Shown: piece by piece, positions 1 to 64,000 of the stretch
How the letters are laid out: each line of letters starts with the position of its first letter
How positions within the stretch are numbered: the first letter of the stretch is position 1
DNA from: Chlorella sorokiniana
Lineage: Eukaryota > Chlorophyta > Trebouxiophyceae > Chlorellales > Chlorellaceae
Assembly (NCBI GenBank): GCA_025917655.1
Contig: CP084614.1
Location: 2,232,001 to 2,296,000 of the forward strand
DNA: 64,000 bases
Reading direction: 5' to 3'
Position numbers and translations under genes: made by a program
The notes under the pieces: model-generated
The model's input: only the letters and a program-made list of their open reading frames with translations
Database searches by the model: none
What the model was told of the DNA's origin: nothing

Positions 1-233
1 CGACAGGGGAACATGCAGCAACCTTAGAACATCGATTCAGTGGCAGGGCAGAAGGTTGAACCATAACCTCATTCTTCGAGTGCCTATTCAAAAGTGGAGG
101 CTCACAGACATTGTAAAGTAGTTACCCAAGAGGCCCATGCGGGAGGGGGGCAGTATATAAACAAAAACGCATGTACAGCTGCAAGCATGACGACAAGGTT
201 CAGCAAGGATTGCTAGTTCTTCTGTTTTTTGCT

Positions 234-3200
234 TTAGTGCTGGTGCTGAAGACCTGCAAGAGCAAGCTGATGGGACCCGCGCACGGCGCTGATCAGGGCC
301 GCTGCCAGGCTGTACCGTCGACGTCGCAAAAGCTCCACCAGGCAGCGCTCCTGCAGGGATACTTCAGCGACTCAGTGTGATGGGAGCAACTTGGCAATCT
401 ACTTAACGACAAAGAATATGCGCCTCACCTTCTCTGCTTGGACCGGCAGCAGGCCCAGGAACCCAGCAGCCATCTCGGCTGTCAGCCCTTCTGCCGCTGC
501 CGCTGGCTGCTGCATGGCATCCATGAGCAAGTCGTACAGGCTGGGCTGCTGCATACCTAGCTGAGGCCCCAGCTGCGGCGCTGCCTGCGGCGGTGCAGTG
601 GGCACCTCAGTCAGCGACAGCTGCGAAGCTGGCTTGGGCTGCGGCTGCTGCTGCGCATAAGTGCCAGCTGGCTGCTCCTGCTGAGGGCCCCCTTGCGCCT
701 TGGCTGCAATGGGAGCAGCGTGCTGGCTGCTGCGCTGGTCAGGCTGTTCTCTGACCGATGCAGAGGCCTCCTGGCGCTGACGCTTCCTTCTATGCGGCAG
801 CGGGCCCTGCCCAGAACACTTCCTGCGCCCATGCGTGCGACTTTCAAGCGCGGCCCGCACCTCTCTGGCGGTGGCAGCTGGATCGCTTAGCAAGGCTGCA
901 GCGCTGCTGGGCTGAGGCACATCCTGGGGCTGCTGCACCTGTGCGCTGTTTGGGGCCGCCAGCGCAGCTTGGTTGTCGCGTTGCTGGCCAACGCTTGTGT
1001 CCAGTTGAGCTGCTGGCCTCTCTGCGCCGTTCAGCCGCATCTGGCGCTTCAACTTGTATCGTGCCCTCCCACCACAGGGCTTGCACAGCCACTGAGCTGG
1101 ATTGGCTGGGTGCCGGTACCATTGACCTGTCACCAAGCTCCTGCCGCCGCTGGGATCTGCTGAGCCGCACTGTGCGCACTGCCGTGGGCCAGTCGTGCAT
1201 GGCGACATCTGCCGCTGCTGCACACGCCTCTCCAGCAGACCCTTGTCAGGCAGCCGCCCAGCGTGTCTATCAGCAAACACCCAGCACGCTCTGCACAGCT
1301 GCGCTTGCGTTGCCGGATGCCTGCGCCAGTGGTCAGATGTCCATGAGCAGCGGCAGTGTGAGCAGCGCTGTGCCTCCTCCTCTTCCTCAAGGCCGTGCCC
1401 CTCCTGCTGGCTGCCTGACGTGTCGTCCTTGCACGGGGCTGAATGCTGCTCGTCTGGCTCTGCTGCGCCTGCAAGCTGAGCGGCATGCTGTGCCTCTAGT
1501 GCAGGCAGTCTGGGTGGCGGCTTCAAGCGGGGATCGCGGCTGCTGCCAGGAATCCTGCCAAGGCTGGGCATGGCTTTGCTGGGCTGCAACAGCAGTGCGG
1601 CTTGGCTGCCGCCGCCTGGCTGCCGCGTCACTGCTGCATTGCTTGGATTGCCAGGGCTCCCCACCGGAGGATGGTATTGGACATCAGCTTGAGTTAACGG
1701 TTGGGGCCTGCAATGGTGAACGAAATCACCATACTCTGGCACAGGCAGGAAACCGTGCCTCACCTTCTCTGCTTGCAACGTCAGCAGATCAGAAAACCCG
1801 CCCGCCGACTCGGCTGTCAGCCCTGCTGCTGCTGCCGCCGGCTGCTGCCTGGCATCCAGGAGCAAGTCGTTGTTGCGCTGGTCAGGCTGTTCTCTGACCA
1901 AAGCATGAGTCTCTCTGGCGCTGGCGCTTGCTGCTGTGCGGCTGCGGGCCCTGCCCAGAACGCTTTCTGCGCCCATGCGTGCGACTTTCAGGCTCGGCCC
2001 GCACCTCTCCGGCGGTGGCGGCTGGACCCCTCATCAAGGCTGCAAGGCTGCAGGGCTCGTCCTGGGGCTGCTGCACCTCCGCGCTGTTAGGAGCCACCAT
2101 CACAGCGTGACTGGTGCGCTGCTGCCCATTGGTCGCATCAATCAGAGCTGCTTGCTGGCCAGAGGCGTTCAGCTGCATCTGGCGCCTGAACCTGCATCCA
2201 ATCCTTGCACCACAGGGCATGCACAGCCACTGGGCAGGATTGGCTGGGCGCCGGTGCCAGAAAACCTTTGCATAGCTCCTGCCGCCGCTGGGGTCTGACG
2301 AGCCGCACTCCGCGCACTGCCGTGGGCCGGTCGTGCATGGCGACATCTGCCGCTGCCGCTCTCGCCTCTCCAGCACGCCCTCGTCAGGCAGCCGTCCAGC
2401 GTGATTATCAGCAAACTGCCTGCAGGCGTTGCACAGCTGCGCCCGCGTGGCAGGGTGCTTGTGCCATGCAAAAGATGTCCAAGTGCAGCTGCAGTGGGAG
2501 CAGCGCTGTGCCTCCTCCTCTTCCTCTGGGCTGTGCCCTGCTGCTGGTTGCCTGACATGTCGTCCTCCCCCAGAAGTGCCGCCCGCTGGTCTGGCTCTGC
2601 TGCGCCTGCAATATGAGCTGCCTCCTGTGCCACTGATGCAGGCAGTCTAGGCGCGGCGGCTTCAAGCGGGGACCGCGGCTGCTTCTGCCAGGGCTGGGCA
2701 TGGCGTCGCTGGGCGGCGATAGTGGTGCGGTGTGGGCACCGCTGGCTGGCGGCGGCGGCACTGCCGCATCGGCTGGATCGCCATAGCTTCCCATCTGGGA
2801 ATGGACACGGACATTAGCTCAGCCAACGTTAGGGGATGCAGTGGGGCTCATTGCCTGGCTTCGTGGTGGGGTCCTCGTTCGTGCCGAAGCCCCTGCGTTG
2901 GCACCTGCTCACCTCAAAGCGTCCTGAAGCTGCGCCCTTCAGGCACTCGTTTGCTGCCTTGTGAGCGGCGGAAACTGAACCTAGCAGTCCGATACACGGC
3001 GTCCTTGGCACCCTGAGGGTCTCACACAATCCCACTGACACACAACAACGAAACAGATTGGTCGTTAGTTCCTTTCGCAGACAAACCCACTGACACAGCA
3101 GCGCCGTCCTGCAGCCCGCCCAGCGCACAGCATGCCGGCCGTGTTGGCTGTCAAGGCCTCCTCCTTCTCCACCTGCTGCCGCTTTTTTCGCAGGCGGCGT

Positions 3201-3284
3201 TTCACCTGCCTGCTGGCCGACTCCACCCAGCAAATGGGGAGAAGGCCGTCCCATCCTCACCTTCACAGCTAGCCGCCCCTTCAC
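234..3284 (-). CDS. GATA-like zinc-finger repeat protein, tandem gene 3 (3'-most)
   Basis: Function not known. Two copies of the family's long exon are visible: about 1764-2794 and 429 to about 1690. A short terminal exon (234-350) follows CTGCAG and encodes ERCLVELLRRRRYS...HQH-stop. A remnant of the 5' exon (about 3050-3284) keeps the basic stretch RQVKRRLRKKRQQVEKEEAL. Each long exon encodes two Cys4 fingers: CSHC-X19-CRAC with a WRRHP core, and CAQC-X27-CKPC with WYRHPANPAQWLC. Their spacing and W-R...LC-C pattern resemble GATA fingers. Then come Gln/Pro/Ala-rich linkers with a basic RRKRSGQG patch and a conserved end, LYDLLMDAMQQPAA...LLPVQAEK. The first long exon has an internal deletion and the second has lost its splice acceptor (see findings). 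DNA binding is inferred. Confidence 0.55.
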
Positions 3285-6200
3285 TCAGCAGGGCATCTCA
3301 ACCCTCAAGGCAGGCTTTCTGTTATCAAACACACACAAAGTAAGGATGCGGCCAGCGTCCTCTGGCAATTTTTCATGCCGGCGGCAGCGCCGCAAGCGCC
3401 ACTCGCAGCGCAGTGCGGACCAGCGCTGCCGCCGCGCTGTACTGTCCACGACACAGCAGGTGGGCAAGGCATCGCTCCTGCAGTTTGCCAGAGGAGGAAT
3501 GTGTACCGAACCATGGGGGAAAGGTGTGCTTTGCGACAAACCGAGTTTGCAGCATTCACACTCAACATGCTGCGAGCGGCAGGAAGTGGAATCTCACTTT
3601 CTCTGCTTGTACAGGCAGCAGGCCCAGGAACCCAGCAGCCATCTCGACAGTCAACCCTGCCGCTGCTGCAGCTGGCTGCTGCATGGCATCCATGAGTAAG
3701 TCGTACAGGCTGGGCGGCTGCACAGCTGGCTCAATGGCAAGTTGCGGCGCTGCCTGCGGCTGAGCAGTAGGCACCTCAGCCAGCGATAGCTGGCTGGCGC
3801 TGCTGCTGAGGGGCATGAAAGCGGGCTGGCTGCTCCTGCTGAGGAGCCTCTGGCGCGGTGGCTGCAGTGGGCGCAGCGTGCTGGTTGTTGCGCTGGTCCT
3901 GCTGTTCTATGACCGATGCAAGGGTCACCTGGCGTCGGCGCTTGCTGCTGTGCCGCTGCGGGCCCTGCCTGAGACGCTTCCTGCGCCCATGCGTCCGACT
4001 TTCAGGCTCGGCCTGCAACTCTGGGGCTGTGGAGGCTGGATCGCTCAGCAAGGCTGCAGTGCTGCTGGGCTGAGGCACATCCTGGGGCTGCTGCACCTGC
4101 GCGCTGTTGGGGGCCGCCGGCGCAGCCTGGTTGTGGCGCTGCTGCCCATCCGTAGCATCAATTGGAGCCGCTTGCTGGCCAGCGGCATTCCTCAGCATCT
4201 GGCGCTTGAGCATGTTTTGTATCCTCTTCCCACAGGGCATGCACAGCCACTGGGCAGGATTGGCTGGATGCCGGCGCCATTGAACCCAACCATAGCTCCT
4301 GCCGCTGCTGGGGTCTGACGAACCGCACTCTGCGCACTGCCGTGGTGCACCATGCCGCATCCGCTCGCGCCTCTCCAGCACGCCCTTGTCAGGCAGCCGG
4401 CCGTCATGATCAAAGGCAAACTGCCAGCACGCTTGGCACAGCCGCGCCCGCGTGGCCGGATGCCTGCGCCAGCCATAAGTTGCCCATGTGCAGCTGCAGT
4501 GAGAGCAGCGCCGTGCCTCCTGCTCTTCCTCTGGGCTGTGCCCCTCCTGCTGGTTCCCTGCCACGTCGTCCTCCCCTAGAAATATCCCCTGCTCGTCTGG
4601 CTCCGCTGGGTCTGCAGGCTGAGCTGCCTGCTGTGCCTCTGGTGCAGGCTGTCTGGATGGCGGCTTCAAGCGGGGATCGCGGCTGCTTCTGCCAGGGCTG
4701 GGCATGCCGTCGCTGGGCAGCGACAGCGGTGCGGTGTGGGCGCCGCTGGCTGGCTGCGGCGGCACTGCCGCATCGGCTGGATCGCCAGGGCTTCCCATCT
4801 GAGAATTGAAAAATTGTATGGGATGATGGCTGAACTTCGTTTGGGGCTCACTGCCTGGCTTCGTCGTGGGGCCCTCGTTCGGGCCGAAGCCTCTTCGGTT
4901 GCACCCGCTCGCCTATAAAGAGCCCCGCACGATCGGCGCCCTTCAGGCACTCGTTGGCTGCCTTGTGAGCGGCGGGCGCCGAACGAGCAGTCTGATACAC
5001 GGTGTCCTTGGTAGCTTGAGGGTCTCACACAATCACACTGATAACACTCACACAGCATGCCGGACATGTCGTCTGTCAATGTCTCCACCTCCTCCACCTG
5101 CTGCCGCTTCTTTGCAGGCGGTGCTCGACCTGTCTGCTGGCCGCCTTCACCTCCTGCGCCCGCCGCTTCAGCATGCCCACAGCCACGGGGGCGTGGGCGG
5201 TACTGCTGCCGCCCGGGGGCCCTGCCTGCTGGTTGCCGCCAGCCTGCAGAGCCCGCTGGAGCGAGGCAGCCTGGTTCCTGCTCAAGCCGGGCAATGCCAG
5301 CATGCAGCGCTGCCGCCTCCTGCTCCTGCGCCCTGACCGCCGCGCTTTGCAATGGCGCCAGCAGCGGCAGCAGGCAGCGGAATATCAGAAACTGCCACCT
5401 CTAGCCACAAAGCAGCGGTGTCTGCTTATCTGCTGTTGCCAGCATCACCGTCATGCCTGCTGTTGCTGCTGCTAGCTGCTGAACTGCATCAATCGGAAGG
5501 CTGGACCCTCGGAATTCATTCGCAGATGACTTTTCAATGTGGTTGAGGCGCCCAAAATGTATATTGCAAAGCTGTAACCCGAGAGGCACTGGAGGGAGGG
5601 CAGTATTGATTCATAAAAGGCATGCATCGCTGCATGCCGAGAAGCTTGAGCAAGGATTGCTGACTCATCCTCTTTTGCTTTAGTGCTGGTCTTGAAGACC
5701 GGCAAGCGCAAGCCGATGGCACCCGCACACGGCTTTAATCAAGGCCGCTGCACCGCTGTACTGTCGACGTTGCAACAACTCCACCAGGCAGCGCTCCTGC
5801 AGGGATACTTCAGCAACTCAGTGTGATGGGAGCAACTTGACGATCCACTTGCAATGACTAAAGAAGCCACACCTCACCTTCTCGGCTTGAACCGGCAGCA
5901 AGCCCAGGAACCCTGCCGCCACCTCGACTGTCAGCCCTGCTGCTGCTGCCGCTGGCTGCTGCATGGCATCCATGAGCAAGTCATACAGGCTGGGCTGCTG
6001 CACAGCTGGCTCGGGAGCAACCTGCGGCGCTGCCTGCTGCTGAGCAGTTTGCATCCTATCCAGCGTCAGCCGCATGTCTGGTTGGTGCTGCTCCTGCTGC
6101 CGAGGGGCATGAGTGCGTGCTGGCTGCTCCTGATGAGGGCCTCCGGCGCCATGGCTGCAATGGGCGCAGCGTGCTGGTTGCTGCGCTGGTCAGGCTGTTC

Positions 6201-9200
6201 TCTGACCAATGCAGAGATCTCATGGCGCCGGCGCTTTCTTCTTTGCGGCTGCAGGCCCTGTCCAGAACCCTTCCTGCGCCCATGCGCCTGACTTCCATGC
6301 TCAAGCCGCACCTCTCTGGTCTTGACGGCTGGATCACTCAGCGAGGCTGCAGTGCTGCTGGGCTGAGGCACATGCTGGGGCTGCTGCACCTGAGCGCTTT
6401 GGGGGCCACCAGCACAGCGTGGCTGTCATGCTGCTGCCCATTGCTTGCATCAGTTGGAGCCGCCTGCTGGCCAGCAGCGTTCCTCTGCATCTGGCGCCTG
6501 AACCTGCATTCAATCCTCTTACCACAGGGCATGCACAGCCACTGAGCGGGATTGGCTGGGTGCCGGAGCCAGCGAGCCTTTGCATAGCTCCTGCCGCTGC
6601 TGGGGTCTGACGAGCCGCACTCTGCGCACTGGCGTGGGCCGGTCGTGCACGGCGGCATTCGCCGCAGCCGCTCACGCCTCTCCAGCACGCCCTCGTCAGG
6701 CAGCTGCCCTGCGTGGTTTATAAAAAACTGCCTGCAAGCGTTGCACAGCCGCGCCCGTGTGACCGGGTGCCTGCACCAGCGACCAAATGTCCATGTGCAG
6801 CTGCAGTGGGAGCAGCACCGTGCCGCCTCCTCTTCCCCTTGGCTGTGCCCCTCCTGATGGTTGCCAGACGTGTCGCCCTTCCCCAGGGCTGTCCTCTGCT
6901 CGTCTGGCTCGGCTGCGTCTGCAGGATGAGCTGCCTGCTGTGCCTCTAATGCAGGCTGTCTGGATGGCGGCTTCAAGCGGGAACGCGGCTACTCCTGCCA
7001 AGGCTGGGCATGGCGCCGCTGGGCAGCGACAGTAGTGCGGTGTGGGCGCCGCTGGCTGGCTGCGGCGGCGCTGCTGCATCGCCTGGAACGCCAACGCTTT
7101 TCATCTGACAATGGACAAGGACATCAACTTGCGTGAAATTAGGGCGGCAGTGGGGCAGTAACTGTCTTTGCAGCAATCACATCCAGCAAGCCACCCCAAC
7201 ATTCGAAAGCTCACCTTCTCTGCTTGCACCGGCAGCAGGCCCAGGAACCCAGCCGCCACCTCAGCGGTCACCCCTGCTGCTGCTGCCGCCGCTGGCTGCT
7301 GCATGGCATCCATAAGCAAGTCGCCCTGGCTTGGCTGCGTCACAGCTGGTTTGGGAGCAACCTGCGGCGCTGCCTGCGGCTGAGCAGTGGGCACGTCAGT
7401 CAGCGTCAGCTGCATGGCTGGCTGGCGCTGCTGCTGCTGAGGGGCATGCATACGTGCTGGCTGTTCCAGCTGAGGGGTCTCTGGCGCAGTGGGCGCAATG
7501 GGCACAGCGTGCTCGTTGCTGCGCTGGTCAGGCTGTGCTCTGACCAATGCAGGGGCCTCCTGGCGCTGGCGCTTGCTGCTATGCGGCTGTGGGCCCTGCC
7601 CAGAACGCTTCCTGCGCCCAAGCGTACGACTCTCAGGCTCCGCCCGCACCTCTCTGGCGGTTGCAGCTGGACCGCTCAGCAAGGCTGCAGGGCTGCTGGG
7701 CTGAGGCACATCCTGGGGCTGCTGCACCTGCGCGCTGTTTGGGGCCGCCAGCACGGCGTGACCGTCGCGCCGCTGCCCATCCCTCGCATCAATTAAAGAT
7801 GCTTGCTGTCCATCTGCGTTCAGCTGCATCTGGCACTTAAAATTGAGATGCATCCTCATACCACAGGGCGTGCACAGCCACTGGGCAGGATTTGCTGGGT
7901 GCCGGTACCACTGACTTCTTGCATACTTCCTGCCGCCGCTGCGGACTGACGAGCCACACTCTGCGCACTGCCGTGGGCCGATGCATGGCGGCATTCGCCG
8001 CAGCCGCTCACGCCTCTCCAGCACGCCTTTGTCAGGCAGCTGCCCAGCGTGTCCTTTGGCAAAGTGCCAGCATGCCCTGCACAGCTGCGCCCGCATGGCC
8101 GCGTGCCTGTGCCAGCCGCCAGCTGTCCGTGTGGAGTTGCAGTGGGAGCAGCGCTGTGGCTCCTCCTCTTCCCCTTGGCTGTGCTGCTCCTGCTGGCTGC
8201 CTGACGTGTCGTCCTCCCCCAGAACTGTCCCAAGCTCGTCTGGCTCTGCTGCGCCTGCATGCTGAGCTGCATGCTGTGCCTCTGGTGCAGGCGGTCTTGG
8301 TGGCGGCCGCAAGCGGGGATCGCGGCTGCTTCTGCCAGGGCTGGGCATGGCGCTGCTGCGTTGCAATAGTGCTGCGGCGTGGCCGTCGCTGGCTGGCCGC
8401 GGCGGCGATGTTGCATCGCCTGGAACGCCAGGGCTTTCCATCTGAGGTTGGTATTGGATAAAAGAAAATGCTCTAATTAGGGACGGCAATTGGGCACTTA
8501 CTGTGTTTACAGCATTCACATCCAGCATGACACCCCAAAAGTCTGCATCTCACCGTGACTGCTTGCACCGGCAGCAGGCCCAGGAACCCAGACGCCGTCT
8601 CGGCAGTCAGCCCTGCTGCTGCTGCCGCCGCTGGCTGCTGCATGGCATCCTTGAAAAGTCGCAGTGGCTGGGCTGCTGCAGAGCCGGCTTGGGAGCCAGC
8701 GGCGGCGCTGCCTGCGACGGTACAATGGGCACCTCAGTCAGCGACAGCTGCAAGGCCGGTTGGCGCTGCGGCTGCTGAGGGGCATGAATACGTGCTGGCT
8801 GCTCCTGCTGAGGCTTCTGGCGCAATGGGCGCAGCGTGCTGGCTGCTGCGCTGGTCAGGCTGTGCTCTGACCGATGCAGGGGCCGCCTGACGCTGGCGCT
8901 TGCTGCTGTGCGGCTGCGGGCCCTGCCCAGAACGCTTCCTGCGCCCTGCAGAACCGTTCAGCAAGGTTGCAGGGCTGCTTGGCTGAGGCACATCCTGGGG
9001 TTGCTGCACCTGCGCGCTGTTCGGGGCCAACAGCACAGCCTGGCTGTCGAACTGCTGCCCATCCCTCGCATCAATCGGAGATGTTTGATGGCCAGCTGCA
9101 TTCAGCTGCATCTGGCGCCGGAACTTGTATCGTATCCTATCACCACAGGGCGAGCATAGCCACTGGGCAGGATTGGCTGGGTGCCGGTGCCAGCGACCTT

Positions 9201-9722
9201 TTGCATAGCTCCTGCGGCTGCGGGAATCTGACGAGCCACACTCTACGCACTGCCGTGGGCCGATGCATGGCGGCATTTGCCGCAGCTGCTCACGCCTCTC
9301 CAGCACGCTCTTGTCAGGCAGCTGCCCAGCGTGTTCATAAGCAAATCGCCAGCATGCTCTGCACAACCGCGCCCGCGTAATGTGGTGCCTGCGCCAGTCA
9401 CCAGTTGTCCATGTGCAGCTGCAGTGGGAGCAACGCCATGCCTCCTCCTCTACCTCTGGGCTGTGCCCCTTGTACTGGTTGCCTGACGTGTCGTCCACCC
9501 CCAGGGCTGGCCCCTGCTCGTCTGGCTCCGCTGCGCCTGCAGGCTGAGCTGCCTGCTGTGCCTGTAATGCAGGCTGTCTGGATGGCGGCTGCAAGCGGGG
9601 ATCGCGGCGACTCCTGCCAAGGCTGGGCATGCCGTCTCTGGGCGGCGACAGCGGCTTCGCTTGGCTGCGCCGCCTGGTTGCAGCGGCACGGCTGCATCGG
9701 CTGGAACGGTAGGGCTTCCCAT
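429..9722 (-). repeat. Array of six reiterated ~1.2 kb zinc-finger exons
   Basis: Six copies of one exon, all minus strand, lie at about 8554-9722, 7215-8441, 5878-7104, 3598-4798, 1764-2794 and 429-1690. They share the same order of motifs: an ATG after the acceptor, SRDPRLKPPSRQPA, an acidic tract, two Cys4 fingers, NSAQVQQPQDVPQPSS, REVRAEPESRTHGRRKRSGQ, REQPDQRS, LTEVPTAQPQAAPQ and LLMDAMQQPAAAAAGLTAE. Similarity extends into the short flanking introns, so whole exon-plus-intron units were duplicated. Confidence 0.8.
3373..5352 (-). CDS. GATA-like zinc-finger repeat protein, tandem gene 2
   Basis: Middle member of the three-gene array and the simplest. It has a 5' exon (about 5060-5352), one long zinc-finger exon (3598-4798, acceptor CAG before ATGGGAAGCCC, donor after QAEK), and a terminal exon (3373-3477) encoding ERCLAHLLCRGQYSAAAALV and ending LPPA-stop. 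The long exon reads in one frame through an acidic EEEQEARRCSHC start, finger 1, LPDKGVLERRERMR, finger 2 (CAECGSSDPSSGRSYG...CMPCG) and the Q/P-rich tail. The 5' exon has a predicted helical RNQAASLQRALQAGG segment and RQVEHRL, but changes frame by one base before KKRQQVEEVETL when compared with gene 1. The start codon is uncertain. No enzymatic motif is seen; a chromatin or transcription role is inferred from finger spacing only. Confidence 0.6.
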
Positions 9723-10489
9723 CTGAGAATGAACACGGACATCAACGCGAGTTCACGTTGGGGGCAGCAGGTAAGGCTCACTGCCTGGCTTGGTGGTGGT
9801 GTCCTCGTTCGGGCCGAAGCCCCTGCGGTCGCACCCGCTCACCTTCGAAAAGCCCTGCACGAACGGCGCCCTTCAGGCACTCGTTTGCTGCCTTTAGAGC
9901 GGCGGGCGTCGAACGAGCAGTCTAATACACGGTGTCCTTGGTAGCTTGAGGGTCTCACACAATCACTGACACACAAATACGAGAAGTTGGTCGCCAGTCC
10001 CTTTCACAGACGAACCCTCTGACACAGCAGCGCTCTCTGCAGCTTGCCCAGCAGCGCGCCCAGCATGCCGACCGCGTTGGCGTTCAAGGTCTCCACCTGC
10101 TGCCGCTTCTCTCGCAGGCGGTGCTCGACCTGTCTGCTGGCCGCCTCCACCTCCTGCCCCCGCCGCTTTGGCATGCCCACAGACTGGGTGGGCGTGAGCG
10201 ATGCCGCTGCCGCGCTGGACGGTCCTGCCTGCTGGTCGCCGCCAGCCTGCCGAGCCCGCTGGAGCAGGGCAGCCTGGTTCCTGCTCAAGCCGGGCAATGC
10301 GAGCCCGCAGCGCTGCCGCCTCCCCCTCCTGCTCCCTGACCGCCGCGCCTTGCAGCGGCGCCAGCAGCGGCAGCAGGCAACGCAGCGTTTAGAGCGCAGC
10401 GCCGTGAAAGCGTGGAAGTGGTCGCTGCCGCCTGTGCTGGCCTTCAGTTGGCCGGCACGACTGCTGAGGCTGCAGGGCCAGGCCTGCAA
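5680..10489 (-). CDS. GATA-like zinc-finger repeat protein, tandem gene 1 (three finger exons)
   Basis: The largest family member. The 5' exon (about 10030-10489) encodes LSRNQAALLQRARQAGG, a Lys/Arg-rich MPKRRGQEVEAASRQVEHRL and KRQQVETLNANAVGMLGALL, probably coiled coil. Three tandem long exons follow: 8554-9722, 7215-8441 and 5878-7104. Each starts after TCAG at an ATGGAAAGC/ATGGGAAGC-like site and stops at a GTGAG donor after QAEK or an equivalent. The last exon, 5680-5796, encodes ERCLVELLQRRQYSGAAALI and ends QDQH-stop. Introns between long exons are only about 110 bases. Splicing all three in phase would give six Cys4 fingers in one protein. The first long exon changes frame near 9650, which could be decay or sequence error. 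The promoter should lie in 10490-10606. Exon phase agrees between copies; function is unknown. Confidence 0.6.
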
Positions 10490-10606
10490 GCCCGTACAGC
10501 TGCTGTCCTAAACACAGGTTCTGACTTGCTCTAGCTAGTGCATGAACAGCACGCACTGGATTGTGCTGGAACTGCTGCTTTGGTCTGATGCTTCCATGGC
10601 CAGGCA

Positions 10607-11762
10607 TCAAGTGCTGCTGCAGCTGCCGCCCAGCTTGAGCGCGGTGAGGAAGAGCGGCTCCAGCCCTGCTGCCCTGCTGGCCGCCGCCAGCCGCCCCATG
10701 TCCTCCTCCCCCAGCTCTTGCACGCCCCGTGGCAGTCGCCGCGCAGCCTCCAGCTCCTGCTTGAGTGGACCGTCAGTAACACTCAGCAGCTGGCGAGGTG
10801 TCAGCAGGGACAGGTGTTTGTAAAACGTGGCAGTACGGCAGGCCCCTTAACCCAGCTGTCGCAGAGCGGGTGCCCACCTGCTGGCTGGCAACCGCCACGT
10901 CCTCCTCCCCCTCACAGCCATGGCCTGCCAGCGCAGGCGCCGCAGCCGCTGCAGGTACTCGTCCACGTCGCTGCCCGCACCCTGCAGCAGACGAGCGGAT
11001 GCGAGCGCAGAAGGACAAGGCTTGTGTGCTCGCACCAGCGCGCACTGCGACCTGCGCGGCAGGAGGCCAGTGGCGGGGCAGGCTCTGCTGCTCGCTGCCG
11101 CGCACCTCAACCAGCAGCACGCCAGGGAACCCCGGCTTGCTGTACCCGCCCAGCCCCAGCTCGTTGCCCCACGCCACGATGCTCTTGCGCTTGTTCAGGT
11201 TCTTGATGTGGTGGAACCACACGCAGCGCCGGCTGAGCACCCCCTGCCGCAACTCCTGCCGCCCACCCGCCTGTCCGGTGGCGTCGCCAACGCTGCCAGG
11301 CGGCTGCTGCGCGGCCTGCTGCCGCTCCGCCGCCTCGGCCTCTGCCAGCTGCCGCGCCGCCTCCGCAAGCCTGGCTGACACCAGCAGCAGGCAGGGCGTG
11401 CCGTCCCGGGCGCATTCGCCAGCCGTGCTGCTGGCCGCCGCTTGGAGCACGTCTGCGGCGGGCCGGGAGGCGTTGCAGAGGACCTGCAGCCCCGGCTCCC
11501 CGCTGCTGCCACGCGGCAGAGTGAACTTCAGCTGCACTGGCTGGCCAGCCAACTCCACTCCGGGTAGGCGCAGGGTGGCTGACAGCGCGGGCACGTCGTG
11601 CAGCTCCGCCGCAGCAGGCCCCGCCACTACTGCCGCCGCAAAGCGAAGCGCGGTCGCCTCGGCAGCCGTGAAGCTGAGCTCTCCATCGGGGTAGCAAGCC
11701 TGCAGTGCTTCGATTTCATCAAGCTGCGCCTGCAACAAGCTCAGTCGCGTGCCGTCCTGCAT
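10607..11762 (-). CDS. RWD domain protein, RWDD2 family
   Basis: About 301 residues from three exons: 11106-11762, 10981-10916 and 10789-10607. Residues 1-125 read as an RWD domain (LLQAQLDEIEALQACYPDGE at the start, typical of GCN2-type RWD folds). Around residues 190-220 comes the second conserved block of this family, WFHHIKNLNKRKSIVAWGNE followed by YSKPGFPGVLLVE, then VDEYLQRLRRLRWQAMA. The C-terminus has LPRGVQELGEEDMGRLAAAS and LEPLFLTALKL, like animal RWDD2A/B. I place the exon 2 donor at GCT/GTGAGG (10915) because it restores frame into exon 3. Family proteins are conserved but poorly characterised; RWD domains usually mediate protein contacts. Confidence 0.8.
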
Positions 11763-11948
11763 CTGCGCATGTCTGGTGGGGAGTTGGGCCTAAAACAGCA
11801 ACTGCGATGCAACCTGAGATCATCAGCTGTCAGGTGCAACTGATCATTCACTAAATGGTGTCGGTTTAGTACAGCAGCAGGTACACCCAGCTGCTTTTTT
11901 CAGCATTGCCGAGCAACCCAAAACGCTGTTGCAATTCAGACGGGCATC

Positions 11949-12897
11949 ATGTTGGCGTGCACTAGTCAGATGAACTGCCAGCAGCTGCAGCAGTCTCCCG
12001 CCTATCGGCAAGCCGCATCGCGGCCTCGCAGCGCCACGCAGTCTGGCATTGCATCTTCCTACTTGCAGCAAAGTGGCGTCATTGCACTGCGCTGCAGCAC
12101 AGCCACAAGGCGACACACGCAGGCAAGCACCGCCATCGCAGCCGTTCAAGCTGCCGCCATGCGCCGGACAAGTTGGGGCTGTTGCCCCGGCCCCTTGTTG
12201 ATCACCACACCCCTGCCTTTCCTGCAGCACCGCCAGCCACATGTATCAGCAGCAGCAGCAGCGGCAGCAGCAGCAGGCGCCCCATCTGGCGGCAGTGGCG
12301 ACGCCGCGGCGGCCCCGGCCAGCTCCCCCGCTGCTGCTTCCCCGGGCGCCATGCTTTCCTCCACGACTTCTGCATGTGCATCCCCTATGGCGCGCTGCTG
12401 CTGGCCGCCAGCCTTGCGGCCAAGCTGGCGGGGTGGGGCCAGCCGGCGGCGGTGATGGGTGTGCTGGGTGCAGCGCAGGTGCTGCTGTCCCAGCTGTCGC
12501 TCAAGGCGTGGCGGGCGGGCAGGAAGACGCTGGTCATCACGCTCACAGAGGGCGGTGAGGTCCTGCTGCTCGCCCCACCGCAGCAACTGCGTGCCCGCTG
12601 CATCATGCCGCACCTGAGAGGCCCCAACAACGAGGTGCTGGGCAGAGCACAGCCCAGCCACCGCCTGGCCTCCCTGCCCCCTCGGCCGTCCTGCCCGCAG
12701 TGCTGGCAGGGTGGCTGGCGTACTACGCGTACCGCGCGGTGCAGCAGGGCGTCTCCGGCATGCTCATGGGCGCGCTGCTGGGCCTGTCAGCCGCCATGGC
12801 ACTCTTCCTCTTCTACAACGTGGCCGCTGGCGGCAACCCGCCGCGCCGTGGCAGCCACGCTGCCCCCGCCGCCGCGGAGCCGGTCTCAGCCAGCTGA
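11949..12897 (+). CDS. FAX/TMEM14-type plastid fatty-acid export protein
   Basis: A Tmemb_14 membrane protein. HDFCMCIPYGALLLAASLAA, then a Gly-rich turn, VLGAAQVLLSQLSLKAWRAG, and after an intron (12555-12700) VLAGWLAYYAYRAVQQGVSG and LLGLSAAMALFLFYN give the four short helices of the family. Plant FAX1 relatives export fatty acids across the inner plastid envelope; that role is inferred here. The start at 11949 gives a Ser/Thr/Gln/Arg-rich, acid-poor N-terminus fit for a transit peptide, then an Ala/Gly/Ser-rich linker (GAPSGGSGDAAAAP) as in FAX1. The linker joins HDFCM only with one extra base at the CCCCGGG run near 12343-12349. The last exon (12701-12897) ends AEPVSAS-stop. The N-terminal half is less certain than the helices. 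Confidence 0.72.
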
Positions 12898-13115
12898 GCA
12901 ATCGAAGTGCGCGTGCGGTGCGGCCGGGCGCTGTTATGCAATTTTGGAGGGTTGTAACACATTTCCGCTGCAGCGGCGACCTTGACGCGAAAGGGGACGA
13001 GGTCTGTGCACGATGCAGGTAAAGCAGAGCATATGAGCATGAAAATCTTGAAGTGCAAGCAAGGCAAGTGCAAGCAAGCGGTCAGGGTTCGAGGCGGCGG
13101 CGCATGCGCCGCGCA

Positions 13116-13416
13116 TCACGCGTCGCCCAGCCGCTCCGCCTCCACCCGCGCCTCGTGAGCAGCGGCGCGGCGCCACAGGCTCAGCAGCTCCTCGGTCCCC
13201 GCCAGGGTGCCTCCCTGGGGGCGCGGTGCGGCGACACAGAGCGCACCACGCAGTCCAGGGGCTGGCCATGCACCAGCCAGTCGGGCGCGCGGCGGCGCGG
13301 GCGCGCTCCGCCGCCGCCGCCGAGCGGAAGCGGCGCATGGCGGCCTCACAGGCCTGGGCGGCGGCGCTGCGAGCGCGCTTGGGGCTGCCGCCGCCCTCGC
13401 TCGGCGAGGCTGTCAT
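13116..13416 (-). CDS. Small unknown protein (or C-terminal exons of the upstream synthetase)
   Basis: Not recognised. From ATG at 13416 the frame gives MTASPSEGGGSPKRARSAAA, then an Ala/Arg-rich helix. Allowing one-base shifts at two C runs it continues as DWLVHGQPLDCVVRSVSP and GTEELLSLWRRAAAHEARVE, ending RLGDA-stop at 13116. The three pieces look protein-like (helical, mixed charge) but each is in a different frame. It lies just downstream of lysyl-tRNA synthetase on the same strand. The last recognised synthetase exon ends in a good donor (13783), so these could instead be its terminal exons, joined at the acceptor near 13541. Confidence 0.35.
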
Positions 13417-13782
13417 GGTCGGGCGCCGCGGCGGAGGGGGCGGGCGTTGCGGGCTGGGTGGCGGCCCCGCTGCGGGGGCTGCGGCATGGCGTGGACGCCA
13501 GGGAGGCATCTGCCACCGGAGAAACACAGCCGCCGCCCTCGGCCTGAACGGGATCAAGCAGAGGGCTCGTTCTGCGGCGCCGAGGCGCGGTGCAGGGAGC
13601 GGGGAGGGTGGTGGCGGTTTGGGGAGGGAGGGCAGGGGATTGGGGGGCAGGGGAAGTGGCGGGGGTCAGTGGTGGGCCTTGGGTTGTGGGCAATCGTGGT
13701 GGGCCGGCAGCGCACAGCAGCAGCAGGGCAGCGCAAGAGAAAGAAAGCCAGGGTGCAGCTGCCCATGGCAGGGCCAACTCAC

Positions 13783-18608
<4,826 letters not shown>

Positions 18609-19083
18609 CTTTGCTGTTTAAATCTGCTTGCGCTCGTCGAAACCACTGGGAACCGAGAGGGCCGCTTTCCATGCACGATGGAGTTCAGACTCGGCGGCGC
18701 AGCATGCGAAGCGGCGCTTGCAGGGCTGGGATGTCTGGGAGTGGCAGGAACTAGGCAGGCCCTTGAGATCTGTGCTTCATTAAACAGAAGCGATATTGTG
18801 TACTGTTTCATATGATTATTTGACACGTACATGTGGTTGCAAGCATGGTTCAGACAGGAATAAGGGAGCAGTCATTACGGCAGTGCAAGAGAGGAGCAGT
18901 TGGCAGTTTAGGCAGGATGTAAAGTGCAAAAAGAAGAGGATGCTGGCGGGGAATAATTGAGTCAAAAGGTGGGCCACGCTGACAGATTCGCAGGGGATGC
19001 ACTCAGGAGTCCATGGGCAGCGGCGTTTGGGTCACGCAGGTCAAGCGGTGCTCAGCCAGCTCATGGCTCATGGTGTGCCTGGC
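18609..19083. other. Intergenic, upstream of lysyl-tRNA synthetase
   Basis: About 475 bases between the synthetase start and the stop of the next minus-strand gene. No protein-like exon or RNA gene is visible. It should hold the synthetase promoter and the SAMHD1-like 3' untranslated region. Confidence 0.5.
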
Positions 19084-22000
19084 TCACTGCCGCATCTGCT
19101 TTGTCTTCATCAGGTTGCTGGGCGACACATCGTCGTCACTGTTGCCGGAGGGGAAGAGGTCCCGCGAGCGTTTGGTGCCAGCCGCGTCGGCGCCGCCGGC
19201 CAGCGCCGCCAGAGCAGCAGCGGGGGCCTGGCCCAGCGGAGGCGGCCGAGGAGGCTTGGCGGGGGTGGAGGTGAGGACTCTGGAGCCAAACTGGCGCCGT
19301 GTCCAGCCCTCAAACGCCTCGTGCAACGCCTGCACATACTCTGGAGCGGGATTGCGCGAGTACACCCGCAGGCTCTTCTCCTGCACAGCACGCACCAAAC
19401 CGCCGTTGAGTGCGGCCTGAACAAACTCTGCCCAGCCATGCCCTCGTGTGTGTATATGGCTGCAGGGCGCACCTGGTGGCACGCCACCACCATGCTGGAG
19501 ATCTGGTCCGGGCGCAGCTTGCGCTTGTCAGTCGCCTCCAGCGAGTCGAAAAAGTGCACGTTGTCAAGAGGATTCCTGTCCCTTGCCGAGAAATCGATCT
19601 TGTTCTCCTGCAGACAATGCGGTGGAACGAGGCTACTGGGTTATTGTGGCTTGAGCAGGCCATCGTCAGTGGCCAGGTGGGCAGGCGCCAGGTGCACCCA
19701 GCATTCCCAGCCGAGCAGGGCAGCCTGCGGCCCGTGCAGCAGGCCGACGTGTGCCTACGATGGCTCTAGCGCGCCTCGCTTGCACCTCCCCAGCCCCACC
19801 CCCGCCACTGCACTCTACCCCGCCACGCCCAAGCCGCCGCTCCCACCTGCAGAATGATGTCCTCCGGGCGCAGCCGAACAGCGGTGCCGCTGTAGCAGCT
19901 GACCACATCCTCAGGGGTCGGCGCTACCCAGCGGTTGCGCTCCAGGTGCTCCTGAGGGATGAGCGCATCGGTTACATACCTGCATGGGCGCCAAGAGGTG
20001 CCAGGGTGCCAGGGTGCCAAGGTGTGAGGGGCCGGGCCCGCATGGTGTCAGCCAGTGGCGGCATGCAAACCTCAGGCAGCCGTAGTAGCGCAGGTGCATC
20101 TGGCCACCCTGCTTAAACCCCCCGCCCCCACACACACACACACACACACCCACACACACACACACACACACATCAATCAAACCACCACCAGACCCCTCCA
20201 ACCATGCAAGCGGCTGCGGCGCACTTGTACAGCTCGCGGCGGCGCAGGCGCGCGATGATGGCCTGGGCAGAGCGCAGCGGCGCCTCGTGCTCGGGCTCCA
20301 GGTTCAGCAGCCGCCCAAACAGCTCAAAGTTCTCAACCACCTGTGTGTGTGAGGGAGGGGGGGAGGGATGGCGACACGCCATGCGGCGCAGCTCATTGCA
20401 AAGCTTGTTTGCTGCAAAGCCAGGGCACCCCCACACGCACCACCCCCTCTCACGTCCAGCAGGCCGTCGTCCAGCAGCTGGAACTCCGCGGGGCTGCGTA
20501 TCTTGTCGGTGATGCGCAGCACTGGGTCGGCCTCCAGCAGCGCATCCACCACCATGAACTCAACCGCCTTGGCCTTCCTGGCGCAGGAAGCACAGCAGGA
20601 AGCAAGCGCGCGGCTCAGCGGCCCTCCCTGATCCTGAGCGGCGGGCCCGGCACAGGGGGTGTGTGTGTTTATACGCTTTTCAAGGTAACCAAGCCACGCT
20701 GCCCTCAGCCTGGGGGCTCACTTGTGGGTGTACACCTGGCGGTGCATGGCGGCGCGAGCATGGAAGAGCTCATACAGGTTCATGTACTCTGCGGGAACAG
20801 GAAGGGGAACAGCCACTGCTGAAGCTCGTCTGCAGGCGGCAAGTGCGCAGCATGCCGACCGCATCCCCCAGCATAGACAGAGGCCGGGGCAGACAAGGGC
20901 GTGCTGCCCGGCAGCGCCCCACCCGTGTACTTGAAGCAAATCTCGTCGCCGATGACCTGCGCATGGTTGGACACGAGGAACATGAAGCACTGGGTCTGCA
21001 GCATCCGCAGCGCTCGCACACAGCCTCCTCGCCGCTACATTGCTTTGATGCTGCCCATGCAGCCGCTGCAGCGCAGCGCCATCACACGCACGCAGCCTGG
21101 CGCAGCAAAGCAGGCCCACCTTGCTGAACTGCATGAGCCGGTTGAAGTTGCAGGACACCTGGATGCCGCACATGCGGCTATCCCTTGCCAAGTAGTCAAA
21201 CTGCGCAGGAGTGGGACGGACCACTTGGAAAGAAAGGCTCGGGCCGGCCCGATGAAGGGACCCATCATGCAGGGATGTCAACAGGCGACTGCTGCCCGTC
21301 CAGAGAGCGCACAAGCCAGTGCACGACCGCGGAATGTGCCCGCACACTCCACCCCGCGCACACCTTGTCCACATCTATGCCGTTGCGCCCGTTGGCCACA
21401 ATCTCCCAGAGCCAGCGCTGGCCAAGGGGCGCCCCTCCCCCGCCGTGCCCTGCCATGATCATGCTCTGCGGGCGGGCGGCCATGCAAGCCATCCAGGGTG
21501 GGCGAGGGGCTGGAAACGCAGGGGGCGCCGCGCCTGGCGCTCCACGAGAGTCACAAGCGCGGGTGTGGCAGGCCGTGTTGCAGCTGGAGATGCGTTCGTA
21601 GCACGGGGGCACTAATGCTCCACTTCCCATCCCCACCCACCCACACCCACACCCACACCCACACCCACCCACACAAACACCAACCCACCTTCACGCGCAA
21701 CACGTCAGTGGGTGACAGAACGTCGATGTGGTTTTGGTCGATGATGTAGTCCAGCAGCGCGGTGCTCATCTCCTCGTGCTCCCTGGTGGAAGGAAAAGAG
21801 AGCAGTGCACAAAAGACCCAAGCTCTCAGACAGCAGCAGGCAAGGCAAGGTGAACCTGGTGGGTGTGCGCGCCAGACCCTGTGCGCCGACGTGCTATTTT
21901 AGCGAGCAAGGCTTCCTGCGCAAGACGGGTGCCAACCAGGCTGCTGCCCAGCCCCCTCACCAGTCGGTGATGCCCTTGCGGCGCAGGAATTCCCGGTCGA

Positions 22001-23006
22001 ACACGTGGCTGAAGGGGCCATGGCCGAGGTCGTGGCAGAGCCCCGCCAGCTCCACCTGGGGCGGACGGGGGGGAGGGTGGGTGGTGGTGGTGGTGTGTTT
22101 GTGTGTTGGCGGGGGGGGACATGCCGCACAGAGTGTTCAGCAGAAGCACGATTGACGCTGGGCCCAAAACCCTTTGTAGGCTCAACACGCGCGAGCATCG
22201 AAAGGGTTGTTGCCTGGGCGTCAGTGGCAGCCCCTCCTCTGAGCCCCCGGGGCCCCACCAGCTGCAGATCCCGCCGCCCAATCTCCAGCTCGCCCCGCTG
22301 CATGTTCCAGAGGTGGGTGCCGAACTTGTAAGCGAGGTGCGCCACGCCCAGGCTGTGCTCAAAGCGGTTGTGGCTGGCCTGCAGGGGCGGGGAGGGCAGG
22401 GCATGGGCACGACCGGCTGGGCTGCGGCTAGCAGGGCCCGCCTCCCCCTGCCTGAACGTTGCCCAACAAGCAGGAGTCCCACAATCTTTGCAGCACTCCA
22501 CTTGCTGTTGCTGGGCCCCGGCGCTGAGCCGCCGCGGCTGCAGCTGCGTGTGAGCAACCAGCTCACCCCTGGGAAAACCATGTAGGTGAGGCCCAGCTGC
22601 TTGAGGCGGCGCAGGCGCTGGAACTGGCGCGTGTCGAAGATGAGGGCGCTTACAGGGTCCAGTCGAAACGCATCATGCACGGGATCCTGCAGTGTTCGGC
22701 GCAGGCAGCAAAGCAAACAGGAGGTGTGGATGTGTGGAGGCCGGGCGCGCGTTGTGCAGCACCCGCTCGGAAGCAACGGCGGCACCGCACCTGGAACAGC
22801 TTGCCGTGCTTGGACGGCAGCTTGGGCGCTGCAGGTGCCGCGGAGCTGCCAGGGCCAGGGCCCGCGCAAGCCCCACGTGCGCCATTTGTTGGCAGCTGGC
22901 CGGCAAACCCGGTGGGGGCGGGCTGGGCGCCGTGGGGCGCTACTGGGTTGAACGCTTCATTGGCAAGTTGTGACAGGGGTATGTTGCTGTCTTCATCGTA
23001 ATTCAT
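19084..23006 (-). CDS. SAMHD1-like HD-domain dNTP triphosphohydrolase
   Basis: Homolog of SAMHD1, which hydrolyses dNTPs to nucleosides and triphosphate. Around 14 exons run from ATG at 23006 ([13 protein letters not shown]) to KTKQMRQ-stop. In order: [79 protein letters not shown] (the HD pair, near 22010-22060), [32 protein letters not shown] (carrying the fourth metal-ligand Asp), [37 protein letters not shown], and a C-terminal lobe ending KCAA. All four metal positions (H, HD, D) appear intact. The N-terminus is a short disordered Pro/Gly/Ala tract, not a SAM domain. The C-terminal tail is basic, with [12 protein letters not shown]. Family assignment is firm; regulation is unknown. Confidence 0.9.
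20131..20172. repeat. CA/GT microsatellite in an intron
   Basis: About 40 bases of (CA)n with one CCC interruption, inside an intron of the SAMHD1-like gene; GT-rich on the coding strand. Confidence 0.75.
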
Positions 23007-23276
23007 CGGTGCGACGTGCCGAGAACGACGTCAGCGTGAGTTGCAATGTGTGATGGTGACGGCAGGAGCCGAGACGCTAGGTTGCGTAACCCGAGCTTCC
23101 AAAAGCATATACAATCATGCTGAATACACATATCTAAGTGTCGTAGCGTGCTCGCTCCAGCGCAGCGCGGCTCAGCACGGGGATTTTCCTCTGCCCCTTC
23201 ATGGGCCCTGCAGTTGTTTCCGGGCTTTTAAGGGTGTCAATTCTGATCAGGTAACGTGCCGAGGTCTTTTGCGCCA
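23007..23276. promoter_or_regulatory. Short divergent promoter region
   Basis: Only 270 bases separate the start codons of the SAMHD1-like gene (minus) and the IBR3-like gene (plus), so both promoters and 5' leaders must lie here. The stretch is less GC-rich than its surroundings around 23100-23150. No defined TATA box or operator is claimed. Confidence 0.5.
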
Positions 23277-26200
23277 ATGGCGCTCGACACGGCAAAGGGT
23301 CTGGTTCCCCAGGCCCCCTCGCTGCGTATTGACGAAGTGAGGCTGCTAGGGATTGTTCCTCAAATCGCTCTGCACGCGGTGTGGGGCAGCAGGCCTGCAA
23401 CTGGGCGTGTCCGCGACACCGCCACCTTCCGCCGCCCACCGCCGCTTGTCACCACCAGCTGCTGGCTGTTTAACGTCGCGTCTTGCAGGCTGCCCTTCGC
23501 CATTACCTGGCCGCCACCGTCAGCGACTTCCCCAAGATGCGGACGGCCTGGACATCTGGCAGTTTGGACATGGCCAGTCCAATCCCACTTATCTCGTGAA
23601 GGTGGGCTGGGTGTGATAGCCGCCTTGGACCGCCCCTAATTGCGTCAAACCAGCTGTTCTTGAATACTGACCCATCGTGGCGCACATAATCTCTATACTT
23701 TGGGTGATCTGCAAATGCAAGTGTCCACCCTTCCGCTGCTCCCAGGCTGGCCCGGTGAGCTACGTGCTCCGCAAGAAGCCACCCGGACGAGTGCTGGCAT
23801 CTGCGCACGCCGTGGAGCGAGAGTTCCGCGTGCTGGCCGCGCTGCGCGGCACGCCTGTGCCTGTGCCACGTGTGGTGAGCGGCACTTCCCCACTATGCTT
23901 CCACTCTGGGCGCTTGCGCCAGAAGAGCCCTGCCATTTCGGGTTGGCGGGGTTGCAGCCAGAACTGGTGCGCCTAACCGCTCCTTGCATGGCACGTTCCG
24001 TTGTGCCGCATGTCCTGAGTCCTGCCCTGATCTCCCTTCAGATTGGTTTGTGCGAGGATGCGGCCGTGCTGGGCACTCCTTTCTATTTGATGGAGCACGT
24101 GAAGGGCCGCATTTTTACCGACCCATCGCTGCCGGACATGGAGCCTGGCCAGCGCGCCGCTGTTTATGGGGTGCGTGTCCGAGGGCTTCTGACTGTGTTG
24201 TGGGTTTGGTTGGTGTGCAGGAGCCAGGTTCATGTGCGCTTGCGTGTGTGGCTGGTTTGGGGGAGGCAGGGGCGCACGTGGTTTGCGCTGGGGTGACCCC
24301 GCCGGTCAGCGCATGCCACTGCAATTGCGCAGCCTGACTAGACGCCTGTCCTTGCTGCGTTCGCCTGCAGGCCATGGCCCGCACGCTTGCCGCCCTGCAC
24401 AGCGTGCAGCCTGCCGCTGTGGGGCTGGCCGACTTCGGCAAGGCGGGTGGCTACAACAGGCGGCAGGTGTGGCGCTGGGGGCGCCAGTACCAGCAGAGCG
24501 TGCCACAGGTGAGGAGCTGGTGTGTTACTTTCAGGGGGAGGGGAGTGGGGGGGGGGATGGGTCGCATCATAAGCTTGAGGGGATGTAGGGGTAGGGGCGA
24601 AGGGCTCCGGCAGCGCAAATGAGGAACGCAACAGATGCTCACTTTTCTCTTGGCAGCATTGCGCAGACATGCGATTGCGGGCATGCTGTCCAGCGACACG
24701 CGGCGCAGCAGGAGTTGCCCGACCTGCTGCTGCGCTGGCCTGCCTGCCTGCCGCTGCAGGGCCAGGCCCCCATGCGCGAGATGGAGCAGCTGCACGGCTG
24801 GCTGGAGGCCAACATCCCCCACCGACGCAGACCCTGCCGCCACCCGCATCTCGCACGGCGACTTCCGGTGGGGGCGCTGACTCCCTGCAGCAACGCCGGC
24901 GTGGAAATGCGGCCACACTGCCAGCTGCACCCCCTCCGCAGCCCAGCAGCGCCGATCCTGGACCGCTTTGCCTTCCCCGTCTGCCTGCCTGCTCCCAGCT
25001 GCGCGCCCAGCTTGCCGTCCTGAGGCCTGCCAGCTCCATCCTCGGTGTCCGCTGACTCTCCGGTACGACTTGCGCCCCCGCTTTGCCCCGTGGCAGGCTG
25101 GACAACCTGGTGTATGACCCCTCGGACCCCGCTGCCGTGCTGGCGGTCCTGGACTGGGAGCTTTCCACCCTGGGAGACCCGCTGGCCGACCTGGCCTACA
25201 ACTGCCTGCCCTACCACATGCCCGAGGCGAGCGTGCGAGAGAGGAGAGGGAGGGTGGCACGCTGCATGTGCGTGCGCGCTGCACGTTTGTGGCCTGCACC
25301 TCGCCGAGCGATGGGGTGAGGCGCCCTGCTGTGCCGCCCCCGCCTGCGCAGGCCATCCCCGGCCTGGTGCGCCTGCCGCGCCCGCTGCCGCCGGGCATCC
25401 CGGAGGAGCAGCAGTACATCCAGCAGTACTGCGCGGCACGCGGCCTGCCCTACCCGCTCCAGGTGGGCGTGCTCGGCGCTCGCAGCCGGAGGAACTGGCA
25501 CACTGCATGCCGGGGCAGTGAGCAGCACGTGGCGTTTCGGCAGCAGGCATTGTGTCTCATGCGCTGCTGAGTCACGACGCACAGCGCCCGGACCCTGGCT
25601 GCTGCTGCTGCTGCTGGGGTGTTTCACAACGCCCTGACCACTGCACAGAAGTGTGAACGAGCTCCGGCTCTTGCGCTGCTCTGCAATGTCCCTGCAGGCC
25701 CCCTGGCCCTTCTACCTGGCCCTCTCCCTCTTCCGCCTCGCCTCCATCCTGGCGGGGTGGGCGCCCGCGCCGCCCAGGGCAACGCCTCCTCCCGCTCGGC
25801 AGCCCAGATGGGGTCGCATGCCGTCGTGCGCAGCCTGGCCTGTCGCGGGCTGGAAATCGCGGGGCAGCTGCCCGCCGGCGGCGGCCTGGGTGGGGACGGC
25901 AGCCGTGGCAGCGCCGCCCTCGACAGCGACACGAGCGGCGGCGCCAGCAGCCACCTGATGGGCACGCCTGCCGAGCCTTTCGCCAACCCTCGGCACCCCA
26001 GCGCACGCCCAGACACAACTCCAAACATTCTGGCGGGCAACGAACTGGAGGAGTATGCCAACCCCACGCCAGAGTGGCGGCAGGCGGCCGGGGCTGCGGC
26101 GGCAGCGCTGGCAGAGGCCGACAGGGTGCTGCCCGCCCGCTCGCCTCCCACCAGCGGCAGCAGCGTGCGCCAGCACCCCACGGCGGGCAGCTCCAGCAGA

Positions 26201-29200
26201 AGCTCCGCAACGCGGGCACAGCCGCCGCGGCTGCGGGCGTCGCGGCGACCGGGCTGGGGCCGCCGCCACGCGTGCAGCCGCTGCTGCGCAGGCTACAGGC
26301 CTTCATGGACGAGTTTGTGTATCCCGCAGGCAGGCCAGGGCTGGGCGGGTGCCCTGCTGCCGCTCTGCTGTGCCACCATCGCGCCTCCACGAGGATCCGG
26401 GGTGCAGCCCGGCCTGTGTGGCTGCTTGTTGGGTTGAGGGTGGCTGACCAGCCCAACAAACCTGGTTCGATTGGCCTGAATCAGCACACACCCAAGCTCA
26501 GGCTGGCCGCCTCGGGCCCTGACGCCGCCGGCTGCCCTGCCCCGCTGCCGCAGAAGCCGCGCTGAATGCGCATGCCGCCTCGGACGCGCGCTGGACCATC
26601 CACCCGCTCCAGGAGCGGCTCAAGGAGGAGGCCAAGGCGGCGGGGTTGTGGAACCTGTGGCTCCCCGCTGACATGGCCGCCAGCCTGGCGCCGCTGCTGG
26701 AGGAGGCGGCGGTGCCGGCCGCGGAGCGGCCGCTGCTGCTGGGGCCGGGGCTCACAAACCTCGGTGAGCCGCATTGATGCCCTGCTCGCATGTGTCTTTG
26801 CAGTGTGTGCTTGTCTGTCCGCTGGGACGCTTTGCACATGCTTGCTTGCCTGAAAGGGCTGTGCGCTGTGCTTTCCCACCCAGCTGCCCTGCCCAAGCGC
26901 TGCCATTGCCTAGCGCCCCCCCCCCGCTCCCTCCCCCTGCCTCTCGCCCCTTGCCGCCCCCAGAGTACGCTCACTGCGCCGAGGTGATGGGGCGCAGCGT
27001 GTGGGCGCCCGAGTGCTTCAACTGCTCCGCCCCCGACACCGGCAACATGGAGGTGGGCGCCGCGCAGCGCGGCTGGCTGCCGGAGGGGCAGTTGCATCCG
27101 CACGGGCGATGCCAGTGGCTTTTTGTTTGACAACAATGTGCAGAGGTCATGATTCATTCAGAATGAGTAATATTACACCGAGTGGCTAGCACGGCATGAG
27201 CCCTTTGCCGTCTTAGCCCACCCACCCACCCCAACCCAATGCCCGCACACCGCCATCATTGCCGCCGCCGCAGGTGCTGGCCCGGTACGGCTCCCGCCCC
27301 CAGCAGCGCGCCTGGCTGCTGCCGCTGCTGCGCGGCGAGGTGCGCTCCTGCTTCGCCATGACCGAGCCAGCCGTGGCCTCCTCAGACGCCACCAACATCA
27401 CCGCCAGCATCGCGCGCGGCGGCGGCGGCTACCTGCTCAGCGGCAGGTGAGGCGGCCCCCGCTGCGGGCTGCCTGGGTGCCTGCTGCACCGCCGCCGTGC
27501 CTCCTGCTTGCCTGCCGTGTCGTTCTGATGCAGCAAGGTACATGGTGTCTGCTTGCTGCGCGCGCGCCCACCCTTCCCCACGCACACGCACACACACCAC
27601 CCATGCAACGCTTGATTCCGCACTGTCTTGTACAGAAAGTGGTGGGCATCCGGGGCCTGCGACCCGCGCTGCCGCGTGGCCATCTTCATGGGGAAGACAG
27701 ATCCGCAGGTGGGGCCAAAGCGCCGCCTGCCAACCTCTGCTGCGACCGCGCCCTCCTGCAGCCCGGATACGCCTGCTGGCGGCTAAGATCGGGCTGCGCA
27801 CATGGTGCCTGTCCTTTTGACACCAATCCTCCATGCCAGCGTGCACAGTCATTGATTGTGACGTGGTCGTCCTCCTGCAGGCCCCCACCCACGCTCAGCA
27901 GTCCATGGTTCTGGTGCCGATGGACACACCCGGCATCACCGTGGTCAGGTGCTGCCCGCCGCACCGCCCAGCGGCAGCGCTCTGGGTCCTCTGCTCCGCA
28001 TGCCTGCATTGATGCCTGGCGCAGCAAGTGGCGGTGCATCCCACCTCCATTGACCATGTGCCCTGGCCACCTCCTAAGCCTGCCGCGATTGACCTGCAAC
28101 TGTCTGGTGGCTGAGAGTGGCCAGCGGTTGCCCCCCTGCCGCCTTGCCTCCCCGCAGGCCGCTGCCGGTGTTTGGCTTTGACGACGCGCCGCACGGCCAC
28201 GCGGAGCTGGTGTTTGACTCAGTGCGGGTGCCGGCTTCCGCGATGATCCTGGGTGAGATGATGGGCTGGCTGCATGCGGGCAGCTGGCTGGGTGCAGGGG
28301 CCCCCGCTGTCCCTCTGCACACCACCCGACCATGGTTGCCCCTTGGCTTGCAAGCGCCCCTCCCCTCCGAGCTGCCCCGCTGCCGCCCGCCGCCGGCGCA
28401 GGCGAGGGCCGCGGCTTTGAGATTGCGCAGGGGCGGCTGGGCCCGGGCCGCCTGCACCACTGCATGCGCCTCATCGGCATGGGCGAGCGCGCGCTGGAGC
28501 TGCTGGTGCAGGTGGGTTGCTGCCTGCTTGCGTGGGCAGAGTCTTTTGATTGGAGCTCCTGGCACACGAATGCAGCACGGCTGTGTGGGTGGGGTTCGGG
28601 GTGTAGAGGGGGTGGGGGCCGCGCCTGCTGCTGCCGCCTGAGCAGGCCCCGCCCTCACGCTGGCGCCGCTTGCCATGAGAGCGGTTTTCCAGGGCACGGC
28701 ACCCCTCAACCCCTGTGCCACTCTACCCTTGCCGCCGTTCCGCGCTTACACACCGTTGCAGCGCTCCGAGTCCCGCACGGCCTTCAAGCAGAAGCTGTCG
28801 CGCCACCAAGCGGTCCGCCTGGACATCGCGCGCAGCAGGCTGGAGCTGGATGCAGCCAGGTGGGTCCCCCCGCACCGCTGCGTGGACTGCAGACTGCCCA
28901 CACAGCAGCCGTCGGGACTCTGTGCATGTCAGGGGTGCAGCCAGCTTGTGTGTGCTGCATGTCCCCAGCATGCCGCCACGCCGCCCGGCATGCAACAACC
29001 TCGTGGTCGTGTGGGCACCAACCGCCGAGCGCCCCGTGGCCCAGGCTGGTGGTGCTGGAGGCGGCGCACGAGCTTGATTGCGTGGGGAACAAGGCGGCGC
29101 GGGGCAAGATTGCGGCCGCCAAGGCGCTGGCGCCGTCTGCCGTGTTGGCCATTCTGGACCGCGCGATTCAGGTGTGTGTGGGTGTGGGTGTGGGTGTGGG

Positions 29201-29584
29201 GGGCTAGGGGTTGGCTTCAGCTGCAACAGCGCACCTCCAGCATTGAAGCAGGGGCACAGCAGCCTGGCCTGGGGCTTGGGGTGGTGGAGCAAGCAGTCGC
29301 ATAAGCCCCTGACCCTCCCTCCCCTCTCCCACACCACACACCACTGCCGCCTGTTGACCTGCGCCGCAGACGCACGGCGGCGCGGGCGTCAGCGACGTCA
29401 CCCCGCTGGCGCACATGTACGCGGGGCACGCACGCTGCGCCTGGCAGACGGCCCCGACATCGTGCACCTGGAGACGATCGCCAAGCTGGAGCTGGCGGGG
29501 AGGCGGCGGGCCAGCTTTAGCCTGCGGCCGGCACGAGCTGACACAACTTGCTGCCATCTGAGCGGCCTGGTGTGTGTTCCATAG
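23277..29584 (+). CDS. ACAD10/11 (IBR3)-like acyl-CoA dehydrogenase with N-terminal phosphotransferase domain
   Basis: Two-domain protein as in plant IBR3 and animal ACAD11. The N-terminal APH-like kinase fold shows [47 protein letters not shown], the TRISHGDF catalytic loop (about 24840-24868) and [20 protein letters not shown]. After a Ser/Pro-rich linker the ACAD part gives [56 protein letters not shown] (FAD region), [74 protein letters not shown] and [19 protein letters not shown], then [23 protein letters not shown]3 acts in peroxisomal beta-oxidation of indole-3-butyrate; substrate here is unknown. At least five one-base frame breaks occur at G/C runs, one in the linker. The exact C-terminus (29520 or 29584) and any peroxisomal signal are unresolved. 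Confidence 0.88.
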
Positions 29585-29879
29585 TTGCGGCGTTGACAGT
29601 GACCCGGCTGCTGGCTGTTTGCTGGGCAGCAGCGCATGTACCTGAGAGCAGTGGGGGCCCTTGTTTGCCCCAAGGCTGTTGTGGGAGCCTAAACAGCACA
29701 GCGGCCCCACCCCCAGTTTTGTTTGAGCTGTAGAGAGAGCTAGCGTGCTGCAAGCGTAAGAAGAGCGTGGCTGTGCCACTCGTGTTAAGGCCGGCAATTG
29801 TTACAAACAACAAGGTCCAAGGGGGTTTCAGGGGCGTGAAGTGGCTAGCACACCAGGGAGTGTAGCGGCCGGGGCTGCG

Positions 29880-30702
29880 TCACCAGTAGCGCGTCTCGTC
29901 GTCGGCCACGTCCAGGGCCCCCGCCAGGAATTGCAGGATGAAGAAGCCGAAGAGGGGGTGAGGTCGATGGAGCCCAGCAGCGGCGGCACCAGCCCGCTGA
30001 ACAGCTTCAGGTACGGGTCGGTGACCTGCCAGGGGGCCGGGGTGGTGGGTTGCTACTGGTTGTCTGCTTGTTTGTTTGGCGTGTGTGTGTGTGTGAGTGT
30101 GGTGTGAGCGGTGTGTGAGTGTGGTGTGAGCGGTGTGTGTGTGTTGTGGGTAGGGTGTGCGAGGCTCGTCAGCAACAGCAGGGATGGCAGCGGCAGCGAA
30201 AGCGTGCAGGAGCGCGGCTGCCCACCTGGCGCAGCGCGGAGAAGGGCTGCTTCTCCCACCACTGGAAGGTGGGGAACCAGGAGAGCAGCACGCGCACGAA
30301 GAGGAGGAGGAGGTAGAGCTTGATGAAGGAGGCGACGGCGCGGGTGATGATCATGAAGGTGTCGGTGGAGCCCGAGGCGGCGGCAAACGGCGCCACCAGC
30401 GCCAGCACCCGCATCTGCCTCAGCCCAGTCCGGACCTGCGCCTCCAGCTCCTGCTCCGCCACCTGGGTGGCCGCGGTGGCAGCCGCAGCGCGCGCCGCGG
30501 CCGCGCAGCGCTGCACCAGGCCGGCTGCCGTGGCGGTGAGGCGCAGCAGCGGCGTCGGCAGCGGCGACGGGCTGCCGGCGCCGGCGGCTGCCGCGCTGCA
30601 GCGCACTGCCAGGGGCCTACTGCTGCACCTGCTGCTGCTCAAGCGCACGCTTGCGCGCTGGGGCATTGCCGCCCGCTGGGACATGGCTGCTGCGGCCTGC
30701 AT
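29880..30702 (-). CDS. YGGT-family plastid membrane protein
   Basis: Two exons: 30226-30702 and 29880-30025. The start at 30702 (MQAAAAMSQRAAMPQRASVR) opens a Ser/Arg/Ala-rich, acid-free stretch that fits a plastid transit peptide. FMIITRAVASFIKLYLLLLF and VRVLLSWFPTFQWWEKQPFS form the first YGGT helix. The second exon gives VTDPYLKLFSGLVPPLLGSI, then DLTP and, after a one-base shift at a C run (about 29955), LFGFFILQFLAGALDVADDE-TRYW-stop. The TDPYL...IDLTP core is diagnostic of YGGT/Ycf19 proteins. Plant members act in cytochrome b6 haem attachment (CCB3) or nucleoid organisation; which applies here is not clear. Confidence 0.85.
30079..30145. repeat. GTGTGAG-type minisatellite
   Basis: Units of GTGTGTGAGTGTGGTGTGAGCG repeated about twice, inside the YGGT gene intron. 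Confidence 0.7.
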
Positions 30703-31083
30703 GGGGGCTGCTGGGCGGAGCGATGAATCCCGGTGACCTGTGGTCGGCTCTCTGTTGCAAGCGACGGTGCCCGAGGCTTGGCAAAGGAGATGGCAAACGG
30801 GAGACCCTGTCGGGGGCCCTGCCGGCTGGACAAATAAATTGTGATCCTTAACCAAGACTGCGACGCCTAGCAGCATTTCCACATTTGCCTTCGTGATCTA
30901 TTGGCTGCTGGGCCTGCTGCGCGCGAGTTTCAACCTGCTCGGGGCTACGAGGGATTCCTGAGGGACGGAGGACTGATGGGCATGGCCATATGATTCATTC
31001 TTATACGCTGCCAACCAGTTTTGGGCATTCTGCCGGGACCAGCGCTCAACCCACGGCGGCAGTAGCACCAGCACGCAGACATC
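30703..31083. promoter_or_regulatory. Divergent promoter region between YGGT gene and ORC2
   Basis: 381 bases separate the two start codons, so both 5' leaders and promoters lie here. The stretch is relatively AT-rich near 30830-30900 and 30985-31005. No specific motif is claimed. Confidence 0.45.
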
Positions 31084-33883
31084 ATGGGAAGAAAAAGGAA
31101 GGAGCCGGTGGTTGAAGAGAACGACATGCGCAGCTCTGAGGGAGAGGTGAACACGAGGCCTCCGCCTGATCACTTTGTCCCTAAAGAGCACCTGCCGCCT
31201 GTCAAAGTGCTGGTTGTGCCCATTGTGGAAAATCCGAGATCCACGGTTGCAGGAGAGCGTTGAAGAAGAGCAACGAGGCGGCAAAGGCCGCAAGCGGGCG
31301 CGCGCGCGGCGCGGCGGCGGCGGCGGCCGCAGCACGGCAGGCACCGGGGCATGGTCTCCACCTTCTTCCGGGACCAGCACGTGAAGGGCAGCAGCCGCAC
31401 CTTGGCAGACTTGGGCCTGGATGCAGCGGGGAGGAGGGGGAGAGCCTGCGGGAGCTCCTCGCCTCGCTGCCCGAGCGGCACCGCCCGAGAAGGCGGCCCT
31501 GCGGCGGCGGCAGCACGAGCAGTTTGGCCGCTGGCGTGCCCAGCTGCGCGCCGGCAACTCCCTGCTTCTCTACGGCTTCGGCTCCAAGTTCGAGCTGCTC
31601 TCTCGCTTCGCCAGGGAGCAAGCGCGCGACGGGGCCTGCCTCGCAGTCAACGGCCTGCAGCCCGGGCTGACCGTGCGCCAGGCAAGCGCACCTAATCCCT
31701 CTGCCTGCTGCCGCGGCGGGCTGCACGCACATGTCGCAGCAAGCACAGCACAGCTTGCCTGCCCTGCGTCCCTTGTTTTGCACACCCTCCTCGCCGCATA
31801 GGGAGCAGCCGCCGTCGACCCCACTCCACCGACTCCCCGCCTCTGCCCACGCTGCCCCCCTCTTCCCCGGTCGTGCACCAGATCCTGCGGCACGCCACCG
31901 CCGCCATCAAGGACACCCGCGCCGCCGACTACCGCTCCGGCTGCTCCCCCGAAGACCTGCTGGGCCTGATCAAGGAGGACCCCCGCCGCCTCTACCTCGC
32001 CCTGCACAACATCGACGGCCCAGGTGCGCGACGACGGCTGGCCGCTGCATCCGCTGCGGCCTGTGTGGGGCTGCGTGGGCGGTGGTGGCTGCGCCCTATC
32101 CTGCGCCTTAATATCCTGTCGGGGGCAGTGTGACTTATGCACTTGTGCGACTGCTGCACTGGGAGCCCTCCGCAGCCAGCAAGCACAGGCATGCAGCGGC
32201 GGACATGAGTGTGTGTTTGGCCACAGGCCCCGCCCGCCCCCTCGAACCCTCCCATGCGTTCCCTCCGCCCCTGCTCACCTTGCAGGCTTGCGCGATCGCG
32301 CAGCGCAGCGCACGCTCAGCGAGCTGGCGGCCCTGCCCAACGTGCACCTGGCCGCCAGCTGCGACCACGCCAACGCGGCATTGCTGTGGGACCAGCAGGT
32401 GAGGCTGGGTGGGGGTGGTGGTGGGGGTGGGGGCTGGGCTGGTGGGGGCCGGAAGCCGGCGGCGGCAAGCATGCAGCCACTGCATCTGCTGGGGTCGATG
32501 GCCGGCTGGTTGGTCCAGGCAGCCGCTCATGGAGCTCCATCCCATGGCTGGGGAGCAGTCGGCCGGGCCTCCTCCCCGCCTACTCCTCCCCCTTGCTTCC
32601 CACCAACCCACGTGGCACCCCGCCCCCACCTGCCCGCACCCCCGCAGACGCGGGACCGCTTCTCCTGGGTGTGGCACAACGCCACAAACTACGCCCCGTA
32701 CCTGCGGGAGGTTGCCTTCGCGGGTGAGGCCTGGGGGCCAGGCGAGGGGCCAGGCGAGGGGACAGTTTTGGTCCTGCATGTGTGCACGTCAGTGGTCTGA
32801 GAGGGGGACAAGACCGCCCGGATCCCTTGCTCAGCACAGGCGGAACAGGCGGTGCAGTGCACTGCGGTCACGGTGCCGCGGCTGCGCTCGGGGCTGGCAG
32901 AGGTGGTGCAGCCGCCGTCGCGCCCTGCCCCTGCCACGGGCTGTGCCGCAGCCCTGCCTCCGCTCTCTGTTTGCTCTTATCCCCCGCCGCCGCTCCGTGC
33001 CCGCTGCAGCCATCCCCTCGCTGCTGGTGGGACGCAGCGAGCAGTGCAGCAAGCAGAGCGCCACCGTGGTGCTGGCCAGCCTGAGCCGGTCGGCGCGCGA
33101 GGTGTTCCGCCTGGTGGCTGATGCGCAGCTGGACCCTTCTGGGGAGCAGGGTGAGCAAAACAGCAACGCCGCGCTGCAGCCTCCCGGCATACAACAGCGT
33201 TGGCTGCGCTGCTGCGTGCGCCGACCGTCGCTGCGCTGCGTGCATCGCGCTTAGCGGCTGCAGGCCTGCTTTGATGCAGCTGCCTCGCTGCTCCGGCCCG
33301 TCCTTGCTGCTGTGCACCCTCCCCTTTTTTTCCCCTCGTCCATCCCACCACCCACACCCGCAAAACGCTGCAGGCATCTCCTTCCAGCGCCTGTTCCAGC
33401 GGTGCCGCGAGCGCTTCCTGGTGTCCAACGAGATGCTGCTGCGCGCTTTCCTCACAGAGTTCAGGGACCACGACCTGCTGGGCACCAAGTGAGCGCGACT
33501 GGGGATGAGGGGAGGGAGACGGGGGGCGCATGTGATTGTGGGGTGTGGGTGGGTGGGGTGGGGTGGGGTGGGGGGGGGGGGGGGGGCGCGCTCGCACGGC
33601 GGTTGTGGCATGTGATTGGTCATAAGCAGCTAGATGTGGCCAGTGTGCCCGCAGCTTTTGTGAACAAACCCGTCAGCACTCGGCCTGCTTCAGCTGATTT
33701 TGTTGGCTCAGCTAGCACTAGGTTGGGGCTCCAGGCTTCACGTGCATGCACACACGCCCCCACACCTGGTATCCGCGCCACCTAACCCGCAGGCGCGCCG
33801 CCGACGGCTCTGAGCTGCTGCACGTGCCGCTGGAGGAGGAGGGGCTGCGGGGTGTGCTGGCAGACGTGGAAACCATGGGCTGA
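31084..33883 (+). CDS. ORC2: Origin recognition complex subunit 2
   Basis: Subunit of the complex that marks replication origins. The start at 31084 gives MGRKRKEPVVEEN. A likely short intron follows GEGE/GTGAAC, with acceptor near 31242, then a basic GGKGRKRARARRGG tract. ORC2 blocks in order: STFFRDQHVKGSSRTLADLG, RRQHEQFGRWRAQLRAGNSL-LLYGFGSK (the degenerate P-loop of ORC2), ARDGACLAVNGLQPGLTVRQ, SPEDLLGLIKEDPRRLYLAL-HNIDGPG, NVHLAASCDHANAALLWDQQ, DRFSWVWHNATNYAPYLREV. The winged-helix C-terminus has GISFQRLFQRCRERFLVSNE-MLLRAFLTEFRDHDLLGTK and ends ADVETMG-stop. Three one-base frame changes cluster at 31340-31490 in G/C runs. The family call is very secure. Confidence 0.93.
33542..33588. 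repeat. GGGGT/poly-G tract in an intron
   Basis: TGGGTGGGGT units ending in about 16 consecutive G, in an ORC2 intron. A G-quadruplex is possible; it is also a place where assembly length is unreliable. Confidence 0.7.
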
Positions 33884-34536
33884 GCGGCGCGGCGCGGAGA
33901 AAACGGCAGAGCCGCCCCGAGCCAGCCCATGTATTCCTGCTGGTCGTTGCAGCGGACCCGCCCGCTGCCCCTCCAAGCGCTTGACGCCTGGTTGGTTTGG
34001 ATGTTGGGGTTGAAAACATATGAACAAGACTGCCAGGTCCCGACTGCCGCAGACGGGGATACGTCGCAGCAGAGGCTATGCCTGTTCATGCATGTTACAA
34101 GCAGAAGTGAAGCTGATGTGGTTGATTTGCTGTCGGAGTGGTATGGCCACCCGCGGGCACACGCGCAGTTTAGCTCAGCCTAGAAAAATGTACATGCTGC
34201 ATGCGGATGGCGGCACTGGAGGGGTGGTAGTGGGGGGCATGTACAAATGCTTCCCAAAACCAGAGATCAAAAATGCTGGAGTGAAGATGATGCAGGTGTG
34301 CAGTCGGCAAAGGGATGGCGGGTGCTTGTTTAGTAAGAGCACAAGAGTATGCATTCGATGCTTTTCTGCAAGGAGTTTCAGGCACACCTTCAAATTCTTC
34401 GGGCAGGAGGACAACGGAGCGACGGCAATCATGGCAGAGCAACAAAAGCTGACTGATTCTCTAACATGCGCTGCTGTGCGGGCAGCCGGCATTGCTTTCC
34501 TGGCACGCACTGCGGCGCGTTCAGACGTGTGCGCTG
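33884..34536. other. Convergent intergenic region
   Basis: Between the ORC2 stop and the F-box/LRR stop. It is AT-richer than neighbours and has no protein-like frame; probably two 3' untranslated regions end to end. Confidence 0.5.
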
Positions 34537-36746
34537 TCAGCGGGCGGCAGCCACCAGCAGTGCTTGCGGGTGGCCACCTTCAGGCGGCGGCCGCGGGGAC
34601 GCCCGCAGCGCCGCCACCGCCTCTGGCGGCACGCCGCTGCCAGCCAGGTGCAGCTCCTCCAGAAGCGGTAGGCCCGCTGCCAGATGCTGCAGCCCGCGGG
34701 CGCTCACGTCTGGGCAGTGCTCCAAGCTGCGGGAGGGGTGGGGCGCAAGGGGGCTTGAGGATGGAGAGCCGCCGGGAGAAGGCCTTCAGCAGCACAGACA
34801 GCCACCTTCCAGGAAAAGGTATGCACAGCAAAGCCGGCGGTGCACAAGTGCACACTCGTGGGCGGCGGCGCAGCAGGACATTGGGGGCGGCTGCAGCGGC
34901 GCGCCTGAGCCAGCGCAGCGCCGGGGCGCTGGCCGCCAGCAGCGCGCAGGCGGCGTCGCCCACGCGGCAGTCGGCCAGGCTGAGGCGCTCCAGTGAGGCG
35001 GCGGCCGGCAGCAGCGCCTGGATCTCGGCGTCTGCAGATAAGGGGGAGGGGGGGGGCAACCCCATAGGGAAGTATGCGAAATGAAAGGAGCAGCAAAAAG
35101 GAACGGTGCCTGAACGTGGATTAGAGGTTGAAGAGCACCGCTGCATCGCAAAGGAACCAGCGTGTTGCCGCGCTGCCCACTCCACCCAACACGCTCGCCC
35201 CCACGCCAAACTTTGTCTGTGCAGCAGCCGGATCAGCCTCTGTCCTTGTGGCCCCACCCGTGATTGCGTCGCAGCCGGCAAGGTTGAGGCGCTGCAGGTG
35301 CTTGAGGCCGCCCAGGGGCAGGCCGGTGCCCGTGACGTGTCGGTGGCAGCCGGCCAGTTCGAGACGCGTCAGCGCGGCCGCGTGCCTCAGCAGCGCCGCC
35401 ACCGCGATGTCGGTCACGCCCTCGCAGTTGTTGAGGCCGAGGCGGCGCAGGCCGGGCGCCAGCGGTACGAGGCGGTACGCCGCCCGGTCGTCCACCCCCG
35501 CGCCGCCGTCAGCTGCAGCGCGGTCAGGCCGCGCAGGCGGGCGGCCAGCGCCGCGCAGGCACGCTCCCCCAAGCCGCATGGGCCCCCAGGTGTAGCGAGC
35601 GCAGGGCTGTGAGGGCGGCCAGGGCGGCCAGGCCGGCGTCGGTGGGCTGGGGCAGCGCCGCGCTGCATCGAGAGGAGGGGAAGGAGGGAAGGCCTCAGGA
35701 GACAGAGCCCCGCAAAAGAAGTGCAGCCCTGCGGATGTTCAGACGTTTAGAAATCAGTGGGCCCTGTCAGCCAGCCACAGAATCATGCTCCAGCAGCGCC
35801 GAGCTGCCGAGTGCCCTGTGGTCCCAGCCAGCCCGCACCCGCGCTGCGCCGCCAGCTCCCCAAAGCGCAGCTCCAGCCGCTGCAGCGCCGCCATGCGCGC
35901 GATGGACGCCACGCCGGCGTCGGTCACGCCCGCAGCCCGGTCAGGCGCAGCGTGGTCAACCGGGCGGCGGCGGCCGCCGCCAGCGCCGCCAGCCCTGCGC
36001 TGCCCACGCTGGGGCTGCGTCGCCGCACCCTGGGCAGCGGGCGATGGTCAGGGAGGCGAGGCGGGGCAGGGTGGCTGCCTCCAGGCACGTCGCGTCGCTG
36101 GCGCCATCCTGGCAGCAGAGCTCCAGGGCGGCGAGGGAGGTGAGGAGGCTCAGGCCCGCCAGCGGCGGCGGCGGCGCGGCCCCCGCCCGCCGATCCTCGC
36201 TGAAGGTCAGCCGGCCGAGGCGCGGCAGCGACAGCAGCAGCGCAGGCAGGCTGCCGGGCCAGCCGCCCAGGCAGCAGCCGCGGAGGTGCAGCGCTGCCAG
36301 CCGGCTCAGCGCGCCCAGCGCCGAGGCGTGGGTCAGCCGCAGGTCCCAAGCCTCCAGCGCTTCCAGCGCGGGCAGGCCTGCCAGCGGGGCCAGGCGGCGG
36401 CAGTCCAGCTCGCTGCAGCCGCCCGCAAGCCCGTGCAATGCGAGGCTGCGCAGGCAGCGCAGGCCGGGCAGCGGGTCCAGGGGTGGCATGCCGCCAGGCG
36501 CACCCGCCACAAGGCGCAGGCGGATCAGGTGGCGCCACTTGGCTGCCAGCGCGGTTAGGAGGCGCCCGCTGTGGGCTGCAGCTGCCGCAGGAGAAGGTCG
36601 ACGTGGCGGCGCCAGCGGCGCGACACAAGGCGGCACGCCGCCACGTCGGCGGGCGGCAGCGCCTCCAGCACCGCCTCGAAGCAGTCGCCGCAGTCGTCCA
36701 CAGCTGACCAGCATGCCGCACGGCCGCCCGACTCGCCAGCCTTCAT
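34537..36746 (-). CDS. F-box / leucine-rich-repeat protein
   Basis: Likely substrate adaptor of an SCF ubiquitin ligase. ATG at 36746 gives MKAGESGGRAACWSAVDDCG followed by an F-box-like FEAVLEALPPADVAACRLVS-RRWRRHVD. After a one-base shift at a CCC run (about 36580) the LRR region starts with LLTALAAKWRHLIRLRL. It continues with LRCLRSLALHGLAGG, LPALEALEAWDLRLTHASAL, LSRLAALHLRGCCLGG, LTSLAALELCCQDGASDATC, TDAGVASIARMAALQRLELR, LAALAALTALRSLHLGAHA, GLRRLGLNNCEGVTDIAVAA-LLRHAAALTRLELAGC, LKHLQRLNLAGCDAITGGA, LERLSLADCRVGDAACALLA and, last, LEHCPDVSARGLQHLAAGLP-LLEELHLAGSG. The C-N-x-G/T-D phasing is the Cys-containing LRR type of FBXL/AMN1 proteins. Several frame shifts at G/C runs remain. 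The target is unknown. Confidence 0.78.
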
Positions 36747-37801
36747 AGCTTCCCGCCTGATGCGGCCGGAAGGCTTTAGATGCGTGGCTGCGCCGATCGG
36801 ACTGCACCTTGGAAGGCTACTGGCGAGCGGCGGTGCGGCAGTCCGCCGCGGCTCGGCTTAAGCACATGCGCAGGGCACTTGCGGAAAACGTGTCTTCACT
36901 CGATGATTCGCCACTTTCAGCTGCAAGCGGTTGCGAGCGAGAGGTTGGCCAGGGTTTCACTGTGCGGCATGTCCGCAACGCGCGCCCACCACTGGCCCCA
37001 ATGCCTACAGTTCGCTTTTTATTCAAACTTGTAGGCCCAGTGCAGCTTGTGGGCTGCACGTAATGCCGGCAAATGGGTGCCCGAGGCAAAGCCGCATGTG
37101 GGAGACGCTTTGGCGCTCGCGCGGGCAAGTGCGCCTACCTGATCAGCTTCACGGTCGCCAGAGGGCGAAATGTAAAGCGAAGAAATCCCAAACAAGTCAC
37201 CAGCTAGCTGTGGTTTACCGAGAGGCAAGCGGCTCGAGTCTCTTGGAAGGTGCGAGTCCCCTTCAAAAAAGCTTGCGAAGTGGACAGCCAACTGGATTTA
37301 GCAGAGGCATGAGTAACCCCGACACCTTACTTCGCAGTGTCAGCCTTGTGTTGTCATCGCTGCCTGGCACTGTCCCAGCGATGCTGTGTCGTTGCTGTGC
37401 CATTCATGCCAGATGCCTGGGCAACCGACCACATTTCCCAGGTCAAGCAGGTTAAGCATAACTTGCTCATTGAGAAATGGATTCAAGGCCAATCAGTGCG
37501 CTTGGCACCGGGCCTCAAGAAGGCAGCAGGGTAGGCCTCCTCCTGTCGTCAATCCCACCCACCTGTGCTGTGAGCATGAGTTCACAGGATGGAAGTCTGC
37601 ACGTGCTGCCAACTCAATACCAAGTCTTTCAGCATTCAAAAGACATTGAAAGAATGCGAGCTGCAGGCATGCGTGGCTGCCGCTCAGAGCCCGCTCTGCC
37701 GCATTGCCGTCGCTCGTGTGGCGCCAGTGGGGCAATGAAAGCTGCAGTCTCCCTGCAAGCTTGTCGATGCTGGATGGACGCTGCATAGGCGGAATCGCGC
37801 A
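36747..37801. other. Divergent intergenic region
   Basis: About 1.05 kb between the F-box and syntaxin starts. The sequence is mixed and less GC-rich. I see no conserved exon, tRNA or repeat; it presumably holds two promoters. Confidence 0.45.
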
Positions 37802-39186
37802 ATGGACCTCACCCCAGAGTTCCAGGAAGCGGTGCTGGCTGCCGCACGGGCCGCCCAGCTGCCGTCGGTAGGCTGTCTGCCTTGATCGATGTATCTTGCA
37901 AGTGGTGTCAAGCAGCGGAAGCACCTGGAAGTCGCCGATCGCGGCATGGTGTGTTTGCGGTGCAGGACCAGCTAGCCCGGCTTAGACAACGCCAAATTTT
38001 GCGATCCCTGGCTGCCAAGACGGCGTTCACAAAGGCTGCGATCGAAGTGGTGAGCCCAGGAACCAGGAGGGCGCCTTGCCTGTCGGCGCCACAGCCGCCG
38101 CCCGCTCAGGCCACCGCGTGCCCCGCTGCTGATGCGACTGCCGCTGGTGCGCTGTGCAGGGCGCGCGACGTGAACGGGCTGCGCGCGTACCTGCGGGAGC
38201 ACCAGCGCGACTATGCGCAGCTGGGCAGGCTGGGGAGCCTGAGCGAGACAGGATCGAGGGGGAGGTGGGCACCTATGTGCGCTCCTGCTCCGCCAACATA
38301 GACAAGCTGCAGCAGATGCTGGCGGCGCCCGCAGCGGCGGGGGCTCGCCCGCGCGGGCGGCGGCGCCGCCAAACGCGGACCAGCTGGCGCATCGGCAAGG
38401 GCAGGTGCTGATCCTGGCTGAGCGGCTGCGCTCCGCGGCGGCGCTGTTCGACCGACTGCGCAGCCTGCGGTACCAGCAGCTTCAGGCGGCAGAGGCGGCG
38501 CGGCTGGCGCGGCTGCCACGCAGCGGGCCGCCGCGGCAGCCGCAGACCACCGGCGAGCTGCACGCGGCAATGCGGCAGGCAGCGGCGCCACCGCCGCAGG
38601 CAGGAGGCGGGGCAGGGGGCGGCGCCGCGGCAGCAGCCCAGCAGCAGATTCAGCTGGAGAATCAGGCACTGCAGTTAGAGCTGCTGGGCATGAGCGATCA
38701 GGCAAGCGGCGGGTACTGCTGCGGCGCTGCCAGCACGGGCCCGGCTCGACACCATGGCTTCTGTTCCTGCTGTTGCTCCGCCTGCCGCCCATGCCTCGCG
38801 TGGCACAGCTCCCCTCCCCGCCCCCCCCCCTCCTCCCTCCCTTTAACACCGCACCTCTCCTGCGCTGCACCCTCTGCATCCCCGGCCACGCTTTCCACCC
38901 CTCTGAGGCTGGATTGCCCACCACGCTGCTGCAGGTGCAGCAGGCAGAGCGCACGGTGCGCGAGATTGCCACGCTGAACCAGATGTTCAGCGCCGCCATC
39001 ACGCAGCAGGGGGAGCAGATAGAGCAGCTGTACAATGAGGCGGTGCAAGCGACGGGGTACATCGACCGCGCCAACGTGCAGCTGGGCAAGGCGGTGCGCA
39101 CCAACAAAGCGGCGCGCAAGTACCTGCTCGTCTTCTTCCTGGTCGCCTCGCTGGGCCTGCTGTTCTTGGACTGGTGGAACTCGTGA
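37802..39186 (+). CDS. ER Qa-SNARE, syntaxin-18 / SYP81-like
   Basis: SNARE for retrograde fusion at the ER. Exon 1 (37802-37867) gives MDLTPEFQEAVLAAARAAQ-LPS. Later exons give QLARLRQRQILRSLAAKTAF, VNGLRAYLREHQRDYAQLG, IEGEVGTYVRSCSANIDKLQ and LILAERLRSAAALFDRLRSL, matching the N-terminal helices of the Ufe1/SYP81 group. The SNARE motif is in the last exon: ERTVREIATLNQMFSAAITQ-QGEQIEQLYNEAVQATGYID, with the zero-layer Gln in QQGEQ, then a basic TNKAARK and the tail anchor YLLVFFLVASLGLLFLDWWN-S-stop. Two one-base losses at GGGG (about 38232) and GGGGG (about 38341) split the middle. A Gln/Ala/Gly-rich insert precedes the SNARE exon. Confidence 0.9.
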
Positions 39187-39555
39187 CGGGCGCTGTGCAA
39201 ACCATTAGGCTGAAAGATAAAGGGCTGGCGGCCGTTGCATTGAAAGGCTGGAATGGTAAAGGCACCCTTCCCTTGCCTTTGCCCGCGGCTGATCAGACGC
39301 GCTGGCGCTTGTGGCGGGAGGCAGAGTGGCGCCTGATCAGGCACACGCAGGTTTCCGTGCATGTCAGGAGAAGGCACGTGTTTGGGAGGGTGCAAACTGT
39401 CATTATCGTCAGCATGCCGTGGGAGGTCTGAGGAAATGCGCAGAAAGTTGAGCACAAAGCAAAGTGCAGGTGTGGGAAAGCCAGCGAGGACCAGAAGCTG
39501 GGGAACCTTGGCGCAGGCCCCGCCAAGCTGGCCATGCGCTGCCCTCCACCCCGCT

Positions 39556-41257
39556 TCACACAGTCAGCGCCTCGCCATCCAGCCGCTCCGTCGTCACTAC
39601 CAGCCGCTCGTTCTTCTTGCTGGACAGGCACAGATCCGCCGCCATGCGGCCCACCTTGCGGTTGCTGTACGCTTTGTGGCCTGCGGGGGTGCGCAGTTCA
39701 GGCAAGGCGGCATGAGGGGGTGGGGCCGCATTGATGAATGGGTTGAAGTAGCCGCAGGTGCCGGTAACCTCTGCCTTGAACCTGGAGCAGCGCTCCCAGC
39801 TCACCAAAAAGTCTTTGAAGTTGTCGCTGCCAATGTCTGCGCAGTAGGGGCAGCGGGATGCACCCGGTCACCTGTGCGCGCTGATGGCTGGACATGCGCT
39901 GCTGCTTTCCGCAGCTCAAGTCCACAATCACGCGGCGTTCAAATATGCCGCCATCTCCCCCTGCGGCAGACGCTGGCATGCACATGTGCACTGCCCAGCA
40001 CCTGCAGCTGTCAGCCGGTGGCTGCAGTCCTGCGTGCAGCGCTGCCAAACATGCTGGCCATCTGCGCTTCCAGCCCACCTGACTGCCGCTTGAACATGGC
40101 ATACAGGCGGATCTCGTTCACGCGGAAGGGCGCCTCTGCGTACTCGTTCTGCGCCGCCAGGATGATGCCGTAGGGCGGCAGAGGCCACCGTGAAAAGGGA
40201 GGTCTCCGGGCTGATGACGTACTTGCCTGCGGGGGCAGCAGCAGCGGGCAGGGTGTCAGGAGGGGGCGCGGTTAAGCTGCCAGGCATCCGCCACAGGCTT
40301 CAATTCCGATTCAATCTTTAAAATTGACAGTAACCTGCTGCCGCCGCCACCCCGCTGCCGCCACCAGCACGAAAGCTCAACGGAAAGGCCAGAATTTGGG
40401 GTTGACCTGCGCCGTTTGAGATGTAGATCAGGCTGCCGGAGGAGCTCTGGTTGAGCACGGGCGCCACGTGCTTGGTGAACACAAAATGCGCCGATGCCGT
40501 CTCCGTCAGCGCACGCTCAAACTCGCCCAGCGGCTGCTCCGACAGTATGCCTGCGTGGTGAGCGGGCAGCAGAGCGGCGGCGGCGCCCTCGCGTGAAGGT
40601 GCTGTGCCTGGCGGCTCCAAGAAAATGCTTCAGCAATCCTCGTCAACCATAGGTTGGCTGCCAAAGTCGATGCGCTCACCCCCTTGCCAGAAGTGGCCAA
40701 AGACCGACACCGCATGGTCAATCTTGCGGCCGTGCCTGGCCACCACATCCTCAAGAAATGCAGCGCAGGCCTCCTCCTGGCGAATGTCAACCACTTCGGT
40801 GAAGAGCTTCTCCTCGGGCAGCCCTGCAAGCAGATAGACGCCCGGATCGATGCAGCTTGGCTCGGTCGGGCGGGTCAGCGCCCCCAATGTGCAGCAAGCG
40901 GGAGCCTTGCGGCGCCGCGATTCCTGTGCCAGCTGCGCAGGCCACCCCACCTTTGCAGTCCTCCAGCAGGTGATCCACCTCCGCTTGCGTGCGCAGGGGG
41001 CACACGACCACCGCACCCTCCTTCAAGAGCTCTTGCACGATGCCAGCCCCAACGGTCAGGCTGGCGTCTGCAGGGCGCAGAGGCGGAGGCGCAGGCGCGG
41101 CAGGTGGTCCAGCAGCAAGGCGCTGAGCTTGATCGCTGCAATCGCTAAAACCACCTCAGACCTTACCTCCAACAACACAAAGCCTGCCAGTCAGGCCCTT
41201 GTGGTGGCTTTCACTGTCGGAGGAGGTATACCTCCCAGCGACAGCGAATTGGTCCAT
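39556..41257 (-). CDS. Atypical short-chain dehydrogenase/reductase
   Basis: NAD(P)-binding SDR fold. ATG at 41257 gives MDQFAVAGRYTSSDSESHHK-GLTGRLCVVGG. Exon 2 continues with DASLTVGAGIVQELLKEGAV-VVCPLRTQAEVDHLLEDCKG, the Rossmann beta1-alphaB-beta2 segment. Then EEKLFTEVVDIRQEEACAAF, KIDHAVSVFGHFWQGG (in place of the usual NNAG), LTETASAHFVFTKHVAPVLN and GSLIYISNGAG. Near the active site it reads SAAYGIILAAQNEYAEAPFR with one base removed at a GGG/CCC run (about 40177). The end is GHKAYSNRKVGRMAADLCLS-SKKNERLVVTTE...ALTV-stop. Ser and Tyr positions are present but YxxxK is YGIIL, without the Lys, and the TGxxxGxG loop is changed. It may bind cofactor without classical catalysis. Substrate unknown. 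Confidence 0.7.
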
Positions 41258-42158
41258 GTTGGGCAGCTGCTTGAATGAATCGGCGTCTCTGTGATGTATT
41301 TATCGCGTCTGAGGGCGGCGCGCTCGCGTTTATACCGCTAGGGCAGTTAGGGCTTTGTCTGCAAGGCTTTGTTCTCAGAATATATGACAGAAAAAGGTAG
41401 GGTTTACAGTCAAACAACCGAAATCCCTGGCCCCTACCGTGGTTAACCTCCGTGCCTGCAGCAATGTCATGCTGCGGTGCATGCAAGCAAAGCAGCGGGC
41501 GGTGCAAATGTTGCTGCGAACTCCTGCACGTCAGGGCGATGGCACACAGGCTTGCGGCATCTTCGAAGTGCCGCATAGTCATACTTGAGTCATTTTGTGC
41601 AAAGGACATGTGATGACCACCAGAAGCAGGTTTGAAGCAGAGTCGTCGAGTGTGCCCCACAGCCACAGCAGTGGCAGTGGCTGGCTTTGACTTCTTTGAA
41701 TAAATATTACTTTTTCACATGAAACCGAATGTGGAGACCGAGCAGCTATCTCCAATCTGCAGAAGAACGCTGTGTCCTTTTGGTACTAAGGGCGTCAGTG
41801 GCGGCGCCACAGCCGCCTCATGCTGAGGCCTCAGCATGCAAACCTGGAGAAGCACGGTTGGCCCGCATCTACATTTTTGCTGCGTCGCTACCATTTGACA
41901 ATCATGTTCCGCACGTGAAGGGCGCCTCCTCGGCGCCCAGCACACTGCACGCCCAATCAAGTTCGTTTGGCGCCACTCAACAGGAGCTCACTGACACTCG
42001 TAATACTGCTATGATGGCAGCCGATCAGCGCATAGAGTCGTAGCGAGACAGTGTCCCCAAGCTCAAGCACGGCCGCCTCTGGCGGGGGCAAGTTGTGCTC
42101 AGTGCAGTGCGCCTCGCTGGCATCACCTTCCTGGTGCTCCTGCAGCGGGCAGGTGCCG
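41258..42158. other. Divergent intergenic region
   Basis: About 0.9 kb between the dehydrogenase and polymerase starts, partly AT-rich (about 41340-41420 and 41690-41720). No coding, RNA or repeat signal is recognised. Confidence 0.45.
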
Positions 42159-45070
42159 ATGAGCGGCGGCAGCGACAAGCAGCTGCTGGAGGCGTTCCGT
42201 GTGCGCCAGCATGCGGGGCCGCACCCGGCGGTGGCGGCCGCGGCGGCTGCTGCCGCGCACCCCGCCGCGCAGCACCCACAAGCGGCGGAGGCCATCCAGC
42301 CGGATGAGGAGCGAGTCGTCCTTCACTTTGACGCCGACTCGTTCTACGCACAAGTGGAGGAGGTGCGGGAGCCGTCGCTGGCAGGGCGGCCGCTGGCCGT
42401 CACCCAAAAGTACCTGGTCGTGACGTGCAACTACCCTGCACGGGCGCGCGGCGTCACAAAGCTGATGGGCGTGGCGGAAGCCAAGAAGCGCTGCCCCGAC
42501 ATCGTGCTGGTCAGGTGGGCGGGCGCTGGGTGCTGCCCTCTGGGCCGGCTGGGAACTGGGGCAGGGGCTGACGCGTATTGTTGGCTCCCTTGGGAGCTCG
42601 CTGTGCTGCCTGGGCGGCGTCCGGCCTTCCGGCCTTCGGGCTGCCATGTGCCATTCCGCCCTGGCCCTTGCCATTCACGCGCAGCGGCGAGGACTTGACG
42701 CCCTACCGCGCGGCTTCCAAGCAGATCCTTGCGGTACTGAAACGGTATGGTACGGCAGAGAAGCTGGGCCTGGATGAAATCTTCGTGGATGTTACCGCCG
42801 AGGTGGGGCTGGGCCTTGAAGCCGTTAGTGCCTTGATCCTTATGCCACAGCGTTTTAAAGAGTGTACCTTGAGACGAAGCTGTACCGCCTTCCCGGACAC
42901 ATACTGATAGTGCAGCTGATGCTTCCCTTTGCGCTGACGCAGGCCAAACAGCGGCTGGCCGCCCTGGCCGCCGAGCACGGCGCGCTGCCCGCCTGGCGCG
43001 GCCATGTGCACCGCGCCGGCGCCACGCTGCTGCAGGACAGCCAGCACCGGCCGATGGATTTGAGGGCCGTGCCCGCTGCGGGCGGCGCCCCGTGGCGGCG
43101 ACCTGGAACCAGTAGCAGTGGCGGCATCAGAGCCCCCGCTGCTGGCGCAGGCAGAGTCGCCGGCTGGGAGGCGTTGCTGCGGGTGGGCAGCGTCATCGCC
43201 GCGGAGGCGCGGGCGGCGGTACGGGCGGAGGCCGGGTATCGTACCTCGGCGGGCGTGGCCTGCAACAAGATGCTGGCCAAGCTGGTCAGGTGGGGGCCCC
43301 CTCCTCCAGCCTCACCGCCTGCTGCCGATCCATGCCGCCGCTGCGCTGCACCAAGAGGTCCTTTTGCAGCATCCCATCCCTGTCTGTGCGCTCTGCCATT
43401 CAGCTGTGGTGCGAAAGCGCGGCTCTGCAGCAAGGCCGTGCTGCTTTTGCCCCCTGCAGCGGGCTGCACAAGCCGGACGACCAGACGGTGCTGCCGCCGC
43501 CTGAGGCCGCGCCGTTTGTGGTGCCGCTGCCCGTGCGCGCCCTGCCGGGTGTGGGTGAGAGCCCCGCTGCGCCCCAGCGCCCGCTGCTTGCGCCAAACAC
43601 ACGCACCGGCGCCTGTGGCGGGTCACGCCTGGACTTCCCACACTGCACCCGCCCGCCAAGCTGCCCATGCCCATCCATAGCCCAGCAAGCAGCAAGTATC
43701 ATCTTTTAAAGGTCGCCTGGCGCACAGCCCAGATCTGTGCCAATGTCCCAACTCAAGCTCCCCTGTTGCAGGCTACAAGCTGGAGGCGGCGCTGGCGGCG
43801 GCGGGCGTCGCCACCGCCGCCGACCTCCGCGCCCTGCCCCGCCCCCAGCTGCTGCAGCGTTACGGCGAGCGGCTGGGCGCCTTCCTGCACGCCGCCTGCC
43901 GCGGCAAGGTGCGCCCCGGTGGCTGCGCCAAGCAACAGGGCTGACTTTGTCGGCAGGATGCCCAGGGGGCAGGGCCCCCGGCCATTCAGTTGCTGCTGCC
44001 AGTGCTTGTGCCTGCCGTGTCACGCTGCTGCGGTGCTGTTCTCTCCCACCAGCCTTCCCTGGCGTTGCTGCGGAAGAAGCTGGTGCTCCCGCTCTTCCTG
44101 CCACCTGGCACCGACCCCGCCATCCGCGTGGCTTCCTGCTGCCCTCCAGGACCCCACCCCTGTGCTGGAGAGTGGCCCTCCCAAGGCGGTGACAGTCGAA
44201 GACTCGTTCAAGTCCTGCCGCGGTTTTGCCGCCGCCCAGAAGGCACGCGACCGCGCCGGGTGGCGTGGGCAGGGGGCTTGGCTTGCCGTCGGCGCCGCCC
44301 CGCGCTGCGCGCTGGCGCAGCAGCCATGCCAGCCTTGTGCCCGTCCAGCACACTGCGAAGGCCAGGCAGCAAGCTGTCATGTCAAGGCTGCGTGCAGCGC
44401 ATCGCGCCTCTCATGCGGCTTGCTCTCCTCGGTGTCGGCCGCTGCATGCCTGCCGCAGGTGGTGCGTGTTCTGGCGCCAGACCTGCTGGCGCGGCTGGAG
44501 GAGGAGCAGCGGGAGGGGGGCGGCGAGCGGGCACGCTGACGCTGAAGTGGCGCCATGCGGGCGCCGGCTGGCAGCGTGCCTCCGCCAGCGCGCCCATGCC
44601 GCCCGCCGTGGCGTCCAGCGGCGGCGGCGAGGCCGAGCGGGCGGACGCCCTGGTCGCGGCGGCCATGGCGCTGCTGCGGCGCCACCTAGCGGAGCCGTTT
44701 GATTTGAGCCTGATTAACTTGGGGGCCACTGCTTTCACTGAGGCCGCTCATGCGGCGACGGGCGGCAGCGGCACCGGGACCAGCCGCAGCATCGCCGCCA
44801 TGCTGGCAGGCCGCGCAGGGCAGGCAGGGGGCCAGGCTCCAGCAGGTGGCGAACTCCCGGCTGCAGCCCAGCCCGCCGCAGCGCCGCTGCACGGAACGGG
44901 CGGCCCACCGCCAGATCCCCGCGCCGCGGCGGAGGCCAGCGCGGCGCAGCGGCGCAGCTACAGCGGAGAGCCTGCGCAGGCGCCGCTGCTGTCTAAGCGG
45001 GCCGAGCGCCAGCTGCGGGAGACGGGGGGCACAGGGAGGCGGCAGCTGGCCAGGGCGCTGCTGGCCAGGA
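42159..45070 (+). CDS. POLI: Y-family DNA polymerase, iota-like
   Basis: Translesion polymerase. The start at 42159 gives MSGGSDKQLLEAFRVRQHAG. The palm has VVLHFDADSFYAQVEEVREP (first catalytic Asp) and AVTQKYLVVTCNYPARARGV-TKLMGVAEAKKRCPDIVLV, a close match to Pol iota. Then SGEDLTPYRAASKQILAVLK and EKLGLDEIFVDVTAE with the second Asp-Glu pair. Fingers/palm continue RTSAGVACNKMLAKLV and SGLHKPDDQTVLPP. The thumb gives YKLEAALAAAGVATAADLRA and RYGERLGAFLHAACRGKDPT-PVLESGPPKAVTVEDSFKSC, and the little finger TLTLKWRHAGAG...PFDLSLINLGATAF. All three carboxylates are present. Frame breaks occur at the GGGGGG near 44515 and at about 45022. No stop is seen before the next polymerase (see findings), so the end is nominal. 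Confidence 0.87.
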
Positions 45071-45101
45071 CTTTCTGCCCAGCACCCAGCAGCAGCTTCC
45101 A

Positions 45102-48100
45102 ATGCAACAGCAGCATTCGGTGCAGTCGCAGCAGTCACAGGGGCAGCAGCTGTCTGTGCAGGCGGCGTGGCCAGCGCAGCAGCCGCCCACGCACCAGCCA
45201 CGCTACCAGGGGCAGCCGCAGCCGCGTTGCTGCGGCGGCGGCTATGGCTTTGGGGCGGAGGGGGAGGAGGGGGAGGAAGACGATGCGTCGGTGTGGGATG
45301 ACTTGCAAGACCTCGCAGCATGGCGCAGCGACCCCAAACGCCCGCGCCGGCACAGCCCTGTCCCGCTCGGCAACACCCCACCCAGCGGGGAGGGCCCCAA
45401 GCTGGTTGGGCTGGCCAGCGGCAGCAGCGGCGGCAGCGGTGACCTGGCGGCGGTGGCAGGCTGCGGCGGCGGCAGCAGCGTGCCGCTCGGCAGCAGGGTC
45501 ATCCTCCACGCTGATGTGGATTGCTTCTACTGCCAGGCAAGCGAAATATGCACGGCTGCACCCGCGTGTTTGCAAAGCAGCGCCCTGCTCCCTACCAGCT
45601 CCATCTTCCGGCCCCCGTTCTTGCCGAGCCGGCCGCCACGCCGCACTTCCTCCCATGCCTCCCGCATTGTGCTGCTGTGTCGTCCTTCCCCTACCGCTCT
45701 CTGCCGAACCAACCCACAACACTCCCCTCACCAGCGAAGGGGCAACATATGCCACAGCCAGCATCACCAAGCACGCTGATCAGCAGCGCTGTGGGTGCAG
45801 GTGGAGCGCCTCGACGACCCCTCCCTGCGCGGAGTGCCCCTGGCGGTGCAGCAGTTCAACGCCGGCGGCTTCGTGGCGGTGTCGTACGAGGCGCGGGCGG
45901 CGGGCGTGCGCTGCGGCGACGGCGCGGGCGCCGCGGGCGCGCCGCCATCCCTCACCTGGTGGCCATGCAGGTGTGTGTGTGAGTGCGTGCGTGCGTACGT
46001 GTGTGTGTGCGTGTGGGTGGGTGGGTGTGGGTGGGTGTGTGGGTGTAGGGGTGTGCGTGTGGGAGGGTGGGGGTGGGGGGCACTTGAGAGGGGTGATGGG
46101 AGCGGGCGGGAGTGGGACAGGGCTGCCCGCCTCATCGCAGCACAGGCAAGGCAGCCCCTGCGGCCCGCTTGCCACGCGTGCCCGCACGCTGCAGGCACAT
46201 GTGCATGGGTACTCTTGCGCACAGGCTGCCGGCATCAGCGCTGACGCCCAGCGCCTCGGCAGTCTCCAGCCCTCACACCCTGGCCCGCCTGCCTGTGTCC
46301 CCGCCTGCCAGGCCGCAAGTGTGGAGGAGTGCCGGCGGCGCTGCCCGGGGCTGCAAATACGGCCGATGCGCACCGACAGATACCGACAGGCGGGTGCCTG
46401 CGAATCACCTGCCAGTCCTGCTGCTGCGGAGCAACCGCCAGCGCGTCCGCTGCCTGCTCGCCGCCTCCGCGCCGCTGCGATATGCGCGCTGCGCTGTGAT
46501 CGCACTGCGTGCCAGCGACTCTGGCTAAAGGCGACGCGACTGACGGCCCGCCCCAGCCGTCGAGTGCAACCCCTTTGCCGGCCCGTTTGGCTTCTGCAGG
46601 TGGCGCAGCAGGTGCACTCCCTGCTGCGCGGCTTTGCCCCGATGGCCAGGCCGAGAAGACAAGCTACGGTGGGAGCCGCTGCTGCTGCGCCGGGCCCACG
46701 CGGCTCGGCGGTGTGCTAGCTGGGAGCAGGCTGCCGCTTCTGCTTAGAGTAGGCCGGGAAGATGAAGGGGCATGTGTCTGGCCCAAGCCCTCCATGTGCC
46801 GCCGACTGCTAGCAAGCCTTTCATTACTGCAACCATTTTTTTGCTGTTCCCGCCTGCTCCCGGCCTCCTTATCGTGTCGGCTTGGTCGACGCGGGCTGCG
46901 TTATGTGCCGCCTGGCAGCCTCGCCTCCCCTCCAGGGCTTCGTAACATGTCCCTGTCCCTCCCCGCCTGCAGACGACTTCTATTTGGATGTCACCGCGGC
47001 GTGCACAGCCTCCAGCGAGGCGTCGCCGCCGCCGCCCGCTGGGCTGCTGGTGGTCGGCGGCGGCCAGGGCCAGCTTCCGTCCCAGCATCCGGCCCCCACC
47101 CAGCCTCCCAGCCACGTACAAGGGGAGGGGCTGGCGCAGCAGTGGGCCCAGCTGGCTCCCGACCTGCGGGCCGGCGTGCTTGGCTGCCGAGCTACGGGCC
47201 GCGCTGCACGCCCGCCTCGGCCTCACCATCAGCTGCGGCGTCGCCCGCAGCAAGCTGGCGGCGCGCCTGGCCAGCCCGCTGGGCAAGCCCGACGGCCTGG
47301 CGGTCGTGCCAGACGCGGCGGCGGTGCCCTTTGTGCGCGGGGTGCCGCTGCGGAAGGTGCCGGGCCTGAGGTGTGCGGGGGGATGGAGGCGGCAGTGTCC
47401 TCGTGTGGGTAGAGTGGTGGCGGAGATGATGTGCGTGTGGGTGGATGGGTGGTGCGTGGTGTGTGGTGGTGGTGGTGGTGGGGGGGAGCCAGACTGGGCT
47501 GGCCTTCCTTAGACCCACCGGCTTGGGGGCAAGGATGCTGTTTGAACAAAGTTCAGTCTGCAGAGGCAGCAACCGGTGACAAAAAGCGGGCTGGGAGTGG
47601 CGCAGCCTGTGCCATCTCTTGCATGCTCTTGCCCGCTGCGCTGGCGCTGCCTCTGCCTCGATCCGCTCGCTCTTTCTGGCTGCAGGGGCAAGCTTGGGGC
47701 GGCCGTGGCGGCGGAGCTTGGCGCGACGACGGTGGGCGACCTGGCGGGGCACCCCCGTTGAGCTGGCACGCCGCTTCGGCCAGCAGCAGGGCGCCTTCCT
47801 GGCGGCGCTGGCGTGCGCCCGCGACGACTCCGCCGTGCGCGAGCGCGGCCCGCAGCGCAGCCTGGCGGCGGAGCGCAGCTTCCCGCCGCTGGGCGGCGAG
47901 GCGGCGGCGGCGGCTGAGCTGGCGCCGCTGGCACGTACGCTGCTGGAGCGCGCAGCACAGGCAAGCGTAGGGGGCTGGCGTTTCGCCGCGTGCGGTGCGG
48001 AGTAGTGTTTATTTTGGATTTTGGATTTTGGTTTAGGGAAAAGGAGAGCGAAGATGCATGACGGCACCCCTATCATGGGGGAAAGGCGTGGGGTTGGAAG

Positions 48101-49066
48101 GGGGGCCTGACTGTCGCTTCTGCTACATATTGCACGGCCGGTTTGTCGATGGCTGCGACGCTGCGTGGCGGCCCCAGCTGCGGCGCGTGGCCTCTTGAGC
48201 CTCACGCTGCGCTGCGCCGCGCCGCGCCGCAGGACGCGCGCCTGCACCGCCGCCTGCCCGCCAAGCTCGTGCTGCACTTCCGGCTGGGCTACGCCAGCGG
48301 CCCGCGCAGCCGGTCGGGCGCGGTGCCACCAGAGGCGCTGCGCTGGCTGCAGGCCGCGCCCGCGGCGGGGCCGGGCGAAGGCGCTGCGGGCGGCCCCTGT
48401 GCACAGCAGCAGCAGTCGCAACAGCAGGCGGAGCAGCAGCCTTGCGAGGAGGAGCGGCAGGGGCGGCAGCTGGGCGCTCAGCAGCCGCAGCGGCCGGAGG
48501 AGCAGGCGGCGGCGGCGGCCCCGTGGCGGCGGTGGTGTCTGCCGCGCTGGGCTTGCTGCGCCCAGAGGCAGCCGCCGCCAGCTGGCAGCTCACGCGGCTA
48601 GCGGTGGCCCTCGCCTATGACGACCCCACCAGCTCCGCCAGGGGCGGCGGGGGCCGCCCCGGGGCAGAGGGGCATTGCGGCCTTCATCCAGCAGCAGCGA
48701 GGGCAGCAGCAGCAGCAGGGGGATCAAGCGGCATCTGCGCCTTCCCCTGAGCCTCCCCGAGCGCGAGCAGCCTGCCGGGAGGAGGCTGCTCAAGCGACCC
48801 CCTCCCGCGAAGCGCCGCCTGCTGGTGGTGCGGCTGCGCCAGCGGCCAGGCCGGGTGTCAAGCGCAAGGGCGCCGCGCCGACCATCCAGCAGATGTTTGC
48901 CAGCGCCAGCAGCAGGCTGGCCACGCAGCAGGGGCAGCAGCGGCCTGGCGACAGCGGGAGCACGGCCGGCGACGGCCGCCAGCCAGGTGCGCAGGCTGGC
49001 GCCAGCAAGCTGCATGCGCGGGGCAAGCGGGGCCCGCTCGATGCGTACTTTCGAAAGGCACCATAA
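45102..49066 (+). CDS. POLH: Y-family DNA polymerase, eta (Rad30)-like
   Basis: A second translesion polymerase on the same strand with no clear gap. A Gln-rich MQQQHSVQSQQSQGQQ stretch and an acidic EEGEEDDASVWDDLQDLAAW precede VILHADVDCFYCQVERLDDP-SLRGVPLAVQQFNAGGFVAV-SYEARAAGVR. Then ASVEECRRRCPGLQIRPM, VAQQVHSLLRGFAP, and SYDDFYLDVTAACTASSEAS, where most family members have Asp-Glu. LTISCGVARSKLAARLASPL, VRGVPLRKVPGLRGKLGAAV-AAELGATTVGDLAG, FGQQQGAFLAALACARDDS and KLVLHFRLGYASG cover palm, thumb and little finger. The C-terminus is Gln/Ala-rich, with PTIQQMFASASSR and LDAYFRKAP-stop; both resemble weak PCNA-binding motifs. ATG 45102 is one possible start if the gene is separate. Frame breaks at about 46637 and 47755. 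Confidence 0.8.
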
Positions 49067-49170
49067 GGTATACCTCGTGTTCATTTCATGTCTTTCATTC
49101 ATCGATTCATTTCAATATTCCTGATAGTTTTGAGAGCCACAATCGATAGCAAAGGCAGCGAGTGATGTGA

Positions 49171-50379
49171 TCACTCCGGCCGCACCGAGGGGCTGCGTCG
49201 CGGCCTGGCCGCCGCCACGGCTGCCCCTGCGGTCGATGTGCCCGCCCTGCCGCCGCCGCCGCCGTTGAGCCAGCGCAGCACGGCGGGCAGCGCTGCTCGG
49301 CTCCACCAGGGCACCGCCGCCGCTGCCAGCAGCACCAGCAGCACGGCGGTGGCCAGCAGCGGCAGCGCCGAGCGCGGCACGCCCAGCACGCTTCGCTCCA
49401 GAACTGTACAGCAGGCACAGCGGCAGAGGCGGGGCCGTGTTTGAGCAGTGCACAGGGACTGGGCAGGTGCGTCTGCGCGCCATCCTCCACTCGCGAAAGG
49501 TGGGTTGTTGTTTTTGGGCGGGCGTTCTCTCTGTTCTGGGCAGGCCCCCATGCGCCGCACGCCTTGCTCCTCACCTATATCGTACACCAGCAGCTGTGGG
49601 CCCGGGCTGCCATGCCGCCACCTGCCCCACCGCTCAGCCTGGAACAGAACCTCGGCGGCAGGCAGCTGCGGCGGCGCGGCACAGAAGCGGGGGCGGGGCG
49701 GGGAGGCGTGTCTGCAACATGCAGGGAGGGGGCGGAGAACAGGCGGAATGCGGGGAAGAGGCGCAGGGAACGCACCGCCCTGTGCTGCTCGTGCAGCCAC
49801 ACGTGGCCGCCGCCGTCCGTGGCAAACACCACTTTCTCCGCGTCCAGCAGCTGGCGGCGGTGGCGGCGCCGCCGCCGCAGCCGCCCACCGTCGCCGCCTG
49901 CCTCGCTGCTGCTGTCGATCCACAGGAACACGCGCACGGCGGCCTGCAGGAGACCGGTACAGCAATAGCACCAACAGTAGCAACAGCACGAGTGCGACAA
50001 GAATGGTGCGGGAGCGCCAGGTCTCCGCCTGCCAGCGGGGTCCCAGGGGCCGCACCGTTCCAGGGAAGGACGCCCGCACCTCGTAGCCCTTTCCAGGTTG
50101 CAGCCCAAGGAGGCGATATCTGGAAGCGCAAGGATGGGAGCATGGGCAGCTGCGCGGGCGATGCCACAGGTGCACAGCAGGGCGGCGGGGCGCAGCAGGC
50201 GGCAGTGGGGGTTTACAAGGGCTGCACCTCACGGGGCTCCCGCCTATCTCCGCTGTATCTCCCCGACGAGGTTTGTCCGCTTGCAAAGCGCGGACTCCTG
50301 TTTGTGTCTCGAGCTGGGAGCGAACCCTGCGAGCGCTGTCCGACAGCAACAACAGCAGCAAAGCCGCCAAATAGCCCAT
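49171..50379 (-). CDS. Secretory-pathway membrane protein, plant At3g44150-like
   Basis: The start at 50379 gives a signal peptide, MGYLAALLLLLLSDSARRVR. The first exon ends IGGSP before GTGAGG. Later exons: YRLLGLQPGKGYEVRASFPG (about 50065-50125), AAVRVFLWIDSSSEAG and RRQLLDAEKVVFATDGGGHV (about 49800-49945), AAEVLFQAERWG and PQLLVYDIG (about 49580-49665), and a last exon with RSVLGVPRSALPLLATAVLL-VLLAAAAVPWW (membrane helix), ending SVRPE-stop. The order LQPGxxYEVRxSFP, L..EKVVF.TD, YDI and GVPR...TM recalls a conserved plant membrane protein of unknown role (At3g44150 type, recognised from memory). A hydrophobic stretch at about 49965-50020 is probably intronic. Its 3' end is only 104 bases from the polymerase stop. 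Confidence 0.6.
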   Translation of the reverse strand: MGYLAALLLLLLSDSARRVRSQLETQTGVRALQADKPRRGDTAEIGGSPVRCSPCKPPLPPAAPRRPAVHLWHRPRSCPCSHPCASRYRLLGLQPGKGYEVRASFPGTVRPLGPRWQAETWRSRTILVALVLLLLLVLLLYRSPAGRRARVPVDRQQQRGRRRRWAAAAAAPPPPPAAGRGESGVCHGRRRPRVAARAAQGGAFPAPLPRIPPVLRPLPACCRHASPPRPRFCAAPPQLPAAEVLFQAERWGRWRHGSPGPQLLVYDIGEEQGVRRMGACPEQRERPPKNNNPPFASGGWRADAPAQSLCTAQTRPRLCRCACCTVLERSVLGVPRSALPLLATAVLLVLLAAAAVPWWSRAALPAVLRWLNGGGGGRAGTSTAGAAVAAARPRRSPSVRPE

Positions 50380-51027
50380 GTTATCGGTTTCACAGTGCAG
50401 TCGCGCTGGAGGCCCAACAGGCTCGTCGGGGGCGCTGTTCAAGCGCAGCATGCGCAGCGTCGTTCACGTCACCACCCCCTCCTGCGCCCGTGCGTGGGCA
50501 TCAGCTCAACCGGGCATAGACCCCTTTTCCGCAGATGATGTTGTTCCAAGTGGTGTCGCCCATCGGGCATCTGCTAGCTCTGGTGCACAACGCAGGCAGG
50601 CAGGTGTATAAGGGGCGCAGAGGAAGACAGCGGAGCGGGGGCGCTTGGGAGCCACAGCGTCGCATGCCGCTGCAGAGCCGCATTAACTGGTCGGTGGCGG
50701 GGAGTAAGCGTCAGCGGAAGGGCTTCTAGGGCAGGAGGGCGCCGGGCTCGGGCTGGCGGGGTGGCCGTCGCCGCTGCCACAAAGGGACCCAATCTGGAGG
50801 CTCGCGGTCGGTCGGCGGCGGCGCCCAGCCACACTACATGAATTCTCGGGTGGCCAAAAAACCACGTCCGCCGCTGGCCGACCCAGGAAGGCGTCAGCCA
50901 CGCACGCTCAGGACACTGCACAACCGCACGCAGCCTCAGCCGCCCCCACACCGCTGCACGCCCACCTGGCAACCGCCGCCCTCGCCAGTGTGGGGGACGC
51001 TCCACCGTCAGCTACCCACCAAGCATC
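50380..51027. other. Intergenic region before the retrotransposon cluster
   Basis: Upstream of the membrane-protein gene. No conserved exon, RNA gene or repeat is recognised. Confidence 0.4.
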
Positions 51028-51029
51028 GC

Positions 51030-51078
51030 AGACTTGACTTGACTTGACTGTTACAGAGACCAGGCGCGATAACCAAGC
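51030..51078 (-). repeat. Very short retrotransposon 3' fragment
   Basis: Four units of GACTT (CAAGT-type tail on the minus strand) followed by GTTACAGAGACCAGGCGCG match the 3' terminus of the neighbouring elements. Only about 45 bases are present before the tail of the next copy begins, so this is the most severely 5'-truncated copy. Confidence 0.65.
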
Positions 51079-51780
51079 CAATTTTTTTGACTTGTCTTCA
51101 CTGTTACGAAGGCCAGGCGCTGGGGACACACAGCATTGCATCCCACTAGCTCTGGTACAACATCTAAGCATCGCAGACGGGCGGGCGGGCAGGGTTGCAA
51201 GCACCGGCTCAAGCCGGGGATCGGGCGCAGAGGGCGGTAGGGGAGCGGAGGGCGCCTGGGAGCACACCCAAAGCGCCACCAGGGAAGCAACAGACACAGG
51301 AAGGCGGGGAGGGGGGCGCCGGTTACTCACGTGGGCACCATCGCTCGCCACTGCAGGCCGCCAGCACGGGTCAGAATGGGGATGGAAAGGGGGAAGGCAG
51401 GGCCCCGCATCCGAGTGGCAGCAGGCCGCTGACAGCCATGCGCCGCGGCCCGCCCGGCACAGTAGCCGAGAGGCGGCCAGACGGGCGGGAGGAAACGACA
51501 CAGGGCAGGCAGGGGACACTGAAGCCGCACGGAGCGGGTCAGACAGGATAGGGGCATAAAGGAACAACTGGGAAGGAACGAGATGGGGACGAGGGGGGGC
51601 CGCCCGCAGGCCCGGCAGGGCGGGCGGGGCACACAGGGCCGGGGTCAGGCGCTAGGTATCAGGGCGTGGGGGAGGCCGCAATTGCAGACGGCCAGATTCT
51701 GTGAAAAAGAAGGGGTGCGTGGTGGAAATGCGGGCACGCCAAGCGGCAGGTGCCAGGTCCAGGGCATGGAAACCAATTTG
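51079..51780 (-). mobile_element. 5'-truncated non-LTR retrotransposon copy A
   Basis: Minus strand. It starts with about 100 bases encoding the element's C-terminus (FHALDLAPAAW...THPFFFTESGRLQLRPP, ending RPDT-stop), then a ~600-base 3' untranslated region (CTGTTACAGAGACC block, GCATCCCACTAGCTC, CGGCCAGACGGGCGG) and a tail of CAAGT-like units. It is about 90% like copy B by eye over the shared part. Confidence 0.75.
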
Positions 51781-51784
51781 ACTT

Positions 51785-54700
51785 GACTTGACTGTTACAG
51801 AGACCAGGCGCGGTAACGCGCTGGGGACACACAGCAGTGCATCCCACTAGCTCCGGTACAACATCTAAGCATCGCAGGCGGGCGGGCGGGCAGGGTGTAA
51901 GCACCGGAGGAAGCCGGGGATCGGCCGCAGAGGGCGGTGGGGGAGCGGAGGGCGCCTGGGAGCACACCCAAAGCACTGCCAGCGAGGCAGCAGACACAGG
52001 AAGGCGGGGAGGCAGGGCGCCGGTTGCGCATGTGGGCACCATCGCACGCCACCGCAGGGCTGCCAGCACGGGTCAGAACGGGGATAGCACGGGGGAAGGT
52101 GGGGCCCCGCGGCAAGGCAGCAGCAGGCCGCCGACAGCCATGCGCCGCGGCCCGCCCGGCACAGTAGCCGAGAGGCGGCCAGACGGGCGGCCGGAAACGA
52201 CACAGGGCAGCCAGGGGACACTGAAGCGTCATGCAGCGGGTCAGGCGGGAGAGCAGCAGAGGGGACCAACTGGGAAGGAACGAGATGGGGACGAGGGGGC
52301 CGCCCCGCAGGCCCGGCAGGGCGGGCGGGGCACACAGGCCCTGGGATCAGGCGCTAGGCATCAGGGAGTGGGGGAGGCCGCAACTGCAGGCGGCCATTTT
52401 CTGTGAAAAAGAAGGGGTGTGTGGCGGAGATGCGGCCAAGCCAAGCGGCAGGCGCCAGGTCCAGGGCATGAAAATCAGCAAGGAGGGACCAAAATGCACC
52501 GACCGCCGAGCGGCAGGCGGCGGGGAGGGGGCCTGTGGGGGCTGAGGCAGCGGCGCCGGGGCGGCTGCCGGCTCGCGCGGGGCGGGGGCTCCTGGCTGGC
52601 GGCGGCCGAAGCCGCCACGCCAGGGGGCTCAGGAGGCTGCGAGGCGCTCCGCCGCCACGTGGCGCTGTGCAAACGCCGGGAGGAGGCCAAGAGCGGGTGG
52701 CGCACCAGGCTGACGTAAGCCGCCTGCGTGGGCGCTGCCGCCACAGCCCGCTCAACAGCGAGCGCGCGCCCGAGGGTGCCCACCCCTGCTGCCAGGAAGT
52801 CGGTGAAGGCGTGGTCCAGGCCGGCGGGGTGGGCTGCTGAGACCAGGAAGGGGTTGCCCCACAGGGGCAGGGAGAGGCACCAGGGGCCGGGCCGGAGCTG
52901 CTGGGGCGCCAGGTCGGCTGGGGGTGGCAAGGAGGCGAGGGCTGCCCGCAGGCGGAGGAGGGGCGGCGGCAGGTGGGCGAGCGACGCCGGCAGGGGCTGC
53001 TGGATGGGCCAGAACAGCAGGCCTGCTGGCGGCAGGCCGTCAAGCAGCTCGTACGCCAGCGCCACCCAGGGCGGGAGCCGCTCCTCCGGAGGGGCCGGTG
53101 CGTCGGGAGGCGGGGGGGGGCGGCGGCCGGGAGCAGCGGAAGGGGAGGCAAGGGAGGTGGCGGGTCGGGGGAGGGGCCGCCGCCCCTGCGAGGTGTGTGG
53201 GGAGGAGGAGGGGAGGTGAGGAGGCGGGCCGCACAGCTGGCATGGCGGGCCGAGATGTGGAGGAGCCAGGGCAGCGACCCAAAGCCGCCGTCAGCTGGCC
53301 GCCCAGGCAGGACGTCGCGGTGCAGGCCGGCAAAGCGCCGCTGCGTGGCGGAGGGGCCCTGGCTGCGATCCACAAGGCGCGCCGTGATGCGTGCAAGGCG
53401 GTCAGCGATGGCGGCGGGGGTGGCCCAGGAACTCGGAGTGGTAGAGCAGCTTCGGCACGCCATAGCCGGCGCTGGCAAAGGCCCGCCCGAAGACGGAGAG
53501 GCCAAGGCGGGCGATGCGGGCGTACACGGTCTCCACCCGGGCCAGTAGGGAGGCCCAGGTGGCGGCGGTGGCGGCTGCGGGCGGTTCGCCGTTGGCAAAG
53601 GGGATGCCGAGGGCGGTGACGGAGGAGACGACGCGCAGGCCGCGGCGCGCCGCGGGAGGTGGCAGCGCCGCTTCCACGTCGGCGGGCACGGCGCCGGGGG
53701 AGCAGCTGCGTTTTGAGGGGTTGAGGCGCTGCCCGGTGGCGTCGCCAAAGGTGTCCATGGCGCCCAGGAAGGCGGGCAGCTGGGCTGGAGAGTCCAGCAG
53801 GATGTGCGCGTCGTCAGCATAGCAGCCGGTGGTGGTGGTGAGGGGGAGCCGGGCAGGAGGTCGCGCAGGCCAACGCCACGCTGGCGCAGGAAGGCAAGCA
53901 GGGCCTGGGCGACAAACAGGTAGAGCAGCGGGGCCAGCGGGCAGCCCTGGCGCACGCCTGCCAGGAAGTCGGCGGGGAGGAGATGAAGCCGCTGACCAGG
54001 GCTCGGGCGCGGGTGCCGTGGAGGAGGGGGCGGACCAGGGAGAGGAAGCCCTCGCCGACGCCCAGGTCCGCCATGATGCGGAAGAGGAAGGAGCGGTCGA
54101 GGGTGTCGTAGGCCTTGCGGAAGTCGCAGAAGGCCGCCAGCGCCCAGCGGCCTGCACGGCGGAGGAGGTGGGGGAGGAGCTGCAGGGCCATGATGTTGTC
54201 GCCGATGCGGCGGCCGGGCACAAAGGCAACCTGCTCTGGGTCGATGACGGAGGGGAGGCAGGGCCCAAGGCGGCGGGCCAGCACCAGCGCATAGAGGCGG
54301 TAGTCGGCGCCGAGCAGGGTGATGGGGCGGTAGCAGGCGGGGTCAGCGCGGTCGCCAGCCTTGAAGAGGAAGGTGATGAGCCCCTCATGGAATGAGCGCG
54401 GCAGCTGGCCGGTGGAGGCAATGGCGGTGAAGAGGCGGGAGAAGAGGGGGCAAAGGCGGTGCGGAAGTGGCGGTACAGGTCGGGGGGGACGCCATCCAGG
54501 CCAGGCGACTTGCCCGGCTTGACGCGCCGCATGGCGCGCAGCACCTCCTCGGCAGAGAAGGCAGCCTCGCCCAGGAAGCTGCCTGCTGCTCGGTGAGGCG
54601 GCGGCCGCTGCGCACCGCTGCGCTGACCTCATCCTGGGCGGCGGCAGAGGTGGTGGGCGCTGCAGAAATGGCCGCGGCTGCCTGCACCGCCACCGCTGCG

Positions 54701-55210
54701 GCTGAGGGGCCGGTGTGCAGGGCGCCGCCGGAGCCGCGCAGCGCAGGGATGGTGGTAACATGCCGCGCAGGCCGCAGCTGCCGGGAGGTGGAGGGGTTGG
54801 GCCGCTCGTCGCAATGCAGCCAGGTGTAGCGGCGCAACTGGGTGGCCTCGGCGGCGCCAGCCGAGTGGGCTGCCCGCCGCCACGCCTCGCGCGCAGCAAC
54901 AAGCTCCGGCAGGGCGCCGTCGTCCCCAGCCTCCCAGCGCTGAGCAGCTGCCTCGAGGGTGGCAAGGGCGGTGGCGGCGCGGGGGCAAGCTCGCGGCTGG
55001 CGCGGTGCAGGCGGCGGCAGAGGATGTAGAGGGCGCGCTGGAACCTGGGCCACCACTGGATGAAGGCAGCAGGGTCCTCCGGGGGCGCCAAGGCAGCCAG
55101 CCAGTCCCGCAGCTGCGAGGACAGAGCGGGGCAGGAGAGGAAGCCAAGGCGGAGGCGGCGGCGCTGGCGGCCGACGCCCGGGGGCTGGGTGCCCAGGATG
55201 GAGAGGGAAA
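51785..55210 (-). mobile_element. Non-LTR (LINE-like) retrotransposon copy B with reverse transcriptase
   Basis: About 3.4 kb, minus strand: a reverse-transcriptase region (52354-55180), a ~570-base 3' untranslated region shared with copies A and C, and a CAAGT-type 3' tail at 51774-51795. No LTRs are visible. No endonuclease domain is seen before the 5' end, where it abuts the tail of copy C, so it is also 5'-truncated. Confidence 0.8.
52354..55180 (-). pseudogene. LINE-like reverse transcriptase, frame broken
   Basis: RT motifs occur in order on the minus strand: LRAMRRVKPGKSPGLDGVPP (RT-0), ADPACYRPITLLGADYRLYA-LVLARRLG (RT-1/2), FVPGRRIGDNI, LAAFCDFRKAYDTLDRSFLF (motif A), RQGCPLAPLLYLFVAQALL (motif B), TTTGCYADDAHILLDS (motif C, catalytic YADD), LNPSKRSC and VTALGIPFANG. 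A C-terminal part follows with RFAGLHRDVLPGRPADGGFG-SLPWLLHISARHASC and ends LPDA-stop. Upstream is a spacer with LRRYTWLHCDERPN. At least three frame changes separate motifs A, B and C, so as written it cannot make one protein. Some breaks sit at G/C runs and may be sequence error rather than decay. Confidence 0.82.
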
Positions 55211-55700
55211 CCAATTTTGACTTGACTTGGCTTGACTTGACTTGGCTGTTACAGAGACCAGGCGCGGTAACGCGCTGGGGACACACAGCAGTGCATCCCA
55301 CTAGCTCCGGTACAACATCTAAGCATCGCAGGCGGGCGGGCGGGCAGGGTTGTAGGCACCGGCTCAAGCCGGGGATCGGGCGCAGAGGGCGGTAGGGGAG
55401 CGGAGGGCGCCTGGGAGCACACCCAAAGCGCCGCCAGCGAAGCAGCAGACACAGGAAGGCGGGGAGGCAGGGCGCCGGTTACGCATGCGGGCACCATCGC
55501 ACGCCACCGCAGGGCCGCCAGCACGGGTCAGAATGGGGATGGAAAGGGGGAAGTAGGGCCCCGCAGCAGGGCGGCCGCAGGCCGCTGACAGCTAAGCGGC
55601 GCAACCCGCCCGGCACAGTAGCCGAGAGGCGGCCAGACGGGCGGGCGGAAACGACACAGGGCAGCCAGGGGACACTGAAGCGTCATGCAGCGGGTCAGAC
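55211..55700 (-). mobile_element. 5'-truncated retrotransposon copy C (3' untranslated region only)
   Basis: Repeats the 3' region of copies A and B (CTGTTACAGAGACCAGGCGC, GCATCCCACTAGCTC, CGGCCAGACGGGCGG), ending at lower coordinates with the longest CAAGT/CCAAG tail, about 55215-55247. No coding part remains. Confidence 0.7.
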
Positions 55701-56530
55701 AGGGATGGCCAGGGGAAGGGACCGTGCGAGGCACGCCGCCACCAAAAGCGAGAGCCAAGCCCGCCCGGCACAGGAGCCGGGAGGCGGCCAGACAGGCGGG
55801 TTGGGCGCCGCACACGAGGCGGGGGCGAGAGGAGCCCGGCAGATTGTAAGCGTGGGGCAGGGGACTGGGTGTCAAGAGGGATAAAACAGGGGAAAGCCTG
55901 GGAAGGGTAGGGTGCTGGCTGGGCGGACCGCTGCCGCCTGGTTGCCGCTGGCAGGGTGCCGCCAGGCTGCCGCAGCAAGGCAGGTTGGGGCTGCGCCCAA
56001 CAGCCACCATGCACGACAGCCCACCAGTCAGCGAGACGGTCCGAAGGAGGGGAGGTTGGCTGCCAGGGGCCGATCTGGGGATGGGGAGGAGGAGCACGTG
56101 CTGCGCGGCTGGAGCTGGCTCAGTCCGCGTGGAAAAAGCCGGTCGCCGCGGCAAGCTGCGAAATACACGGGCCAGAGCCGGAGCTGGCCCGCGGGCTGCC
56201 AGCCATCCCGCAAAGGGCCGCGCTGCACGCCCGGCCCACGCGGGGGCCCGCCCGCGCTCCAGAAGCCGCCTCGGGGTACGTAGTCGCCGAATCGCGGGGT
56301 CTGCACCCGGCACCCCCGCCCTGCGCCGAGGCAGCCACGCGATGTCCGCGGCCACTCGTTCTGGGGCCCCCAATCCCAGAGTGTTGCCCCAAGAGGGCCC
56401 CTGAGGGGGGGAAGGGCCGCACGGGGCCTGCAGCGACAGGCGACTCTAGCAAAGATGGATGAACGCAATTTTTTTGATGTCGGTGAAATTGCTGTTCGCA
56501 ATATATAAATTACAATTTTTTCGCATCTCG
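55701..56530. other. Unassigned GC-rich stretch with a terminal AT-rich island
   Basis: It partly echoes the retrotransposon 3' region near 55765-55800 (GGAGGCGGCCAGACAGGCGG). No recognisable protein or RNA. The last 70 bases (56466-56522) are an AT-rich island just before the inverted duplication. Confidence 0.35.
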
Positions 56531-56584
56531 GCAAATGCGAAACGTCGGGGGTCATCCCCGGGTCGTGACGGTGTAGCACGAACT

Positions 56585-56685
56585 AGCTGCAGGCCGCAGG
56601 TTCGATTCCTGCTGGAGGCACGGCTATGTATATTCAGAGCTGCCCCCTGCCTTCATAGCTCAGGGGTTAGAGCGGCAGCCTCGTA
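56585..56685 (+). tRNA. Circularly permuted tRNA-Thr (CGU): 3' half upstream of 5' half
   Basis: The 3' half comes first: A38 at 56585, anticodon-stem GCTGC (56586-56590), variable AGGCC, T-arm GCAGG-TTCGATT-CCTGC (56596-56612), acceptor TGGAGGC and A73 (56620). After a 28-base spacer comes the 5' half: acceptor GCCTTCA (56649-56655), TA, D-arm GCTC-AGGGGTTA-GAGC, G26, anticodon stem GCAGC, then loop bases CTCGTA to 56685. Joined 5'-to-3' half, this is a 73-base cloverleaf with all stems paired (one U-G in the acceptor) and loop CUCGUAA, anticodon CGU. The 5' half resembles plant tRNA-Thr. No T-arm follows the 5' half, so this is not an ordinary intron-containing gene. Expression and processing are not shown. 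Confidence 0.8.
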
Positions 56686-56691
56686 TAACGC

Positions 56692-56695
56692 TTTT
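56692..56695 (+). terminator. RNA polymerase III-type T-run
   Basis: TTTT seven bases after the 5' half, with another TTTT at about 56706-56709. None occurs inside the permuted gene, as expected for a Pol III unit that places the B box before the A box. The minus copy has the same run at 61006-61009. Confidence 0.5.
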
Positions 56696-58291
56696 GCTGA
56701 GCTAATTTTGCTGTATCAAGGTGAGGGGGCCGCCCGGGCCGCCGCAAGCTGACGCGCAAAACCTGCAGAGTCGCGAGAACCGTGGCGGATTGCTGGCGAA
56801 AGGAATCAAGCCAGGGCTGCTGCGTGGCGGGCGCCCGCGCCCGCCGTGCGTGCAACCCGCTCAGCACAGCGGCGGGTCGGACCAGAAGGAGGTGCCAGGG
56901 GTCGTAGGGGCCGCCTTGGGGGCCACCTAGGGGCACCCTCTGGCAACTTGGTGTGCTGCCGCACCAAGTGCAAGACTGCCATCTGAAGCTCGCGGCACGT
57001 TGTGGAGGCAGTAGCAGTGGAAAATGGTTGCATGGGGGTGCCCTGAGTGGTCTGCAGGAACAGGCAGGCTTTCGGGCTTCCCAGCTGCAAGCCCCGCTGA
57101 TCACCTGCACTCACGCACTCGTATGTGCCAGTTCTTACAAAGGCATTTCAACCATGTGCATGTAAACCAGAACTTTGTTCAGCCAGCGCTTGACCGCGGC
57201 CCTGCGTTATAGCCGCCAGTGTCGCTGCTGTTGCCGCCAAGGATGTTGTTGATGCTGCTATGCCCGCTGCACCGGGCCTGTTAGCCCGGGCAGTCGACCA
57301 TCACTGCTGCACCTGTTTGCGCCTGGCCTGCGGCTGCCGCAGGGGCTGCTGGCATTACATGCTGCCGGTCAAGAGCGATGCCGCTGCCGCTGCCCTACGC
57401 CGCCTGTGCCAGGTGTGCGGGGGTGCAGCAGCGGCAAGTCTTGAGCCGCCCTGCCTGCTCCCCCTCCTCAAACAGGTGCCCGTCAACACCCATCTGCGGC
57501 CCGCCGTCTGCACCCCAGCGCTGCGCCGACGTGACATGCGGGGGTTGAGGGCGCCGAAAGGTGCACTTTTTGGGCAATCTGCATTTAAACGCCCCCGCTC
57601 TTGCTGCAATATTATTCACACGTGTCAAACGTCATTAAATCAGAGCGGTCAGCGGCCAGAGCGCGAGGGAGGCGTGGGCAGGTTGTGGGCTGGCCCTGGG
57701 GGTGAGGGCGAGCCTGCGCCCGTTGCTGTGGTCTGAGGATTGCTTGTCATGATCGTGGGAAAAGCAGGAGGCCCAATGCAGCTGGCTTGTCGACAGTTCT
57801 GATCCCTGCTCGATTGGCGCCCCATTCTGCCTTCCCTTGCTGCCCCATCGCTCATGGAAGCACTGCATAGAGAGCTGGAGCTGGCGGAGCTGGCCCCAGG
57901 GCTTGCCCGCCAGTAAGGGGAGCGGCAGGGCGGCGGCGAGGGCGGCGAGCGCTGTGGCGGCACCGCCAGCTGCATGCAGCCATTCTGCCTACCAGTTCGA
58001 CCTGCCGCAGCCTCTGCTCTGGGGTGCCAGCTTTGGTAGCGCCCCCGTTTATGCAGTTGATGTCTTAGAATGCCCCAGCCATGCAACAGACTTTGCGACA
58101 GAGGAATGCACACCGAACAGCGCACCGCTGTTCGGATGCTCGTACTGGCAGAGCAGCCAGCACACGTCGCCCCAGCTGCCAGTCCTTTTGCTTGAGGTCT
58201 GCAGCGGCCCTGAGCGGCCCTGCAGCAGCCCTGCAGCGCAAATGCGAAACGTCGGGGTCATCCCCGGAGTCGTGACGGTGTAGCACGAACT

Positions 58292-58326
58292 AGCTGCAGG
58301 CCGCAGGTTAGAGTGGCAGCCTCGTA
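58292..58326 (+). pseudogene. Internal-deletion derivative of the permuted tRNA
   Basis: The leader and the start of the 3' half are intact (AGCTGCAGGCCGCAGG), but GGTT then joins directly to AGAGTGGCAGCCTCGTA of the 5' half. The T-loop, acceptor strands, spacer and most of the D-arm are missing. The joint is at GGTT, which is present in both the T-arm and D-loop of the intact copies. Confidence 0.75.
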
Positions 58327-59849
58327 TGGCCTGTTCAGCTGCCTGCAGAAGCCCTGCACCTGCGCCCAAGTCGTGATCTACCAGCACAGCAGCGAGCTGC
58401 CGGTTGTTCAGAAGCTGTGCCACTAGCGGGGCCAGCCCTTGCTCGTATGTGCACCATTTGCATCACCTGCACGGCACGCACTCTCGTCTGCCTGCTACAT
58501 GCCGGGCACATAGCTGGTGCGGCGCGCAGGGAAGAGGCGGGTGACCAAAAGCATCTTCCCGCCAACGTCGCTGACCTGCAAAGAAGGCAGGTCAATTTTG
58601 CATGGTCGGCGGCAGCCTCGCAGCGCATGCTGGTCCCGCCGCCCCCTCCCCCTGAACACAGACACGTACGGGCCCCTCAATCCCACAGCTCACCAAGCCA
58701 GCTGTCGTATCGGAGATTGTAGGCAGCGCCTCGCTGCGCCCCCGGCAGGACTGATGCTGCAGCAGGGCGCGCTGCGTTGTGTGAAGCAACCACCAGACCT
58801 GGGAAGGTAACCAGCCGCTGCACAGATCCTCTGATTCTGCTTGGCGCGCTGCCGCCAGCTGCCTCCTTGTCTGCTGCTTCTGCAGGACACACTGCCATAC
58901 ACGTGCAGCGCGCTTGTTGGTGGGTGTGACCTTGAGAGCTCATTGGCAGGCCATCTGCGCCTTCCGCTGCTGCCTCGCACTGCCGCTGCGCCTGCTTGTG
59001 CACAGTGGCCTTCTTGCGGGCAGCCAGCATCCTGCTGCCCCACATGCTGGCCAGCAGTGCCGCCAGTCTATGCGCTCTGCTGGGCCTCAGCGGAAGTGCT
59101 GCCTGCAACGCTGCTCTGCGCCTGACAGCGAAGTACCTTCTGGGCAAGGCTGTTGCGCTTGCCTGCTAAGGAGCCAGCGCTGTGGCGCCAGGAGCCCACA
59201 AACCGTACTTGCAGAGCATGCTTGCTGCCTCCCGCGGTTCCTCCACACTAACGTTGCAGCGTGCGCCGTCAGGCGTGCGATGGGCGCAGGTGAGGTACCA
59301 ATACCACTGCAACCCGTGCAAGTGCGGCTCGGCTGAAGAGCCTCCCTGCGGGCGGGGAGGAAGGCATGTGCGGCAGGCGGCCAAAGCATGTTGTGGCTGC
59401 GCCACGCTGCAAAGGAAGGAATGCAACACCGCAAGTTCCGCTCGTGGAGCCGCCTAAAGCATATCCCCGCGTCACCTTGCAGTAAAAGAAGGAGTTGGCG
59501 CCCTTCAGCATGGGGCCCCTCCACTCGCACCGCCCCACGGCTTTGCCCTCCTCTTATGGCGGTGTGTTTGCTACCATGCCGGCTCCTCCTGGGCTGTGCC
59601 CCCTGGCTGCCATCAGCCTCTTCTGAACGATCGTTCGCCGGGGGCTCGGCGTGCTGCAAGGACAGCAAGCTGCGGCAGGAGCTGACGGGCGCTGGGCGAC
59701 GCCTGCAAGAGAGGGGGCTTCGCTCACGTGACGTCTGCACAGTTCCATCATGGTAGCAGCGCCCAACAGCGAGCCAGCTAGCAGCGCCACGCATTACGTG
59801 CCCCAACCTTGTCTGCCCCAGCAGCAGCAGCATGAGGGCATTGTCGAGC
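58327..59849 (-). other. Spacer of the inverted duplication with possible minus-strand exons
   Basis: Not homologous to the arms. Minus-strand pieces look exon-like: VSDVGGKMLLVTRLFPARRT-SYVPGM-stop after a TTTGCAG acceptor near 58580, AAYNLRYDSWL before GTGAGC (about 58690), WRGPMLKGANSFFYCKVTRG (about 59470-59530) and GLQWYWYLTCAHRTPDGARC-NVSVEEPREAASMLCKYG (about 59195-59315), which is Cys-rich. They are in different frames, have no known family and cannot be joined with confidence. Possibly an unrecognised gene or a relic captured in the duplication. Confidence 0.3.
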
Positions 59850-61870
59850 GCAGAATGGCTGCATGAATGCAGCTGGCGGTGCTGCTGCTGCGCCCGCCGC
59901 CCTCGCCGCCGCCCTGCGCTCCGCCCAACTGGCGAGCAAGCCCTGGGGCCAGCTCCGCCAGCTCCAGCTCTCTATGCAGTGCTTCCATGAGCGATGGGGC
60001 AGCAAGGGAAGGCAGAATGGGGCGCCAATCGAGCAGGGATCAGAACTGTCGACAAGCCAGCTGCGTTGGGCCTCCTGCTTTTCCCACGATCATGACAAGC
60101 AATCCTCAGACCACAGCGACGGGCGCAGGCTCGCCCTCACCCCCAGGGCCAGCCCACAACCTGCCCACGCCTCCCTCGCGCTCTGGCCGCTGACCGCTCT
60201 GATTTTGAACTTTTGAAACGTGAATAATATTGCAGCAAGAGCGGGGGCGTTTAAATGCAGATTGCCCAAAAAGTGCACCTTTCGGCGCCCTCAACCCCCG
60301 CATGTCACGTCGGCGCAGCGCTGGGGTGCAGACGGCGGGGCCGCAGATGGGTGTTGACGAGCACCTGTTTGGGGAGGGGAGCAGGCAGGGCGGCCGGCTT
60401 TGCTCAAGACTTGCCGCTGCTGCACCCCAGCACACCTGGCACAGGCGGCGTAGGGCGGCGGCAGCGGCATCGCTCTTGACCGGCAGCATGTAATGCCGGC
60501 AGCCCCTGCGGCAGCCGCAGGCCAGGCGCAAACAGGTGCAGCAGTGATGGTTGACTGCCCGGGCTAACAGGCCCGGTGCAGCGGGCATAGCAGCATCAAC
60601 AACATCCTTGGCGGCAACAGCAGCGACTTCGGCGGCTACGACTGGCGCAGCCAAGTGCTGGCTGAACAAAGTTCTGGTTTACATGCACATGGTTGAAATG
60701 CCATTGTAAAGAACTGGTACATACGAGTGCGTGAGTGCAGGTGATCAGCGGCGCTTGCAGCTGGGAAGCCCGAAAGCCTGCCTGTTCCTGCAGACCACTC
60801 AGGGCACCCCCATGCAACCATTTTCCACTGCTACTGCCTCCACAACGTGCCGCGAGCTTCAGATGGCAGTCTTGCAGCCTCAACTTGGTGCGGCAGCACA
60901 CCAAGTTGCCAGAGGGTGCCCCTAGGTGGCCCCCAAGGCGGCCCCTACGACCCCTGGCACCTCCTTCTGGTCCGACTCCTCCCTGGGCAGCAAAATTAGC
61001 TCAGCAAAAGCGTTATACGAGGCTGCCGCTCTAACCCCTGAGCTATGAAGGCAGGGGGCAGCTCTGAATATACATAGCCGTGCCTCCAGCAGGAATCGAA
61101 CCTGCGGCCTGCAGCTAGTTCGTGCTACACCGTCACGACTCCGGGGATGACCCCGACGTTTCGCATTTGCGCTGCAGGGCTGCTGCAGGGCCGCTCAGGG
61201 CCGCTGCAGACCTCAAGCAAAAGGACTGGCAGCTGGGGCGACGTGTGCTGGCTGCTCTGCCAGTACAAGCATCCGAACAGCGGTGCGCTGTTCGGTGTGC
61301 ATTCCTCTGTCGCAAAGTCTGTTGCACGGCTGGGGCATTTCAAGACATCAACTGCATAAACGAATAAGCGCTACCAAAGCAGGCACCCCAGAGGAGAGGC
61401 TGCGGCAGGTCGATCTGGTAGGCAGAATGGCTGCATGCAGCTGGCGGTGCCGCCACAGCGCTCGCCGCCCTTGCTGCCGCCCGGCCGCTCTCCCAACCGG
61501 CGGGCGAGCCAGCTCCGCCAGCTCCAGCTCCTTTTGCAGTGCTACCATGAGCGATGGGGCAGCAAGGGAAGGCAGAAAGGCGCATATGTCAAGCGGGGAT
61601 CGGAGTTGTCGACAAGCCAGCTGCATTGGGCCTCCTGCTTTTTCCGCGATCATGACAAGCAATCCTCAGACCACAGCAACGGTCGCAGGCTCGCCCTCAC
61701 CCCCAGGGCCAGCCCACAACCTGCCCACGCCTCCCTCGCGCTCTGGCCGCTGACCGCTCTGATTTTGAACTTTTGAAACGTGAATAATATTGCAGCAAGA
61801 GGGGGAACGTTCAAATGCAGATTGCCCAACAAGTGCACCTCCGGGCGCCCTCAAGCCCCCGCATGTCATG
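59850..61870 (-). repeat. Right arm of the large inverted duplication
   Basis: Read on the minus strand from 61870 it gives block Q (to about 61105), the permuted tRNA, then block P and part of Q again (about 60975-59850). Order and orientation mirror the left arm, with point differences and small indels. The arms are separated by about 1.5 kb. Confidence 0.85.
61016..61116 (-). tRNA. Second copy of the permuted tRNA-Thr (CGU)
   Basis: Reverse-strand copy in the right arm. The 3' half is 61116 down to 61081 (A73 at 61081) and the 5' half is 61052 down to 61016, with the same 28-base spacer. All 101 bases are identical to the plus-strand copy by direct comparison, while the flanking arms differ at scattered positions. 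The leader hairpin and downstream T-run are also kept. Confidence 0.78.
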
Positions 61871-62239
61871 CCGGCGCAGCGGCCGCAACTGGCCGCACAG
61901 ACACGCGGATGGCACTGTGTTCACCACACGGCCAAGCAGCAGGCGCTGGGTTGCCGCATGCATCTGCAGCCGCTTCGCGCTGCCATTGCTGGAGCCTAGG
62001 GAGAGCACCTTGGAGCGCCCGGTGCTGCGGCTCGTGCAGCGCGCGCGGTGCGCGCCTGTCCGCTTGCAGTCACGTGCTGCGCGGCACAAGAGGGCACAAT
62101 AAGCAGGGAGGCAGGGCGGGACGCCCAGCATACACAATTCTTTCCGTGCCTACCCTTGGCTGCGGCCCACGCTTACAGATATGCAACAAAACTACCAGCA
62201 ACTTGAGGAGCTGCGCCTGCCAGCACCGCATTAGCTTAC
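61871..62239. other. Unassigned stretch
   Basis: Just beyond the right arm. No recognisable gene, RNA or repeat; it probably includes intron or 3' sequence of the minus-strand gene at 62240-64000. Confidence 0.3.
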
Positions 62240-64000
62240 CTCTCAGCATGCCACGCACCGCCGCATTGAGGTTGAGGCCACCGGGCCCGCGGCGGCGCCG
62301 CCGCCTGCAGCACCTCCGCCGCTTCCTCGACAACCTTGGTGCGCGGCTGGCTGGCGACTGCAATAAGAAAAAAAGGGCAGGGTGCGGTGGGATGTGTGTC
62401 AGCCGGGGCTGTGTGACCAGGTGTCGGGCTGTGCACGCCTACACACACCAGTCCGCTGACAGGTCGCACAAAACCCGTTACTCTGCACAACCAGTGCACG
62501 CACTGCCTGCCGCCGCAGCCTCGGCACTGCGTGGCGCCCGGCCGCCGCGCCCATGGGTGAGGCGCTGCCAGAGGCGCCGCCGCTCCCGCCAGCAGTCTGC
62601 TGGCACCATGCCCTCTGTCATGGCGCTGCCGCCCACCGTCCGCACAGCCAGCCCTGCTCCGTGTCTCCCAGCGGCCCGGCGGGCAGTGCTGCCCGGGTGC
62701 CTGCCCGCTGCTTGGCACCCTAGGGCAACTGCCACGCCTCAGGCAGCGCAGCCTGTGCCAGCATCGTGCCGGCCAGGGTGGCGCCGTTGCCGACGCTCTT
62801 CAGCGCCAGGGCTTCCATGGGGTGGAGGTGAGCCATCTCTGCCGACTGTGCGCACGTAGGCAGCAACACATGGCGCAGGTTGTCGTGGTGAGCCTTGGCG
62901 GCAGCGCAGAGCGCCTCTGGCGTGGCAGTGCTGCCGCCAAGGCTCACGACGACAACCTGCGCAATGTGCCGCTGCCTACTCATGCACAGAGTGGGCCCGC
63001 CTCCACCCCATGGAAGCCCAGGCGCTTCAGCAGTGCTGCGAGCAGCTGCCCTGCTGCGGCTCGCTGAGCTGCCCCCACCGCTCGACCGCGGCGGGCTCCC
63101 CGCTCTCCATAGCCTCTAGGAACAGCTGCGCCTGCATGAGCGGCGCCAGGCTGGCATGGAACAGGTCCAGGCGCCGCACCTCGCTGGCTGCCGCGAGCCG
63201 GCGGATGGGCGGCTTGCTCATGGCCTACACAAAGCCGATGGGGCTGCGCTCCCAAGGGTGCGGCCGCGGCACCTGCACAGCCATCCGCTGCGTGGGGGCT
63301 GCGCCACAGCCAGCTGTTGCGGTAGGCTGGCGGCCTCCACGGGGACGATGAGGCCCTGCGCTGCCAGCTGCGGAAGGGCAGCGAGCAGTGCCGACGTTAC
63401 TAGGCGCAGCCCTGCTGCCTCGTCAGGCTTGCCAACGGGGCCAGGGGCCTTTGCGAGCACCTGCGAGACGAGGTTTGGTGCAAGTGCAGGCGAGCGGTGC
63501 GTGCCAGTACCAGGCGCACGGGTGCCGCTGCCGCCGCCGCACGTGTGCAGCAGCAACCCACACGGAAGAGAATGGTCACGGTTTCGTTCTTCGCCAGCCC
63601 CCACCGGCATGGTGACGCCATGGCGCCGCCGGTCTGGCTCCATGTCAATGGGGCCGTGCGGCGACGGCCACCAGCTGCTGCCCCAGTGCGGCCGCCTGTG
63701 GCACGGCGTCACCGTGCTAGGAGAGGTGCTGGCGGAGAACGAAACAGTGACCTTTCTCTTCCGTGTGGGTTGCTGCTGCACACGTGCTGCGGCGGCAGCG
63801 GCCCCATGACATGGAGCCAGCCGGGGTGTCAGGAACGAATGTGGTGCGGCTGCCCGGCACGCCTGCGTCCTCCAGCACCAGTCCGTGGCTGTCGGGGCTG
63901 GCGCTGTACACCAGGCAGACGGTGATCAGCAGTTCGTTGCGCGCCTGCCGTCGCGCTAGCGCTGCAGTGATGTGCTCCAGCACGCCGCCTCGCCCGTGGC
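62240..64000 (-). CDS. Unknown protein, exons of a partial gene running off the window
   Basis: Not recognised. Minus-strand pieces with protein-like composition, from the window edge inward: LEHITAALARRQARNELLIT-VCLVYSASPDSHGLVLEDAG (about 63860-63980), LAPNLVSQVLAKAPGPVGKP-DEAAGLRLVTSALLAALPQL (about 63360-63485), MSKPPIRRLAAASEVRRLDL-FHASLAPLMQAQLFLEAMES (about 63100-63221), LLAALLKRLGFHGVEAG, AKAHHDNLRHVLLPTCAQSA-EMAHLHPMEALALKSVGNGA (about 62775-62915), VPADCWRERRRLWQRLTHGR, and TKVVEEAAEVLQAAA with GPGGLNLNAAVRGMLR (about 62245-62345). The helical, Ala/Leu-rich character suggests an armadillo-like or other helical protein, but that is a guess. Two fold-back repeats lie inside the gene. 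Start and exon joints are unresolved. Confidence 0.35.
62800..63026. repeat. Fold-back palindrome, ~100-base arms
   Basis: Left arm about 62800-62906, right arm about 62925-63026, loop about 18 bases. Pairs include CTTCCATGGGGTGGAGG with CCTCCACCCCATGGAAG, GCGCAGGTTGTCGTGGTGAG with CTCACGACGACAACCTGCGC, and CCTTGGCGGCAGC with GCTGCCGCCAAGG (the right arm has GTGCTGCCGCCAAGG). It would form a long imperfect hairpin in RNA or single-stranded DNA. Confidence 0.85.
63522..63823. repeat. Second inverted repeat, ~100-base arms around a ~80-base centre
   Basis: Left arm about 63522-63622, right arm about 63700-63802. ACGTGTGCAGCAGCAACCCA at 63541 pairs with TGGGTTGCTGCTGCACACGT near 63767, and CACGGAAGAGAATGGTCACG with the complement of GTGACCTTTCTCTTCCGTG. 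An extra block, GGCTCCATGTCAATGGGG (63635-63652), has an inverted partner CCCCATGACATGGAGCC (about 63802-63818) outside the arm, so the layout is more complex than one palindrome. Confidence 0.75.

Follow-up and report, generated by a model that had tools for sequence, protein, structure and literature searches.

A probable circularly permuted tRNA-Thr(CGU) gene, present as an inverted pair, and further permuted tRNA genes in a green-alga-like nuclear genome

The window, meaning the whole analysed stretch of 64,000 nt (G000:C6:2232001-2296000), contains on its plus strand the two halves of a tRNA-Thr(CGU) in exchanged order, the 3′ half first, followed by a spacer and then the 5′ half. The 3′ half comprises A38, the 3′ strand of the anticodon stem, the variable loop, the T-arm, the 3′ acceptor strand and A73, and encodes no CCA. 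The 5′ half comprises the 5′ acceptor strand, the D-arm, the 5′ strand of the anticodon stem, U33, the anticodon CGU and A37. The spacer links the 3′ and 5′ acceptor ends and is free of any run of four T. This gene is called copy A in the following, and its features are:

56502..56509, plus strand: TATA-like element TATATAAA, beginning 83 nt upstream of the 3′ half
56578..56581, plus strand: leader sequence ACGA, predicted to pair with U33-U36 (56681-56684) in a 4-bp central helix
56585-56685, plus strand: copy A, whole gene
56585..56620, plus strand: 3′ half, tRNA positions 38-73 (reordered ARAGORN call, rotated model R1 at 76 bits, genome search)
56621..56648, plus strand: intervening sequence, 28 nt
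56649..56685, plus strand: 5′ half, tRNA positions 1-37 (reordered ARAGORN call, R1, genome search)
56692..56695, plus strand: first TTTT after the 5′ half, starting 7 nt past the gene
56706-56709, plus strand: second TTTT

The window has a high GC content. Beside the tRNA locus lies a retroelement frame with an RVT_1 reverse transcriptase domain (53817-55478, minus strand), with repeats nearby at 51117-52474 and 55232-55705, and an imperfect palindrome of ~225 bp (79%) is found at 62802-63026.

Placing 56649-56685 ahead of 56585-56620 yields a tRNA of 73 nt, which ARAGORN types as Thr(cgt). The preliminary description had placed permuted halves with a 28-base spacer at 56585-56685 and predicted a complete 73-base cloverleaf on reordering. 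Its coordinates are exact, and the acceptor, D-arm, anticodon-arm and T-arm stems that it listed are all present in the sequence. The acceptor stem consists of seven pairs, one of them G-U, and by eye the reordered tRNA has U8, G15 with C48, GG in the D-loop, U33 and TTC in the T-loop. The mature cloverleaf is near-optimal rather than the minimum, at -30.6 kcal/mol compared with -32.1 kcal/mol for the unconstrained fold. We built a covariance model, R1, from 17 nuclear tRNAs rotated at 37/38. It scores the gene at 76 bits (E 1.2e-21), a value biased upwards because the sequence of copy A is one of the 17 training rows. Ten loci, eight of which contain ordinary tRNAs, were scanned with R1; the highest match outside the Thr gene reaches 29.1 bits and lies at an ordinary gene, and at any scanned locus not counted as permuted the best is 30.6 bits. 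Gene order and reordered structure agree with the earlier reading of a circularly permuted gene and support copy A as a tRNA-Thr(CGU) gene of type II, which is split at 37/38. As judged from the sequence, the exact cut sites would lie there as well.

In native order, ARAGORN calls no tRNA anywhere in the window, and Rfam gives no match in it at the gathering score. An ordinary intron-containing tRNA was rejected, as ARAGORN with introns allowed returns nothing in 56501-56760. Ordinary tandem tRNA genes likewise place a 3′ half ahead of a 5′ half, and adjoining partial copies of such genes could look permuted. Against this stands the absence of ARAGORN calls in the window and in the neighbouring loci L048 and L049, from which we conclude that no complete tRNA gene sits beside the Thr halves. 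An assembly artefact would have the same appearance, and inverted-repeat regions such as the one around this locus can be misassembled. Unrelated permuted genes on the contigs C3, C4 and C10, described below, argue against that origin, and we regard an artefact or partial tandem copies as extremely improbable.

We searched the genome (38.8 Mb, 15 contigs) with the reordered Thr sequence and obtained four alignments, namely both halves of copy A and both halves of a second copy B, all of which stop exactly at position 37 or begin at 38. No near-identical ordinary tRNA-Thr(CGU) was found in this search. The preliminary description had considered that several ordinary genes of the same sequence would turn the halves into relic fragments; genome-wide, the sequence was found in the two permuted copies only, but a divergent ordinary Thr(CGU) gene may exist, because the tRNA inventory is incomplete. 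In the RF00005 search of the genome, which scored 63 out of 450 candidates, at least 64 matches were obtained, and C1-C13 account for 20 of these. We collected 30 ordinary nuclear ARAGORN calls, an incomplete inventory, and none of these is Thr. Two of the calls, both with introns, are by eye probably mistyped: an 'Ile' (L111) resembling Leu(UAA) and a 'SeC' (L117) resembling Arg(UCG). A Thr(UGU) tRNA can in principle read ACG codons, and therefore a single dead Thr(CGU) gene need not be lethal.

Copy B and a relic, copy C, lie downstream of copy A within rearranged surroundings. Neither these nor the further permuted tRNA genes of the genome were part of the preliminary description.

61016-61116, minus strand: copy B, inverted, identical to copy A over 101 bp (3′ half 61081-61116, spacer 61053-61080, 5′ half 61016-61052)
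58292-58326, plus strand: relic C of the Thr gene
56531..56713, plus strand, and 60988..61170, minus strand: 183-bp unit common to A and B
56876..57988, plus strand: first part of segment X, repeated in inverted orientation at 59850-60976 (94.4%), downstream of A and of B
57519..58237, plus strand: last part of segment X, repeated in inverted orientation at 61171-61881 (91%), upstream of C and of B

The relic has kept the outer ends of the gene. Its deletion, with the word GGTT at either end, has removed the acceptor strands together with the greater part of the T-arm and of the D-arm. Between A and B, the 183-bp unit is 98.9% identical by BLAST, with two gaps and no mismatch, and shows seven mismatches in an ungapped MAFFT alignment, all differences lying outside the gene; the leaders of the two units can be told apart by sequence. 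In the flanks, MAFFT counts 39 differences in 1105 sites downstream (A vs B) and 52 in 708 upstream (C vs B), and BLAST 30 in 1137 and 45 in 797 columns, respectively. From the MAFFT counts, 3.6 to 7.4 substitutions are expected in the 101 gene sites, while none is observed. Assuming independent sites and no gene conversion, the chance of zero changes is 0.027 and 0.0005 with the MAFFT counts, or 0.067 and 0.003 with those of BLAST. Selection or gene conversion would explain this identity, the downstream comparison by itself being weak.

These comparisons bear on the possibility that the halves are relics of a formerly working permuted or ordinary tRNA gene that was rearranged and is no longer expressed. 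Decay does occur at the locus, since copy C is deleted and the 90 nt upstream of copy B lack a TATA-like word, although the T run of this copy is present. Yet all 21 cloverleaf pairs of the model are intact in both A and B, the genes are identical while the neighbouring segments diverged, and the genome search found no ordinary near-identical copy. The same layout recurs, moreover, in three other isoacceptors. We therefore consider the relic explanation distinctly improbable.

The boundaries of the 183-bp unit raise another question, that of how the copies arose. Upstream, the unit reaches 54 nt beyond the 3′ half, to a point 29 nt past the first base of the TATA-like element; downstream, it closes shortly after the second T run. 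These limits would suit a unit that had moved as a reverse-transcribed pre-tRNA; B and C would then be retrocopies and only A a gene. The last part of segment X also occurs at C1:2754812-2755543 (82%), and X-like segments on C1 and C2 hold another, mutually similar sequence at the place where the unit sits in C, which fits such an insertion. R1 detects no permuted tRNA in these segments (that of C2 being partial). A decayed Thr unit in them was rejected, the local score being reached by 11 of 500 shuffles for C1, which is marginal, and by 70 of 500 for C2; the two replacement pieces match each other better than any of 500 shuffles. On the other side, A and B share the downstream segment X, so that plain DNA duplication suffices, and a similar Ser(AGA) pair (see below) is a longer DNA duplication that continues 329 nt beyond the gene, for which reason we rejected retroposition as a general cause of the copies. 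For the Thr unit, we judge it unlikely. It concerns the origin of the copies and is compatible with copy A being a permuted gene.

The survey for further permuted genes used five plain B-box words and the 37/38 junction, and its count is accordingly a lower bound. The first word occurs at 83 sites, of which four lie on C14 or C15, two in the Thr copies and three in known Asp and Ala genes, and 39 were scanned with R1; the remaining 35, not scanned individually, fall nearly all in satellite-like clusters. The other four words occur at 44 sites on C1-C13; eight of these fall within ordinary-gene loci, and the other 36 were newly scanned by R1. The reversed words, counted for comparison, occur at 5, 5, 6, 35 and 18 sites. 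The following genes, absent from the R1 training set, are split at the same place as Thr, and ARAGORN accepts each of them once reordered:

C4:985653-985737, minus strand: permuted Arg(UCU), spacer 12, R1 71.5 bits
within C10:1771140-1771320 (L139), minus strand: permuted Ile(UAU), spacer 10, R1 63.0 bits
within G000:C3:925240-925480 (L125), minus strand: permuted Ser(AGA), spacer 36, R1 32.1 bits
within G000:C3:933030-933270 (L126), plus strand: permuted Ser(AGA), spacer 36, R1 32.1 bits

The Ser genes are supported by the reordered ARAGORN calls and their stems, because 32.1 bits is close to the 30.6 bits of a locus that we did not count (L120, C5:1703060-1703370, 137-218, plus strand), in which no anticodon stem could be seen by eye. 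This locus, possibly a decayed permuted tRNA, can form a 7-bp acceptor and a T-arm over a short spacer and has a T8 run after its 5′ part. The two Ser genes form an inverted duplication ~8 kb apart; their alignment reaches the end of the DNA compared on one side and has its breakpoint 31 nt before the gene on the other. For Arg(UCU), the genome search finds the permuted halves only. AGA codons need the anticodon UCU, and therefore this gene is probably in use, which suggests that the cell depends on the half-swapping route. Exact-pattern scans for relatives in collections of viral and of genome contigs gave zero matches each.

Signals for transcription were compared across the six permuted copies. 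All of them have a run of at least four T whose first base lies 3-9 nt past the 5′ half, and their spacers contain no such run. The first such run behind copy A (56692..56695) is probably a pol III terminator, as judged by its position. We counted TATA, TTAAA and ATAAA as TATA-like words, in the 90 nt that precede the 3′ half. In Thr copy A, TATA or ATAAA is found at -80 to -83, in Arg at -71 and -73, and in Ile at -76 (ATAAA only). One Ser copy has such words at -62 and -66 and the other a TTAAA at -38 only; just one copy keeps the TATA word because the duplication breakpoint lies so close to the gene. The comparison set of 30 ordinary nuclear genes, in which six are represented by an upstream sequence shorter than 90 nt, contains eight with a TATA-like word between -20 and -60 and 27 with a T run no more than 40 nt away. 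This pattern is suggestive of TATA-driven transcription of the permuted genes.

Taken further, these positions point to a genome-wide trait, in which at least four isoacceptors (Thr CGU, Arg UCU, Ile UAU and Ser AGA) would be made only or mainly from permuted genes driven by an upstream TATA element, with one promoter-cut copy in each of the Thr and Ser pairs. Since permutation reverses the order of the internal promoter boxes, transcription would under this proposal rest on the upstream TATA-like element. We hold the proposal tentatively, at somewhat less than an even chance; the TTAAA at -38 in the promoter-cut Ser copy makes it less likely. If it is true, the inverted Thr and Ser pairs constitute a natural promoter-deletion test, cleanest for Thr. 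With one copy having a TATA-like element and the other lacking it, the Thr pair makes transcription of permuted genes testable within one cell.

Removal of leader and trailer would take place at the junction between positions 37 and 38. With the cloverleaf forced and leader and trailer left free, the ACGA/UCGU helix of 4 bp is followed by an A37-U-A internal loop and an outer helix of 5 bp; ACU directly precedes A38, giving a 4-bp helix with a 3-nt bulge. The same fold results when only the anticodon stem is forced. In this model the junction resembles a bulge-helix-bulge motif, similar to the hBH form described for green algae in the available text of PMC3978253. In 627 of 2000 cases shuffled sequences form a leader-trailer stem as good or better, so the stem does not stand out by its stability; a junction stem that is not statistically special would suit a relic. 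The word ACGA has a chance of ~0.003 of standing at that leader site, given the leader composition. Left free, the precursor folds differently (-46.6 vs -44.3 kcal/mol with the cloverleaf). Position 32 of Thr faces A at leader position -3, which is not a Watson-Crick pair; in Arg, Ile and Ser, C32 lies opposite a G at this leader position. The Ile leader pairs with 32-37 over 6 bp, and Ser has no such leader helix in its minimum-energy fold. The genome encodes two tRNA-splicing endonuclease domains (PF01974) above the cut-off, with 58.7 and 53.0 bits, on C1 and C9.

Gene order, the intact reordered tRNA, the position of the T run, the lack of another near-identical gene in the genome search, the further permuted genes and the endonuclease domains are the observations on which our preferred reading is based. 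According to it, this is very probably a nuclear tRNA-Thr(CGU) gene of the permuted type II, present twice in opposite orientations and one of several permuted tRNA genes of the alga, and it would be expressed via a spliced circular pre-tRNA. By analogy with known permuted genes, we infer the following course of transcription, cutting, circle formation, trimming and charging. Pol III would produce a single transcript that runs from the leader through the 3′ half, the spacer and the 5′ half into the trailer and stops at the T run. Its tRNA portions would then fold into the cloverleaf, with the spacer bridging the acceptor ends, and the tRNA-splicing endonuclease would cut off leader and trailer at 37/38. 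A ligase would join 37 to 38, generating a circular RNA from which RNase P and tRNase Z would excise the spacer, and CCA would be added after this removal.

Auxenochlorella is a close relative of Chlorella. For strain UTEX 250-A, likewise a green alga, the available text of two reports describes permuted tRNA genes, found because the tRNAscan-SE set was incomplete (PMC12633428, PMC12636532). The preliminary description had mentioned permuted tRNAs in Cyanidioschyzon, some green algae and nucleomorphs. The permuted arrangement, a rare one, is already known from Cyanidioschyzon, prasinophytes, the Bigelowiella nucleomorph and Auxenochlorella, and the Thr gene described here is a further case. 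In the published list, Thr(CGT) of C. merolae is permuted, of type II, and has an intervening sequence of 31 bp (PMC3978253). It shares with the present gene the isoacceptor, the 37/38 junction, a short spacer (31 there, 28 here, within the published range of 1-74 bp), a downstream T stretch and the lack of an encoded CCA and of another intron. It differs in that our gene belongs to a green-alga-like nuclear genome, with two inverted copies and a relic, and in the distance of the TATA-like element, which starts 83 nt upstream here but lies no more than 50 bp away from most permuted genes of C. merolae (PMC3978253). The permuted genes of the prasinophytes Ostreococcus and Micromonas and of the Bigelowiella nucleomorph are, in the available text, all but one of type II with a 37/38 junction, and include Arg(TCT) in O. 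tauri and Ser(AGA) in M. pusilla and B. natans (PMC3978253). Like ours, these are nuclear or nucleomorph genes of the green lineage, and Arg(TCT) and Ser(AGA) are permuted here too. In contrast, the green list as available there contains neither Thr nor Ile (PMC3978253). Within the accessible parts of the open-licence literature, covered for Chlorella, Trebouxiophyceae and Coccomyxa and, from 2015 onwards, for green algae in general, we found reports of permuted tRNAs in green-alga genomes only for Auxenochlorella and chlorarachniophyte nucleomorphs. Standard tRNA finders overlook permuted genes, as ARAGORN and Rfam do in this window, and therefore the tRNA sets of such algae look incomplete.

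Several other tRNA-like sequences were noted elsewhere in the genome. A satellite with a repeat length of 271 bp (L067-L096; 6.1 copies, 96%, in L094) carries the T-arm-like sequence GTGGGTTCGATTCCCAT. It is located mainly at G000:C4:2.29-2.36 Mb and, judged by spacing, also at 1.44 Mb on C5, 0.59 Mb on C10, 1.34 Mb on C11 and 1.43 Mb on C12, and may be centromeric or tRNA-derived. An intact tRNA-Asn (L040, G000:C4:677207-680647) has, ~3 kb away, an inverted copy truncated in the T-arm. Contig C14 (77 kb; 32% GC in a 10-kb piece) contains frames that by eye we take to be mitochondrial nad4 and nad5, and C15 (118 kb) frames that, again by eye, are presumably rbcL, atpA, atpB and a cysA-like gene. 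The genome is eukaryotic, and these frames, taken together with the GC-rich window, are consistent with a green alga similar to Chlorella. Two pieces within nuclear contigs are possible insertions of organelle DNA: one resembles by eye mitochondrial Ser(UGA) (L113, G000:C9:1376650-1376960), and the other, called as Leu(GAG), is similar to a Leu gene of organelles (L131, G000:C8:363750-363990).
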